Assembly: GCF_000735355.1 (NCBI RefSeq)
Contig: NZ_JMPI01000022.1
Span: 186,025-250,024 of the forward strand
Reading direction: 5' to 3'
DNA: 64,000 bases
DNA from: Buttiauxella agrestis ATCC 33320
GTDB lineage: Bacteria; Pseudomonadota; Gammaproteobacteria; Enterobacterales; Enterobacteriaceae
Positions 1 to 64,000 of the stretch are shown in pieces. A model generated the notes under the pieces. It was not told where the DNA came from, did not search any database, and worked only from the letters and a program-made list of their open reading frames with translations. Positions within the stretch are counted from its first letter, which is position 1; each line of letters opens with the position of its first letter. The position numbers and the translations under genes are program-made.

Positions 1-2216
1 GTAAGATTAGACGGATTATCTGTCAGGAAGATATCAAACTCTTGACTTGCCAGTCTTTCATCAGGGGTGATGCATTGTGCTCCCCAATTCTCCAGCAGAC
101 GAGTGACGATATTTCGCACTTCGTTCGAGGTGATATCAATCATCGCCACGACATCATCGAGCAATTTCTCTTCCTGTTCTTCGTGCTGCGGCTCTGCCGT
201 CATTTTGATGTGCAGGTTATAGCGCGTACCAATCCCCTCACGGGTTTTAATATTCAGATGCCCGCCTAATTTGCGTGACAGCTGGTTGCACAAATAGAAC
301 GTTAAACCGTTGGCTTGCCCGTAACGATCCTCGCTGGTTTCGTTAAGGAAAGGGAAGTGGAGATTATCGACTTCGCCGTGACTAATGCCTTCGCCGGTGT
401 CCAGAATACGGAACAACAAACGGTCAGGACCGGATTCTTCTTCGGTGATGTCCAGGGTGATTTTACCAATCTGCGTCGTCGTCACCGAGTAATTGAGCAG
501 TAATTGTAAGGCTTTGCGCAACGCTTCGCGGTCGCCATGGCGCTCTTCATCGGTTGCCAGGTGATTATTTATCAGCAGCTGCAAGCCTTTGCGTTTGATA
601 ATCGGCAGCATTTCCAGCGCGACTTTATCAATCAAAGGTTGGATGGCAAACTTTGTTGCATTGGTTTTCCATGCGTCGGTTTCGAGCATATTCAGCAACT
701 GAATTTCATCCACCAGACGCGCAATACTTTGCGCTTCATTAGCGACGACACGCGCCTCTGGAGTGTTTAACGCGCTGGCGTGCTCGGCAATGCTTTTCAT
801 CGGAAGCTGTAACGCCTCTCCGATATTGCGCATGAACGCGATGCGTCCTTGCTGATTTTTCTCATATAAACGTTGCGCTTGTTTAAGCTTTTTATTCACC
901 AGAATTTCGCGGTCCTGATCGCGAATCACAAAAATCTGCGTGCGCGGAGCAATTTGACTACGGAACTGCCGGATTTCATACAGTTCGTTATTGATCGTGG
1001 CCTGAATCACACCCTGATGCTGATCGGCCATCGCAATAATGTTTTGCAGATTCAGGTGCGGCAGCAGATGGTCGGCAATTTTATTGCTGATGACCGTACG
1101 ATTAGAGTCCAGATCATGCACCAGCAGGCCAAGTGGCAGTTGCGCGACAATCTCTTCATTTAAGGCTCGCAGGATTTGTAACTCGCCATTGCCGCTTTGG
1201 GTTTCAACCGGGCGCGCAGCCTGTTGGCGGAAAGTCGTAAAGCCAAACAGTGCGAGTGCCAGCAGGCCGATATTAAGCAGCAGTGGCAGCAAAATATTTT
1301 GCAAGGTGTCCATCAACAACGTGCCAAGCGGAACCTGCCATACCAAACGCAAATCGGTAGTGGCAAGCGGTGAAGCAATTTCGATTTTCGCGCCGTTAAA
1401 GTTAATGGTGATGCTATCTGGTCCCTCTTTATCGGCACTCTTGGCCGGAAGTTGGGCATCATTATTTTCCAGACGGAAACTATCCAGTGGCATCGTTGGC
1501 GGAATTAAATCGTTAATCGGCAAATCAAACGCGACGACGGTTGCCAGATGCCCCGGCTGGTTAAAGGTCGTGCGCAGGGTGAAGTAGTGGCCGTTTTGCC
1601 AGGCCAGATGGCGTAATGAAGAAAAACTCTCACGTTCATCAAGCGCGTTTGCTTGTTGCAACATCTCAGCGCGACGTGAATCGACAATTGAGCCTACGCC
1701 ACTTTCCTTCAGGCCGGATGAGAGATCTTTAAGCGGCAGGGTGGAAACCAGGATCATGCTGTTGTCCTGGCCGTTTAAATAATACATCGACCACGGGCTA
1801 TTTTCGGCACCCCACAGCGTATCGAGATAGGTCGAAATACGTTGGGTCATGTCCAGGGTGGAGCTGTCGTGGGAGCCAAAAATCAGGGCTTCGGTTTTGC
1901 GGCGAGGTTTCTCTAAATAATAAACGTCCTGGCGCAGACGCGTTTCTTGCAGGCCTTCACTTGCCGGAGATGTCGACACGGCAATGTTGTCATAGATTTG
2001 CCAGGTGGCGTAACGGTAGGTATCGATGCGTTTATGCAGCGCATGCGTGATATCTACAATTTGATAGCTCTTATCTTTCAGCCAGGTATTGACGGCACTT
2101 TGCACCATGACGCCCATGGCAATGAGCAATATCACGATCAATAGCAGAAAGAAGCGCGTGATATTGCCGGGGATAAGCGAAAATTTATTAGGGATCATAC
2201 TGTCTGACTGACTCAT
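1..2216 (-). CDS. rcsD: RcsD phosphotransfer intermediate of the Rcs phosphorelay (C-terminus beyond the window)
   Basis: RcsD is an inner-membrane protein that passes phosphate between the sensor RcsC and the regulator RcsB in the envelope-stress Rcs phosphorelay. The frame reads 738 codons from ATG at 2216 to the window edge. It starts MSQSDSMIPNKFSLIPG, has a membrane segment at about residues 18-38, a long periplasmic domain (KSYQIVDITHAL, YYLEKPRRKTEALIFGSHD), a second membrane segment near residues 305-325 and a degenerate kinase-like region (RILDTGEGIS). This follows E. coli RcsD (about 890 residues) closely. The phosphotransfer (HPt) domain with its active histidine should lie beyond position 1 and is not visible. 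The ribosome site is weak and an internal Met at codon 7 is possible. Divergent micF/ompC is the normal neighbourhood; rcsB is expected further left. Confidence 0.96.
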   Translation of the reverse strand, partial: MSQSDSMIPNKFSLIPGNITRFFLLLIVILLIAMGVMVQSAVNTWLKDKSYQIVDITHALHKRIDTYRYATWQIYDNIAVSTSPASEGLQETRLRQDVYYLEKPRRKTEALIFGSHDSSTLDMTQRISTYLDTLWGAENSPWSMYYLNGQDNSMILVSTLPLKDLSSGLKESGVGSIVDSRRAEMLQQANALDERESFSSLRHLAWQNGHYFTLRTTFNQPGHLATVVAFDLPINDLIPPTMPLDSFRLENNDAQLPAKSADKEGPDSITINFNGAKIEIASPLATTDLRLVWQVPLGTLLMDTLQNILLPLLLNIGLLALALFGFTTFRQQAARPVETQSGNGELQILRALNEEIVAQLPLGLLVHDLDSNRTVISNKIADHLLPHLNLQNIIAMADQHQGVIQATINNELYEIRQFRSQIAPRTQIFVIRDQDREILVNKKLKQAQRLYEKNQQGRIAFMRNIGEALQLPMKSIAEHASALNTPEARVVANEAQSIARLVDEIQLLNMLETDAWKTNATKFAIQPLIDKVALEMLPIIKRKGLQLLINNHLATDEERHGDREALRKALQLLLNYSVTTTQIGKITLDITEEESGPDRLLFRILDTGEGISHGEVDNLHFPFLNETSEDRYGQANGLTFYLCNQLSRKLGGHLNIKTREGIGTRYNLHIKMTAEPQHEEQEEKLLDDVVAMIDITSNEVRNIVTRLLENWGAQCITPDERLASQEFDIFLTDNPSNL

Positions 2217-2662
2217 TGTTAGCGCGCAACCCGGCGAGCATTCGCCACTTTAATAAAAACCACTGTTCTGTTCTACCCGCAGACATAAGCCTGACAGGCG
2301 GTAGAACTGTCACCAAAAAACCAGCGCTAAGAATACCTTTATCAGGCACTGGCGTCATCGACTCTCTTTGAAACCCAACGAGTATAATTCCAAATGGGTA
2401 CATTTCCAGGTTACTGAAAATTAGCCAGAATGGGAACGGCAAACGGATCGTATTTTGTACGATTGAGATGGGGTGTTTTTGTACAAAATGATTTCATCTG
2501 TACAAATATTATATTTGAAATGATATTTTATTTGGATTTTCTTCTTTGAAAAACTTCCGGCTAAGCGAAGCGGCATTAATCGTGTTGAGGGCGGATTTCT
2601 TAATAGTCATTACATTTTTGAAGGGAGTAGCACAGAATGATTAAAGTTACGTAAAGAAGCGT
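2217..2662. other. Gene-free stretch between rcsD and micF
   Basis: About 446 bases without a convincing reading frame. It holds the rcsD upstream region (transcribed leftward), and its right part is AT-rich. An 84-residue leftward frame at 2188-2442 overlaps the rcsD start and matches nothing I know. No clear promoter, repeat or structured RNA was recognised apart from micF at the right edge. Confidence 0.6.
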
Positions 2663-2755
2663 AAAAAAAACCGGATGCAAGCATCCGGTCCAAAATAGGG
2701 GTAAACAGACATTCAGAGATGAATGACGGTAATAAATAAAGTTAATGATGATAGC
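2663..2755 (-). ncRNA. micF: MicF antisense small RNA
   Basis: MicF base-pairs with the start of ompF mRNA and represses that porin; it is made divergently from ompC. On the minus strand the 5' end reads GCTATCATCATTAACTTTA. A central part resembling the E. coli RNA follows (TGTCTGTTTACCCCTATTT), then a terminator hairpin CCGGATGC/GCATCCGG at 2671-2688 and a run of eight U at 2663-2670. From the first conserved base to the end of the U run is 93 nt, the size of E. coli MicF as I remember it. The rcsD-micF-ompC position is also the same. The exact 5' end is inferred from that alignment. Confidence 0.95.
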
Positions 2756-2910
2756 GGGAGTTATTTTATATATAAATCAGCAGTATGTTTTATCATTCAG
2801 TGCTACTGATTTTATTTTGCATTAAGTGGTTGATTTTGCTTTGTGTTTTATTTGTTTTAACTTTTAGTGCTTATATAATTGTCTTTTCGTGCTGAAAAAA
2901 GTTCCGTCAT

Positions 2911-3006
2911 ATTTACATTTTGAAACACCTATATGGATAAATGAAACATCTCTATGGTTTTAGTATCATATTCGGATTGGATTAATCTGTATTTGTTTTG
3001 GACAAT
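2911..3006 (+). promoter_or_regulatory. ompC promoter with tandem OmpR-type boxes
   Basis: This 326-base gap between micF and ompC carries repeats of the OmpR type: TTTACATTTTGAAACACCTA at 2912-2931, then ATAAATGAAACATCT near 2937 and a third copy near 2953-2972. They line up with the C1-C3 boxes of the E. coli ompC promoter, followed by a -10-like GACAAT at 3001-3006. Phosphorylated OmpR would drive ompC rightward and probably micF leftward. Downstream in the leader, CTGATTG (3018-3024) and CAATCAG (3031-3037) can form a small hairpin, as in E. coli. The box borders are by eye. Confidence 0.8.
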
Positions 3007-3081
3007 GGGTTCGCCGACTGATTGGAAAAACAATCAGTAAGCAGTGGCATATAAAAAGGCATATAACAGAGGGTTAATAAC

Positions 3082-4191
3082 ATGAAAGTTAAAGTACTGT
3101 CCCTCCTGGTTCCAGCATTGCTGGTAGCAGGCACCGCTCATGCGGCCGAAATTTATAACAAAGACGGCAACAAATTAGATCTGTACGGTAAAGTAGATGG
3201 CTTACATTACTTTTCTGACAACGATGGTCAAGACGGTGACCAGTCTTATGTTCGTATCGGTTTCAAAGGCGAAACTCAGATTAATGACCAACTGACCGGT
3301 TACGGCCAGTGGGAATACAACGTTCAAGCAAACAACACCGAAGGCAGCAGCGATCAGGCGTGGACTCGTCTGGGCTTCGCAGGTGTGCGTTTTGCTGACT
3401 ACGGTTCATTCGACTACGGTCGTAACTACGGCGTTGTATACGACGTAACTTCATGGACCGACGTTCTGCCAGAATTTGGCGGCGACACTTATGGTTCTGA
3501 TAACTTCATGCAATCTCGTGCAAACGGCGTTGCAACTTACCGTAACACCGACTTCTTCGGTCTGGTTGACGGCCTGAACTTTGCTCTGCAATACCAGGGT
3601 AAAAACGGCAGCGTTTCTGGTGAAGGTTCTACCGCTAACGGCCGTGGCGCTCTGAAACAGAACGGTGACGGCTTCGGCGGTTCCCTGACTTATGATCTGG
3701 GCGAAGGCTTCAGCATCGGTTCAGCGATTTCTAGCTCCAAGCGTACTTCCGATCAAAACAGCGATCGTTACTTGGGTGAAGGCGATCGCGCTGAAACTTA
3801 CAGCGGCGGCATGAAATATGACGCTAACAACATCTACCTGGCAGCGCAGTATACCCAGACTTACAATGCGTCTCGCTTCGGTGGCAGCGACTCTCTGGTT
3901 TCTGGCTTTGCTAACAAAGCTCAGAACTTTGAAGTTGTAGCACAGTACCAGTTCGACTTCGGTCTGCGTCCTTCCGTTGCTTACCTGCAGTCTAAAGGCA
4001 AAGACATCGAAGGTTACGGCGACCAGGATCTGGTTAAATATGTTGATGTTGGCGCGACTTACTACTTCAACAAAAACATGTCTACCTACGTTGATTACAA
4101 AATCAACCTGATGGATGACAACAACTTCACCCGTGATGCCGGTGTTAATACCGATGACATCGTAGGTGTTGGTCTGGTTTACCAGTTCTAA
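3082..4191 (+). CDS. ompC: Outer-membrane porin OmpC
   Basis: OmpC is a trimeric general diffusion porin for small hydrophilic solutes. The 369-residue product starts with a signal peptide [21 protein letters not shown] cut before [20 protein letters not shown]. It carries the constriction-loop motif [13 protein letters not shown] near residues 132-144 and ends in the outer-membrane-protein terminal Phe (LVYQF). The ribosome site GAGGGTTAATAAC before ATG is the same as in E. coli ompC. OmpF, OmpN and PhoE paralogues look alike, but divergent micF and downstream apbE settle the identity. Expression is expected to rise at high osmolarity through EnvZ-OmpR. Codon use is that of a very highly expressed gene. 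Confidence 0.97.
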
Positions 4192-4216
4192 TACCTGCCT
4201 ACGCAGTGTTAGTTGT

Positions 4217-4243
4217 AAAAGGCGCCTTTAGGGCGCCTTTTTT
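4217..4243 (+). terminator. Rho-independent terminator of ompC
   Basis: AAAAGGCGCC at 4217-4226 pairs with GGCGCCTTTT at 4232-4241 around a five-base loop and runs into T residues. It lies 25 bases after the ompC stop codon. Confidence 0.92.
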
Positions 4244-4331
4244 ACGTCTGAACCCTCAACAACCTTTACTTTTAAGGCAATTTTTTTGCCAGTTGGTGTA
4301 CCCTTTTGCGCTCAAACAGGAGAGAGAAACA

Positions 4332-5372
4332 ATGGACTTACGATTACTACGCTATGGCCTGTTTGCCATAGTTCTGGGCGCTTTAGCAGGCTGTGATAAC
4401 CCAACGGTCAAAGGTAATTCCGGTATGGTGCTGGAAGGCAAAACCATGGGCACCTACTGGCGTGCCAGTGTTGCGGGAGTGGACAACGCCCGTCAGACGG
4501 AACTGCGTGAAAAAATCCAGGCGCAGTTAGACGGTGATGACCGCCTATTGTCGACCTATAAAAAAGATTCTGCGCTCTCGCTTTTCAATCAGTCGGTATC
4601 AACCCAACCCTATCCGGTTGCCGAAGCGATGAGCGATATTGTGACCATGGCCTTGCGAATCGGGGCGAAAACGGACGGCGCGATGGACATTACCGTTGGG
4701 CCGCTGGTAAATCTGTGGGGATTTGGCCCGGATAAACAACCCGTCAAAACGCCGGATCAGGCACAAATTGACGCCGCCAGAGCGCTAACCGGTTTGCATC
4801 ATCTGACGGTGATTAACCAGGCCGGGAATCAGTTCCTGCAAAAAGATCTGCCTGGCTTGTATGTGGATCTTTCCACGATGGGCGAAGGTTACGCGGCCGA
4901 TCATCTGGCGCGTTTAATGGAACAAAACGGTATTAGCCGTTATCTGGTTTCCGTCGGTGGCGCCGTGGTAACGCGTGGCACTAACGCTGATGGCAAAGCC
5001 TGGCGAGTCGCTATCCAGAAACCTACCGACCGTGAAAACGCGGTACAGGCGGTGGTTGATCTCAATGGCCACGGAATCAGCACATCCGGAAGCTATCGCA
5101 ATTATTACGAACTCGACGGCAAGCGCCTGTCGCACGTGATTGATCCCAAAACCGGCCAGCCAATTCAGCACAAACTCGTTTCGGCAACCGTGATTTCCCC
5201 GACCGCGATGGAGGCTGATGGATGGGACACCGGCCTGATGGTGCTCGGTACGGAAAAAGCGAAACAGGTCGCAGAAAAAGAGGGGCTGGCAGTCTATTTG
5301 ATCACCAAAGAGGGCGATAGTTTTACTACGTGGATGTCGCCGCAGTTTAAAACCTTCTTACTCAGCGAGTAA
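4332..5372 (+). CDS. apbE: FAD:protein FMN transferase ApbE (lipoprotein)
   Basis: ApbE transfers FMN from FAD onto threonines of periplasm-facing flavoproteins such as subunits of the Na+-pumping NQR/RNF complexes, using Mg2+. The start at 4332 (AGGAGAGAGAAACA before ATG) gives 346 residues, against about 351 in E. coli. It begins with a lipoprotein signal MDLRLLRYGLFAIVLGALAGC, modified Cys at residue 21. The family motifs are present: TMGTYW (38-43), DGAMDITVGPLVNLWGFG, DLSTMGEGYAAD and KRLSHVIDPKTGQPI. An upstream in-frame start at 4206 would run through the ompC terminator and remove the signal peptide from the N-terminus, so it is rejected. The gene sits between ompC and ada as in K-12. 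Confidence 0.95.
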   Translation: MDLRLLRYGLFAIVLGALAGCDNPTVKGNSGMVLEGKTMGTYWRASVAGVDNARQTELREKIQAQLDGDDRLLSTYKKDSALSLFNQSVSTQPYPVAEAMSDIVTMALRIGAKTDGAMDITVGPLVNLWGFGPDKQPVKTPDQAQIDAARALTGLHHLTVINQAGNQFLQKDLPGLYVDLSTMGEGYAADHLARLMEQNGISRYLVSVGGAVVTRGTNADGKAWRVAIQKPTDRENAVQAVVDLNGHGISTSGSYRNYYELDGKRLSHVIDPKTGQPIQHKLVSATVISPTAMEADGWDTGLMVLGTEKAKQVAEKEGLAVYLITKEGDSFTTWMSPQFKTFLLSE

Positions 5373-5385
5373 AATTAGAAAGCAA
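5373..5385 (+). promoter_or_regulatory. Ada-binding site of the ada-alkB operon
   Basis: AAT-N6-GCAA occurs exactly (AAT 5373-5375, GCAA 5382-5385), which is the half-site bound by methylated Ada. It begins directly after the apbE stop codon and lies about 70 bases before the ada start. The surrounding AAAGCAAGATTG resembles the E. coli ada promoter. Confidence 0.8.
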
Positions 5386-5453
5386 GATTGCGGGTTTCTC
5401 AGCACACCTATGCTGTCAAAGTCATACCATGACAGCAAAAACAGGAGCCAGTC

Positions 5454-6524
5454 ATGAAACAATTTTTTGACGAAGTCAGCGATGAAAGCCGCTGGCAGGC
5501 CGTGGAAACCCGCGATAATCGCGCCGATGAGCAGTTTGTTTTTGCCGTGAAAACGACAGGAATTTGCTGCCGCCCCTCTTGCAGCGCACGCCACCCATTA
5601 CGCAAAAATGTCCTGTTCTTTGAAAATGTTGCCGCTGCAGTCGATGCTGGTTTTCGGCCATGCAAACGCTGCCAGCCTGATAAACCGGCGCCAGAGCAGC
5701 AGCGTATTGACCGTATCACTGAGGCTTGCCGAATTCTCGAAGCCAGCAGCGAGCCGATTGTGCTGGCTGAACTTGCGGTACGTGTGGCTATGAGCCCATT
5801 TCACTTTCACCGCCTTTTCAAACAGGTCACTGGCTTAACGCCCCACGCCTGGCAAAAAGCGCTTCGTGCCAAACGCCTGCGCGAGCAACTTAATGAAGGT
5901 GAAGGAGTGACTCGCGCTGTTTTCGAGGCGGGCTATCAGTCCGGGAGCAATTTTTATCAGCAGGCAAATGAGGTTCTCGGGATGACGGCAAAGCAATATC
6001 GTCGGGGGGGAGCGCGCGCTACCATTCAATTTGTGGTCGGTTCTTGCCGATTGGGCGAATTCCTGGTTGCCCAGAGTGAGCGCGGGATTTGCGCCATACT
6101 GTTAGGTAACGATGCACAAAGTTTGATTCACGAGCTGGAAACGTTGTTCCCGAATTCTTCACTTGATGTGGGCGATGAATCATTTGCCCGACGAGTGGCG
6201 CAGGTGGTGAGCGTGCTTGAACATCCGGGCCAGCAGGTTGCTTTACCGCTGGATATTCAGGGTACCGCATTTCAGCAACAAGTCTGGCAAGCCTTGCGTC
6301 AAATCCCGGCGGGGCAAACGGCGAGCTATAGCGATATCGCCCAGCGCATCGGTAAACCGCAGGCCGTTCGTGCCGTTGCGGGAGCATGCGCGGCCAACAA
6401 ACTGGCGGTTGTTATTCCTTGCCATCGTGTAGTGCGTAACGACGGAGCGCTTTCCGGGTACCGTTGGGGTGTGGACCGTAAGCGTCAGTTACTTGAGATT
6501 GAAGCCAAACAGCGGGAGGAGTGA
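5454..6524 (+). CDS. ada: Bifunctional DNA repair methyltransferase and transcriptional activator Ada
   Basis: Ada removes methyl groups from DNA phosphotriesters and from O6-methylguanine. Once methylated at its N-terminal cysteine it activates ada-alkB, alkA and aidB. The 356-residue protein (E. coli 354) has the zinc and methyl-acceptor cysteines C39, C43, C70 and C73 (CRPSC, CKRC). An AraC-type DNA-binding part follows at about 90-180 (AVRVAMSPFHFHRLFKQVTGLTP). The C-terminal methyltransferase carries the active site IPCHRVV near residue 320. A ribosome site CAGGAGCC precedes ATG. An extra Cys at 38, next to C39, differs from the TTGIFCRPSC of E. coli. alkB follows with overlapping stop and start. 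Confidence 0.97.
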   Translation: MKQFFDEVSDESRWQAVETRDNRADEQFVFAVKTTGICCRPSCSARHPLRKNVLFFENVAAAVDAGFRPCKRCQPDKPAPEQQRIDRITEACRILEASSEPIVLAELAVRVAMSPFHFHRLFKQVTGLTPHAWQKALRAKRLREQLNEGEGVTRAVFEAGYQSGSNFYQQANEVLGMTAKQYRRGGARATIQFVVGSCRLGEFLVAQSERGICAILLGNDAQSLIHELETLFPNSSLDVGDESFARRVAQVVSVLEHPGQQVALPLDIQGTAFQQQVWQALRQIPAGQTASYSDIAQRIGKPQAVRAVAGACAANKLAVVIPCHRVVRNDGALSGYRWGVDRKRQLLEIEAKQREE

Positions 6525-7165
6525 TGCTTGATTTATTTGCCGATGAAGCGCCCTGGCAGGAGCCACTGGCGGAAGGGGCGGTGATTCTGCGCCGCTTTGC
6601 CTGTGCCGATGCGCGACAGCTTCTCGGGCAAATTTCTCTGTTGGCTGACCGTTCTCCGTTTCGCCAGATGGTCACACCCGGCGGATACACCATGTCCGTG
6701 GCGATGACCAACTGCGGTGATGTTGGCTGGACAACCGACAGCCACGGCTATCTCTATTCACCCATTGACCCACTCACTTCGCAGCCTTGGCCCGCAATGC
6801 CGACGATTTTTCGTGAGCTATCGGATGCCGCATCAAAAGCGGCTGGATATCCTGGCTTTGCGCCTGATGCCTGCCTGATTAACCGCTACGCCGTGGGGGC
6901 TAAACTTTCGTTGCATCAGGACAAAGACGAGCTGAACTTGCAACAGCCGATAGTCTCTGTCTCGCTTGGTCTCCCGGCTGTGTTTCAGTTTGGCGGCCTT
7001 AAACGCAATGACCCGCTTAAGCGTGTGATGCTCGAACACGGCGATGTAGTGGTGTGGGGCGGCGCTTCTCGCCTTTTTTACCACGGTATTTTGCCGCTTA
7101 AAACTGGCCAACACAGCGCAACTGGCGAGTTTCGTTACAACATTACTTTCCGCCATACCCGTTAA
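6524..7165 (+). CDS. alkB: Alpha-ketoglutarate-dependent DNA dioxygenase AlkB
   Basis: AlkB oxidatively demethylates 1-methyladenine and 3-methylcytosine in DNA and RNA, using Fe(II), O2 and 2-oxoglutarate. The product of 213 residues starts MLDLFADEAPWQEPL, the same as E. coli over the first residues. The iron ligands are seen as LHQDKDE (His and Asp) and the His of LFYHGI; the 2-oxoglutarate-binding Arg lies in the C-terminal FRYNITFRHTR. The TMSVAMTNCG, YLYSPIDP and FQFGGLKRNDPLKR blocks are conserved. ATG at 6524 overlaps the ada stop (TGATG), so the two are translationally coupled and share the Ada-controlled promoter. A GTG three bases earlier is less likely. Confidence 0.97.
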   Translation: MLDLFADEAPWQEPLAEGAVILRRFACADARQLLGQISLLADRSPFRQMVTPGGYTMSVAMTNCGDVGWTTDSHGYLYSPIDPLTSQPWPAMPTIFRELSDAASKAAGYPGFAPDACLINRYAVGAKLSLHQDKDELNLQQPIVSVSLGLPAVFQFGGLKRNDPLKRVMLEHGDVVVWGGASRLFYHGILPLKTGQHSATGEFRYNITFRHTR

Positions 7166-7249
7166 CACGAATATTAATAAGAATTATTCTTGCTGTTGGA
7201 TGCCAGCCGTTTAAACTGCTCGCTGTTTTCGTTTTACGGGTTGTGAGTA

Positions 7250-8896
7250 ATGGAACTTTTGCGTGTGGTTTTCCGGCAGTACCGCTGGCCTTTCTTGATA
7301 GTCATGGCGCTGAGTTTGCTCAGCGCGGCGCTTGGTATTGGCTTAATTGCCTTTATCAACCAGCGCTTGATTGAAACGCCTGATATTTCCCTTTCGGTTT
7401 TGCCTGAATTTCTGGGTCTGTTACTGCTATTAATGGCGGTGACGTTAGGCTCACAATTAGCGCTGACCACACTCGGCCACCATTTCGTTTTCCGTCTGCG
7501 CAGCGAATTTATCAAACGCCTGATGGACACTCACGTTGAACGCGTTGAACAACTCGGTAATGCGGCGCTGCTCGCAGGTTTAACCAGCGATGTACGCAAC
7601 ATTACCATTGCTTTTGTACGCCTGCCGGAACTGGTTCAGGGGATTATTTTAACCTTCGGTTCAGCGGCTTATCTGGCGTGGCTGTCGCCAAAAATGCTCG
7701 GTGTCACGGCGATTTGGGTGGCGGTGACTATCTATGGCGGCTATGTACTGGTGGCGCGGGTTTACAAACACCTGGCGCAACTGCGTGAAATTGAAGACCA
7801 GCTTTATAACGATTATCAGACCGTTATTGAAGGACGCAAAGAACTGGCGTTAAACCGTGAGCGTGCGGAACGCGTCTATGAAGACACCTATATTCCTCAT
7901 GCCAACGATTATCGCAGCCATATTATTCGCGCTGATACCTACCATCTGAGCGCGGTGAACTGGTCGAATATTATGATGCTCGGCGTGATTGGCCTGGTGT
8001 TCTGGATGGCAAACAGCCTCGGCTGGTCTGATACCAACGTGGCGGCAACATTCTCCCTGACGCTGCTTTTCTTACGCACGCCTATGCTTTCGGCGGTTGG
8101 CGCATTGCCAACATTATTAACGGCACAAGTCGCATTCAACAAACTCAACAAATTCCACCTGGCGCCTTACGATGCGGCATTCCCGCGCAGCAAAGAGCCG
8201 GTTCGCTGGCAAACGCTGGAAATGCGTGATGTGGTGTTCCAGTACGGCGACAATACTTTCTCTGTCGGGCCGCTGAACCTGAAAATTGAACGTGGCGAAC
8301 TGCTGTTCCTGATTGGTGGCAATGGTAGCGGTAAATCCACCATGGCGATGCTGCTGACCGGACTTTACCAGCCGGTGTCTGGCGCAATCTATCTGGATGG
8401 GCAAAAGATTGATGCCAGCAATCAGGATGATTATCGCAAACTCTTTTCAGCGGTATTTACGGATGTGTGGCTATTTGACCGCCTGCTTGGCCCGCAGGGC
8501 GAACAGGCGAATCCTGAGCTGGTGGCGACCTGGCTTGAGCGCCTGCAAATGAGCCACAAGCTGGAATTGGATAACGGCACAATCCTTAATCTGAAACTCT
8601 CGAAAGGGCAGAAAAAACGCGTGGCGTTACTGCTGGCGTTAGCAGAAGAGCGTGACATCATTCTGCTCGATGAATGGGCCGCCGATCAGGATCCTCATTT
8701 CCGCCGCGAGTTCTACCAGACGCTGTTGCCACTTATGCAGCAAATGGGTAAAACCATTTTTGCTATCAGCCATGACGATCACTACTTTATCCATGCCGAT
8801 CGTTTGCTGGAGATGCGCCAGGGTCAGTTGAGCGAGTTAACCGGTCACGATCGTGATAACGCTTCGCGAGATGCCGTCGCCCGAACCGGTAACTGA
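7250..8896 (+). CDS. yojI: ABC exporter YojI (half-transporter with fused membrane and ATPase domains)
   Basis: In E. coli, YojI exports the peptide antibiotic microcin J25 together with TolC; its natural substrate is uncertain. The 548-residue protein has a six-helix membrane domain to about residue 310 and a cytoplasmic ATPase. The ATPase shows Walker [10 protein letters not shown] (about 357-365), a signature [11 protein letters not shown] and Walker B IILLDEW, followed by the H-loop [18 protein letters not shown] in place of LSGGQ is normal for this cyclic-peptide exporter family. The gap after alkB is 84 bases and holds a small AT-rich dyad AAGAAT-T-ATTCTT (7179-7191). In K-12 yojI also follows alkB; here it is the last gene of that syntenic block. 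Confidence 0.96.
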
Positions 8897-8907
8897 TCTT
8901 TTCCAAT

Positions 8908-8982
8908 GGGTGGATGACGCTATCGCATATCCACCCCACAACACCGAACCCGTAGGTCGGATAAGCGCAAGCGTCATCCGAC
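8908..8982. repeat. BIME: two REP units in opposite orientation
   Basis: The first unit, GGGTGGAT...ATCCACCC (8908-8936), and the second, GTAGGTCGGATAAGC...ATCCGAC (8952-8982), are inverted copies of the REP type also seen at 13131 and 15186. Each folds into a hairpin with a central GCG..CGT core. They lie between yojI and mgtE, exactly at the yojI-side synteny breakpoint relative to K-12. Confidence 0.8.
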
Positions 8983-9048
8983 AAAATCTGGTTATCTGTT
9001 CCCCGACAGGCTATAACTTAGCTCGTCGTTCACAGGGAAAACTGCCAG

Positions 9049-10476
9049 ATGTCTGTCACTCCAAAGTACAGCACAAAACAGCGTGCGCAAGACCGAGCCA
9101 GAATCCTCCAGATTCTGTTAACCAATAAAGCCGTTGCTACCGGCATTCTCGATAAAATCCCACAGCCGGACGCTCATACCCCCGAGCAGGATATTGCCGA
9201 AATCGTGACCCTGGTGGCGCGATTGCCCGCCGCCGATCTCGCCGATGTGCTCGAAGCGTTACCGACGGAAGAGCGCCACGCATTGTGGAGCCTGGTGAAG
9301 GAAGAGAAGCGCGGCAAAGTGCTGATCGAAGCCTCGGAAACCGTCTGGGATGACCTGATTGAAGATATGAGCGACAAAGCGTTGCTCAATATTATTCGCC
9401 CGCTGGATATCGACGACCAAATTTACCTCGCGCAATATCTTCCCCGCGACTTGATGGGCCGCTTGCTGGCGACATTGCCGCAAGAACAGCGCACTCGCGT
9501 CAGACAAGTGCTGCATTACGAAAAGCACAGCGTCGGCGCAATTATGGATTTCGAAGTGATCACTGTACGGGCCGATGTCACGCTCGCCGTGGTGCAACGT
9601 TTTCTGCGTTTGCGTGGCAAAGTGCCGCAAAACACCGATAAAGTTTTCGTCACCACGCGGGATAAAACCTTGTTGGGCGAACTCGGTCTTACCACCATTT
9701 TGCTGCATGCGCCGCAAACGCTGGTGATTAACGTCATGGACGACAACCCGACCTGTTTTGCCCCGGAAGATAATGATGAAGTTGCGGCGCGAACGTTTGA
9801 GCGTGATGACTTAGTCAGTGCGGCGGTTATCGACAGCAGCGGCAAACTGATTGGTCGCCTGACCATCGACGAAATCGTCGATGTGGTTTATGAAGAAACC
9901 GATAACGATTTGCGCCGTATGGGTGGTTTGAGCGCCGAAGAAGATGTGTTTGCCCCCGTCAGCAAAGCGGTTAAAGCACGTTGGGCGTGGCTGGCGCTAA
10001 ATTTGTGTACCGCCTTTGTCGCCTCACGCGTTATCGGCCTGTTTGAACATACCATTTCGCAACTGGTGGCGTTAGCGTCGTTGATGCCGATTGTTGCGGG
10101 AATTGGCGGTAACACGGGCAACCAGACCATCACCATGATTGTGCGTGCGCTGGCGCTCCAACACATTCAGCCGGGAAACTTCTCGTTTCTGGTGTTGCGC
10201 GAACTGGGCGTCGCCCTGATTAACGGCATTATCTGGGGCGGTGTGATGGGTGGCGTAACGTGGCTTCTCTATGACGATCTCGCATTGGGCGGGGTAATGA
10301 CGCTGGCGATGATACTCAACCTGCTGGTGGCGTCACTGATGGGCGTGTTGATCCCCATTTTCATGATTCGGATGGGCAAAGACCCGGCAGTCGGTTCCAG
10401 CGTGATGATTACTGCGATTACCGACACCGGCGGTTTCTTTATTTTCCTCGGCCTCGCGACGATATTTTTGCTTTAG
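9049..10476 (+). CDS. mgtE: Magnesium transporter MgtE
   Basis: MgtE is a homodimeric Mg2+ channel gated by its own cytoplasmic Mg2+-sensing domains. The 475-residue protein has an N-terminal helical superhelix (about 40-150), a tandem CBS pair (about 160-285) with acidic surface, then five membrane helices. The family pore motif PIVAGIGGNTGNQT lies near residues 347-360, and the C-terminal helix has ITAITDTGGFFIFLGLA. The start ATG at 9049 follows CAGGGAAAACTGCCAG. The gene is absent from E. coli K-12 but known in other enterobacteria. No Mg2+-sensing leader is visible in the short upstream gap. modA follows after 122 bases behind its own operator. Confidence 0.93.
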   Translation: MSVTPKYSTKQRAQDRARILQILLTNKAVATGILDKIPQPDAHTPEQDIAEIVTLVARLPAADLADVLEALPTEERHALWSLVKEEKRGKVLIEASETVWDDLIEDMSDKALLNIIRPLDIDDQIYLAQYLPRDLMGRLLATLPQEQRTRVRQVLHYEKHSVGAIMDFEVITVRADVTLAVVQRFLRLRGKVPQNTDKVFVTTRDKTLLGELGLTTILLHAPQTLVINVMDDNPTCFAPEDNDEVAARTFERDDLVSAAVIDSSGKLIGRLTIDEIVDVVYEETDNDLRRMGGLSAEEDVFAPVSKAVKARWAWLALNLCTAFVASRVIGLFEHTISQLVALASLMPIVAGIGGNTGNQTITMIVRALALQHIQPGNFSFLVLRELGVALINGIIWGGVMGGVTWLLYDDLALGGVMTLAMILNLLVASLMGVLIPIFMIRMGKDPAVGSSVMITAITDTGGFFIFLGLATIFLL

Positions 10477-10554
10477 CCAGAGCGACTTGCATGCAGTTCG
10501 TGAATAAACTTTCCGCCAAATGTGCCGATAAGTTCTGTAATTTCTTTGCTTGCA

Positions 10555-10580
10555 TCGTTATATTACACACTACATAACGA
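10555..10580 (+). promoter_or_regulatory. ModE operator of modABC
   Basis: Perfect 7-base arms TCGTTAT (10555-10561) and ATAACGA (10574-10580), separated by 12 bases, end 18 bases before the modA start. Sequence and position match the ModE-molybdate repressor site of the E. coli modA promoter. When molybdate is plentiful, ModE would shut the importer. modE itself is not in the window. Confidence 0.9.
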
Positions 10581-10598
10581 AACTCAGTGGAGTAAAAC

Positions 10599-11372
10599 AT
10601 GGCTAAGCAGTGGGTACGTCTCGCATTAGGCGCGGCATTGAGCGTCACATTGGTCGGGCAGGCATTTGCCGATAACAGCAAAATTACCGTCTTTGCAGCG
10701 GCGTCATTAACTAACGCGATGCAGGATATTGCCACGCAATATCAGAAAGGCACCACGGTTCAGATCGCGTCTTCTTTTGCTTCATCTTCAACGCTTGCGC
10801 GCCAGATTGAAGCCGGTGCTCCTGCGGATTTATTCATTTCTGCCGACCAGAAATGGATGGATTACGCCGTCAGCAAAGACGCGATTAAAACCGATTCTCG
10901 CGAAACGCTGCTCGGCAACAGCCTGGTAGTCGTTGCACCGAAAGCCAGCAAAATTGGCGATGTTGCTATTGACGCTAAAACTGACTGGGCTTCATTGCTC
11001 AACGGTGGCCGTCTGGCCGTTGGCGACCCGGACCACGTTCCAGCAGGCATTTATGCCAAAGAAGCGCTGCAAAAATTAGGCGCATGGGATACGCTCTCAC
11101 CAAAATTAGCGCCGGCAGAAGATGTGCGTGGCGCACTGGCTTTGGTTGAACGTGATGAAGCGCCGATGGGTATCGTTTACGGTTCCGATGCGGTGGCGAG
11201 TAAAGGCGTGAAAGTGGTTGGCACATTCCCGGAGGTTTCCCACAAGAAAGTGGAATATCCGATTGCGATTGTGAAAGGCCACGATAACCCAACCGTTAGC
11301 GCGTTTTACACTTATCTGAAAGGACCGGAAGCGGCAGCTATCTTCCAACGTTACGGATTTACGACTAAGTAA
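10599..11372 (+). CDS. modA: Molybdate-binding periplasmic protein ModA
   Basis: ModA captures molybdate or tungstate in the periplasm and delivers it to ModBC. It has 257 residues: a signal peptide ending VGQAFA, then DNSKITVFAAASLTNAM, the start of the mature family fold with the oxyanion-binding serines (AAASLT, SSFASSSTLARQ). The later conserved block ADLFISADQKWMDYA is present. A GGAG ribosome site precedes ATG. The stop overlaps the modB start (TAATG), giving tight coupling. A ModE operator lies just upstream. In K-12 acrZ, modE and modF are adjacent to modA; here mgtE takes that place. Confidence 0.97.
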   Translation: MAKQWVRLALGAALSVTLVGQAFADNSKITVFAAASLTNAMQDIATQYQKGTTVQIASSFASSSTLARQIEAGAPADLFISADQKWMDYAVSKDAIKTDSRETLLGNSLVVVAPKASKIGDVAIDAKTDWASLLNGGRLAVGDPDHVPAGIYAKEALQKLGAWDTLSPKLAPAEDVRGALALVERDEAPMGIVYGSDAVASKGVKVVGTFPEVSHKKVEYPIAIVKGHDNPTVSAFYTYLKGPEAAAIFQRYGFTTK

Positions 11373-12064
11373 TGATATTGACCGATCCCGAATGGCAGGC
11401 GGTACTGCTGAGCCTGAAAGTCTCGACCCTTGCGGTGCTATTTAGCCTCCCTTTTGGGATCTTCTTTGCCTGGGTGCTGGTGCGTTGCCGGTTCCCCGGC
11501 AAAGCCCTGCTCGACAGCATCATCCATCTCCCATTAGTTCTCCCCCCTGTAGTCGTTGGTTATTTATTGCTGATTGCGATGGGCAGACGTGGCGTAATTG
11601 GTGCCTGGATTTACGACGTTTTTGGAATCACCTTTGCGTTTAGCTGGCGCGGCGCAGTATTGGCGGCGGCGGTGATGTCCTTCCCGCTGATGGTGCGAGC
11701 GATTCGCCTTGCGCTCGAAGGTGTGGATATGAAACTCGAACAGGCTGCACGCACGCTCGGTGCCGGGCGCTGGCGAGTGTTCTGCACCATCACCTTACCG
11801 CTCACGTTGCCGGGAATTATTGCCGGCACCGTACTGGCATTTGCCCGCTCGCTCGGTGAATTCGGCGCCACAATCACCTTCGTTTCCAATATTCCTGGCG
11901 AAACCCGCACCATTCCTTCGGCGATGTACACCCTGATTCAAACCCCTGGCGGCGAAAGTGCGGCAGCGCGTTTGTGCGTGATTTCCATTGTGCTGGCGTT
12001 GGCGTCTTTGCTGGTGGCGGAATGGCTGGCCCGCCAGAGCCGTAAACGGATAGGGGCACTCTGA
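11372..12064 (+). CDS. modB: Molybdate ABC transporter permease ModB
   Basis: ModB is the inner-membrane channel of the ModABC2 molybdate importer. The 230-residue protein (E. coli 229) has about five hydrophobic segments. It carries the importer EAA-loop that contacts the ATPase, [28 protein letters not shown] near residues 125-152. Its ATG overlaps the modA stop and its TGA overlaps the modC ATG, so all three genes form one translationally coupled operon under the ModE operator. Confidence 0.96.
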
Positions 12065-13122
12065 TGCTGGAGCTAAATTTCGTTCAGACGCTGGGAGAGC
12101 ATCGTTTAGCCATAAATGAAACGTTGCCGGGGCAGGGGATTACTGCGGTATTTGGTGTTTCTGGTGCGGGTAAAACCTCGCTGATTAATGCCATTAGCGG
12201 CCTGACTCACCCGCAACAAGGGCGAATTGTCCTGAACGACCGCGTACTGAGCGATGCCGAGAATAAGCGTTTCCTGGCCCCTGAAAAACGCCGAATTGGC
12301 TATGTGTTTCAGGATGCGCGCCTGTTCCCACACTACCGCGTGCGCGGCAATCTAAAATACGGTATGCCGCGATCCGCTGCCGGGCAGTTCGATAAACTGG
12401 TGGCGCTGTTAGGTATTGAGCCGCTGTTAGAACGTTTCCCATGGAGTTTGTCCGGTGGGGAAAAACAGCGCGTGGCGATTGGTCGCGCTTTATTAACTTC
12501 GCCTGAACTGCTGCTGTTAGATGAACCGCTCGCCTCGCTGGATATCCCCCGCAAGCGCGAACTGCTGCCGTATCTGCAACGTCTGGCGCGGGAAATTAAT
12601 ATCCCGATGCTTTACGTCAGCCACTCGCTGGAAGAAATTCTGCATCTGGCGGATAAAGTGCTGGTGCTCGATGGCGGTGAAGTCAAAGCTTTTGGCAATC
12701 TGGAAGAGGTTTGGGGCAGCAGTGTGATGCATCCGTGGTTGCCTAAAGAGCAGCAAAGTAGCGTGCTGAAAGTGACGGTGCTCGAGCATCATCCACATTA
12801 CGCCATGACGGCACTTGCGCTCGGCGATCAGCATTTATGGGTCAACAAACTCGATAAACCGTTGCAGGCGTCGTTGCGTATTCGCATTCAGGCATCAGAC
12901 GTTTCGTTGATTCTCCAGCCGCCGGTCAACAGCAGTATTCGTAACGTGCTGCGTGCCAAAGTGGCTCAGTGTTATGACGATGAAGGGCAGGTAGAAGTGC
13001 AACTGGAAGTGGGTTCGCGAACGCTGTGGGCGCGGATTAGCCCGTGGGCAAGAGATGAGCTAATGATAAAACCGGGCCAGTGGTTGTACGCCCAAATCAA
13101 AAGCGTGTCGATAACGGCATAG
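12064..13122 (+). CDS. modC: Molybdate ABC transporter ATPase ModC
   Basis: ModC hydrolyses ATP to power molybdate import. It has 352 residues. Walker A is [10 protein letters not shown] (about 31-40), the signature is [15 protein letters not shown], Walker B is [12 protein letters not shown], and the switch His is in [11 protein letters not shown]-terminal MOP domain (about 290-350, [27 protein letters not shown]) binds oxyanion and gives feedback control in this family. It is the last gene of the operon and is followed within ten bases by a REP element and then convergent ybhA. Confidence 0.97.
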
Positions 13123-13130
13123 CGGGATCG

Positions 13131-13160
13131 GTAGGGTGGATAAGCACAGCGTCATCCACC
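13131..13160. repeat. REP element
   Basis: GTAGGGTGGATAAGCACAGC followed by GTCATCCACC folds into a hairpin with GGTGGAT/ATCCACC arms. It is the same family as the copies at 8908-8982 and 15186-15217. It lies between the convergent modC and ybhA stops, the usual place for REP units that protect mRNA ends. Confidence 0.8.
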
Positions 13161-13172
13161 ATTTTCACCGTT

Positions 13173-13991
13173 TTAAATCAAATGCTTATAAATCGTCTCA
13201 GCGATACCGGTTTCCAGATTGGTGCCAATCACCAAATCGGCACGTTCTTTAATGGCATCATCGGCATTACCCATCGCCACGCCAAGTCCGGCACTTTCCA
13301 GCATACTTAAATCGTTAAAGTTATCGCCGAAAGCCATCACATCGCTCATAGATAAGCCTTGCGATTCAACCCAGCGCGCCAGACGCATGCCTTTGCTGTT
13401 ACCGCTTTGCGCAACATCAACCTGATCATGCCATGACCATTCGCACGCCAGTCCCAATTCATGTTCAACCACCCGGGTGAAGTTTTTCAGCTTCACGGTG
13501 TCTTCATCCGTCAGCGCAAACTTCCAGATAGACTCGACATCATGCGCCGCTTCACGCAGCGAGTTCACATGGCGGAACACCGGACGCTGGGATTCTGGCA
13601 GCGATTTCGCCCAGTTTTCGGTACGTAAAACGTGCCCGGTGGTTTCCTGATACAGCATTGCTTCATCGACATACATCAGCCCATGAACATTGTGGGCATC
13701 CAGTAAATCAAGCAGCTGGTTTGCTTGCGCGGGCTGCAACGGATCGGACTCAAGCACCTTTTTCGCATGATAATCATACAAATAAGTCCCATTACAGCAA
13801 ATTGCAGGTGTTTCTAAAGCCAGTGCCTGATAAAAAGGATGAATGGCAACGTGATGACGTCCCGTCACAATGACAACTTTCACGCCAGCGTCACGTGCGC
13901 GTTGTAAAGCTGTCAGTGATTCAGGAAGAATAGTTTTTTGCGGCGTGAGTAACGTGCCGTCGAGATCAAGGGCGATTACGCGATAAGTCAT
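13173..13991 (-). CDS. ybhA: HAD-family sugar/pyridoxal phosphatase YbhA
   Basis: YbhA is a Cof-type HAD phosphatase; the E. coli protein dephosphorylates pyridoxal 5'-phosphate and several sugar phosphates. It has 272 residues. Motif I is ALDLDGTLLTP (nucleophile Asp at about 9), motif II VIVTGRHH, the C2 cap lies in the middle, and motifs III/IV are GNSKGMRLARWVESQG and MAFGDNFNDLSMLESAG. The start ATG at 13991 is divergent from pgl across a 142-base gap, as in K-12. Confidence 0.95.
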   Translation of the reverse strand: MTYRVIALDLDGTLLTPQKTILPESLTALQRARDAGVKVVIVTGRHHVAIHPFYQALALETPAICCNGTYLYDYHAKKVLESDPLQPAQANQLLDLLDAHNVHGLMYVDEAMLYQETTGHVLRTENWAKSLPESQRPVFRHVNSLREAAHDVESIWKFALTDEDTVKLKNFTRVVEHELGLACEWSWHDQVDVAQSGNSKGMRLARWVESQGLSMSDVMAFGDNFNDLSMLESAGLGVAMGNADDAIKERADLVIGTNLETGIAETIYKHLI

Positions 13992-14133
13992 TTAGGGTTC
14001 CAGTCAAATTCAGAATCATAAGGCCTGTGCCGATGTTACACCGCTTGCGGCGTTGTTCAAAATGACAACACGAGTCGGTAAAACGCACTACCCTTGTGAC
14101 TATTACTCAAGACGTTGGGAGGAGAGAGATTTC

Positions 14134-15132
14134 ATGAAACAAACAGTCTATACCGCCAGCCCGGAAAGCCAGCAAATTCACGTCTGGCAACTTAACCAAA
14201 ATGGTGAACTGACTCTGGTGCAGGTTGTTGATGCCCCAGGCCAGGTTCAGCCAATGGTAATTAGCCCGGACAAACGTTACCTGTATGTGGGCGTGCGCCC
14301 TGAGTTTCGCGTTATTGCATACCGCATTACGCCGGATGACGGCACGCTAACGGAAGCGGGTGTGACGGCAATACCGGGAAGCCCAACGCATATCTCTACC
14401 GACCATCAGGGCCGTTTCCTGTTCAGCGCGTCTTATAATGCCGGAAGTGTCAGTGTTGTGAGTCTGGCTAACGACGGCCTGCCGGGTGATGTTGTGGATG
14501 TGGTTGAAGGCCTGGAAGGTTGCCATTCCGCTAACATTTCGCCTGATAACCGCACGCTATGGGTGCCTGCGCTCAAGCAAGACCGCATTTGCCAGTTCAC
14601 CTTGTCTGACGACGGTCATCTGGTCGCTCAAACCCCAGCGGAAGTGACCACCGTTGAAGGGGCTGGCCCGCGCCATATGGCATTCCACCCGAATCAGCAA
14701 TACGGTTACTGCGTCAACGAACTGAACGGCTCTGTAGATGTCTGGGAGCTGAAAAATGCTTACGGCAAAATTGAATGCGTGCAAACGCTGGATATCATGC
14801 CTCCAGGTTTCTCAGACACCCGTTGGGCGGCTGATATTCACATCACGCCGGATGGCCGCCATCTGTATACCTGCGACCGTACCGCCAGCATCATCACCGT
14901 ATTTAGCGTCTCGGAAGACGGCAGCGTGCTTGCGGTGGAAGGCTACCAGCCAACGGAAAATCAACCACGCGGCTTTAACGTTGACCACAGTGGTAAATAT
15001 CTGATTGCCGCAGGGCAGAAATCGCACCATATCGCGGTTTATCAGATCACCGGTGAGCAAGGTTTACTCGAAGAGAAAGGCCGTTATGCCGTAGGGCAAG
15101 GCCCGATGTGGGTTGTTGTTAACGCCCATTGA
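14134..15132 (+). CDS. pgl: 6-phosphogluconolactonase Pgl
   Basis: Pgl (formerly YbhE) hydrolyses 6-phosphogluconolactone in the oxidative pentose phosphate pathway. The 332-residue protein is a seven-bladed beta-propeller: repeats such as [49 protein letters not shown] and [16 protein letters not shown] are plain. GGGAGGAGAGAG before [18 protein letters not shown] fixes the start at 14134. A longer in-frame start at 14053 would add 27 residues that E. coli Pgl lacks. The gene has its own terminator. The K-12 neighbours ybhD, ybhH, ybhI and ybhJ, between pgl and ybhC, are missing here. Confidence 0.97.
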
Positions 15133-15143
15133 TTTTTAAGCAT

Positions 15144-15172
15144 AAAAAAACCTCGCCTGGGCGAGGTTTTTT
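15144..15172. terminator. Terminator after pgl
   Basis: An A-run, CCTCGCC (15151-15157), a two-base gap, GGCGAGG (15160-15166) and a T-run. It is suited to termination on both strands, but on the minus strand only the ybhC end lies nearby. Confidence 0.9.
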
Positions 15173-15185
15173 GTTTTGTTGCGAT

Positions 15186-15217
15186 GTAGGGTGGATAAGC
15201 GTAAGCGTCATCCACCG
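15186..15217. repeat. REP element
   Basis: GTAGGGTGGATAAGCGTAAG followed by CGTCATCCACC is the cleanest copy of the window's REP family, differing at only a few positions from the 13131 copy. It lies between the pgl terminator and the ybhC stop codon (convergent genes). Confidence 0.85.
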
Positions 15218-15231
15218 TTTCGACGCTGATT

Positions 15232-16530
15232 TTACTCAGTAACCACAGAACTACCTACACCGCGGTTGTTGAATTCCCACATGCGGTTCGCGTTGGCATC
15301 ATTCAGATCTCGCTGAATTTCGCCTTTCTCGCCTTTGGTTCCGGTATTGCCGGTAAACGGACGCTTAGAACCTGCGGCATCACCCCACGGTTTCGCATTG
15401 TTGAAGCCTTCGTTAATCACGCTGTCACGGATAACAACCTGGCCGTTAGACGTCTGGCCTGCGCTGTAACCGTTTTCGCTCGCTTCAACATCCCAGGCGC
15501 GACCCAATTGTGCGGTGTTATCGCCAGCAGCGCTAAAGCGGCTGTTGATGGCCAGGAAACCGTAATAAATATTTGGCAGAGTGGCAGGTGCGAACACCGA
15601 ACCTTCTGGAGTACGGCTATTGACCAGACGGAAATCAGTGTTATCAAACACCACCGCGCCACGGCCGGCCACCACATCCACATCACCCTCGATATAGCTG
15701 TTCGTCACCAGAGTACGCGGCTGGCGATCGGTCAACAGGCGGTTTTGTACATCGCTGTTGGTCACGAAGAAAGTATTCTGACGGCCCAGCAGGTGAACAT
15801 TGTTCAACTGAACTTTATCGCCATCGGTACGCAGCGCCACTGCCTGATGATTAGACGCATCAACGCTGTCACCCAGGGTGTTGGCGATAGTCAGGTTTTG
15901 CATCTGCAAGCCATTGTTCTGTGACCACACTACTGCGGAACACATAATGCCAACGGTCGCGCTACGCTTGCTCTGGCAATTATCGAACATATACCAGGCT
16001 GGTTTACCCGGCATATATTTGCCTGATGGGTTAACCGCACGACGCCAGGTATTCACGTCAATTTCTGAGTCCAGAGGCATCGTGATTTTGACATCGCTTG
16101 CGTTATCGGTGGTGCCGTACAGCGTGACGCTACCGGAGCCTGCTGGCACATAAACCGTACCGGCATATTCGCCCGGCTGAATAGCAATGTACTGGCGCGC
16201 GTTGCTGTGCTTAATCATGGCTGCATCGACGGCGGCCTGAATCGAAGTATGCGTCACACCTTCGCCACCAGCGGCACCCACAACAAAGTCAGGTTGCGCA
16301 GGAATGCGAATAGAAGACGGTGTCCACGGGGCTTCATCTTTATTCTTAGACGAGAAGTAGCGCGCCTGAACAAAGTTCTGCGCTTCATCCCCAGAAAGAA
16401 CCGGACGGGATTGGGTGCCAGGCGCCACTTGTGTTGAAGGGCGGTCTTCCGGAGGCGTTGAGCTACAGGCAGACAAAGCCATAGCAAAAGCGAGCACGGC
16501 TGCCCGACGAGTAACCGAAATTGTGTTCAA
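15232..16530 (-). CDS. ybhC: Outer-membrane lipoprotein YbhC, pectinesterase-family acyl-CoA thioesterase
   Basis: E. coli YbhC belongs to the pectin methylesterase (CE8) beta-helix family but is a lipoprotein with thioesterase activity rather than clear pectinesterase activity. AAGGAG at 16537-16542 followed six bases later by TTG (16528-16530) selects a TTG start; an ATG at 16551 would place that ribosome site inside the gene. The 432-residue product begins MNTISVTRRAAVLAFAMALSAC (lipid-modified Cys at 22). It carries the family blocks HTSIQAAVDAA, NQHQAVALRTDGD, LLGRQNTFFV, EGDVDVVAGRGAVVFDN and GRAWD. Substrate in this organism is unknown. Confidence 0.93.
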   Translation of the reverse strand: MNTISVTRRAAVLAFAMALSACSSTPPEDRPSTQVAPGTQSRPVLSGDEAQNFVQARYFSSKNKDEAPWTPSSIRIPAQPDFVVGAAGGEGVTHTSIQAAVDAAMIKHSNARQYIAIQPGEYAGTVYVPAGSGSVTLYGTTDNASDVKITMPLDSEIDVNTWRRAVNPSGKYMPGKPAWYMFDNCQSKRSATVGIMCSAVVWSQNNGLQMQNLTIANTLGDSVDASNHQAVALRTDGDKVQLNNVHLLGRQNTFFVTNSDVQNRLLTDRQPRTLVTNSYIEGDVDVVAGRGAVVFDNTDFRLVNSRTPEGSVFAPATLPNIYYGFLAINSRFSAAGDNTAQLGRAWDVEASENGYSAGQTSNGQVVIRDSVINEGFNNAKPWGDAAGSKRPFTGNTGTKGEKGEIQRDLNDANANRMWEFNNRGVGSSVVTE

Positions 16531-16620
16531 GGCTTGCTCCTTGCAGTGCAAATTAAAAAGAATGCAATTTTAAAAGGGGATCTGAAAGCCTGCTTTTTTA
16601 TACTAAGTTGAGCAAAACAG

Positions 16621-16645
16621 GAAGCCGATTGTGCAAATCGGCTTC
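16621..16645 (-). terminator. Hairpin terminator after ybhB
   Basis: GAAGCCGAT (16621-16629) and ATCGGCTTC (16637-16645) form a nine-pair stem with a seven-base loop. On the minus strand it is followed by CTGTTTTG. It lies just downstream of ybhB and upstream of ybhC. Confidence 0.75.
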
Positions 16646-16657
16646 ATAAAAAGTGGA

Positions 16658-17134
16658 TTAACTGAACATCGCGGTAATCGAGGCACTGCCTAAAGAGTGG
16701 AAGTGAACGTTAAAACCGACCATCGCCCCTGATGCATTCTCATCAACTTCAAGGGTTTCAACATCAATGGCGTGAACGGTAAAGATATAGCGATGTGTCT
16801 CACCTTTTGGTGGTGCGGCACCGCCGTAGCCCGCTTGTCCGAAATCGGTTCGCGTCTGAACGGCGGGTTCTGGCAGGGCGGCTAACCCCGAACCCGCGCC
16901 TTGCGGCAATACGCGCGTATCGGCAGGTAAATTCGCCACAACCCAGTGCCACCAGCCGGAACCCGTCGGTGCGTCCGGGTCATAACAAGTCACGACAAAA
17001 CTTTTGGTTCCCTCAGGAACATCATCCCAGGCCAGATGCGGCGAAAGGTTATCGCCTTCGTAACCCATGCCATTAAACACATGGCGGGCGGGCAATTTGT
17101 CACCTTCTTTAATATCCTGACTAATGAGTTTCAT
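16658..17134 (-). CDS. ybhB: PEBP-family protein YbhB
   Basis: YbhB is a bacterial member of the phosphatidylethanolamine-binding / Raf-kinase-inhibitor-like family; its cellular role is not settled. It has 158 residues, the same as E. coli. The ligand-pocket motif lies in VTCYDPDAPTGSGWWHWVVANLP (about residues 48-70) and the second in GYGGAAPPKGETHRYIFTVHAID. A GGGAG ribosome site precedes ATG 17134. Only 15 bases separate it from the end of the upstream DJ-1-like gene, so the two are probably co-transcribed. In K-12 ybhB is followed directly by bioA. Confidence 0.94.
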   Translation of the reverse strand: MKLISQDIKEGDKLPARHVFNGMGYEGDNLSPHLAWDDVPEGTKSFVVTCYDPDAPTGSGWWHWVVANLPADTRVLPQGAGSGLAALPEPAVQTRTDFGQAGYGGAAPPKGETHRYIFTVHAIDVETLEVDENASGAMVGFNVHFHSLGSASITAMFS

Positions 17135-17149
17135 GACCGCTCCCTTTAA

Positions 17150-17830
17150 CTATAGATCGAGTAGTTTTAGCAATTCCTGGGCAGCAATAGCCGAAGACGC
17201 TGGGTTTTGCCCTGTGACTAAATGCCCGTCAACCACCGCATATTCGCCCCAGTCGTCGGTGCGCTCATATAACCCCCCGGCATTTTTCAGCTCATCTTCC
17301 ACCAGGAAAGGCACGACAGCGGTTAAACCCACGCCATCTTCTTCGCTATTGGTAAAACCGGTCACCCGTTTACCTTTGACCAGCGGCGTGCCGTCGGGTT
17401 TTGAAACTTTGCGCAAAACGCCCGGTGCATGGCAGACCGCGCCGACAGGTTTACCCGCAGCCCAGAATTGCTCAATCAGCTTGATGGAGTTTTGATCTTC
17501 GGCCAGATCCCATAATGGCCCGTGGCCGCCGGGATAAAACACAGCGTCAAAATCATCAGCGTTGATGCTCTCAAGTTTTTGGGTATTCGCTAATAATTTC
17601 TGGGCGGCGGAATCGCCACGGAAACGGCGGGTGTCGTCAGTTTGTGCATCCGGCTCATCACTTTTGGGATCAAGCGGCGGTTGCCCGCCTTTTGGAGAAG
17701 CGAGTGTCACGTCCAGACCGGCGTCATGGAAAACATAATAAGGCGCGGCAAACTCCTCAAGCCAGAAGCCTGTGGGTTTGCCGGTGTTGCCGAGTTTATC
17801 GTGCGAAGTTAAAACCATGAGGATTTTCAT
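17150..17830 (-). CDS. DJ-1/PfpI superfamily protein, Hsp31/glyoxalase III-like
   Basis: The 226-residue protein fits the Hsp31-type branch of DJ-1/PfpI, whose members act as glutathione-independent glyoxalases or stress chaperones. The nucleophile elbow is AVCHAPG (Cys133-His134), the acidic partner is in GFWLEE (25-26), and the loop YPGGHGPLWDL and the block VTGFTNSEEDGVGLT are typical. Yeast Hsp31 shares TGFT and GVNPASA-like blocks (here TGQNPASS). A GGGAG site precedes ATG. It heads a probable operon with ybhB. It is inserted between bioA and ybhB compared with K-12. Enzymatic activity is inferred from the conserved triad region only. Confidence 0.88.
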   Translation of the reverse strand: MKILMVLTSHDKLGNTGKPTGFWLEEFAAPYYVFHDAGLDVTLASPKGGQPPLDPKSDEPDAQTDDTRRFRGDSAAQKLLANTQKLESINADDFDAVFYPGGHGPLWDLAEDQNSIKLIEQFWAAGKPVGAVCHAPGVLRKVSKPDGTPLVKGKRVTGFTNSEEDGVGLTAVVPFLVEDELKNAGGLYERTDDWGEYAVVDGHLVTGQNPASSAIAAQELLKLLDL

Positions 17831-17900
17831 CTAAATCTCCCTGTTGGGCGCATGAAAAGATCCTCGAAGTGTAGTGCAAACTCGCGCGGCTTGCTGGTGC

Positions 17901-19190
17901 TCAGCTCTTGAAAAACGCCGGGTTTTCTACCGCAAGTGCTACGGCGTTGATCAATTTTGCCAGTTGCTCATGGCTGATAACGTATGGCGGCATCAGGTAA
18001 ATCAGGCGGCCAAATGGACGAATCCACACGCCTTGCTCGACAAAAAATGCCTGAAGGGCGGCCATATTCACCGGTTGGTGAGTTTCGACCACGCCAATTG
18101 CACCCAGCACGCGCACATCAGCCACTTGCTCACTGTCCAGCAACGGTTTCAGCCCCGCAGACAACTGTTGTTCCATGGCGCTAACTTGTTGTTTCCAGTG
18201 ACTTTCTTCCAGCAAGGCGAGGCTTTCGGTGGCAACGGCACAGGCCAGGGGGTTACCCATAAACGTCGGGCCATGCATAAAGCAACCGGCTTCGCCGTCG
18301 CTGATGGTTTCGGCGACCAGACGCGTCGTCAGCGTGGCGGAAAGCGTCATCGTGCCGCCGGTCAGAGCTTTGCCGAGACACAGAATATCGGGTGAAATTC
18401 CCGCGTGTTCGCAGGCAAAGAGTTTCCCGGTGCGCCCAAAGCCCGTGGCGATTTCATCAGCAATCAGCAAAATACCTTCGCGGTCACACATGCGGCGAAT
18501 GCGCTTAAGCCATTCAGGATGATAAAAACGCATTCCGCCAGCGCCCTGAACAATAGGCTCAAGAATAATTGCGGCAATTTCATGGCGATGCGCGGCCATT
18601 AAACGGGCAAATGGCACGATATCCATCTCGTCCCATTCATCGCCGAAACGGCAGTTTGGTGCGGGTGCGAATAGATGCTCCGGAAGATACCCCTGCCACA
18701 AACTATGCATGGAGTTATCCGGGTCGCAGACCGACATCGCGCCGAAGGTATCGCCGTGATACCCATGACGGAAGGTGAGGAAACGCTGGCGCGGCTCGCC
18801 TTTTGCGTGCCAGTACTGCAACGCCATTTTCATTGCCACTTCAACGGCAACAGAACCGGAGTCAGCGAGGAACACGCACTCAAGGTTTTCTGGCGTCATG
18901 GCAACTAATTTACGGCACAGCGCGACCGCAGGTGGATGCGTGATACCGCCAAACATCACGTGCGACATCTGGTCAATCTGGTCTTTCATCGCCTGATTTA
19001 AGCGTGGATGATTGTAGCCATGAATTGCCGCCCACCAGGACGACATCCCGTCAACAAGGGCTTTACCATCAGCAAGTTGTAGTTCGCAGCCCGACGCCGA
19101 AACCACCGGATAAACCGGTAACGGTTGGGTCATGGAAGTATACGGGTGCCAGATATGTTGTCGGTCGAACGCTAAATCAGCAGGGGTCAT
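17901..19190 (-). CDS. bioA: Adenosylmethionine-8-amino-7-oxononanoate aminotransferase BioA
   Basis: BioA is the PLP enzyme that makes 7,8-diaminopelargonate from KAPA with S-adenosylmethionine as amino donor. It has 429 residues, as in E. coli. [13 protein letters not shown] and [13 protein letters not shown] are near the N-terminus, [19 protein letters not shown] binds the cofactor phosphate, [14 protein letters not shown] supplies the Asp, and [10 protein letters not shown] carries the Schiff-base lysine (near 274). It is divergent from bioBFCD and shares the BirA operator in the 89-base gap. Confidence 0.98.
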
Positions 19191-19197
19191 AGGGTGA

Positions 19198-19233
19198 CTT
19201 GTAAACCATTTAAAAAAGATTTAGGTTTACAAG
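19198..19233. promoter_or_regulatory. BirA biotin operator between bioA and bioB
   Basis: Arms CTTGTAAACC (19198-19207) and GGTTTACAAG (19224-19233) are perfect inverted repeats separated by 16 bases, the known architecture of the BirA-biotinyl-AMP operator. It sits between the two divergent start codons and so represses both directions. Confidence 0.95.
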
Positions 19234-19279
19234 TATAACGTCAATCAATGCCTAACAACACCCTTTTTGGAGACGCCCA

Positions 19280-20320
19280 ATGGCTCACCACGCACGCTGG
19301 TCAATGTCGCAGGTTACTGCTTTATTTGAAAAACCTTTCCTCGAACTGATGTTTGAGGCCCAACAGGTGCATCGCCAGCACTTCGATCCTCGCCATGTTC
19401 AGGTCAGCACGCTGCTGTCGATTAAAACCGGCGCTTGCCCGGAAGACTGCAAGTATTGCCCGCAAAGCGCGCGTTATAAAACCGGTTTGACGTCTGAACG
19501 CCTGATGGAAGTGGAGCAGGTTCTTGACTCGGCGCGTAAAGCGTTGAATGCCGGTTCGACCCGTTTTTGCATGGGCGCTGCCTGGAAAAACCCTAACGAT
19601 CGCGATATGCCGTACCTCGAGCAAATGGTGCAGGGTGTGCGCGAAATGGGGCTGGAAACCTGCATGACGCTCGGCACATTAACCGGTGCGCAAGCCGAAC
19701 GTTTAGCGGCGGCGGGGCTTGATTATTACAACCATAACCTCGATACCTCGCCAGAATTTTACGGCAATATTATTACCACCCGCACCTATCAGGAACGCCT
19801 TGATACGCTCGACAAAGTGCGCGGCGCAGGCATTAAAGTCTGCTCCGGCGGCATTGTCGGTTTGGGCGAAACGGTGACAGATCGCGCCGGATTATTGCTG
19901 CAACTGGCTAACTTACCGACTCCACCAGAAAGCGTGCCAATCAACATGCTGGTGAAGGTAAAAGGCACCCCGATGGCCGATAACGAAGATGTCGATGCGT
20001 TTGATTTTATTCGCACAATTGCCGTCGCGCGCATCATGATGCCAGGGTCTTTTGTGCGTCTTTCCGCCGGGCGCGAACAGATGAGTGAGCAAACTCAGGC
20101 CATGTGTTTCATGGCGGGGGCGAACTCCATTTTCTACGGCTGCAAACTGCTGACCACGCCAAATCCAGAAGAGGACAAAGACCTGCAATTGTTCCGCAAA
20201 CTGGGGCTTAACCCGCAGCAAACCACCACCCATGCGGGCGATAACGAACAGCAGCAGCAACTCACCGATCAACTGCTCAACGCGGATACGGAGACTTACT
20301 ACAACGCGGCGGCTGTATGA
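19280..20320 (+). CDS. bioB: Biotin synthase BioB
   Basis: BioB is the radical-SAM enzyme that inserts sulfur into dethiobiotin. It has 346 residues. The 4Fe-4S ligands are C53, C57 and C60 in ACPEDCKYC. The 2Fe-2S cluster ligands fall in FCMGAAW, CMTLGTL and [23 protein letters not shown] and RLSAGREQM are conserved. The first gene of bioBFCD; its end overlaps bioF (ATGA). Confidence 0.98.
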
Positions 20321-21468
20321 CCTGGCAGCAACGCATCGACGGCGCGCTTGAACAACGGCGTGCCAGCGGCAGTTTCCGAACCCGTCAGGCTAACGAGCAC
20401 GGCAGTGGCCGTTATCTGGTGCAAGACGCCCATCGCTATCTGAATTTTTCCAGTAATGATTATCTGGGAATAAGCCAACACGCCAGAGTCATAACCGCCT
20501 GGCAGCATGGGGCAGAAATTTACGGTGTTGGCAGCGGCGGTTCCGGGCATGTCACCGGCTACAACGAAGCCCATCAGCAATTTGAAGAACAACTGGCGGA
20601 TTGGCTCGGTTATCCGCGTGCGCTGCTGTTTATTTCAGGGTTTGCGGCTAATCAGGCGGTGATTGCGGCGCTGAGTGAAAAACCAGACCGTATTCTTGCG
20701 GATAAACTCAGCCACGCGTCGCTTCTGGAAGCAGCGATGCATAGCCCGGCACAACTTCGGCGCTTTGCCCATAACGATGTCGCTTCTCTGCAAAAACTGC
20801 TTGCGCAGCCAACAGAAGGGCAGCAATTGGTGGTGACGGAAGGCGTATTCAGCATGGACGGTGATGAAGCACCGCTGGCTGATATTGCACAAACCACCCG
20901 GCACGCCGGAGGCTTGTTGATGGTTGACGATGCTCACGGCATCGGCGTAATCGGCGATGAAGGGCGGGGCAGTTGTGACCAGCAAAACGTTAAGCCCGAT
21001 TTGCTGGTGGTGACGTTTGGTAAGGCGTTCGGTGCCAGTGGTGCCGCTGTGTTGTGCAGTGAATCAATGGCAGATTATTTGCTGCAATTCGCTCGCCATC
21101 TTATTTACAGCACCGCCATGCCGCCCGCGCAGGCATATGCGTTATCGGCGTCATTAAATGTCATTCGCGAGGATAATTTCAGGCGGTCGCAATTACACGC
21201 CAACATCGCCCGGTTTCGTATGGGGGCAGCACGCTTGCCGCTGGAGTTAAGGGCCTCGCAAACGGCCATTCAACCGCTAATTGTGGGCGAAAATCAGGCG
21301 GCGATTCATCTTGCTGCCACTTTGCGTGAGCGGGGATTCTGGCTGACTGCGATTCGCCCTCCCACTGTGCCGCAGGGTACTGCGCGGCTGCGTATTACGC
21401 TCACCGCCAGCCACACCTTTGAGGACATCGACAGGCTGCTGGAGGCTTTGCATGACGCGACTTGTTAA
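20317..21468 (+). CDS. bioF: 8-amino-7-oxononanoate synthase BioF
   Basis: BioF condenses pimeloyl-ACP with alanine to KAPA, using PLP. It has 383 residues (E. coli 384). Motifs: [39 protein letters not shown] (Asp that pairs with the PLP nitrogen) and [14 protein letters not shown] with the Schiff-base lysine near residue 236. Its ATG lies inside the bioB stop (ATGA) and bioC starts 17 bases before its own end. Confidence 0.98.
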
Positions 21469-22210
21469 CAAAACGGCTATCGCTTCTGCATTTGGCCGTG
21501 CAGCAACCACCTACGACAGCCACGCGCAATTACAGCGTGAGAGTGGAACATTGCTCGCAAAAATGATTGAAGGCCGGGAAATCTCAACCGTGCTGGATGC
21601 CGGTTGTGGCACCGGTTGGTACAGCCGCGCATGGCGTGAAAAAGGCTGCCATGTGACGGCCCTGGATCTCTCACCTGCAATGTTGAAACATGCCGCACTC
21701 AATGGTTGCGCTGATTGCTATCTCGAAGGCGATATCGAAGCCATAGCGCTTTCGCAAAAGCAGGTTTCCCTCGCCTGGAGTAACCTTGCTGTGCAGTGGT
21801 GTAGCGACTTACGAAGTGGTTTGAGCGAGCTTTACCGCGTCACGCGTGTGGGCGGGTGTGTGGCATTCACCACCCTTGCAGCCGGTTCATTAAGTGAATT
21901 GCACACGGCCTGGCAGGCGGTGGATGAACAATCCCATGCCAACCATTTCCTGCCTTTTACGCAGATTCAGGAAGCGTGTCATGGCTGGCGGTGTTCTCTG
22001 CAAATTCATGAGATTACCCAGTATTACGACAGCGTGATAAGTGCCATGCAATCGCTGAAGGGCACTGGCGCTACGCATCTTCATGACGGGCGCAAAACAT
22101 CGTTGATGACCCGTCAACAATTGCAAAAATTAAGTCTCGCCTGGCCGCAAAAAGAGGGGCAATTCCCCCTGACCTGGCAACTCGTTTGTGGAGTTATTGA
22201 GCGTGATTAA
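21452..22210 (+). CDS. bioC: Malonyl-ACP O-methyltransferase BioC
   Basis: BioC methylates malonyl-ACP so that the fatty-acid enzymes can build the pimeloyl chain of biotin. The start ATG at 21452 (ribosome site TGGAGGC) gives 252 residues, beginning [18 protein letters not shown] like the E. coli protein; a longer frame from 21419 is not needed. The SAM-binding motif is [10 protein letters not shown] (about 47-56), and the later family blocks [11 protein letters not shown] and [13 protein letters not shown] are present. It overlaps bioF by 17 bases and bioD by 8. Confidence 0.96.
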
Positions 22211-22886
22211 AAAATGGTTTGTCACCGGAACCGATACAGAAGTAGGCAAAACTGTTGCCAGTTGCGCACTGCTACAGGCGGCTACAGCGGCGGGTTATCG
22301 TGCCGTGGGATATAAGCCGGTAGCGTCGGGAAGCGAGATGACGGCGCAGGGCATTCGTAATAGCGATGCGCTGGCCCTTCAGCGCAATAGCAGCGTTGAA
22401 TTAGGCTATGAACAAGTCAATCCGTTTGCATTTCTGGAACCCACGTCGCCGCATATCGTGAGCGCGCAGGAACAACGGCCTATTGATTTTTCGCAAATGT
22501 CGGCGGGGCTTGAGGCACTTTCAACGAAGGCAGACTGGTTGCAGGTCGAGGGCGCAGGAGGTTGGTTCACACCACTTTCAACAACCACAACTTTTGCTGA
22601 CTGGGTGATACAAGAACAACTGCCGGTAATTCTGGTGGTAGGGGTGAAACTGGGCTGTATCAACCACGCCATGTTGACGGCACTGGCAATTCAGAACTCA
22701 GGCTTAAAGTTCGCAGGCTGGATTGCCAACGACGTTCAGCCAACGGGCAAACGGCATGAAGAATACATCGCGACGCTGCGTGATGTTTTAAAAGCCCCGA
22801 TGCTGGGTGAAATTCCTTTCTGCCCGGAAATCAATGATCAAACAGTATTGGGTAGTCACCTGAATATTTCCCTTCTTTCGGCATAG
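22203..22886 (+). CDS. bioD: Dethiobiotin synthetase BioD
   Basis: BioD closes the ureido ring of dethiobiotin from diaminopelargonate, CO2 and ATP. A GTG start at 22203, with GGAG nine bases ahead, gives 227 residues and aligns [17 protein letters not shown] with MSKRYFVTGTDTEVGKT of E. coli. The P-loop is GTDTEVGKT, the substrate block GYKPVASGS, and VEGAGGWFTPL is the Mg2+/ATP region. A GTG at 22188 is the longer alternative. It is the last gene of bioBFCD. Confidence 0.96.
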   Translation: MIKKWFVTGTDTEVGKTVASCALLQAATAAGYRAVGYKPVASGSEMTAQGIRNSDALALQRNSSVELGYEQVNPFAFLEPTSPHIVSAQEQRPIDFSQMSAGLEALSTKADWLQVEGAGGWFTPLSTTTTFADWVIQEQLPVILVVGVKLGCINHAMLTALAIQNSGLKFAGWIANDVQPTGKRHEEYIATLRDVLKAPMLGEIPFCPEINDQTVLGSHLNISLLSA

Positions 22887-22914
22887 CTCGCATTTCCCTC
22901 GCACATTTTTGCAA

Positions 22915-22936
22915 CGCCCGATAAATCTTTCGGGCG
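22915..22936 (+). terminator. Possible terminator hairpin after bioD
   Basis: CGCCCGA and TCGGGCG pair around an eight-base loop about 28 bases after the bioD stop. It is followed by CTCTTCCTG and not by a real T-run, so termination is uncertain. Confidence 0.45.
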
Positions 22937-23001
22937 CTCTTCCTGTTGCTATTAATCGTTTGAATTTCTTGTTGTAGAAAACCAGGCCTGGAGTAAATTG
23001 C

Positions 23002-23040
23002 CTCTCAATTTATGTTGTCATGTGACAACTTTTTTGAGAG
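23002..23040 (+). promoter_or_regulatory. Nested perfect dyad upstream of the HicA-like gene
   Basis: An inner 16-base palindrome GTTGTCATGTGACAAC (23014-23029) is framed by outer arms CTCTCAA (23002-23008) and TTGAGAG (23034-23040). The whole lies 9 bases before the ribosome site of the next gene. It may be an operator for the downstream helix-turn-helix protein or a leader hairpin; the sequence alone does not decide. Confidence 0.6.
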
Positions 23041-23057
23041 TATCGACTGGAGGTTTT

Positions 23058-23321
23058 ATGACGCGGCGGTTACACCCGAATAAAGATATCGAGGCAGCAT
23101 TGACCTATGCCGAATGTCAGGGCTGGAAAGTGCGGCCTGGCGGTTCGCACTGTTGGGGAAAGATGTATTGCCCATGGAATGATAAAGCCTGCCGCTGCGG
23201 TGAGTTTTGTATTAGCTGCATCTGGAGTACACCGCGTAGTGCGTATAACCACGCGCGGCAAATCCGCCGTGTTGTCGATAACTGTAGTCAACAGGGTACG
23301 CCACCTATCATCAGGCATTGA
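23058..23321 (+). CDS. Small cysteine-rich HicA-like protein, candidate toxin
   Basis: 87 residues, ATG at 23058 behind a strong GGAGG site. The N-terminal half reads IEAALTYAECQGWKVRPGGSH. Its helix-GW-x-x-x-x-GGSH pattern resembles HicA mRNA interferases, in which the His after GS is catalytic (His31 here). Unlike ordinary HicA it carries seven later cysteines, including C38, C45, C47, C51 and C54 (YCPWNDKACRCGEFCISC), which may hold a metal ion. The C-terminal segment SAYNHARQIRRVVDNC would be the closing helix. The partner gene follows after 17 bases. Toxin function is inference from pattern and gene order; a nuclease-inactive relative is possible. Confidence 0.55.
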   Translation: MTRRLHPNKDIEAALTYAECQGWKVRPGGSHCWGKMYCPWNDKACRCGEFCISCIWSTPRSAYNHARQIRRVVDNCSQQGTPPIIRH

Positions 23322-23338
23322 GTTGCAAGGAGCAGGAC

Positions 23339-23857
23339 ATGTCAGAGTTTAGTTTTACAGTGATTTTCACGCTGCCAGAAAAGAGCCAGAATCCGGAGCA
23401 ATGGGTTGAAGCCTTAGGGGCTCAGGGGTGTGATGACGCGCTCGTTGGCGTGGGAGTGACCGGGCGCATTGCATTGAATTTTATTCGCGAAGCGCAAGAT
23501 GCAAAGCAGGCGGTGGTTTCAGCGATTAAAGACGTTAAGCGCATTATTCCAGGGGCGGCATTGGTTGAAGTGATGCCCGACCTGGTGGGGCTTACTGATA
23601 TCGCTGAACTGCTGGGGTTTTCACGCCAGTATATGCGCAAAGTGATGGTGAGCCGGGATGCATTTCCTCAGCCTGTGCATGACGGTAAAACAGCCATCTG
23701 GCACCTGGAGCCTGTGCTGCGTTGGATGCGTGAAGCGGGTGTGTCGAAAGTCCCTTTGCCGCTGGTGGAATTATCAGCCATCACCCGCCAATGTAATTTG
23801 CAGAGGGAACTGGCAGATGTTGATGCAAACATACAGAAGCAACTGGGCCAGTTGTGA
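23339..23857 (+). CDS. Helix-turn-helix DNA-binding protein, candidate antitoxin partner
   Basis: 172 residues, ATG at 23339 with AAGGAG ahead. An N-terminal domain (1-75, FTVIFTLPEKSQNPEQWVEAL, GRIALNFIREAQDAKQAVVSA) looks like a small alpha/beta unit, possibly the neutralising half. A MerR/AlpA-like helix-turn-helix follows at about 83-105 (LVGLTDIAELLGFSRQYMRKVM) with a wing FPQPVHDGKTAIWHLEPVLRWM. The C-terminal tail is helical. The modular layout (partner-binding N-terminus, DNA-binding C-terminus, second in the operon) is that of a HicB-type antitoxin, though the sequence is not HicB. No specific function is recognised. Confidence 0.6.
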   Translation: MSEFSFTVIFTLPEKSQNPEQWVEALGAQGCDDALVGVGVTGRIALNFIREAQDAKQAVVSAIKDVKRIIPGAALVEVMPDLVGLTDIAELLGFSRQYMRKVMVSRDAFPQPVHDGKTAIWHLEPVLRWMREAGVSKVPLPLVELSAITRQCNLQRELADVDANIQKQLGQL

Positions 23858-23887
23858 CGGCAGAACTTGTGTTCTGTTCTTGCCGTC
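23856..23887. terminator. Hairpin between the convergent candidate pair and the orphan ATPase gene
   Basis: GACGGCAGAAC and GTTCTTGCCGTC pair (one extra T bulged) around a nine-base loop, exactly between two convergent coding ends. No T-run follows on either strand, so it may be a weak two-way terminator or only an mRNA-end hairpin. Confidence 0.45.
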
Positions 23888-23900
23888 GAATGGTACACCA

Positions 23901-24611
23901 TCATGGATCTATCCAACTGGAAACCAGTTTGTCATCCAGTAAAGCCACGTTCCCCTGGGCCACATTTCGCCCACGATGAAGCAAACAGAAGCGGTCTGCG
24001 ACACGGCGAATAAACGACAACCGTTGTTCTACCAACAGGATAGTCAGCCCAAAGTCACGGCTTAGCCTGCGGATGATATTTCCCAGATCGTTGATAAAAC
24101 GCTGGCCGCTGCCAAAAGTCGGTTCATCAAGAATCAACAGTTTCGGTTCAGTCACTAGCGCCCGTGCCAGAGCTAACTGCTGCTGAAGGTAGTCAGAAAG
24201 CTCTCCGCCCCGCATGTGGCGCAAGCTGTAAAGTTCAGGGAAAAGCTCATAGATCATATTGGGTATTGCGCGTGACGGTATACGAGCTGCTAAAAGCGCA
24301 ATTTGGAGGTTCTCCTCAACGCTTAATTGAGAAAATATTCGTCTGTCCTGCGCAACGTAGCTCATTCCTAGCGCAGCCCGGCCTTCAATGGGTTGAGTCA
24401 GTAAATCTTGCGGAGGATGGCCTGCTTCAAGCCAGGTCATACTGCCACTTTGCACTGGCAGATAACCCGTGATGCAGTTGACCAGAGTCGTTTTACCCAT
24501 TCCTGGTGCGCCCAGAACGCAGGTGCATTCGCCTGGCGCGAGTTCGAGATCCAGATTCCACAGCACATGGCTTTCGCCATAAAACTGATTAACAGCACGA
24601 AGACTCAACAT
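23901..24611 (-). CDS. Orphan UrtE/LivF-type ABC ATPase with degenerate signature motif
   Basis: An ATPase of the branched-chain amino acid/urea importer type, starting at ATG 24611 behind AAGGAGAG and 236 residues long, close to UrtE. Walker A is GAPGMGKT (34-41), the Q-loop SYVAQD (Gln88) and Walker B LLILDEPT (158-165). The sequence ILLVEQ is the Liv-family version of the switch region. The ABC signature, LSGGQ in working ATPases, reads LSDYL (138-142). NQFYGESHVLWNL and IYELFPEL are UrtE-like. No binding protein, permease or second ATPase is nearby, so it cannot be a full transporter here. It may be decaying, or reused for another task. An ATG at 24683 would add 24 residues without a ribosome site. 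Confidence 0.75.
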   Translation of the reverse strand: MLSLRAVNQFYGESHVLWNLDLELAPGECTCVLGAPGMGKTTLVNCITGYLPVQSGSMTWLEAGHPPQDLLTQPIEGRAALGMSYVAQDRRIFSQLSVEENLQIALLAARIPSRAIPNMIYELFPELYSLRHMRGGELSDYLQQQLALARALVTEPKLLILDEPTFGSGQRFINDLGNIIRRLSRDFGLTILLVEQRLSFIRRVADRFCLLHRGRNVAQGNVALLDDKLVSSWIDP

Positions 24612-25005
24612 CGATACTCTCCTTCTGGCAGGCTGAACAACGTAGGCTACTTCAGCGATTTGAAGCATGGCGTCTATCATCACTGCAATTCTCCTGCCAT
24701 GAACCGATGTCGGAGCCAGAACAATGCAACTTTGAGAAAAGACTCATAAAAAAGGGTGAATAAGTGTTCGGCTTCTACGACTTTAAAAAGGGCATGCACT
24801 TTGTCAGTGCCTGGCTGTTTACGTGTTTGGTGCAAGTCTGTGACACTATTTTCTCAAATGCGTAATCCGTGAGCAGGATCAAAAGAAATATCGACCTCAG
24901 GACGAGCAAAAAAAAGCCAAAAATAATCTGGAAAAATATTTTTAGCCTCCCGCACATAGAATTTAGGGTTTTTTGCGGTCTGCGCTGCAAAAGGCCTGAG
25001 AGCAG

Positions 25006-25028
25006 TTATCCACTATTCCTGTGGATAA
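25006..25028. promoter_or_regulatory. Inverted pair of DnaA boxes upstream of uvrB
   Basis: TTATCCACT (25006-25014, one mismatch) faces TGTGGATAA (25020-25028), the exact complement of the consensus TTATCCACA, with five bases between. DnaA-type boxes have been described upstream of E. coli uvrB as I recall, which would make this conserved. Its function here is not shown by sequence. Confidence 0.6.
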
Positions 25029-25329
25029 CCATGTGCATTAGAGTTAGAAAACTTACGGTAAGCGAGAGCGGACGCGGGTTGCGCATGAATTGGCGCGAAA
25101 CCAGACTTTCTTAAATAACCTTTAAAAATTAACGAGTTGAATAAAATCAATTGCTGCAATAAAAGTGCCACAGATGTTCCTTACGCTTTTATGACACTGC
25201 TTGACAAATGTTAAAAGGTAAAAAAATCTGGGGATAACCATTTTGGTCAGCGTAAACCGCTAAGAGTTGTATGTTTTACATGCAAACCTGGCGGTAAATC
25301 GTGTCGGTATCATAAACGTGACGGCAAGT

Positions 25330-25349
25330 AACTGGTTTTTCATCCAGTA
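25330..25349 (+). promoter_or_regulatory. LexA (SOS) box of uvrB
   Basis: AACTGGTTTTTCATCCAGTA fits CTG-N10-CAG exactly and lies about 78 bases before the uvrB start, overlapping a likely -35 region (TCTGGCA followed by TAAAAT). It predicts induction of uvrB after DNA damage. Confidence 0.88.
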
Positions 25350-25426
25350 TCTTTTTCTGGCAAAATTTCCTGTGCCGAGTAAAATTATCCTCCGGCCCGC
25401 TCGTTTCTTCATCAGGTAGCCTCTTC

Positions 25427-27442
25427 ATGAGTAAAGCGTTCAAATTAAATTCAGCATTCAAACCTTCTGGCGATCAGCCTGATGCCATTCGTCGCCTGAA
25501 AGAGGGTCTGGAAGACGGACTTGCGCACCAGACTTTGTTAGGTGTAACCGGGTCCGGTAAAACCTTCACCGTGGCAAATGTGATTGCTGATTTACAACGC
25601 CCCACTATGGTGCTGGCTCCAAACAAAACGCTGGCGGCGCAGTTGTATGGCGAGATGAAAGAGTTCTTCCCGGATAACGCTGTGGAGTTCTTCGTTTCTT
25701 ATTACGACTACTACCAACCCGAAGCTTATGTGCCAAGCTCTGATACTTTTATCGAAAAAGATTCCTCAGTGAACGAGCACATCGAGCAAATGCGTCTGTC
25801 AGCAACCAAGGCTTTGCTCGAGCGGCGTGATGTCATTGTGGTGGCGTCGGTGTCGGCGATTTACGGTCTGGGCGACCCGGATTTATATCTGAAGATGATG
25901 CTTCACCTGACCAAAGGGATGATCATCGATCAGCGTTCTATAATACGGCGCCTGACGGAGCTGCAATATACCCGCAACGACCAGGCATTCCAGCGCGGTA
26001 CTTTCCGCGTGCGCGGTGAAGTGGTTGATATCTTCCCGGCCGAGTCGGACGACCTCGCATTACGCGTTGAGCTTTTCGATGAAGAAGTTGAACGGCTTTC
26101 GCTGTTTGACCCGCTGACAGGGCAAGTTGACCAGGCTATCCAGCGTTTCACTGTCTACCCTAAATCGCACTACGTCACACCGCGCGAACGTATTCTGCAA
26201 GCGATGGAAGAGATCAAAGTTGAACTGGCTGACCGCAGAAAAGTGCTGCTCGCCAACAACAAATTGCTTGAAGAGCAGCGCCTCACGCAGCGAACTCAGT
26301 TTGATTTAGAAATGATGAACGAATTGGGCTATTGCTCTGGCGTTGAAAACTACTCGCGCTTCCTTTCTGGCCGTGGGCCTGGCGAGCCGCCGCCGACGCT
26401 ATTCGATTATCTGCCCGCCGACGGCTTGCTGGTGGTTGACGAATCCCACGTCACTATTCCGCAAATCGGTGGGATGTACAAAGGTGACCGTTCGCGTAAA
26501 GAAACACTGGTGGAATATGGCTTCCGTCTACCTTCGGCGCTTGATAACCGCCCTTTGAGATTTGAAGAGTTTGAAGCACTCGCGCCGCAGACTATTTATG
26601 TTTCGGCAACACCGAGCAATTACGAATTAGAAAAATCGGGTGGTGATGTTATCGATCAGGTCGTCAGGCCGACCGGCTTGCTGGATCCGATCATCGAAGT
26701 TCGCCCGGTGGGGACGCAGGTCGATGATCTGCTTTCTGAAATCCGTAAACGTGTCGAAATTAACGAGCGTGTGTTGGTGACTACGCTGACCAAACGAATG
26801 GCCGAAGATTTGACGGAGTATCTCGAAGAGCATGGCGAGAGGGTGCGCTATCTGCACTCGGACATTGATACAGTCGAGCGTATGGAAATCATTCGTGATT
26901 TACGCCTTGGTGAGTTTGATGTGCTGGTGGGTATCAACTTGCTACGTGAAGGCCTGGATATGCCTGAAGTGTCGCTGGTGGCGATTCTGGACGCCGATAA
27001 AGAGGGCTTCCTGCGCTCCGAACGTTCACTGATTCAGACTATTGGCCGCGCGGCACGTAACATTAACGGTAAAGCGATTCTGTATGGGGACAAAATCACC
27101 CCGTCGATGGCCAAAGCGATTGGTGAAACGGAGCGCCGCCGTGAGAAACAGCAGCGTTACAACGAAGAAAACGGGATTACGCCGCAAGGGCTCAATAAGA
27201 AAGTGGTGGATGTCCTTCAGCTTGGCGAAGGCATGGCAAAAACCAAAGGCCGGATGAAGAGCAAAGCGCGTAGCGTGATTGAAGATGATGAAATCATCCT
27301 GACGCCAAAAGCGTTGCAGCAGAAAATCCATCAACTCGAAGGGAAGATGCTGGAGCACGCGCAAAATCTGGAATTTGAAGAAGCCGCACAAATTCGTGAC
27401 CAGCTTCATCAGTTACGGCAGTTGTTTATTGCAACGTCATAA
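25427..27442 (+). CDS. uvrB: Excinuclease ABC subunit UvrB
   Basis: UvrB is the damage-verifying helicase-like subunit of nucleotide excision repair; it is loaded by UvrA and recruits UvrC. It has 671 residues (E. coli 673). Walker A is GVTGSGKT (39-46). The beta-hairpin region has [23 protein letters not shown] (about 90-112), helicase motif II is VVDESHV, motifs V-VI are [44 protein letters not shown], and the C-terminal UVR domain (about 630-665, [23 protein letters not shown]) binds UvrC. SOS control comes from the LexA box upstream. Confidence 0.98.
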
Positions 27443-27446
27443 TGAA

Positions 27447-27475
27447 AACGCCTTCATTAAGAAGGCGTTGTTTTA
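27447..27475. terminator. Bidirectional terminator between uvrB and ybhK
   Basis: AACGCCTTC (27447-27455), loop ATTAA, GAAGGCGTT (27461-27469), then GTTTT; on the other strand the stem is followed by TTCATTA. It serves the convergent uvrB and ybhK ends. Confidence 0.88.
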
Positions 27476-28381
27476 TCCGAGCTGCTGAATAGCTTTTTCA
27501 AGTGCCTGGCGAAGCAGATGCCTGTCGTGGCGATACCGAACGTCACTCGCCTCCAGCGGTTCCTGAATCACCACGCGGTCGGTAATCTCAGAAACATCTG
27601 TCTGCGGGCCAACCACTACCGCATCCACAATACGTTTACCGATTCGCTGTTCCATGATGCCCAGCGTCTGTGCAAGCGACAGGCTGGCTGCGGCGGTGCT
27701 CAATTCCTTGCCCAGATTGCCAATGAAAACGACCGGGGCCGGAGTGCGGCGTAGCGCCTGGTCCATATCCTCAAGCAAAAGTATCGGCATTAAGCTGGTG
27801 TAAAAACTGCCGGGGCCAATCAAAATCAGGTCGGCTTCTGCAATCGCTTGCACTGCTTCACGCGTGGCGTGGGCTTTCGGATATAACGACAGCTCCTGCG
27901 GCGGCGAAGAAAGCTGGTCAATATTCACTTCACCATAAATAAAATGGCCATCTGCATCCGTTGCCATCAAATCTACCGGCTGCTCGGACATTGGAATCAG
28001 AAATGCGTCCACTTTAAGCAGGTTGCGAATAAGATTGATGGCTTCCAGAGGCCGCACACTCAGGTGATCCAGCGCCTTTAACATCAAGTTTCCGAGGTTA
28101 TGACCTGAAAGTTCGCCATTACCGCCAAAACGATACTCAAACATTGCTGAAGCAACGCTTTGTTCGGTAATTAATTGATTTAAACAGTTGCGCATGTCAC
28201 CCCAGGCGATGCCTCCTTCAGAGCGTCGAATGCGCCCCGTAGAACCGCCGTTATCGGTAGTGGTAACAATGCCGGTTAAACGTGAACCCAAAGAGGAGAG
28301 GGACGACATGACCCTGCCCAGACCGTGCCCACCGCCAAGGGCGACCACCCGGTCCAAATCCGCAAACGTGCGATTGCGCAT
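27473..28381 (-). CDS. ybhK: Gluconeogenesis factor YvcK/YbhK
   Basis: A protein of the CofD-like (2-phospho-lactate transferase) fold that binds UDP-sugars in Bacillus YvcK and is needed for growth on gluconeogenic carbon there; the E. coli orthologue is YbhK. It has 302 residues, as in E. coli. The N-terminal nucleotide-binding loop is [17 protein letters not shown], followed by [36 protein letters not shown]-like sequence (here [16 protein letters not shown]) and [18 protein letters not shown]. It is divergent from the moa operon. Confidence 0.94.
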
Positions 28382-28519
28382 AGCTATTCCTTATGACGAA
28401 CTATCGAAATAAGGTAGCGCAAATGCAGTCAAAATACGATTCAGCTCCGGTTGTTAATGATGTATATCAAAGCAAAAGTTCACTTTTCGCGTAGTCTGTG
28501 GCGAAATTGAACGATTAGT

Positions 28520-28545
28520 TCGCTATGTATGTACTTATATAGCGA
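28520..28545 (+). promoter_or_regulatory. ModE operator of the moa operon
   Basis: TCGCTAT (28520-28526) and ATAGCGA (28539-28545) are perfect inverted arms with a 12-base centre (TATATA-rich), the same geometry as the modA operator in this window. At E. coli moaA, ModE-molybdate acts as an activator, coupling cofactor synthesis to molybdate supply. Confidence 0.8.
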
Positions 28546-28598
28546 AAGCTGTTATGGCGAATAAGACCATCACGCGCTACTATCGCCGTAGTCGTTAG

Positions 28599-28711
28599 CA
28601 TTCAAGGGGCAGGTAGGCGGCAAGGGAGTGAGTCCCCTGGAGCTTACTAAAGTAAGTGACCGGGGTGAACGAGCGAAGCCAACACCCCTGCAGCTTGAAT
28701 GATGACGGATA
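28599..28711. repeat. ~115-bp palindromic intergenic repeat, copy 1
   Basis: Outer arms CATTCAAG (28599-28606) and CTTGAATG (28694-28701) enclose GGCGGCAAGGGAGTGAGTCC, an inner dyad GCTTACTAAAGTAAGT and GGGTGAACGAGCGAAGCCAA, ending GATGACGGATAT. A second copy with the same order of blocks is at 62745-62860. This palindromic family is familiar from other enterobacteria; I cannot name it with certainty. It carries no gene. Confidence 0.8.
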
Positions 28712-28721
28712 TAAAACACAC

Positions 28722-28820
28722 TAAGCCTCTGGACCTAAGTCGAAAGATACGGTGCTTTGGCCGTGACCTTGAGTCACCAGGGTGCAGTAAGAAATGACTG
28801 CATCTCCCGTATTTGGAAGG
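28722..28820 (+). promoter_or_regulatory. Moco riboswitch in the moaA leader
   Basis: The leader carries the conserved core of the Moco RNA motif: CCGTGAC/GTCAC hairpin near 28762-28776, then CAGGGTGCAGTAAGAAATGA and CTGCATCTCCCG just before the ribosome site GGAAGG. TGCAGT and ACTGCA form a second hairpin. It closely resembles the E. coli moaA leader. Binding of molybdenum cofactor is expected to lower moaA translation. Borders are approximate. Confidence 0.88.
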
Positions 28821-28825
28821 TGTAC

Positions 28826-29815
28826 ATGGCTACCCAACTTACCGATGCATTCGCGCGTAAGTTTTTTTACCTGCGTTTGTCAGTTACCGACGTTTGCAAT
28901 TTCCGTTGCAACTATTGCCTGCCGGATGGCTACAAGCCTCACGGTGTGGCGAACAAAAGTTTCCTCAACGTTGATGAAATTCGCCGCGTCACGCGCGCAT
29001 TTGCTGCCCTGGGTACTGAAAAAGTACGCCTGACCGGTGGCGAACCCTCTTTGCGTAAAGATTTTACCGACATCATTGCCGCCGTGCATGAAAACGCCAG
29101 TATTCGCCAGATTGCTGTGACGACTAACGGCTATCGTCTGGCGCGTGATATCCAGCAATGGCGTGACGCCGGGCTGACCGCGGTGAATGTCAGCGTCGAT
29201 AGTCTTGATGCTCGCCAGTTCCACGCTATTACCGGGCAGGATAAATTTCGCCAGGTAATGGATGGCATCGACGCTGCTTTTGCCGCCGGTTTTGAGCGCG
29301 TAAAAGTGAACACCGTCCTGATGCGTGGCGTAAACCACCATGAACTCGATACCTTCCTTGCGTGGATCAAACCGCGCCCGATTCAGCTGCGTTTCATTGA
29401 ACTGATGGAAACCGGCGACGGCGGCGAGTTATTCCGCAAACATCATATCTCCGGCAAAACCATCCGCGACCAGTTACTGGCGCGTGGTTGGGTTCACCAG
29501 CTACGCAGCCGCAGCGATGGCCCGGCGCAGGTCTTCTGTCACCCTGATTACGCGGGTGAAATCGGCCTTATCATGCCGTATGAAAAAGACTTCTGCGCCA
29601 GCTGCAACCGCCTGCGTGTCTCATCGGTTGGAAATCTGCATCTATGCTTATTTGGCGAACAGGGCATTTCCCTGCGTGATTTGCTGGCAAGCGACGAGCA
29701 AATTGACGAACTGGAAGCGCGCATAGCCGAAGCCTTAACGCATAAAAAACAGACTCATTTCCTGCATGACGGTGATACCGGAATCACTCAAAACCTGTCT
29801 TATATTGGCGGGTAA
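28826..29815 (+). CDS. moaA: GTP 3',8-cyclase MoaA
   Basis: MoaA is the radical-SAM enzyme that begins molybdopterin synthesis by converting GTP to 3',8-cyclo-GTP. The start at 28826 (GGAAGGTGTAC before ATG) gives 329 residues, as in E. coli. The N-terminal cluster motif is CNFRCNYC; the C-terminal cluster is built from [11 protein letters not shown] and the later Cys of NLHLC; the C-terminal tail ends SYIGG with the two glycines needed for activity. A 23-codon upstream extension from 28757 runs through the riboswitch and is rejected. It is the first gene of moaABCDE. Confidence 0.98.
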
Positions 29816-29848
29816 ACCAGATAAAATCAGACCAAAAGGAAGAATTTC

Positions 29849-30361
29849 ATGAGCCAGGTAAGCAGTGAATTTATCCCGGTACATATTGCTATTCTGACCG
29901 TTTCGAGCCGTCGCGGTGAAGAGGACGACACTTCAGGGCATTATCTGCGCGAAGCCGCCACTGAAGCGGGCCACCACGTGGTAGCCAAAGCTATCGTCAA
30001 AGAAAATCGCTACGCCATTCGTGCTCAGGTTTCCCAATGGATTGCTGATGATGAAGTCCAGGTTGTGTTGATTAACGGTGGCACAGGCTTCACCGAAGGC
30101 GACCAGACTCCCGAAGCGTTACTCCCGTTGTTTGACCGGGAAATCGAAGGTTTTGGTGAAGTGTTCCGGATGCTCTCGTTTGAAGAGATCGGCACTTCTA
30201 CGCTGCAATCACGCGCCCTTGCGGGAATGGCAAACAAAACACTGATTTTTGCCATGCCCGGTTCCACCAAAGCATGTCATACCGCGTGGGACAACATCAT
30301 TGCGCCGCAACTGGATGCCCGCGTGCGCCCTTGCAATTTTCACCCTCATCTCAAGAAATAA
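29849..30361 (+). CDS. moaB: Molybdopterin adenylyltransferase-family protein MoaB
   Basis: MoaB belongs to the MogA/MoeA-domain family that binds molybdopterin. In E. coli it is dispensable for cofactor synthesis, and its exact role there is unclear. It has 170 residues. The family blocks VSSRRGEEDDTSGHYL, VVLINGGTGFTEGDQTPEAL (molybdopterin site) and FAMPGSTKACHTAWDNIIAPQLD are intact. The ribosome site AAAGGAAG precedes ATG. It lies 33 bases after moaA and 3 before moaC. Confidence 0.96.
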   Translation: MSQVSSEFIPVHIAILTVSSRRGEEDDTSGHYLREAATEAGHHVVAKAIVKENRYAIRAQVSQWIADDEVQVVLINGGTGFTEGDQTPEALLPLFDREIEGFGEVFRMLSFEEIGTSTLQSRALAGMANKTLIFAMPGSTKACHTAWDNIIAPQLDARVRPCNFHPHLKK

Positions 30362-30364
30362 ACT

Positions 30365-30874
30365 ATGTCGCAACTCACTCATATTAATGCCGCTGGCGAA
30401 GCGCACATGGTGGATGTTTCTGCCAAAGCAGAAACGGTGCGCGAGGCGCGAGCAGAAGCGTTTATCACCATGGAAGCCGCTACGCTTGCCATGATTATTG
30501 AAGGCAGCCATCACAAAGGTGATGTGTTCGCCACGGCGCGTATTGCAGGTATTCAGGCGGCAAAACGCACCTGGGATTTGATTCCCCTTTGCCACCCGCT
30601 GATGCTCAGTAAAGTCGAAGTCAATTTAGCTGCCGAACCCGAGCACAACCGCGTGCGCATCGAATCAGTCTGCCGTCTGACTGGTAAAACCGGCGTGGAA
30701 ATGGAAGCGCTGACTGCCGCATCGGTCGCAGCATTAACCATTTACGACATGTGCAAAGCGGTGCAGAAAGATATGGTGATTGGCCCGGTGCGTTTGCTGG
30801 CGAAAAGCGGCGGCAAGTCTGGCGACTTTAAGGTGGAAAGTAAGGCGCAGAGCAAGGTGGTTGAGCATGATTAA
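30365..30874 (+). CDS. moaC: Cyclic pyranopterin monophosphate synthase MoaC
   Basis: MoaC rearranges 3',8-cyclo-GTP to cyclic pyranopterin monophosphate. It has 169 residues. Conserved catalytic blocks: [61 protein letters not shown] and [13 protein letters not shown]. The C-terminal tail ([12 protein letters not shown]) is about eight residues longer than in E. coli and runs into moaD, overlapping its start by eight bases. Confidence 0.97.
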
Positions 30875-31112
30875 CGTTCTTTTTTTTGCTCAGGTGCGTG
30901 AGCTGGTCGATTGTGACCGTCTGCAACTGGACGCTACTTTCAGTGATGTCGAAGAGTTGCGTGCTGAACTGGCAAACAGAAGCGAGCGCTGGGCGCTGGC
31001 GCTGGAGTCTGGCAAATTGCTGGCTGCGGTAAACCAGACGCTGGTGAGTTTTGATAGCCCACTGACTGACGGTGACGAAGTCGCTTTCTTCCCGCCGGTT
31101 ACCGGAGGCTAA
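30867..31112 (+). CDS. moaD: Molybdopterin synthase sulfur-carrier subunit MoaD
   Basis: MoaD is the ubiquitin-fold small subunit; its C-terminal glycine is thiocarboxylated and donates sulfur to the pterin. ATG at 30867 gives 81 residues, starting [15 protein letters not shown] and ending FPPVTGG with the required Gly-Gly. The start lies inside the end of moaC, so translation is coupled, and moaE begins two bases after its stop. Confidence 0.97.
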
Positions 31113-31113
31113 A

Positions 31114-31566
31114 ATGGAAAATACCCGAATTCGTGTTAGCCACGAAAACTTCAACGTTGGCGAAGAATACCAGTGGCTTGCGCAGTGCGATGAAGACGGT
31201 GCAGTAGTGACATTTACGGGCAAAGTTCGTAATCACAACCTTGGTGACAGTGTCAGCGCCTTAACGCTTGAGCACTACCCGGGGATGACGGAAAAAGCAC
31301 TGGCGGAAATTATCGAAGAAGCTCGCCAGCGCTGGCCGCTGCAACGCGTTAGCGTGATTCATCGCATCGGTGAGTTGTGGCCTGGTGACGAAATTGTTTT
31401 TGTCGGCGTAACCGGCGCGCACCGCAGTTCTGCATTCGAATCCGCACAATTCATCATGGATTATCTGAAAACGCGCGCGCCATTCTGGAAGCGTGAAGCC
31501 ACGGCTGACGGGGATCGCTGGGTCGAAGCACGCGAAACAGATAAGCAAGCTGCGAAACGCTGGTAA
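31114..31566 (+). CDS. moaE: Molybdopterin synthase catalytic subunit MoaE
   Basis: MoaE is the large subunit that receives two sulfurs from MoaD to form molybdopterin. It has 150 residues, as in E. coli. GAVVTFTGKVRNHN, LTLEHYPGMTEKAL, VIHRIGELWPGDEIVFVGVTGAHR and APFWKRE (with the catalytic lysine region) are conserved. The ribosome site GGAGG lies within the end of moaD. It closes the operon. Confidence 0.97.
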   Translation: MENTRIRVSHENFNVGEEYQWLAQCDEDGAVVTFTGKVRNHNLGDSVSALTLEHYPGMTEKALAEIIEEARQRWPLQRVSVIHRIGELWPGDEIVFVGVTGAHRSSAFESAQFIMDYLKTRAPFWKREATADGDRWVEARETDKQAAKRW

Positions 31567-31653
31567 CAGGCACCTTCATGTAGTTGTGTTAATCTTAAGG
31601 TACAGGCCTTTGAGCCTGATATTCGGTCAACGTAATTCACTTAAGGAAGCATC

Positions 31654-32364
31654 ATGGATCGATTCCCACGTTCCAATGACACCATCGTGCAGCAGGCCCG
31701 TACCGGTTTGCAGGCATACATGGCACAAGTTTATGGCTGGATGACCTGCGGCCTGTTACTGACGGCATTTATCGCATGGTACGCCGCAAATACGCCAGCG
31801 GTGATGGAATTTGTCTTTTCCAGCAAGATCACCTTCTTTGGGCTGATCATCGTGCAATTGGGGCTGGTGTTTGTGCTCTCTGGCATGGTGCATAAGCTCA
31901 GCGCGGGTATGGCAACCAGCCTGTTCATGCTCTATTCGGCACTGACGGGTCTGACGCTTTCCAGTATTTTTATCGTCTACACCTATTCGTCTATCGCCAG
32001 CACGTTTGTAGTGGCAGGCGGGATGTTTGGCGCGATGAGCCTCTACGGCTACACCACTAAACGCGACCTGAGCGGCTTTGGCAATATGCTGTTTATGGCG
32101 CTAATCGGTATTGTTTTAGCTTCACTGGTCAATATGTGGCTGAAAAGCACCGCGTTGATGTGGGCGGTGACGTACATCGGCGTCATCGTGTTTGTCGGTC
32201 TGACGGCCTACGACACGCAGAAGCTGAAAAACATCGGCGAGCAAATTGATACTCGCGATACGCAAACCATGCGCAAGTATTCGATTCTTGGCGCGTTGAC
32301 GTTGTATCTCGACTTCATCAACTTGTTCTTGATGCTGCTGCGTATTTTCGGCAACCGCCGCTAA
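31654..32364 (+). CDS. ybhL: Bax inhibitor-1 family membrane protein YbhL
   Basis: YbhL is a seven-helix inner-membrane protein of the BI-1/YetJ group; family members conduct Ca2+, but the role of YbhL is not known. It has 236 residues with hydrophobic segments throughout, and the family pore region ALTLYLDFINLFLMLLRIFG near the C-terminus with its acidic residues. The ribosome site TTAAGGAAG precedes ATG. Its stop codon overlaps that of convergent ybhN by two bases (CTAA). Confidence 0.95.
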   Translation: MDRFPRSNDTIVQQARTGLQAYMAQVYGWMTCGLLLTAFIAWYAANTPAVMEFVFSSKITFFGLIIVQLGLVFVLSGMVHKLSAGMATSLFMLYSALTGLTLSSIFIVYTYSSIASTFVVAGGMFGAMSLYGYTTKRDLSGFGNMLFMALIGIVLASLVNMWLKSTALMWAVTYIGVIVFVGLTAYDTQKLKNIGEQIDTRDTQTMRKYSILGALTLYLDFINLFLMLLRIFGNRR

Positions 32365-33410
32365 GTTCTTTCGCCCTCATCCTGGCCTTCTCCCCCTGGA
32401 GAAGGGGAAAAGCGTGCTCCCTCTCCCTCAGGGAGAGGGCTGGGGTGAGGGTTGTTTAGCTTCTTCTCGTTCTTCACTCGTATTTTCTTCGCCCGACTCT
32501 CAAGCCCCAAATAGCACACAATCGCCAGCAGCAGCGGGGCGATAAAATAAAGCATTCGGTAGGCAATCAGTGCCGCAATAATGGTGCCGTTGCTGGCATG
32601 CTCCCCGGCAAGCAGTGCGATAAATACGGCTTCCAGCACGCCGATTCCGGCAGGAATATGCACAATCACCCCGGCGATACTGCTCACTAACAACACGCCC
32701 AGCACGAAGAAATAATTCACCTGCTGACCCAATAACAGCCAAATAATTGCGCCCATCACCATCCAGTTACTGCTGGAAATGACGAGCTGCATCAGCGCAA
32801 ATTTGAACGATGGCAACACCAGACGCTGGCCTCTAATCGTCATATGGCGATGTTTGGCAAACGCGCAGAACCACAGATAAACCGCAATAATCGCCAGCAA
32901 TACGGCACCTAAAATCCGCAGCGTGGTTTCGTCGATGTACCAGTGATCCGGTAACTGCACCACACCCACGGTAAAAATCACCCCGGCCAGCAGAATGTAA
33001 CCCAGCCAGTTTGTTGAAATACTCAGGGAAAAGATGCGCGTAATAGTGGCGCTGGGTAGCCCAAGCCGTGAATAAAGCCGATAGCGCATGCCAATGCCAC
33101 CCACCCAGGTACTGAGCGTAAGGTTGAATGCATAGCAGATAAACGACACTAGCATCACCTGTCGTTTTGCGAGTTTGTGCCCACAATACGAGCGCGCCAG
33201 CAGGTCATAACAGCCGTAAATCAGATAGCTCAGGATAACCAGTCCGACCGCGCTAAACAGCGCCAGGCGGTTATAGTTGCTAATAACCTTCCAGACCTCC
33301 TGCCAGTCAACCTTTGTGGCATACACCACCAGCAATACGATAACGGCGATAAAAAATAACCATGTGAGGATTTTCTTTGCTTTGCGCCATTTAGGATGAG
33401 AGTGCGACAT
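32361..33410 (-). CDS. ybhN: YbhN, UPF0104/AglD-like integral membrane protein with repeat-encoded tail
   Basis: YbhN belongs to the lysylphosphatidylglycerol-synthase transmembrane-domain superfamily; its role beside cardiolipin synthase ClsB suggests lipid metabolism but is unproven. It has 349 residues and about eight hydrophobic segments; FNLTLSTWVGGIGMRYRLYSRLG and HIPAGIGVLEAVFIALL are the family blocks. The E. coli protein ends near residue 318. Here the last about 31 residues (NPHPSPLPEGEGA and on) are translated from a palindromic repeat. Its ATG overlaps the clsB stop (TGATG), so it is coupled to ybhP-clsB. Confidence 0.94.
   Translation of the reverse strand: MSHSHPKWRKAKKILTWLFFIAVIVLLVVYATKVDWQEVWKVISNYNRLALFSAVGLVILSYLIYGCYDLLARSYCGHKLAKRQVMLVSFICYAFNLTLSTWVGGIGMRYRLYSRLGLPSATITRIFSLSISTNWLGYILLAGVIFTVGVVQLPDHWYIDETTLRILGAVLLAIIAVYLWFCAFAKHRHMTIRGQRLVLPSFKFALMQLVISSSNWMVMGAIIWLLLGQQVNYFFVLGVLLVSSIAGVIVHIPAGIGVLEAVFIALLAGEHASNGTIIAALIAYRMLYFIAPLLLAIVCYLGLESRAKKIRVKNEKKLNNPHPSPLPEGEGARFSPSPGGEGQDEGERT
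32373..32453. repeat. Double-hairpin palindromic repeat (CCCTCTCCC family) inside the ybhN 3' end
   Basis: Two adjacent perfect hairpins, CCTTCTCC/GGAGAAGG (32386-32405) and CCCTCTCCC/GGGAGAGGG (32419-32439), lie between outer segments CCCTCATCC and GGGGTGAGG that also pair partly. This element is common between enterobacterial genes. Here it lies within the open reading frame of ybhN and probably serves as the end structure for ybhL. Confidence 0.85.
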
Positions 33411-34696
33411 CAGTATTTCACTCCCTGGTTTTCCGTTTCAGCGTCGCTCTCAATACCGGCGGAAGCCGGATTACCCATATCAACTCTGTCCTGAGTTTCC
33501 ATATGTGGCTGCGCCGGGGGCATGACTTGCGCAAGTTTGGGCGTGTGAGCGGGCAACCAGCCGACCATGGCCGGGAAGTGGCGCAAAAAGTGGAATGCCA
33601 GCACGCTTTTACCCAAATTCCACCAGGTTCGTTTTGGCAACATTGACTCAACGACTGGATGGCAGTCTTTGGCAATCAACGAGGTCAGATTGGCACGCAG
33701 CGTGTCATTAAACGTGCGGTCATAAATAATCAGATTCGCTTCGAGGTTTAGCGACAAACTCAGCGGGTCAAGATTACTGGAGCCGACGGTGGCCCAGTGG
33801 TCATCCATAATAGCGACTTTGCCGTGCAGCGGGCGGCGGTGGTATTCGTAGATTTTCACCCCGGAGCGCACCAGGTAGTTGTACAGCAGACGAGCACCGA
33901 CTTTGACTATCGGCATATCCGGCTCGCCTTGCACGATGAGCTTCACCGAAACCCCACGCCGCGATGCGTTACGCATCGCATGTAGCAACCTGTAACCAGG
34001 GAAGAAATACGCGTTAGCAATAACCACTTCGCGTTTGGCTTTACTGAGCATTTTCAAATAATAACGCTCAATATCATCGCGATGCTGGTCGTTATCACGC
34101 CAGACGAACAATGCCTGCGCTTCACCAGGTGTGAGGTTTTCTTGTGCAGGATTCCGGCGGCGTCGCCACCACTGGCGCTTGTGGTCATTGCCCGGCAAGT
34201 TAGAAATCACATACTGACAAATATCGTCCACCACCGGGCCTTCGACTTTTACCGAATAATCCTGCTTGGCTTCCGGGCCGTAATCGCTCATCTGTTCTGC
34301 GGAATAGTTAATCCCGCCGACAAACGCCACCGAACCGTCAACCACCACGATTTTTCGGTGCATACGGCGGAATAAATTCGTGCGCATCCCGAACACCAAT
34401 GGGCGAGGGTCGTAATAGCGGAATAGCACCCCAGCCGTTGTCAGCTGTTCAACGAATTCGTCGCTTAAATCGGGTGAACCGTAGCCATCAAGCAGAACTT
34501 CAATGCTAACGCCGCGCTGTGCCGCATCGAGTAAGACTTTATGTAACTGCTTGCCGACATCGTCTTCAAACCAGATAAATGTCTCGAGGAGCACTTTACT
34601 GCGCGCATGTTCAATGGCTTTGAATACCGCAGGGAAAAACTGATCACCGTTTTCAAGTAATGAAATCCGGTTCCCGTCGCGCCAGTTATTTTTCAT
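33410..34696 (-). CDS. clsB: Cardiolipin synthase B
   Basis: ClsB makes cardiolipin, and in E. coli also phosphatidylglycerol, at the inner membrane. The start at 34696 ([21 protein letters not shown] upstream) gives 428 residues against 413 in E. coli. Two phospholipase-D motifs are present: [20 protein letters not shown] and [23 protein letters not shown]. An ATG 16 codons upstream lies inside ybhP and is not needed. ybhP stop and clsB start overlap (ATGA). Operon order is ybhP-clsB-ybhN, as in K-12, where YbhP is also linked to phospholipid work. Confidence 0.96.
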
Positions 34697-35451
34697 AGAT
34701 GAATCTCCACGGCGAGTGGCGCATGGTCCGAGAGATGCCGCCATTGCTGCAACGGCAGGGCTGTTGGTGCGCTTGCGGAAGCGTTTTTCACATAAATTCG
34801 GTCAAGGCGCAGCAGTGGGAAGCGGGCAGGGAAGGTGCGAGCCGGACGGCCAGATGCGCGAGTAAACACCTCATCCAAACCCGTTTGCTTTAATTGCCTG
34901 TTGGCGCGTTGCTGCCAGTCATTGAAATCCCCGGCAACCACCACCGGCTCGCCTTCCGGAAGATTATTCACCAGCTGACACAGCATATTGAGCTGCGCCT
35001 GACGGTGTGCATCACGCAAACCGAGATGCACGCAAATCACGTGTACGCGCACATTTTTGTCCGGCACATTCATCTGGCAATGCAGCATGCCGCGCTTTTC
35101 GTGGCCTTCGACCGAGATATCACGATTTTCGAAATGATGGATAGGGAAGCGAGACAGCACCGCGTTCCCGTGATGCCCTTCGGGATAAACCGCGTTGCGG
35201 CCATAGGCGAAATCGCTCCACATCGTATCGGCGAGGAACTCGTAATGACTGGTTTCCGGCCAGTTTTCAAAACGCACCGAATGCGCTTCGTGGGCACCCA
35301 TGACCTCTTGCAAGCAGACGATATCGGCGGAAACCGCGCGCACCGCATCACGCAACTCCGGCAAAATAAAGCGCCGGTTGAGTGCGGTGAAACCTTTGTG
35401 TGTATTAATTGTGAGCACTTTGAAGGAAAAGTGCTGAGACTTGTTACCCAT
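34693..35451 (-). CDS. ybhP: Endonuclease/exonuclease/phosphatase-family protein YbhP
   Basis: YbhP is a member of the metal-dependent EEP fold; no substrate is established. The start at 35451 behind GGGAGAAGC gives 252 residues. Family residues are seen in [21 protein letters not shown] (metal Glu), [24 protein letters not shown] (catalytic Asp-x-Asn) and the final [13 protein letters not shown] (Asp-His). A 52-codon upstream extension in the same frame lacks support. It is the first gene of ybhP-clsB-ybhN and divergent from ybhQ. Confidence 0.95.
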
Positions 35452-35583
35452 GCTTCTCCCGGCATTGTTAACATCCTGATGAAAATAAAGTGTAGTCTCT
35501 GTCACAAATAGGTGCCGCGTTACGGAATTTTCCGCATACTGCGGTACTCTGAAAGACAGGAAATAGCGGCCAGGAGAGAAATA

Positions 35584-35994
35584 ATGAAATGGCAACAACG
35601 TGTACAAGTGACGACAGGCCTAAGCTGCTGGCAGATAATGCTGCATCTGGGTGTGGTCTGTGCGCTGCTCGTTGGCTGGAAAACTGCCACCCTCATACCG
35701 GTCGGCATAGGGCTATGTTTGCTGTATGCAGCAACAGTAATTTTGATGTTCGCCCTGCACCGTGTGCGGACAGGGCGGTTACGTGATATCGGAGATTTTC
35801 TTGAAGAGCTGACTACCACCTGGTATTTCGGCAACGCGATGATTGCCCTGTGGCTGTTGTCACGCGTCGTCGAAAACAAGTTTCTGCTCGTTGGTGCGGG
35901 TATTGCGATGATTGCCGGGCCGATTATTTATTCGCTGCTCGCCAAAGATAAAACCTCAGGCAATTTTGCGCCGAAACATCCAGTACGCCGCTGA
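35584..35994 (+). CDS. ybhQ: Inner-membrane protein YbhQ
   Basis: A 136-residue inner-membrane protein of unknown function with about four hydrophobic segments, starting [22 protein letters not shown] as in E. coli. CAGGAGAG precedes [33 protein letters not shown] is the most conserved block, and the basic end KHPVRR is shared. Its 3' end overlaps the end of convergent ybhR by 39 bases. The frame from 35512 adds 24 residues unlike the family. Confidence 0.94.
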
Positions 35995-37062
35995 ACCCGT
36001 GGTGGCCGCGATAACCAATAGCGGCCACACACTTCCCCAGACAATATCAAAACTCGCGTTCTTCAAATAAATCTGCTTGGTGATATCGGTGAAATGCCGA
36101 ATCGGATTCGCCCACGTCAGGTTTTGCAGCCACACCGGCATATTTTCTACGGGTGAAACATACCCCGAGAGCAAAATCGCGGGCATCATAAAGACGAACA
36201 CGCCGATAAATGCCTGCTGTTGCGTTGAGCACAGCGCTGAAATCAACAAACCAAATCCCACCAGCGACAACCCGTAAATCAGCATCGTGAAGTAAAACAG
36301 CAAAAGCGAGCCGGAAAACGGAATGTGATAACCCCAGATCCCCACGCCCAGCACAATGGTTGCCTGGCCAATCGCCACAATTTGCGCAGGCACTGCTTTG
36401 CCCACAAAGATTTGCCAGGTTGCCAGCGGAGAAACCAGTAGCTGATCAAGCGTACCTTGCTCGCGTTCACGGGCGACCGAAAGTGACGTCACAATCATCA
36501 CGCCGATAGTGGTGATCATTGCAATCAATGACGGCACTACGAACCATTTGTAATCCAGATTCGGGTTATACCAGTTGCGCACCACCAGTTCGCTGTTATT
36601 CGGTTTTGGCTGCCCGGACACCAGTTCCTGCTGGTAATTCTTCACAATCTGTTGCAGGTAATTTGCGGCAATTTGCGCACTGTTTGAATTACGCCCATCG
36701 AGAATAATTTGCAGTTTGGCTTGCTGCTGGCTTGCGATATCACGTGAGAAATCGGCCGGGAAGCGAATCAGCAGCAGTGCTTTTTGGTTGTCTATGGTCG
36801 GCTGGATTTCCTGGGGGCTTTTTAGCAGCAACACATGGCTAAACGCTTTGGCGCGTGCAAAACGTTGAGTCAGTTCCACCGAGTGGCTGCCGTTATCTTC
36901 GTTATAAATTGCGATAGTGGCGTTGGTAACTTCAAGTGTGGCGGCAAACGGGAACAGCACCACCTGCAACACCACGGGCAGAATCAAAATCGCGCGGGTT
37001 TGCGGCTCGCGCAGCAGGGATTGCAGCTCTTTGCGAATTAAAGTCCAGAGTCGATAAAACAT
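35956..37062 (-). CDS. ybhR: ABC exporter permease YbhR
   Basis: YbhR is one of the two membrane subunits of the YbhFSR exporter, reported in E. coli to affect drug efflux and Na+(Li+)/H+ transport. It has 368 residues. One N-terminal helix is followed by a large periplasmic domain (about 45-170), then five helices of the ABC-2 type with [28 protein letters not shown]. It lies 9 bases downstream of ybhS in cecR-ybhGFSR. The last 39 bases are shared with the end of ybhQ. Confidence 0.95.
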
Positions 37063-37071
37063 CGCGTTCCC

Positions 37072-38211
37072 CTAGTCGAGACGGCGTTTAGTTTTTAGCG
37101 CCGTCAGGCCGATAAACATCACCGCCGAAGCAATTAAAAACAGCACGTTGATAATCAATACAGTCGAAATATTCCCCGCCAGAAACAGGCTTTGTAGCGT
37201 GCTGACAAAATAACGGGCAGGAATCACGTAAGTCACCGCGCGGATAATCGCCGGCATACTGTCAATCTGGAAGATAAAGCCGGACAGCATGATAGACGGC
37301 AAGAATGCGGCGTTGAGCGCCACCTGGGCGGCATTAAACTGGTTGCGGGTAATCGTCGAAATCAACAGCCCCATACCCAATGTGCTGAGTAAAAACAGGC
37401 TGGTTACCAGAAACAGAATCAGCAGAGAGCCGCGATAGGGCACGCCGAGAATAAATACCGACACCAGCATACACAGCAGCATCGCCAGCATTCCGAGCAC
37501 GTAATAGGGCAGAAGTTTGCACAGCAGCAGTTCGGTGCGCGTGACTTGTGTCGAGAGTAACGCTTCCATGGTGCCGCGCTCCCATTCCCGCGCCACCACC
37601 AGGGACGTCAGAATCGCGCCAATCACCGTCATAATGATGGTGACTGCGCCGGGGATAATAAAATGCTGGCTGATAGCCGCCGGGTTAAACCAATAACGGA
37701 GCTGCACGTCGATCAGCGGTTCAAATTTTTCGCCCCGGTCTTCCGCGCGTTGCTGCTGCCATATTTGCCAGATACCCTCCATGTAACCTTGCACAAAGTT
37801 GGCGGTGTTCGGCTCGCTGCCATCGGTAATAACCTGCACCGGAGCCGTCGCGCCTGCGCGTGCCATGTTTTGCGCGAAGTCGGTTGGGATCACCACCAGA
37901 CCGCGAATCTTACCCGCCTGCATCAACTGAATAAGATGCTGACGGTTATCGCTAATGGTTGGGTCGATGTAAGGCGATGCGGTAATGGTATGGGCGAAAT
38001 CCAGCGCTTCCTCGCTTTGCTGTTCCAGTAACACGCCTACGCGCAGGCGGCTGGAGTCCAGGTTGATGCCGTAGCCAAAAATAAACAGCAGCAGTAACGG
38101 AATTACCACCGCAATCAACCAACTGCTGGGGTCGCGTACAATCTGGCGAGTTTCTTTCACGCACAGGGCGCGCACGCGCCGCCAGGAAACGGCCTGATTA
38201 TGTTCGCTCAT
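37072..38211 (-). CDS. ybhS: ABC exporter permease YbhS
   Basis: The second membrane subunit of YbhFSR, paralogous to YbhR. It has 379 residues (E. coli 377). It shows the same ABC-2 design: helix near 30-50, periplasmic domain, and the cytoplasmic loop [33 protein letters not shown] followed by the membrane bundle. Its start lies 14 bases inside the end of ybhF, so the two are translationally coupled. Confidence 0.95.
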
Positions 38212-39946
38212 GCTCGTGATCCTTATCCCATTGATGAATCAGCGTAATAAACGCCTGTTCCATCGTCGGGTCAGTTTGCTCGTCATCGGCCGCTTGCTCT
38301 TTCAGGTCGTCTGGCGTGCCGCTGGCAATCAGTTTGCCGCGATACACCAGCCCAATACGGTCGCAGTATTCCGCTTCATCCATAAAGTGCGTCGTCACCA
38401 TCACCGTGACGCCTTTTTCCACCATGCTATTGATGTGCAACCAAAATTCGCGGCGCGTAATCGGGTCAACGCCTGAAGTCGGTTCATCGAGGAACAAAAT
38501 GTCTGGCTCATGCATTAACGAGCACGCCAGCGCCAGGCGTTGTTTAAAACCGAGCGGCAGTGCATCCGTAGCGCTGTTCATAATCGGTTGCAGGCTGAAG
38601 GCTTCGCTCATGCGATTGATTTTTTCCTCCTGCGCTTTGCCACGCAGGCCGTACACGCCGGAGAAAAATCGCAGGTTTTGCGCCACGGTTAAGTTGCCGT
38701 AGAGCGAAAATTTTTGTGCCATATAACCCAGATGCTGGCGTGCCTTGCCGGAACTGGTTTTTAAGTCCATATCCAGCACCAGCGCTTTGCCAGAAGTGGG
38801 CACCAGCAAGCCGCACATCATTTTAAAGGTGGTGGATTTCCCGGCGCCGTTCGGCCCCAGCAGGCCGAAGATCTCACCGCGCTGGACGGTAAAATCCACG
38901 TTGTCCGTCGCCGCAAAATCGCCGAATTTCTTGGTTAATGATTCCGCCCGGATAACCGTTTCGCCTGGCGTCCCTTCTACCGTATGCAGGATTTTCCCCA
39001 GCGGCGATTCCTGAGTGGCGGCACCGCCGAGCAGGTCGATAAAGGCATCTTCAAAACGGGGCTCGGTTTGTGAAATGCTGTCGGGTGGCACATCAAGCGC
39101 GTGGCTGAGATCTTCAAGAGAGGCGTCTTTGGCGAGGATCAGGCGCACCGAGCGCCCCTGAATCACACCATCGCTGACCTGCGGCAATTTCAGCGCACGT
39201 TGCAACAGCTTGCGATTATTTTCCTCACCGTGACTCACCAGCAGCGAGCGCCCGGCCATTTGCTGCGTCAGCTCTTTCGGCGCGCCATGGTAGAGCAGTT
39301 CGCCTTCGTTCATCAGCAACACGTCGCGGCACTGCTCGGCTTCATCGAGATACGACGTGCTCCACAGAATCAGCATGCCGTCACCGGCCAGTTCGTGCAC
39401 CATTTGCCACAGTTCGCGGCGCGAAATCGGGTCGACGCCGACACCGGGTTCATCAAGCAGCAGCACTTTTGGCTGGCCGACCAGGGTGCAGGCGAGGCCG
39501 AGCTTTTGCTTCATGCCGCCGGAGAGCTTCCCGGCAAGCCGGGTGGTAAACGGCCCAAGGGCGGTGAATTCCAGCAGGCGCTTAAAGGTGTTTTTGCGTT
39601 CCTCGCCCGTTACGCCACGTAAATCGGCGTACAAATTCAGGTTTTCCATTACCGTTAAATCTTCATACAGGCCAAATTTTTGCGGCATGTATCCCAGAAC
39701 GGCGTGCAGAGCGCGGTCGTCTTCTACCGGATCAAGCCCAATCACGCTGGACGTGCCTTCTGTAGGTTTTAATAAACCTGCCAACATGCGCATTAGCGTG
39801 GTTTTTCCGGCACCGTCAGGGCCGACCAGACCAGTAACCGAGCCGGTATGAATCTCGCATTCAAGGCGTGCGACCGCAGGCTTTTCCTGCCCCGGAAATT
39901 GTTTCATTAACCCGTGCAGGGCAATGATGCCGTCCTGGCTACTCAT
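38198..39946 (-). CDS. ybhF: ABC exporter tandem ATPase YbhF
   Basis: YbhF carries two ATPase domains in one chain and powers the YbhRS permease. The start at 39946 ([13 protein letters not shown]) gives 582 residues (E. coli 578). Domain 1: Walker [10 protein letters not shown], signature [12 protein letters not shown], Walker [10 protein letters not shown]. Domain 2: Walker [10 protein letters not shown], the signature position reads [11 protein letters not shown] (degenerate, as in E. coli), Walker [13 protein letters not shown]. The ATG overlaps the end of ybhG by eight bases; a Met four codons earlier is possible. Confidence 0.95.
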
Positions 39947-40940
39947 GCGCGTTCTCATCGTTGAATTTCACCGTGACCGGCATTCCCTGGCGCAGAGAAT
40001 CATCGGCATCGGTGACGATAATGCGCAGGCGATACACGAGATCGGTGCGCAAATCCGGCGTTTCGACGGTTTTCGGCGTGAACTCAGCGGTTGGTGAAAC
40101 GAAACCGATTTTGCCGTGATACGGCTTATCCGGTCGGCCATCGGTGTAAACCAGCAACTCGGTGCCGGGTTTCGCCTGATTCAGACTCACTTCGCTGACG
40201 TAAGCTCGCACCCAAACCGGGCGAGTCAGAGAAAGCGTTAGCACGGTGCTTCCGGCGTTCAGCATGCTGCCAGGTTCAACCGCGCGGGTCAGCAATGTGC
40301 CGTCGGAGGGCGCAACCAACGTGGTGTCCTGTAAATCTAATTGTGCCTGAGCAAGTTGGGCTTTCGCCTGTTGCAGGCTGGCCTGCGCCTGGGCAATTTC
40401 TTGCGGACGGTTCCCGGTGCGGTACTGGCTTAATTTGTCGCGCGCCGCTTTCAGCGTGGCTTTAGCCTGGTCACTGGATGAACGCGCATTTTCCAGTTCG
40501 TTGGCAGAAATAACCCGGCGTGCCCATAAACCCTGCTGGCGCTGATAAAAGTTCTGCGCGTAATCAAATGCCGCCTGGGCTTGATTAACCTGCGCTGCGG
40601 CCTGGGCAATTTCTTCATCGCGATATCCGGCGATGATCAAATCAAACTTAGCCTGTGACGCGGCGACGTTAGCTTGTGCCTGAAGCAGGGCATTTTGGTA
40701 TGGCCCCTGGTCCAGCTCACCCAGCGGTTCGCCAGCTTTAATCGCATCACCTTCGTCAACCTGTAACGCCGCAAGACGCCCGCCAACGCGGAAACTCAAA
40801 TTGACGGTGCGAATATCCACGTTGCCGTATAGCGTCAGCCCTTGCTCTTGTTGGCTTTTGTACCACATCCAACCGCCTGTCCCTGCGGCGATAAGCGCGA
40901 TAACCACCACGGCGATAACGATCGGCTTTTTACTTTTCAT
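39939..40940 (-). CDS. ybhG: HlyD-type periplasmic adaptor YbhG
   Basis: YbhG is the membrane-fusion protein that links the YbhFSR pump to an outer-membrane channel. The start at 40940 ([17 protein letters not shown] upstream) gives 333 residues (E. coli 332). An N-terminal anchor helix is followed by the lipoyl half-motifs around [18 protein letters not shown] and [16 protein letters not shown] long coiled coil (about 90-205, repeated QAQA and [11 protein letters not shown]) forms the hairpin. It begins 11 bases inside the end of cecR. Confidence 0.95.
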
Positions 40941-41625
40941 TGCTGGCATTTCCTCGTTGGCTCGATAACCCCTGCAAAATGAAATCGATATGGCTGCGCA
41001 CCACATCGCTGATTTGTTTCACGCTTTCTTGATCAAACGTTGTCCACCCGGCCCGCAGCAAAATGGTTTCCCGCCCGAGACGAAATGCCAGCACCTGCCC
41101 AAGCAGCGCATGGGTATGAAGAATCGTGGCGGTGTCATCGGGGCTGCGACCCGTATAGCGGCCGACGAGCGTGGTGAGATGCGTGTGCATCGGCGCAATC
41201 ACTTGCTGGTGAATCAGCTGATAGGCCGGAGTGGGCGAAAGCTGTTCGCGGGATATAAATTTGCTCAGGTTCAGCGTTTCATCGGCGGTCAGCAGGATAA
41301 TCATGTGCTCGCACGCGGTATGAATCAGCTCGCGTATCTGCGGTTTATCCGGATTTTCCTGGCTGAGAATAGCTTTGGCACGTTTGACGTGAGGCTGGAA
41401 ATTGTGGGTGATGAAATCAGCAATCCATTGCGCGGACGCCATATACAGCTCTTCTTTTGAGCCGAAGTAGTAGGTGATGGCGGCAATGTTTTGCCCGGCG
41501 AGTGCGGCGATATCGCGGGTCGTGGCGTGCAAGCCATATTCACCAAATTGCGCGATGGCGGCTGTAATTAGCGTGTTTTTTGCCTGCTCACCACGGGAAG
41601 TGACCGGCGTCGGTGTCGCGTTCAT
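40930..41625 (-). CDS. cecR: TetR-family regulator CecR
   Basis: CecR (YbiH) represses its own operon with ybhGFSR and the divergent rhlE; in E. coli it affects sensitivity to cefoperazone and chloramphenicol. It has 231 residues. The N-terminal helix-turn-helix is at about 15-62 ([48 protein letters not shown]), followed by the effector-binding helical domain. A perfect 20-base palindrome lies 17 bases upstream of its start codon. Confidence 0.95.
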
Positions 41626-41642
41626 ACCGACCTCTTAAAAAG

Positions 41643-41662
41643 TTAATCAATCGATTGATTAA
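41643..41662. promoter_or_regulatory. CecR operator between cecR and rhlE
   Basis: TTAATCAATCGATTGATTAA is a perfect 20-base palindrome containing AATCAATCGATTGATT, the kind of site bound by CecR in E. coli. It is placed to control both the leftward cecR-ybhGFSR operon and rightward rhlE. The remaining about 215 bases to rhlE hold the rhlE promoter and leader. Confidence 0.85.
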
Positions 41663-41877
41663 GAGTAGGCTCTCGATATCGCAGTGTCCAGTTCCAAACA
41701 TTTATCTTGTGAATGCATCGAAAAATAGAATTTGTGCGCAAAGTCACAAAACCTGTTACACTGCGCGGCTTACGGCACCGTGGTTTGTGCCCCTCTCTTG
41801 CGCCAGAATGACTGGCGTCATACGAACCCCTGGAAACTACACCGCACCTCGCGGTCAGGGCGATTCTGGAGTTCCAA

Positions 41878-43245
41878 ATGTCTTTTGATTCTCTCGGCCT
41901 GAACGCCGATATTCTGCGTGCAGTGGAAGAGCAGGGCTATCGTGAGCCTACCCCTATTCAACGTCAGGCGATTCCGGTTGTTTTAGCTGGTCGTGACCTG
42001 ATGGCCAGTGCCCAAACCGGCACCGGAAAAACCGCTGGTTTTACCTTGCCGCTGTTGCAGCGCCTGGTAGACAAACAGCCGCATGCGAAAGGCCGTCGCC
42101 CAGTGCGCGCCCTGATCCTGACGCCAACCCGTGAGCTTGCTGCTCAGATTGGTGAAAACGTCAGCGACTACAGCAAATATTTAGATATCCGTTCGCTGGT
42201 GGTTTTCGGCGGCGTGAGCATTAACCCACAGATGATGAAACTGCGTAGCGGTGTCGATGTGCTGGTGGCAACACCGGGCCGTCTGTTGGATTTAGAACAC
42301 CAGAACGCAGTTAAACTCGACCAGGTAGAAATCCTGGTACTGGATGAAGCTGACCGCATGCTGGACATGGGCTTTATCCACGATATCCGTCGCGTGCTGG
42401 CAAAACTGCCTGCTCGTCGCCAGAACCTGCTGTTCTCCGCGACCTTCTCTGACGATATTAAAGGTCTGGCTGAAAAGCTGTTGCACAACCCGGAAGAAGT
42501 TTCCGTGGCGCGTCGCAACACCGCTTCTGAGCAAGTGACTCAGCACGTTCATTTCGTTGATAAAAAACGTAAAAGAGAACTGCTGTCACAGATGATTGGC
42601 GAAGGTAACTGGCAGCAAGTGCTGGTGTTTACCCGTACCAAACATGGTGCAAACCACCTGGCAGAACAGCTGGGCAAAGACGGTATCACTGCTGCGGCCA
42701 TCCACGGTAACAAGAGCCAGGGTGCGCGTACTCGTGCATTGGCTGACTTCAAAAACGGTGGCATCCGTGTGCTGGTAGCAACGGACATCGCCGCGCGTGG
42801 CCTTGATATCGAAGAACTGCCACACGTTGTGAACTACGAATTGCCAAACGTACCGGAAGACTACGTGCACCGTATCGGCCGTACTGGCCGTGCTGCGGCA
42901 ACGGGTGAAGCGCTGTCTCTGGTGTGTGTTGATGAACACAAACTGCTGCGTGACATTGAACGCGTGCTTAAACGTGAAGTGCCACGTATGGCGATTCCAG
43001 GGTACGAAGTGGACCCATCCATTCCTGCTGAGCCTATCGTTAACGGTCGCCAGCAGCAGCGTGGCGGCGGTCGTGGCAACGGCGGTGGTCAGGGCCAGGG
43101 TCAACGTCGTGGCGGCAATGGCGGCGCATCATCAGATCGCAGCAGCGCTCCACGTCGCCCATCACGCCCACAGGGTGATGGTGCCGCTAAACCTGCTGGT
43201 GCAAACGGCCGTCGCCGCCCAGCTCGTAAGCCTGCATCCGCATAA
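41878..43245 (+). CDS. rhlE: DEAD-box RNA helicase RhlE
   Basis: RhlE is an ATP-dependent RNA helicase that acts in ribosome maturation and RNA decay. It has 455 residues (E. coli 454). Q-motif near TPIQRQAIP, motif I AQTGTGKT (45-52), motif Ia PTRELAAQI, motif II DEAD, motif III SATFSDD, motif [11 protein letters not shown]. The C-terminal tail from about 385 is rich in Arg, Gly and Gln ([17 protein letters not shown]) and binds RNA. A GGAG site precedes ATG. Downstream it has its own terminator; in K-12 dinG would follow, here dusC does. Confidence 0.97.
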
Positions 43246-43270
43246 TTAATTAGGCTTTGCCAACTCATAC

Positions 43271-43299
43271 AGAGGCGCTAACATAGCGCCTCTTTTTTT
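43271..43299 (+). terminator. Terminator of rhlE
   Basis: AGAGGCGCT (43271-43279) and AGCGCCTCT pair around a five-base loop, followed by seven T. It ends 15 bases before the dusC start. Confidence 0.93.
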
Positions 43300-43313
43300 A
43301 CCGGAAAAACGCT

Positions 43314-44252
43314 ATGCGTGTACTGCTCGCGCCGATGGAAGGGGTTCTCGACTCGTTGGTTCGTGAACTGCTGACAGAGGTCAATGACTACGACTTGTGT
43401 ATCACCGAGTTCTTGCGCGTGGTCGACCAGCTTTTGCCGGCAAAATCCTTCCATAAACTTTGCCCGGAACTTCATCAGGCGAGCCGTACATCGTCCGGTA
43501 CGTTAGTCCGTATTCAACTCCTGGGGCAACATCCACAATGGCTGGCTGAAAACGCGGCCCGCGCGGTGGAACTTGGCTCCTGGGGGGTAGATCTCAACTG
43601 CGGTTGTCCCTCTAAACTGGTGAACGGCAGCGGCGGCGGCGCCACTCTACTCAAAGATCCCGACTTAATTTACCGTGGCGCGAAAGCGATGCGTGAAGCG
43701 GTGCCTGCGCACTTACCTGTCACCGTTAAAATCAGGCTGGGTTGGGACAGCGATTCCCGGCAGTTTGAAATTGCTGACGCAGTACAGCAGGCTGGTGCAA
43801 CCGAACTTGTCGTTCATGGGCGCACCAAAGAAGACGGTTATAAAGCCGAGCGGATAAACTGGGCGGCGATTGGCGAAATCCGCCAGCGTTTGTCGATTCC
43901 GGTGATTGCTAATGGCGAAATCTGGGACTGGCAAAGCGCGCAAGATTGCATGGCGGCAACAGGCTGTGATGCGGTAATGATTGGCCGTGGCGCGCTTAAT
44001 GTGCCGAATTTAAGCCGCGTGATTAAATACAATGAGCCGCGGATGCCATGGACGGATGTGGTGAAATTGCTGCAAAAATATAGCCAGCTCGAAAAGCAGG
44101 GCGACACGGGGATGTATCACGTGGCGCGTATCAAACAGTGGCTGGGGTATTTGCGTAAAGAATATGTTGAGGCAACGGACTTGTTTACTGAGATTCGTAC
44201 ACTTAAGCATTCTGCGGACATTGCCCGCGTGATTTGTAACCCGGTACGTTAA
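43314..44252 (+). CDS. dusC: tRNA-dihydrouridine(16) synthase DusC
   Basis: DusC reduces uridine 16 in tRNA, using FMN and NADPH. It has 312 residues (E. coli 315). N-terminal FMN-site motif [28 protein letters not shown]; catalytic Cys98 in [13 protein letters not shown]-phosphate motif [15 protein letters not shown] and [15 protein letters not shown] at 43314 follows the rhlE terminator closely, so its promoter may overlap the rhlE end. It is the first gene of the returning K-12 48 min block. Confidence 0.96.
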
Positions 44253-44324
44253 GCCGCGATCTTCGTCACGATTTTCAATTCATTCGTTTGAGTGATGTTT
44301 CGAAGCTGATAGAGTGTCATTGTT

Positions 44325-45247
<923 letters not shown>

Positions 45248-45279
45248 CGACGTGCCGAAAGGCCGACGAAAACAAAAAC

Positions 45280-45355
45280 GGATTGTTACTGCTGCGGCAG
45301 GCAAAACCTGAGCACTGGCTTCTCCTTGAGGGAAGTCGGTCTCAGGTTTTTTTTT
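45280..45355 (+). promoter_or_regulatory. Second antitermination site and terminator between bglG and bglF
   Basis: GGATTGTTACTGCTGCGGCA plus GGCAAAACC (45280-45308) is identical over 29 bases to the site before bglG. AAAACCTGAG (45303-45312) pairs with CTCAGGTTTT (45341-45350), followed by a long T-run. This two-site layout is the classical bgl operon arrangement. Confidence 0.95.
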
Positions 45356-45386
45356 ACTTTACTCAGTCATATATGCCGAAAGGTGA

Positions 45387-48663
<3,277 letters not shown>

Positions 48664-48678
48664 TTGTTGGGGCGGGGG

Positions 48679-49602
48679 TTAACCCCGCTCACTCACCATT
48701 CGCTTAATAAACCCGCGCACCCACATCAGCGCCGCATCACTGTTATGGCGCTGATGCCACAACAACGCCACTTCAAATGGCGCAATATCCAGCGGCACCG
48801 GGCTGCAGCACAGTCCCCAGGTTTTCTGCCAATTTTCACACAACCCCTGCGGCACAGTTGCCAGTATCGGCATCATGCTTAATAGTCCCGGCAGAGCGGA
48901 AAAGTGCGGGGTGGTGTAGTTAATCTCACGTTTCAAATTTTGCCGGGCTAACACGGTGTCGATATGGCTGCTGGTCGCTTCGCGGTAGCTCACCAAAACA
49001 TGCTGTTGCGCAGCATAAATCTCCGCAGAAAGCGGGGCGGCGAGTTGCAATTGCGACGGATGCCAGAGCGTCACGAACTCCATCGGCGTCAGAAGTTCGC
49101 GTTCCATCCACCGAGCGGACTGGTTTGCCACGCTGATGGCCATATCCAAATCCCCACCTTCCAGGCGCTGCGCGTCCGTAAAAGGGTCACTGGCGACGAC
49201 ATTCAGGCGCACGCCTGGCGCTTGCGCGCGCAGCGCTGGCAGCAGTTGTGGCATCAGCCACATTTCTACCCAGTCAGTCATGCCGAGGGTGATTGTCGCT
49301 TTTGCTGAAGCGGGGTGAAACTCCGCCTGCTGGAACAGTGCGCTTTGCAACTGTTCCAGCAATGGCATTAATTCTGTATGCAGCTCCGTTGCACGCGCCG
49401 TGGGCTGCATACGATGGCCGCTGCGAATAAAAAGCGGGTCATCAAACATTTCACGCAAACGTGCCAGCGAACCGCTGACTGCGGGCTGGCCGAGGTGCAG
49501 TTTATCCGCCGCCAGAGACACGCTCTGTTCGCGAAATAAAACCGCAAACGCAATCAATAAGTTGAGGTCTATTTTGCGAAAATCACTTTCTTTGATAGTC
49601 AT
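48679..49602 (-). CDS. LysR-family transcriptional regulator
   Basis: 307 residues from ATG 49602 behind GGAGAAATA. The N-terminal winged helix is LDLNLLIAFAVLFREQSVSLAADKLHLGQPAVSGSLARLREMFDDPLFIR (about 10-60), and the rest is the two-lobe effector domain. The residues and C-terminal LLWHQRHNSDAALMWVRGFIK place it with the NodD/LeuO/YidZ-like LysR branch. I cannot name the orthologue. It stands convergent to bglB; its target is not shown. A dyad over its ribosome site suggests self-control. The 38-codon upstream extension is rejected. Confidence 0.9.
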   Translation of the reverse strand: MTIKESDFRKIDLNLLIAFAVLFREQSVSLAADKLHLGQPAVSGSLARLREMFDDPLFIRSGHRMQPTARATELHTELMPLLEQLQSALFQQAEFHPASAKATITLGMTDWVEMWLMPQLLPALRAQAPGVRLNVVASDPFTDAQRLEGGDLDMAISVANQSARWMERELLTPMEFVTLWHPSQLQLAAPLSAEIYAAQQHVLVSYREATSSHIDTVLARQNLKREINYTTPHFSALPGLLSMMPILATVPQGLCENWQKTWGLCCSPVPLDIAPFEVALLWHQRHNSDAALMWVRGFIKRMVSERG

Positions 49603-49630
49603 TATTTCTCCAATCAATTGGAGTGATAAT
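49601..49630. promoter_or_regulatory. Dyad over the start of the LysR-type gene
   Basis: CTCCAAT (49608-49614) and ATTGGAG (49617-49623) are perfect arms with two bases between, extended by ATTAT (49601-49605) and ATAAT (49626-49630). On the minus strand the right part supplies the GGAG ribosome site and the left end covers the ATG. It may be an autoregulatory operator or an mRNA hairpin hiding the ribosome site. Confidence 0.5.
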
Positions 49631-49717
49631 AAAGCTTCGCGGGCAGTGTCTGCAAGGTGAACCGGTTTTGACTGGAAATGAATACACAAGAGGAAGCGAG
49701 GGGACGACGCTAACAAA

Positions 49718-49743
49718 GGGGTGCCGCCATTGTGGTGGCACCC
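49718..49743 (-). terminator. Hairpin terminator after yohP
   Basis: GGGTGCC-G-CCA and TGG-T-GGCACCC pair (one G-U) around a short loop. On the minus strand it is followed by CCTTTGTTAG. It lies just downstream of yohP. Confidence 0.7.
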
Positions 49744-49750
49744 GCTGTTT

Positions 49751-49834
49751 TCAGAAAATCATCTTAAACACGCCAGTAACGACCAATAAGCCAATAATAA
49801 AGATAATCAAAATTGCCCAAAGAATAATTTTCAT
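49751..49834 (-). CDS. yohP: Small membrane protein YohP
   Basis: A 27-residue single-helix membrane protein whose mRNA in E. coli is itself directed to the membrane. The minus strand reads MKIILWAILIIFIIGLLVVT followed by GVFKMIF and TGA, differing from E. coli YohP (as I remember it) at only two conservative positions. GGGAG lies eight bases before ATG. It is too short for ordinary gene finders. It keeps its K-12 place between dusC and mdtQ, although large modules have been inserted on both sides. Confidence 0.92.
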   Translation of the reverse strand: MKIILWAILIIFIIGLLVVTGVFKMIF

Positions 49835-49940
49835 CACGACTCCCTATCTTATGGCTAGTGTTTAAACAGTATAGGCAAGGAAGTGCGGGGCGGGGGGAGT
49901 TGCCTCCCCATAAACGCAAATTGAGATAAATTGAAGTGAA

Positions 49941-50678
49941 TTAGATTAGAGGCTTACGCGCAGCAAGCAGGAAAATCATCGGGCGTTCTTTTTCTTCATC
50001 AAGCGCCGGGTTCTGGGCGATTTGTTCAGCGTCTGGCCCCCATTCATCGAGTTTTTCGATAATAAAACCGCTGGCAATCAGCGCGTTTATCCAGCTCGAA
50101 AGTTTGCGATGTTGTTTCTTCACGCCGTCCGCAAACCAGTTGCTGATACGCACGCCTTCCAGCTGATAATGATTCACCGGCCAGGATTTTTGCCCGGTCT
50201 GATCGGTCATCCAGCCTTGTTGCAACGGGGCGGTATAAATCGGATGCTCTGCCGAAAACACCAGCATGCCACCGGGAACCAGCGCCTGATAAAGCGTGTT
50301 GAAAAGTGCCGGAATATTTTCCAGATAATGCAGCGCCAGCGAGCTGTAAAACAGGTCAACACTTTGTACTTCCGGCTGTAACTGCTCCAGATCTTCACGG
50401 CGATAAACAATGCCCGCGCCCGTGGTCATTTCCTGTGCTTTTTCGAGCATTTTCAACGAGACATCCAGGCCCAACACATTTGCTGCACCCTGGTCACGTG
50501 CGTAGCGGCAAAACCAACCGTATCCGCAGCCTAAGTCCACCACCGTTTTACCTTGTAACGGTGGTAAAAATGTTTGTATGGTTGCCCATTCCGGTGCGCC
50601 ATCTAACCCTTTAATGGAGCGGTCAAGAGTGGCGTATCCTTCAAAAAATGCCGGGTTATCATAGATATTTTGTGTCAT
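49941..50678 (-). CDS. Class I SAM-dependent methyltransferase
   Basis: 245 residues from ATG 50678 behind CAGGAG. The SAM-binding glycine motif is VVDLGCGYGWFCRYARDQGA (about 46-65). Further blocks are VLGLDVSLKMLEKA, VDLFYSSLALHYLENI and LVPGGMLVFSAEHPIYT, the layout of Methyltransf_11-type small-molecule enzymes. Substrate unknown. It follows the porin gene in the same direction, but a perfect 13-pair hairpin lies between, so it may be a separate unit. No K-12 counterpart at this place. Confidence 0.88.
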   Translation of the reverse strand: MTQNIYDNPAFFEGYATLDRSIKGLDGAPEWATIQTFLPPLQGKTVVDLGCGYGWFCRYARDQGAANVLGLDVSLKMLEKAQEMTTGAGIVYRREDLEQLQPEVQSVDLFYSSLALHYLENIPALFNTLYQALVPGGMLVFSAEHPIYTAPLQQGWMTDQTGQKSWPVNHYQLEGVRISNWFADGVKKQHRKLSSWINALIASGFIIEKLDEWGPDAEQIAQNPALDEEKERPMIFLLAARKPLI

Positions 50679-50730
50679 TGCAACTCCTGTTCGCAAAGCC
50701 GTGATTGGCAGAAGAAGTCTAATGAAGTTA

Positions 50731-50760
50731 TTAACCTGGGGAAAGGGTTCCCCAGGTTAA
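50731..50760 (-). terminator. Perfect 13-pair hairpin after the porin gene
   Basis: TTAACCTGGGGAA (50731-50743) and TTCCCCAGGTTAA (50748-50760) with a four-base loop. It lies 17 bases past the porin stop on the minus strand. The following TAACTTCATTAG is only weakly T-rich, but the stem strength makes it a likely end of the rhamnoside operon. Confidence 0.75.
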
Positions 50761-50777
50761 GGGTGGAGCTTTTCCTG

Positions 50778-52364
<1,587 letters not shown>

Positions 52365-52411
52365 TTAATTCCTTGTAAAAACCAGAGGTGTTTTTTAATT
52401 AAACTTCTTGA

Positions 52412-53791
52412 TTACATCGCACGACTCTTATTTAAATTAAATGCAGGGTCTGAATTGGCTGCGTTAATACCAGAATCTAAATCGGCACGGATTTGTTCGT
52501 AATGGTCATCGAGGCGATAAAATTTACCTATCCACAACATTGAGACGATAATTAGCGCCGCAGGAATATAGAGATAGCAGGCTTTGATCGCGAATAAAGC
52601 ATCAACACTTTGTGCGTGATTAGCCACATAACCGCTGGCGGAGAGCATAATTCCGGTAATAGCGCCCGCACCGGCCATCGCCACTTTACCCAGGAAACCA
52701 TTAATGGAGGTTAAAATTCCGGCGGTATTAATTCCGGTTTTCCAGACGCCGTAATCAACCGGGTCCGCCTGCATTGAGAAATAAATCGCGGTACGTTGCC
52801 CGGCGCCAAGTGACAAAATAACTGCCCCTGCGACCAGTGCCATCACGTTCACACCTGCGAAAATCATCACCGCCATACCCGCCAGGTTTATAGCAGAGGC
52901 GACAAGATAGACGTGGCGTTTTTTCATGCGTTTTGCCAGCAACGGAACCGTCAGCGTACCCAATAATGGTACGAAGGTGGAGATCCCGGCCACCAGCGCG
53001 GTTAATTCGCTATTGCCGACGTAGTAATTAAAGAAGTACACCAGTGCGCCCGTCTGGAAGAAAAAGGCACCCCACATCAGGAAGATATTCACTGCAAAAA
53101 CAAACCACGGCGGGTTATTGCGCAGGCTGACCCAGGCACGTTTTAAGGTCATCTTTTCTGAGGTGATATTGATTTTCTCTTCGACATTGCGAAAGCTAAT
53201 CAGCAAAAAGAAGGTCGCAATCACGCCAAATACCATCGCGGTATATAAGAAACCGTGCTCCTGATTGCCCTGGCCCAGCGCTTTTACCAGCGGCAATGTG
53301 GCGACGGCGACAATCGTCGAACCTAGCGAGCCCAGCAAGATGCGTACCGTTGAAAGTGTGGTGCGCTCTTTGGATTCACTGGTCAGGAAGGGCAGCATCG
53401 CGCAGAACGGGATGTTGACGATGGTATAGAGAAACGACAGACACAAATAGGTGATGAAGGCGTAAATCAGCCGGCCTGTGGTGCCAAAATCGGGTACGTA
53501 AAACGCCAGCACACACAGCAAGCCGAAAGGCACCGCACCAATCAGCAGATAAGGGCGGCAGCGGCCCCAACGGGTGCTGGTGTTATCAATCACCAGCCCC
53601 ATCAGTACATCCGCGACGCCATCCACCAGACGTGCCACAAGGAACATCAGGCCAACATAATAGGCGGGTAGCCCCATCACATCGGTATAAAAGTACATCA
53701 GGTACAACGAGATCATTTGCCACACGAGGTTGCAGGACAAGTCCGCAATGCCGTAGCCGAAGCGTTGCCGCCATACAGTAGAGGTAGACAT
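52412..53791 (-). CDS. GPH-family glycoside/cation symporter
   Basis: 459 residues with twelve hydrophobic segments, of the glycoside-pentoside-hexuronide (MelB/YicJ/XynT) family that imports sugars with Na+ or H+. The N-terminal FGYGIADLSCNLVWQMISLYLMYFYTDVMGL and VDGVADVLMGLVIDNTSTRWGRCRPYLL carry the family cation-site Asp residues. FCAMLPFLTSESKERTTLSTVR is the conserved helix 4 loop. It lies between the GH78 gene (24 bases upstream) and the porin (50 bases downstream) in one direction, so co-transcription is likely. Confidence 0.92.
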   Translation of the reverse strand: MSTSTVWRQRFGYGIADLSCNLVWQMISLYLMYFYTDVMGLPAYYVGLMFLVARLVDGVADVLMGLVIDNTSTRWGRCRPYLLIGAVPFGLLCVLAFYVPDFGTTGRLIYAFITYLCLSFLYTIVNIPFCAMLPFLTSESKERTTLSTVRILLGSLGSTIVAVATLPLVKALGQGNQEHGFLYTAMVFGVIATFFLLISFRNVEEKINITSEKMTLKRAWVSLRNNPPWFVFAVNIFLMWGAFFFQTGALVYFFNYYVGNSELTALVAGISTFVPLLGTLTVPLLAKRMKKRHVYLVASAINLAGMAVMIFAGVNVMALVAGAVILSLGAGQRTAIYFSMQADPVDYGVWKTGINTAGILTSINGFLGKVAMAGAGAITGIMLSASGYVANHAQSVDALFAIKACYLYIPAALIIVSMLWIGKFYRLDDHYEQIRADLDSGINAANSDPAFNLNKSRAM

Positions 53792-53815
53792 AAGTAGGTT
53801 CTCGACGTTGTTGTT

Positions 53816-55390
53816 TTACAGTAGGTACTTTCTAATGAACCACGAAGGAGTGCAGCTCCAGGCGTGGCAATAGCTGTTGATGAGCTTGCTGCCATAAGGG
53901 GAAAAATCAGGCCGTAGCGGATCAAAAAGCTCCCAGAAGGTATCGGCTCCGTGTTCCACCATCGCCCCCCAGTAGCGTTTGATCTCGTGAGTGGCTTGCT
54001 CTCGCTCATTCACCTGCAACAACGCCGCGACGTAATGATGCATCATGTAGGGCGTGTTCATCTGAATTTCCGGTGGATGAGTTAACAGATGGGCTAACAA
54101 CTGGCGTTGGCTTTCCGGCGTACCGACATCTGCCAACACCAGCCAGACCTGCGAAGCGCAGGAAATTTGTCGCGATTCACCACTGACGAAAAAGCCGCTT
54201 TGTGGATCCCAAAGTTCGCGCAGTGCCGCACTTTTCAGCGTCGTAATCTGTGCTTCAAGCCATGTGACTTTGCTGCTGTCATAAGTACGCGCCAGCATTA
54301 ATGCTTTGTTGAGGCAGTAGATCAGCACCCCCTGAGACGCCGCTTGCTTGTTGAGGTCTTCGTGCCAGTCAATAAATGACCACCAGTCGCTGCTGTCACG
54401 CACGATACCGTTTTCAGCGACTCGCGCCATGGCCAGCTCGATTTGCCGCCAGGCGAGCGGCCAAAGCTGCGCCAGTGTTTCGCTGTCATCAGTCACCGCG
54501 ACGTACTCTTGCAGCACATCGACAAAAAACAGTGCGTAATCGAACAGGAAAGTATCGTCAGCAATGACTTGCGGCTTAACAAAAATATTCGCCGACACCA
54601 TGCCATCTTCCCGCGTCATGGCAGCGAAAAGATAAAGACAGCGTTTGACCAGGGAGTAATTTTGCACCGTGACATCATTCACCAGCGCTTGCAGGCGCAA
54701 ATCACCGAGCCACAAGCGGCGGTCGCGTTTGGGTCCGTCTTCAAATACGTCGTGCATGCAGTTTTTCAGGGTGTTAACGGCCACCTCATCAATGCGTTTT
54801 AACTGAAGATCCACGGTCTCGCAGGCGGGTAGGGTGGCAAGCGACGCGGAAGTGACGGTATCGAGCTTCAGAGAGGTAAAACGCAGTTGGAATTTGCGTG
54901 ACAGCGCCAGAACGTTAATGCGCAGATAGCGGCAGCAGTAACGACGTGAAAGTCGCGTATGGCCTGGCAATTCATCCAGATAACAGTCCTGCTGCTGGAG
55001 CCAGCTGCTGCTCAACCAACCGTTATATTCAGAAAAAGGCTCAACCACTTCTGCGAGCGTTTCACCAAAGATAAATTGCAGATGCGCTGGAGCATCTGGC
55101 GGGCTGCCGACCGCTTCGCAGGTAAACTCCAGGTAACCGATGCAATGCTTGCCGAAATCAATAATGACGTGCTCGCCCTGCGCGAAATCGTATTGGAAGA
55201 AATCTTCTGCGCTGTTCACGACATCCGCTCGCCAACCGTGAATTTGCTGCGCATCCGGCTGCGCGCTAATCATCGCCTGGGGGAGAACATCATGGTGATA
55301 GAGTTCAGGAATGAGTTCCTGTGCTTTGGCCAACATATGTGGATGACGAACCATCTTTAGATGACCATTTTTCTGCAATGCCTGTGACAT
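53816..55390 (-). CDS. GH78-type alpha-L-rhamnosidase (short cytoplasmic form)
   Basis: 524 residues, no signal peptide, so active in the cytoplasm. It has an N-terminal beta-sandwich (about 55-180, IIDFGKHCIGYLEF, LQFIFGET) and an (alpha/alpha)6 barrel. The catalytic-loop motif DGPKRDRRLWLGD (218-230) has the D-x4-x-x6-D spacing of GH78 (D567, E572, D579 in Bacillus RhaB), with Asp223 where the general acid Glu usually lies. The base-region ADTFWELFDP and the C-terminal LINSYCHAWSCTPSWFIRKYL complete the family pattern. It would release rhamnose from imported rhamnosides. It is much shorter than most GH78 enzymes. It is first in the operon and divergent from the AraC regulator. Confidence 0.85.
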   Translation of the reverse strand: MSQALQKNGHLKMVRHPHMLAKAQELIPELYHHDVLPQAMISAQPDAQQIHGWRADVVNSAEDFFQYDFAQGEHVIIDFGKHCIGYLEFTCEAVGSPPDAPAHLQFIFGETLAEVVEPFSEYNGWLSSSWLQQQDCYLDELPGHTRLSRRYCCRYLRINVLALSRKFQLRFTSLKLDTVTSASLATLPACETVDLQLKRIDEVAVNTLKNCMHDVFEDGPKRDRRLWLGDLRLQALVNDVTVQNYSLVKRCLYLFAAMTREDGMVSANIFVKPQVIADDTFLFDYALFFVDVLQEYVAVTDDSETLAQLWPLAWRQIELAMARVAENGIVRDSSDWWSFIDWHEDLNKQAASQGVLIYCLNKALMLARTYDSSKVTWLEAQITTLKSAALRELWDPQSGFFVSGESRQISCASQVWLVLADVGTPESQRQLLAHLLTHPPEIQMNTPYMMHHYVAALLQVNEREQATHEIKRYWGAMVEHGADTFWELFDPLRPDFSPYGSKLINSYCHAWSCTPSWFIRKYLL

Positions 55391-55599
55391 ACCGAGCCCT
55401 TAATGATGAAGCAATGAGCCGAGTTTAGAGGGCAACTCTGTTTTTCATCTATTCTCAGGCTGCCAGTAATTGTTAGTGAATGGCATTTTCAGTGGGGTGC
55501 AGTGGTTGGTTGTCACAATTTAAAAAATCGGGATCGTTATTTAGGCCGGAGTGTTTTATTTTTCCCACAGTCCAGAGTGGTGGGTTTTGCGAGAACGTA

Positions 55600-56427
55600 A
55601 TGATTAATAAGTTAGAAGTCAGTAAGTATTTTCCCGATGAGCAGACCAAGCTTTCTCTTTATGCCAGCGACCCGGAAGACAACAACTGCGAGCATAGCCA
55701 TAGCTTTCAGGAACTGGTGATTGTTGAGGAAGGGCACGGCCTGCATGTGATTAATGGCAAGCCGATTTTTATCCAGCAGGGCGATGTGTTTTTTATTGGC
55801 GAGAACGATGTTCATTTTTACGATGAATTGGGCACCTTAAAGCTCATCAATATTTTAATTAATCCGCAGCTGGAGTTTGTTTATTTAACCGGAATAGAAC
55901 AATTATTGAACCGTATTGCGGGCAACACGGCGGCAAATTACGGCTGGCTTACGCCGGAGACTAAAGCACACTGCAAACGGTTGATTAACGACATTTTCCA
56001 TCAGCAGAGTTCGGGCGTTGAAAATCAGGCTTTAAAAGAGTCGCTGTTTTTTACCTTAGTGACGCAAATCATTTATGCGCAGTCGCAGGCTGAATACAGC
56101 AATACCCGCTACAAACTGCATAAGTTACTCAGCTATTTGCAAGAAAACTGCTTTAACGAGATTGACTGGCAGCAACTGGCAAATCAGTTTCACCTGACTC
56201 AACGTACCACGTCACGACATATTAAAGAGGTGACGGGGCTGACGCCGGAAAACTATCTGAAACGCCTGCGCCTGGTCTCGGCGCGAGTCAAGCTCAAAGA
56301 AACCGACATGACGATTACCGAAGTGGCTTTTTTGTGTGGCTTTGCCAACAGCAACCATTTCACCACCTCGTATAAGAAAGTTTTTGGCGTAACGCCGAGT
56401 GCTGAGCGCAAACGGGTGGAAAGGTGA
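55600..56427 (+). CDS. AraC-family regulator of the rhamnoside cluster
   Basis: 275 residues from ATG 55600. An N-terminal cupin domain (ELVIVEEGHGLHVINGKPIFIQQGDVFFIGENDVHFY, about 37-75) would bind a sugar. Two AraC-type helix-turn-helix units at the C-terminus (LANQFHLTQRTTSRHIKEVTGLTPENYLKRLRL and ITEVAFLCGFANSNHFTTSYKKVFGVTPS) bind DNA. It resembles RhaS/RhaR in plan, which fits a rhamnose-type inducer. It is divergent from the GH78 operon across about 210 bases that must hold both promoters. The frame from 55480 adds 40 unlikely residues. Confidence 0.9.
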   Translation: MINKLEVSKYFPDEQTKLSLYASDPEDNNCEHSHSFQELVIVEEGHGLHVINGKPIFIQQGDVFFIGENDVHFYDELGTLKLINILINPQLEFVYLTGIEQLLNRIAGNTAANYGWLTPETKAHCKRLINDIFHQQSSGVENQALKESLFFTLVTQIIYAQSQAEYSNTRYKLHKLLSYLQENCFNEIDWQQLANQFHLTQRTTSRHIKEVTGLTPENYLKRLRLVSARVKLKETDMTITEVAFLCGFANSNHFTTSYKKVFGVTPSAERKRVER

Positions 56428-56614
56428 AGCTATGTCAAAATTTAATCACCATAGTGATATTTGATTGTGATATTTTTATCACGGTAATAGTAATGTAGAT
56501 AAACTAGTTTCAAATTGTATCCCTTATTAACCTCGTGTGTATTGCCACTGATACCTAAACTTTTGCGCTATGGAATGCGTAACCTGAGCACTTTCTTTTA
56601 CTCTGTGGCTAATT

Positions 56615-58063
56615 ATGACTTCCTCACGTTTCCCTCTCGCGGCGACTGGCGTCGCGTTAATGCTCGTTTTGTCCGGCTGTGCGCCAATGCACAATAACGA
56701 TGCACCTCTCGCACAAAAAACTCCTCCACAACAGTTGGATACCAAACTACCTCCTGAACTGGCGCATGGTTGGCCGGGCAGTGACTGGTGGCGTGATTAT
56801 CATGACAGCCAGATTAATACGCTGGTTGAACGTTCGCTGAAAGACTCTCCGGATCTGGCCGTCGTGCAGCAGCGCATTAAACTTGCGCAGGCGCAGACGC
56901 AAATGCAGGAGGCCAGTGACGGCCCGCAAATGGATTTCTCCGCCAATATTGAGCGTCAGAAAATGTCTCAGGAAGGGGTGATGGGTCCATTCGCATTGAC
57001 TGACCCGGCGGCTGGCACCACCGGCCCGTATTACACCAACGGTACCTTTGGGCTGACGGCAAGTTGGGATCTGGATTTGTGGGGCAAAAATCGCTCGGAA
57101 GTGGAAGCGAAAGTGGGCGTCATGAGAGCGAAACAGGCTGAACTTGCCCAGGCCAAACAGGTGATTTCGGCAAACGTCGTGCGCTTGTATTGGGATATGC
57201 AAACGCTGCTGGCGTTAAAAGATGTCAAACAGCAAACCCTCGCAGCACAGAAAAATATCGTTGATGTCGAGACAAAACTTTATGCGCGAGGGATCAATTC
57301 ATCGGTTGATAATGTTGAACCCAATATTGATTACGTGAAAACTCAGCAGCAACTCGATGACATCGAAGGGCGCATCAATATTGCTAAAGCGCAGCTTGCT
57401 GCAATTACCGGCGATGCGCATGCGGCTTCCAATATCCGACGTGTCGAACTGCCGAAAGTGAAATCGAGCGTGCCTGAAAATATGGGGTATGAACTGCTGG
57501 CTCGCCGCCCGGACCTTCAGGAAGCGCACTGGTATATCGAATCCTCATTGAGCAGTGTTGATGCCGCAAAAGCTGCGTTTTACCCGGATGTGAACCTGGG
57601 GGCGTTCCTGCAAAATGATGCACTGCACCTGAGTGATTTGTTCCGTGGCTCGGCTCAGCAAATGGGTATTATCGGCGGCTTCACGCTGCCTATCTTCGAC
57701 AGTGGCCGACTGAACGCGAATCTCGATATTGTTCGCGCAGAAAGTAATTTGTCGATTGCCAGCTACAACAAAGCGGTGGTCGGTGCGGTGAATGACGTTG
57801 AAAAAGCGGCCAGCCAGTTGAATGCCGTAGCGGCTGAAAACCAGCATCAGAAGACGGTATTGCAAGCCACTCATAAACTCACAACTCTTGCTCAGGCGCG
57901 TTATAAAGCAGGTGTGATTTCAGGAGCCAGATTCAGTGCTGCAACCTTGCCGGAGCTGTCAGAACAGGCGAAAGCCATTCAACTCCACGGGCAGTGGCTC
58001 AATGCTGACGTGCAGTTAATCTCTGCGCTCGGTGGCGGTTATCATCAATCTGGTAAGGCATAA
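56615..58063 (+). CDS. mdtQ: Outer-membrane efflux lipoprotein MdtQ (intact)
   Basis: A TolC-like outer-membrane factor of the NodT/CusC lipoprotein branch. It has 482 residues; the lipoprotein signal ends LVLSGC (Cys22). SDWWRDYHDSQINTLVERSLKDSPDL, MDFSANIERQKMSQEGVMGPFALTDPAAGTTGPYYTNGTFGLTASWDLDLWGKNR and ELLARRPDLQEAHWYIESS match E. coli YohG/MdtQ block by block. In E. coli K-12 this gene is broken; here the frame is complete. No pump subunits are adjacent. It is followed by yohF as in K-12. Confidence 0.93.
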   Translation: MTSSRFPLAATGVALMLVLSGCAPMHNNDAPLAQKTPPQQLDTKLPPELAHGWPGSDWWRDYHDSQINTLVERSLKDSPDLAVVQQRIKLAQAQTQMQEASDGPQMDFSANIERQKMSQEGVMGPFALTDPAAGTTGPYYTNGTFGLTASWDLDLWGKNRSEVEAKVGVMRAKQAELAQAKQVISANVVRLYWDMQTLLALKDVKQQTLAAQKNIVDVETKLYARGINSSVDNVEPNIDYVKTQQQLDDIEGRINIAKAQLAAITGDAHAASNIRRVELPKVKSSVPENMGYELLARRPDLQEAHWYIESSLSSVDAAKAAFYPDVNLGAFLQNDALHLSDLFRGSAQQMGIIGGFTLPIFDSGRLNANLDIVRAESNLSIASYNKAVVGAVNDVEKAASQLNAVAAENQHQKTVLQATHKLTTLAQARYKAGVISGARFSAATLPELSEQAKAIQLHGQWLNADVQLISALGGGYHQSGKA

Positions 58064-58127
58064 CAGACGCGATTCTCTCGCCACCTCCTATAATTAAAAG
58101 CTGATTGAACTTAGCCTGGAGGTGGTG

Positions 58128-58901
58128 ATGAGTACGGCGAATAAAGTGGTTATCGTCACGGCGTCGGATTCCGGTATCGGCAAAAAATGTGCGTTGATAC
58201 TGGCTGAGCAAGGGTTCGATGTGGGCATCACCTGGCATTCTGATGAACAAGGCGCGCAAGAAACTGCGCGTCAGGTCAGAGGGTTTGGCAGGCGAGCGGA
58301 AACAATTCAACTCGATTTAGCCCATCTGCCAGACGGTGCTGCGGGTATTGATGAGCTGATTGCTCGCTTCGGGCGCGTCGATGCGCTGGTGAATAATGCC
58401 GGGGCGATGAGTAAAAATGCGTTTCTTGATGTCACTCTCGAAGAGTGGCGAGAGCTGTTTACTGTGGACGTGGACGGCGCATTTTTATGTTCACAAAAAG
58501 TCGCGCGGGCGATGGTTTCGCAGGGGCAGGGTGGGCGGATTGTGAATATCACCTCCGTTCACGAGCACACCCCGCTGCCGGATGCCTGCGCTTATACTGC
58601 CGCCAAACATGCACTGGGCGGGCTGACTAAATCAATGGCAATGGAACTGGTTCATCACAAAATTCTGGTGAATGCGGTGGCGCCAGGTGCTGTCGCCACG
58701 CCGATGAATAACATGAGCGAAGGCGACGGAGCCAAAAGCAAAATCCCTGAAATCCCGCTCGGGCGAGCAGGGGAAACGGAAGAAATTGCCAGCCTGGTCG
58801 CATGGCTATGTTCAGATAGCGCCAGTTACACCACCGGGCAATCGTTTATCGTAGATGGCGGTTTTATGTTCGCCAACCCTCATTTCAAACCCAAAGGCTA
58901 A
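58128..58901 (+). CDS. yohF: Short-chain dehydrogenase YohF
   Basis: An NAD(P)-dependent SDR oxidoreductase; substrate in vivo unknown (the E. coli protein reduces diacetyl in vitro as I recall). It has 257 residues from ATG 58128 behind GGAGG. Coenzyme motif TASDSGIGKKCA, NNAG motif, catalytic Ser in NITSVHEHT and YTAAKHALGG (Tyr-x3-Lys), and VAPGAVATPM are all present. A GTG two codons earlier is possible. Its stop overlaps the convergent yohD stop in CTAA. Confidence 0.95.
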   Translation: MSTANKVVIVTASDSGIGKKCALILAEQGFDVGITWHSDEQGAQETARQVRGFGRRAETIQLDLAHLPDGAAGIDELIARFGRVDALVNNAGAMSKNAFLDVTLEEWRELFTVDVDGAFLCSQKVARAMVSQGQGGRIVNITSVHEHTPLPDACAYTAAKHALGGLTKSMAMELVHHKILVNAVAPGAVATPMNNMSEGDGAKSKIPEIPLGRAGETEEIASLVAWLCSDSASYTTGQSFIVDGGFMFANPHFKPKG

Positions 58902-59467
58902 TCTTGCTGTTTGCTCTCGCGATGTTTAAACCAGTAACGCGCCAGCCAGACCACGGCAACCACGCCCAGCAGCCAAATCCAGTGCTTAATATGTTGGTCC
59001 AGGTTATGTAGCCATGGGCCAACCACTTCTCCTCCGACATACCCCAGTGTTGTAAACAGCATTGCCCAAAGAATGGCACCCAGAATGTTGAGCGGCAGAA
59101 ATATCTTTGGCGGCAGGCGGCTGGCCCCAATCAAAATGGGACCAATCACACGAAAACCGTACATAAAGCGCGAGCCAATCACGAACCAATATGGATGGCG
59201 GTTGATCAGCCGCTGCGCTTTATTGATTTTCTTTTGATGTTTTTTGAAACGCTCTTTAATCGAGCCGCCGAAGCGGCGGCCAATCAGATACAACAATTGG
59301 TCGCCAATCATTCCGCCGAGCGCCACAGACAGTACCACCAGTGGGAATTTCAGCAGCCCCTGGTGAGCCGCAACGCCGCCTAGCAGCGTCACGGTTTCCC
59401 CTTCTGCCATACTGCCAATAATCAGTGCGGCATAACCGTAATGCTCAATCAGATTATTAATATCCAC
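58898..59467 (-). CDS. yohD: DedA-family membrane protein YohD
   Basis: YohD is one of the DedA (SNARE-associated/VTT) inner-membrane proteins, which act in phospholipid scrambling and envelope homeostasis. It has 189 residues (E. coli 192). LNNLIEHYGYAALIIGSMAEG-like start, GGMIGDQLLYLIGRRFG with the family acidic residue region, FMYGFRVIGPILIGASRLP, and about four hydrophobic segments. The tail is basic (WFKHRESKQQD). It ends on yohF's stop codon. Confidence 0.95.
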   Translation of the reverse strand: MDINNLIEHYGYAALIIGSMAEGETVTLLGGVAAHQGLLKFPLVVLSVALGGMIGDQLLYLIGRRFGGSIKERFKKHQKKINKAQRLINRHPYWFVIGSRFMYGFRVIGPILIGASRLPPKIFLPLNILGAILWAMLFTTLGYVGGEVVGPWLHNLDQHIKHWIWLLGVVAVVWLARYWFKHRESKQQD

Positions 59468-59538
59468 AGTGAATTATGTAACTCCTTGTTGTTGTTCAAC
59501 AACAGTATAGCGCTTGCTGCTGTGTTCCTCCGTATTTG

Positions 59539-60765
59539 CTATTCAATCCTTAACGCGGCGGACTTTTGTTTTAACCAATGCCCGCTGAACGACAGCACAA
59601 CAATCAGTGCAAATCCCGCCCCGCTGAACAAATAAAGTGCGTACACCACGCCAAAATATTGGGCGCTGTAACCTGCGCCAACGGAAACCACAGACGTGAC
59701 GATCATCTGCCAGCGATAGCTTTTGGCTATGGCTCCGGGAACCAGATCTTCATTAAATTTTCTCAGTAGGGCATAAACCGCCAGCGAGGCAACGACATTC
59801 GAGAAAATGTGGGCGGTAAATACCAGTATCAGCGCCGGATATTGTGACGGCATGAAAGGAACCAGCCCGTAACAGGCGATAAAAATGAACAGGCATCCGA
59901 GCATCAGCAGATTGCTGTTGCTGTATTTTTCGAATTTTTCCGGATTCAGAATTAACGGTCCCACTAATTGCCCAAGACTGCGCGCGAAAAGTAAGGCCAG
60001 CGCCAGGCTTTGTGCTTCACGGGCAGAAAAAGTTGCTGGAACCAAACTCGGTAACAGCGCCATTGCCGGTGCTCCGGCACAAGCCAGCAGTGGTAAAAGC
60101 AAAATTGCCCGTCGCTGTGTGCCGGAAATCGATCGCCAACGGACTTTTGCCGCTGATACGGATACGACAGAAAAACTCTGGTGAAACTGTGACTTAGTCA
60201 AACCCAGCAGTATCAGTGCAACAGCGAAGCTTCCCAGGTCGATGAACAATAATGTGATAACGCTGATATGCCCCAGCAATATCAGCCCCAGCCCAACGCC
60301 AAAGATGACATTGCAGGCAAAAATTAGCGTTTCGAGTGCGGTCGCCGCCGGAAGCTCTTTCTCGCTAAGGCCCGTTTTAAATATTTTGCTGATGGCCGGG
60401 AAGGTCATGCCGATGGTAAATGCAGAGATGCTCTGTGCGACAAAAAATAGCGCCACAGAGCCATTCATCACCGCAATAAAAGGGGCTGCAAGCCCTAAAA
60501 GCCCGAGGCATTCACCGGCAATCAGAATTTGAAATGGGTTTGCCTTGCTGCAAAACCGTTCCCCAATTTTACTGCCGATTAAACCGGGTGCGGTGGATAG
60601 CACATAGGCGATAGCCAGCGATGCGGGTGGCACAGAAAGACGAATTAATTCACTGAAAATAACGATATAGGTCAGGCCGTTCCCGATAGAGGACACAATA
60701 AAAGACCAGCCGAGTAATTGCAGCCATGGCTTTCCAGCCAGCGCCTGGTGAAGTGCTTTTAACAT
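59539..60765 (-). CDS. MFS transporter of unknown substrate
   Basis: 408 residues from ATG 60765 (ACGGAAAAC ahead) with about twelve hydrophobic segments and no large soluble part. It belongs to the major facilitator superfamily of the exporter-like MFS_3/enterobactin-exporter kind by overall look (WSFIVSSIGNGLTYIVIFSELIRL, YVLSTAPGLIGSKIGERF). It is inserted between yohD and yohC compared with K-12. A perfect 10-base inverted repeat 31 bases upstream may control it. I do not recognise an orthologue; export of a drug or metabolite is only a guess. Confidence 0.85.
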   Translation of the reverse strand: MLKALHQALAGKPWLQLLGWSFIVSSIGNGLTYIVIFSELIRLSVPPASLAIAYVLSTAPGLIGSKIGERFCSKANPFQILIAGECLGLLGLAAPFIAVMNGSVALFFVAQSISAFTIGMTFPAISKIFKTGLSEKELPAATALETLIFACNVIFGVGLGLILLGHISVITLLFIDLGSFAVALILLGLTKSQFHQSFSVVSVSAAKVRWRSISGTQRRAILLLPLLACAGAPAMALLPSLVPATFSAREAQSLALALLFARSLGQLVGPLILNPEKFEKYSNSNLLMLGCLFIFIACYGLVPFMPSQYPALILVFTAHIFSNVVASLAVYALLRKFNEDLVPGAIAKSYRWQMIVTSVVSVGAGYSAQYFGVVYALYLFSGAGFALIVVLSFSGHWLKQKSAALRIE

Positions 60766-60795
60766 GATGTTTTCCGTAAATTCCAATAAGTGTGC

Positions 60796-60818
60796 GTTTC
60801 TCACCAAGGGTGAGAAAC
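60796..60818. promoter_or_regulatory. Perfect 10-base inverted repeat upstream of the MFS gene
   Basis: GTTTCTCACC (60796-60805) and GGTGAGAAAC (60809-60818) with three bases between. It lies 31 bases upstream of the MFS start codon and about 230 before yohC. It has no T-run, so an operator or mRNA leader hairpin is more likely than a terminator. Confidence 0.55.
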
Positions 60819-61049
60819 AACAAGGTCATCTTGTGACGACAGGCTCATTGGTTACGGCACTACATCGGGAACAATCCTGGAAGGAATAAGTCGGTAGGTT
60901 ATTTAAATATGACGCTTTTGCCGTTTCGTCAACGTAACGGTATTAAATTCGCTAACCCTCTCACCTTGGTTATTTTCAACTGATTAAAAAACAATCAAGC
61001 CGCTGTGCATTATACTTTGACTGTGCTCACTCGTTTGTCAGGAGGCGTT

Positions 61050-61637
61050 ATGAGTCATGTCTGGGGACTATTCTCCCACCCGAATCGTGAAATGCAGACC
61101 ATAAAACGCGAGAACGAAACGGTATCGCATCACTACACTCACCATGTGCTAATCATGGCGGCCATTCCGGTTATCTGTGCATTTATTGGCACAACCCAAA
61201 TTGGCTGGAACTTTGGTGACGGTACGTTCGTTCAATTGTCGATGTTTACCGGATTCTATTTAGGCGTACTTTTTTATGCACTGATGTTGGCAGGCGTTGC
61301 CGTGATGGGGCGCGTTATCTGGTGGATGGCGCGAAATTATCCGCATCGTCCGTCACTGGCTCGTTGCATGGTGTTTGCGGGCTATGTCGCAACCCCGCTG
61401 TTTTTAAGTGGCCTGGTGGCACTTTATCCGCTGGTGTGGTTGTGTGTGCTGGTAGGGGCGGCAGCTTTGATTTATACCGGTTATCTGCTGTATGTCGGCG
61501 TACCTGAGTTCCTGGGCATCAATAAAGAAGAGGGGATGAGCTTTTCTAGCTCAACGCTCGCCATTGGTGTGCTGGTGCTGGAGGTGCTGTTAGCGCTCAG
61601 TGTGATTCTCTGGGGTTATGGATATCGCCTGTTCTGA
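61050..61637 (+). CDS. yohC: Yip1-family inner-membrane protein YohC
   Basis: A five-helix inner-membrane protein of the Yip1 superfamily, function unknown. The start at 61050 behind AGGAGGCG gives 195 residues, exactly the E. coli length. MSHVWGLFSHPNREMQTIKRENETVSHHYTHHVLIMAAIPVICAFIG and the C-terminal SSSTLAIGVLVLEVLLALSVILWGYGYRLF match it almost throughout. A TATACT -10-like element is at 61011-61016. pbpG follows in the same direction after 132 bases. Confidence 0.95.
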   Translation: MSHVWGLFSHPNREMQTIKRENETVSHHYTHHVLIMAAIPVICAFIGTTQIGWNFGDGTFVQLSMFTGFYLGVLFYALMLAGVAVMGRVIWWMARNYPHRPSLARCMVFAGYVATPLFLSGLVALYPLVWLCVLVGAAALIYTGYLLYVGVPEFLGINKEEGMSFSSSTLAIGVLVLEVLLALSVILWGYGYRLF

Positions 61638-61769
61638 TAATTGTTACGAATCAATTGTGGCAGTTTTCCGGGGCGTCAGCGTATTATGCTGGCGCCTCAT
61701 CTATTCATACGCGCTGTGAAGAGATTCGAAGGACACATTATTTTTTTGAATAATTACAGAAGTGTCACC

Positions 61770-62720
61770 ATGCCGACAAAAATCCGTCTCTCATTGCTCA
61801 GCCTTGCGCTGATGATTGCCGTACCATTCGCATCTCAGGCCGCGAATAAAGCTTCCGTATCATCGACCGTACAACAGTCTGCCGGGCAGGAAATTGCTTC
61901 CGGTAGCGCCATGATTGTCGATTTGCAAACCAATAAAGTTCTCTATTCCAGCCATCCGGATTTGGTTCGTCCCATCGCATCCATTACCAAATTGATGACG
62001 GCGATGGTGGTGCTGGATGCCAAATTACCAATGGATGAAATGCTGAGTGTCGACATCAGCCAGACGCCTGAAATGAAAGGGATTTATTCTCGCGTTCGTC
62101 TGAACAGCAAAATTAATCGCAAAGATATGATGCTCCTGGCGCTGATGTCATCGGAAAACCGTGCAGCGGCGAGTCTCGCGCACCATTATCCTGGCGGCTA
62201 CAACGCATTTATTCGCGCGATGAATGCGAAAGCGAAATCTCTTGGCATGACCCACACGCGCTATGTCGAGCCGACGGGGTTATCGATTAAGAACGTTTCC
62301 ACGGCGCGTGACTTGTCCAAATTGCTGATTGCCTCGAAGCAATATCCGCTGCTTGGCCAGTTGAGTACCACCAAAGAAGATATGGCGACCTTCGCCAACC
62401 CGCCGTACACGCTGCCATTCCGTAACACCAACCATTTGGTTTACAACAACAAATGGAATATTCAGCTGACTAAAACCGGTTTTACGAACAACGCGGGCCA
62501 TTGCTTAGTGATGCGCACCATGATCAACAATCGTCCGGTGGCATTAGTGGTGCTGGATGCATTCGGGAAATATACGCACTTTGCGGATGCAAACCGTCTG
62601 CGTAATTACCTGGAAAGCGGCAAAGTGACGCCAGTTCCAGGTTCCGCTCTGGCTTATAAAAAGCAAAAAGCGGCGCAAATGGCGAGCAATAGCACGCAGG
62701 GCAATGCCTTAGACGATTAA
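61770..62720 (+). CDS. pbpG: D-alanyl-D-alanine endopeptidase PbpG (PBP7)
   Basis: A periplasmic low-molecular-weight penicillin-binding protein that cuts D-Ala-DAP cross-links in peptidoglycan. The start at 61770 gives 316 residues (E. coli 310), with a signal peptide [20 protein letters not shown] ending near SQA. The active site has Ser71-x-x-Lys74 (SITK), Ser128-Glu-Asn130 (SEN) and Lys235-Thr-Gly237 (KTG). The frame from 61641 adds 43 residues ahead of the signal peptide and is rejected. yohC-pbpG-dld order is that of K-12, apart from the acetyltransferase between the last two. Confidence 0.96.
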
Positions 62721-62744
62721 GGCAAATCAAACGAGACCCTAAAT

Positions 62745-62860
62745 AATTCGAGTTACAGCAAGGCGGCAAGTGAATGAGTCCCGATGAGCTTAGTGAACTA
62801 AGTGATTCGGGCGAATGAGCGTAGCCAACAAAGCTGCAACTTGAAGTATGACGGATATCA
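62745..62860. repeat. ~115-bp palindromic intergenic repeat, copy 2
   Basis: ATTCGAGTTACAGC at the left pairs with GCTGCAACTTGAAGT at the right. Between them lie AGGCGGCAAGTGAATGAGTC, an inner dyad GCTTAGTGAACTAAGT, TTCGGGCGAATGAGCGTAGC and a final TATGACGGATATCA. The block order matches copy 1 at 28599-28711. Its right end supplies the stop codon of the neighbouring acetyltransferase gene. Confidence 0.82.
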
Positions 62861-63409
62861 GGGAAGCGTCCGGTCGCCATCATTGAGCGGACGCTGCATA
62901 ATCAACGTATCGCGCCACGCCCCAAGCTTAAACCCAACACTTCGCAACTGCCCGGCCACTTCAAAACCTAACTGCCTATGCAGACGACATGAACCCGTGT
63001 TGTTTTCACCGTCGCCAATAATGGCCACCATTTGTCGCCATGGGCCTTGCTCACAGATAGCGATCAATTGGGTTAATAACTCGCGCCCGACACCTCGCCC
63101 GGTCATGCTGGCATCAATGTAAACGGATTCTTCCAGGGTAAAACGGTACGCCGGACGCGGGCGATAAGCGGTTGCGTAGCTATAACCCACCACAATGCCG
63201 CTATGCAAGGCGACCAACCAGGGAAGTTCCTGGGAACGAACGGCTTGCAAGCGTTCAGACATTTGAGCCTGCGTGGGCGGCGTTTCCTCAAAAGATCCAC
63301 GGCCATGCAATACATGCCACTCATAAATAGCGGTGATGGCCGGGATATCATCAGGCGTTGCGTCACGAACCTGCAACCGTGCTATTGGCAATGTTTCGAG
63401 CACTGACAT
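62858..63409 (-). CDS. GNAT acetyltransferase, phosphinothricin acetyltransferase-like
   Basis: 183 residues from ATG 63409 behind AGGAGCG. The N-terminal RDATPDDIPAITAIYEWHVLHGRGSFEE, the acetyl-CoA loop GRGVGRELL, and HRQLGFEVAGQLRSVGFKLGAWRDTLIMQR are the pattern of the Pat/MnaT (YncA) group, which acetylates phosphinothricin, methionine sulfone or similar amino acids. The substrate here is unknown. It lies between pbpG and dld, where K-12 has no gene, and its last codons and stop fall at the edge of a palindromic repeat. Confidence 0.9.
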   Translation of the reverse strand: MSVLETLPIARLQVRDATPDDIPAITAIYEWHVLHGRGSFEETPPTQAQMSERLQAVRSQELPWLVALHSGIVVGYSYATAYRPRPAYRFTLEESVYIDASMTGRGVGRELLTQLIAICEQGPWRQMVAIIGDGENNTGSCRLHRQLGFEVAGQLRSVGFKLGAWRDTLIMQRPLNDGDRTLP

Positions 63410-63528
63410 TTCTCGCTCCTGTACGCAAAGAACCAAAGTGGCATGTGGTCACACCACTTTGCGATAGTCTAATCTAGTACGAAAAGTAAGCGAGGAATAG
63501 CCCCCGATCTGGTGGTTGACACCCAAAC

Positions 63529-64000
63529 TTAATGGGGATCGTGGTGATGAGTATGGCTACAGGTTTGCTCCTCCCACCATTTATGCTTCGTGGTTTTGCC
63601 AATGCCTGGGTTCATACTGTTTGTAGGGTCATTTGCCTTATAAAACTGTTTTAAGCTGTCTGGGGCTTCGTATAAATGTCCGACGTTATGTTCCGCCGGA
63701 TATTGCGCACCCCGGGTGCGGAGCAGTTCGAGCATCTGCTCCTTCAACGCGTGAACATCCACCCCTTTTTTGACGATGTAATCCTGATGGAATACATGAC
63801 ACATAAAGTGGCCGTAATACAGGCTGTGACTAATCTGGTTGCTGATTTCCGCTGGTAATTGCTCGAACCATTCCTGGTCATTACGACGCAAGGCAATATC
63901 GAGCGCCAGAATATCTTCCACTTCATTGGCATGAACGGAGTGATAACGTACAGCGGCTCCGGCTGCGGCGAAACGGTGTAAAAACGCTTTCGCGCCTTCG
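63529..64000 (-). CDS. dld: Quinone-dependent D-lactate dehydrogenase, C-terminal part (N-terminus beyond the window)
   Basis: Dld is a peripheral membrane FAD enzyme that oxidises D-lactate to pyruvate and feeds the respiratory chain. The visible 156 codons run from the window edge through RYHSVHANEVEDILALDIALRR, YYGHFMCHVFHQDYIVKKGVDVHALKEQMLELL and NDPTNSMNPGIGKT, following E. coli Dld closely. The last residues differ: KHKWWEEQTCSHTHHHDPH, a Cys/His-rich tail absent from E. coli (KRKNWQEVE). The FAD-binding and cap domains lie beyond position 64000. An apparent start inside (GTG at 63921) is internal. Confidence 0.96.
   Translation of the reverse strand, partial: EGAKAFLHRFAAAGAAVRYHSVHANEVEDILALDIALRRNDQEWFEQLPAEISNQISHSLYYGHFMCHVFHQDYIVKKGVDVHALKEQMLELLRTRGAQYPAEHNVGHLYEAPDSLKQFYKANDPTNSMNPGIGKTTKHKWWEEQTCSHTHHHDPH

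Follow-up and report, generated by a model that had tools for sequence, protein, structure and literature searches.

A Predicted Alpha-L-Rhamnoside Utilisation Cassette Beside mdtQ in Buttiauxella agrestis

Described Systems Closest to the Locus

The melibiose, raffinose and sucrose operons (mel, raf, scr) each bring together a porin, a transporter, a cytoplasmic glycosidase and a local regulator. The locus considered here has the same make-up, but its glycosidase belongs to GH78 and its regulator comes from the RhaS branch. Among GH78 enzymes, the nearest with a solved structure is KoRha of Klebsiella oxytoca (PDB 4XHC), crystallised with rhamnose bound (PMC4690510). According to the available text of that report, which describes no operon, KoRha cleaves pNP-rhamnoside and rutin, is exo-acting on terminal rhamnose, and has an aglycone site presumed to be relatively non-specific. 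The enterobacterial RhaS regulon includes rhaBAD and rhaT, and in Erwinia chrysanthemi RhaS also controls rhiTN (PMC3870299); GPH, porin and Klebsiella have no occurrence in the main text of that article. On a Vibrio island, rhamnose genes and a PTS accompany a rhamnosidase gene (PMC6537148, available text). In Bacillota, an AraC-GPH-GH78 trio was found at 6 of 17 loci (L014, L018, L021, L023, L025, L028), the other 11 showing no GPH gene near GH78. Its GPH and GH78 genes are adjacent, with an AraC-like gene, and their products are 53–55% and 47–50% identical to those described below; in contrast, the trio has no porin and its regulator reaches at most 29% identity. No published account of the present operon was found among titles and abstract openings of a mostly open-access literature.

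Gene Content and Layout

The window is a 64,000-nucleotide stretch of B. agrestis ATCC 33320 (contig NZ_JMPI01000022.1), to which all positions refer. We read positions 50778–56427 as a self-contained cassette for the use of alpha-L-rhamnosides, covering uptake, cytoplasmic cleavage and RhaS-like control and feeding the chromosomal rhamnose pathway, with a probability of roughly 0.87. It looks like a well-formed, fairly ordinary sugar operon. The four genes named in the initial annotation (sugar porin, GPH symporter, GH78 enzyme, RhaS-like AraC regulator) are all open and in place. The cassette and its surroundings are as follows.

44405–48663: bgl PTS and 6-phospho-beta-glucosidase genes, cassette neighbours
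49751–49834, minus strand: yohP, 27 aa, backbone
49941–50696, minus strand: class I methyltransferase, probable ATG at 50678; left flank, genus backbone, outside the cassette
50731–50760, minus strand: hairpin with a 13-bp stem in the porin/methyltransferase gap, probable operon end
50778–52361, minus strand: LamB/ScrY-type outer-membrane sugar porin with an N-terminal extension, 527 aa
52412–53791, minus strand: GPH (glycoside-pentoside-hexuronide):cation symporter, 459 aa
53816–55390, minus strand: two-domain GH78 alpha-L-rhamnosidase, 524 aa
55600–56427, plus strand: divergent RhaS-like AraC-family regulator, 275 aa
56615–58063, plus strand: mdtQ, right flank, backbone (NF008524, 706 bits, cut-off 650)

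The 27-aa frame is presumably yohP, from the K-12 gene order and the K-12 protein. The gaps within the GH78–symporter–porin row are 24 and 50 bp, which is consistent with a single operon. The hairpin noticed earlier behind the porin gene is a real and stable fold, since the 91-nt stretch around it has a z of −3.6, equalled by none of 200 shuffles. No T-run terminator is listed there: the hairpin has no long T-run and is missing from the 10 terminator-like sites (8.6 expected by chance).

The porin is recognised by its LamB barrel (PF02264, 310 bits, cut-off 25.1, E 4e-92) and by its N-terminal extension (PF11471, 29.1 bits, cut-off 25.7), and its best PDB match is the sucrose porin 1a0s (E 4e-134). 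The symporter fits the general GPH model (TIGR00792, 411 bits, cut-off 231; PF13347) and falls below the cut-off of every narrower model listed, so that its sugar is not assignable from these models.

The GH78 Enzyme and Its Probable Substrates

Both domains of the enzyme score far above their cut-offs, the GH78 N domain with PF21104 (181 bits, cut-off 27, E 1e-53) and the six-hairpin catalytic domain with PF17389 (77 bits, cut-off 24.5, E 2e-21). KoRha matches it along the whole length (phmmer, 751.6 bits over 522 aa) with the same two-domain make-up; identity is 55% in the first 205 residues. All 11 pocket residues named in the KoRha paper are identical in the alignment, and KoRha D222 and E486 align with the putative catalytic acid D223 and base E487. 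No signal peptide was seen by eye, and the enzyme is predicted to be probably cytoplasmic. The substrate is predicted from sequence, and the enzyme might act on another sugar, for example alpha-L-mannosides. This is highly improbable given 11 pocket residues identical to those of rhamnose-bound KoRha, the predicted rha-type operator described below, and the company of rhaA in 17/17 close-type genomes tested.

The rhamnoside reading suggests the following route. Small soluble rhamnosides, most likely disaccharides of the rutinose or neohesperidose type or small aryl rhamnosides, would pass the outer membrane through the ScrY-type porin, and the cation-coupled GPH symporter would carry them across the inner membrane. 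The GH78 enzyme would then remove the terminal L-rhamnose in the cytoplasm by an inverting mechanism, with Asp223 as acid and Glu487 as base. The released rhamnose would enter the chromosomal rhaA-rhaB-rhaD pathway, and the leftover sugar or aglycone would follow other routes. The genome contains the required genes: rhaB, rhaA, rhaD, rhaS and rhaT all pass curated cut-offs, RhaR passes two of its three, with a rhamnose ABC binding protein present as well. The cassette would thus be a compact, transferable enterobacterial route to plant-derived rhamnosides, and the crystallised Klebsiella-type rhamnosidase would gain a probable physiological setting with porin, symporter, regulator and operator.

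The substrates could instead be intact flavonoid or terpene rhamnosides, the gain being the glucoside or aglycone and the neighbouring bgl genes taking the rest. KoRha indeed cleaves rutin, as its report states, and in five genomes of the family a distant GH78 gene lies within a bglG-bglF-6-P-beta-glucosidase cluster whose glucosidase is 76–80% identical to the window's neighbour. Those distant enzymes, however, have an RR signal-like N-terminus in 7/7 cases (by eye) and no GPH gene, whereas the window's GH78 enzyme probably stays in the cytoplasm, and its product would be formed there, beyond the reach of a PTS. Of the 6 congener loci that lack the cassette, 5 also have the bgl genes, and molecules of rutin size would be large for a ScrY-type pore. 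We consider this alternative unlikely.

Promoter and Regulator

The strongest functional clue, missing from the initial annotation, is the cassette promoter, which is predicted to be of the rhaBAD type with a RhaS-type operator.

55422–55427, minus strand: TAAACT, predicted −10 box for the operon, from aligned orthologues
55448–55498, minus strand: predicted operator for the regulator, made of two inverted 18-nt half-sites and a 15-nt spacer
55513–55517, minus strand: TGTGA, probable CRP half-site, 19 nt ahead of the operator

This layout of TGTGA, 19 nt and two inverted half-sites 15 nt apart is conserved in 27/27 orthologous cassette promoters, and is new in the present analysis. A matrix built from 20 non-Buttiauxella cassettes scores the window operator at 27.8, or 23.5 when it is read backwards; the runner-up in the 64 kb reaches 9.8. 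The operator was first recognised by cassette alignment, and the rha promoters thus provide the only independent test. With the same matrix, the rhaB promoter of this genome scores 19.6, the top of its 19-kb locus, and K-12 rhaB scores 20.9, the top of its 7-kb locus, for which a spacer of 14 nt was needed (14, 15 and 16 were tried). The rhaT sites are weaker, that of this genome scoring 10.2, barely above the 9.8 of the highest chance match in the window, and that of K-12 8.2. TGTGA precedes the cassette operator at the same offset as it does the rhaB and rhaT operators of this genome; the right-hand arm of this probable CRP site shows no conservation among orthologues. Hexamers resembling a −10 box stand at almost equal distance in the aligned orthologous promoters, and the predicted box itself is missing from 8 sigma-70-like sites (8.0 expected by chance). 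When the whole genome was searched with an operator pattern one base off the cassette site, rhaB and rhaT were matched, the cassette site was missed, and four further, probably chance, sites appeared; the reversed control gave none.

Rhamnogalacturonan lyases release products that end in an unsaturated uronate, whereas KoRha is exo-acting on terminal rhamnose, and the cassette, when examined, contains no lyase or unsaturated-uronide hydrolase gene. A role in pectin use, through uptake of rhamnogalacturonan fragments as with rhiTN in Dickeya (E. chrysanthemi), is thus very unlikely, even though RhaS governs rhiTN too in that organism (PMC3870299), so that a rha-type promoter by itself is compatible with such a role.

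RhaS is the best NCBIfam model for the regulator (NF010028), in line with the RhaS-like label of the initial annotation; the start most likely has to be moved from 55480 to 55600, since the RhaS model begins there and the longer frame would overlap the predicted operator. Its 234 bits stay below the equivalog cut-off of 288, and the true RhaS of the genome lies at C68 with 516 bits; the regulator is thus a RhaS-like paralogue and not RhaS itself. Another RhaS-like gene, at C73 (L084), was set aside as part of another system, judged by the sequences of its neighbours. The HTH part of the regulator is 44% identical to the genome's RhaS and 27% to its RhaR, against 27% and 26% for the cupin part. 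At the RhaS DNA-contact positions, which we take to be 202, 206, 250 and 252, the 22 orthologues of the regulator all keep Arg202 and Arg206 and 17 keep position 252; position 250 is Asn in 22/22 where RhaS has Asp.

The cassette thus resembles the RhaS regulon in operator layout, TGTGA offset and RhaS-like HTH, but differs from it by a dedicated paralogue, whose ligand domain shares only 27% identity with that of RhaS, and by its predicted targets, a GPH symporter and a GH78 enzyme. The regulator, together with CRP, would activate the operon at this rhaBAD-type promoter, which the cassette supplies in testable form. More tentatively, and less likely than not, the regulator may be a duplicated RhaS that kept its DNA grip and rebuilt its sensor, so that rhamnosides rather than free rhamnose would switch on a promoter of rhaBAD plan. 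If so, RhaS and its paralogue would share operators, and the arrival of rhamnosides could pre-induce rhaBAD before rhamnose is released. The pair also offers a clean case in which to ask how AraC-family activators change ligand without changing DNA site.

Insertion Site

In K-12 this place holds just yohP and, 223 bp away, a pseudogene of mdtQ; the cassette is indeed lacking. The insertion had been placed between yohP and mdtQ, with the methyltransferase as a companion gene; both proposals have to be revised. The methyltransferase gene stands at mdtQ in 10/10 other Buttiauxella loci read, 6 of them without the cassette, and was not found in the stretches examined around non-Buttiauxella cassettes. 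It was rejected as a cassette member, being genus backbone independent of cassette presence, and the actual site is the gap between it and mdtQ. Across the genus, this gap holds the cassette in 5 cases, an MFS and HxlR pair in 3 and another small insert in 1, and is empty (about 230–240 bp) in 2. B. warmboldiae (L004) has the cassette, has lost the methyltransferase and retains a remnant of mdtQ.

Cassette DNA is 96–99% identical to that of B. agrestis within flanks of 73–92%, which, with the empty sites in two congeners, indicates that the cassette probably moves by recombination. No clear target duplication was seen when the flanks were compared side by side by eye for border direct repeats. 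The earlier proposal of a block insertion that provides uptake and cleavage of alpha-L-rhamnosides is supported.

Distribution

The search for the same gene set in other enterobacteria found it in Leclercia, Silvania, Huaxiibacter, Chimaeribacter and Gilliamella. In 15 close-type genomes of the family (10 genera), the AraC, GH78 and GPH genes occur together 15/15 times and the porin 12/15 times. The pairing of a ScrY/BglH-type porin with GH78 had been put forward as defining a distinct system; GH78 is constant indeed, but the constant core is AraC-GH78-GPH, and in Gilliamella (one protein tested) a RafY-type porin occupies the place of the ScrY-type one. In E. coli, a distant blastn search with the porin and GPH DNA matched 990 records, all of them below 80% query coverage; the best 20 of the 990 cover 15% of the query, in a carbohydrate porin, at about 64%.

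Across 18 loci (13 for the porin), the four proteins have pairwise distances that correlate at 0.87–0.92, and none of 2000 permutations was as high. In a draw of 392 genomes, rhaA is present in 15/15 close-type genomes and in 172 of the 377 others, which include small-genome symbionts (Fisher p 1e-5, relatedness ignored). In one of the Gilliamella loci (L007), rhaD-like, rhaM and iron-ADH genes occur no more than about 10 kb from the cassette.

Layout of the Cassette

Four genes, flanked by a methyltransferase gene and mdtQ, make up the cassette in this Buttiauxella genome (G000, 93 contigs).

52412-53791, minus strand, GPH symporter
53816-55390, minus strand, GH78 glycosidase
50778-52361, minus strand, LamB/ScrY-type porin
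55600-56427, divergent to the three other genes, RhaS-like AraC regulator
55448-55498, minus strand, predicted operator upstream of the GH78 operon
44405-48663, BglG antiterminator, beta-glucoside PTS and 6-phospho-beta-glucosidase genes, adjoining the cassette

The regulator start at 55480 proposed in the initial annotation is probably too far upstream. The bgl genes at 44405-48663 are probably backbone lying outside the cassette, since their 6-phospho-beta-glucosidase was found in nine of the ten other Buttiauxella loci read. The closest named relative of the window GH78 is that of B. agrestis ATCC 33320 (98%). Each protein family of the cassette is already known, as is the layout combining a porin, a symporter, a cytoplasmic glycosidase and a local regulator; the cassette presumably works like a melibiose-type operon. 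No description of this particular operon was found in the open-licence literature, searched mostly at title and abstract level. The RhaS regulon reconstruction of Rodionova et al. 2013 (PMC3870299) mentions rhiTN and rhiABC, and its main text contains no occurrence of GPH, porin or Klebsiella.

Conservation of the Cassette and Link to Rhamnose Catabolism

With a threshold of E below 1e-30, GH78 is encoded by 21 of the 392 family genomes. A close type (55-100% identity to the window GH78) occurs in 15 genomes from 10 genera, and a distant type (39-45%) at seven loci in seven genomes, one genome (G087) carrying both. The close type is accompanied by the AraC regulator and the GPH symporter in all 15 genomes and by the porin in 12, the porin being missing from the loci of G374, G305 and G348; the regulator is split over two frames in G103, whose locus is the one labelled L010. 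Pairwise protein distances of the four cassette genes are strongly correlated (r 0.87-0.92, with none of 2000 permutations as high), as computed on 18 of the 22 loci entered, after removal of four further Buttiauxella, and on 13 where the porin was involved. Such correlated distances are expected if the cassette genes travel together, and shared descent would also give them. Outside Buttiauxella, the cassettes occupy several different neighborhoods.

G000 encodes RhaB, RhaA, RhaD, RhaS and RhaT above curated cut-offs, RhaR above those of two out of three models, and a rhamnose ABC binding protein. Among close-type genomes, rhaA is present in all 17 tested. Within the 392-genome draw, it is found in 15/15 close-type genomes versus 172/377 others (Fisher p 1e-5, relatedness ignored), the latter including symbionts with small genomes that bring the base rate down. 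Six genomes carry the distant type alone; rhaA is missing from three of them, which belong to one genus.

The GH78 Enzyme

The best PDB match of the window GH78, by a wide margin, is KoRha, the Klebsiella oxytoca alpha-L-rhamnosidase (4XHC), with 751.6 bits across 522 residues against 101 bits for the runner-up; identity to KoRha in the N-terminal 205 residues is 55%. KoRha is described as a two-domain enzyme that binds rhamnose in a pocket, probably uses Asp222 as its acid and Glu486 as its base, and cleaves pNP-rhamnoside and rutin (PMC4690510). In the alignment, the 11 pocket residues named for KoRha are identical in the window GH78. No signal peptide was seen on inspection by eye, so rhamnoside hydrolysis is probably cytoplasmic.

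Regulator and Predicted Operator

The regulator is RhaS-like, without reaching the RhaS equivalog cut-off. Its HTH part shares 44% identity with the RhaS of the same genome and 27% with RhaR, and its cupin part 27 and 26%, respectively. Positions Arg202, Arg206, 250 and Asn252 are those that we take to correspond to the DNA contacts of RhaS. Both arginines are kept in 22/22 regulator orthologues and Asn252 in 17; position 250 is Asn in all 22 and Asp in RhaS.

Using a search pattern taken from the alignment of GH78-AraC intergenic regions, two inverted 18-nt half-sites with a 15-nt spacer were found in 27/27 cassette promoters (26 distinct, L093 repeating L010). The first half-site has the rough consensus ACCYCACTNNNANTGCCA, and TGTGA begins exactly 19 nt ahead of it in all 27. 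A matrix was derived from 20 cassette promoters, leaving out the six from Buttiauxella and L093. The predicted operator in the window scores 27.8 (23.5 in the reversed reading), and everything else in the 64 kb at most 9.8. In the 19-kb rha locus of G000, the rhaB promoter comes top at 19.6, its reverse reading takes second place (12.2), and a rhaT site ranks next at 10.2, barely over chance level; a third 19-kb region of this genome holds no site above 2.1. The rhaB promoter is also top (20.9) in a 7-kb rha stretch of E. coli K-12, with a 14-nt spacer (14, 15 and 16 tried), the region upstream of rhaT scoring 8.2. TGTGA lies at the identical 19-nt offset ahead of the rhaB and rhaT sites of G000. 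The predicted cassette promoter is not listed among the sigma-70-like sites of a promoter scan, which may be expected if it depends on an activator.

Insertion Site and Probable Movement in Buttiauxella

mdtQ was found in 11 of the 12 Buttiauxella genomes, G397 giving no match. The cassette is present at this locus in five (G000, G392, G165, and the porin-less G374 and G395) and absent from it in six. Three of these (G250, G317 and G019) have no GH78 genome-wide at E below 1e-30; for G393, G394 and G396, absence refers to the mdtQ locus. At empty sites, the methyltransferase-mdtQ distance is about 240 bp in G250 and 230 bp in G394. An MFS and HxlR pair occupies three cassette-less loci (one pair checked by family search), and G396 holds another small insert.

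Compared with B. agrestis in 500-base bins, the DNA is 96-99% identical between 50500 and 56499, against 73-92% in aligned bins outside. For most flank genes the nearest congener is G250, yet G250 lacks the cassette block; B. agrestis is closer than G250 for the methyltransferase and the 6-phospho-beta-glucosidase. The simplest reading of these identities would be that the cassette was recently exchanged among species via recombination in the flanks.

The methyltransferase-mdtQ gap (window 50700-56600; L073, L075-L077, L079, L080) is a variable site in Buttiauxella, where four different contents were seen. In G395 (L078:8070-8815), the methyltransferase gene is split between two frames and there is no porin gene, as if a deletion had fused the cassette end to the methyltransferase.

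Gilliamella Cassettes and the Distant GH78 Type

The ScrY-type porin was not seen in four of the five Gilliamella loci; the fifth, L008, ends shortly past the GPH gene. Clustering of three Gilliamella loci (L007, L009 and L011) revealed a common protein in the same position, and a family search with the L007 protein, which takes the place of the ScrY-type porin, identified a RafY-type glycoporin (PF16966). In L007, genes for a rhaD-like protein, rhaM and iron-ADH lie within 10 kb of the cassette, and the last two are found in L009 and L011 as well.

In five family genomes (L098-L102, e.g., L102:4005-13200), a distant GH78 (41-44% identity) with an RR signal-like N-terminus lies in a bglG-bglF-6-phospho-beta-glucosidase cluster. 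In all five, the cluster is followed by another porin-like gene, whose relative in L103 was assigned to LamB in a family search, and a nucleoside-hydrolase-like gene (tested in L098). This arrangement suggests that rhamnose is removed in the periplasm and that the PTS then takes up the beta-glucoside. In L103 (G370), a distant GH78 and a LamB-type porin adjoin rhamnose catabolic genes, and the intervening gene resembles, by eye, an aldehyde dehydrogenase.
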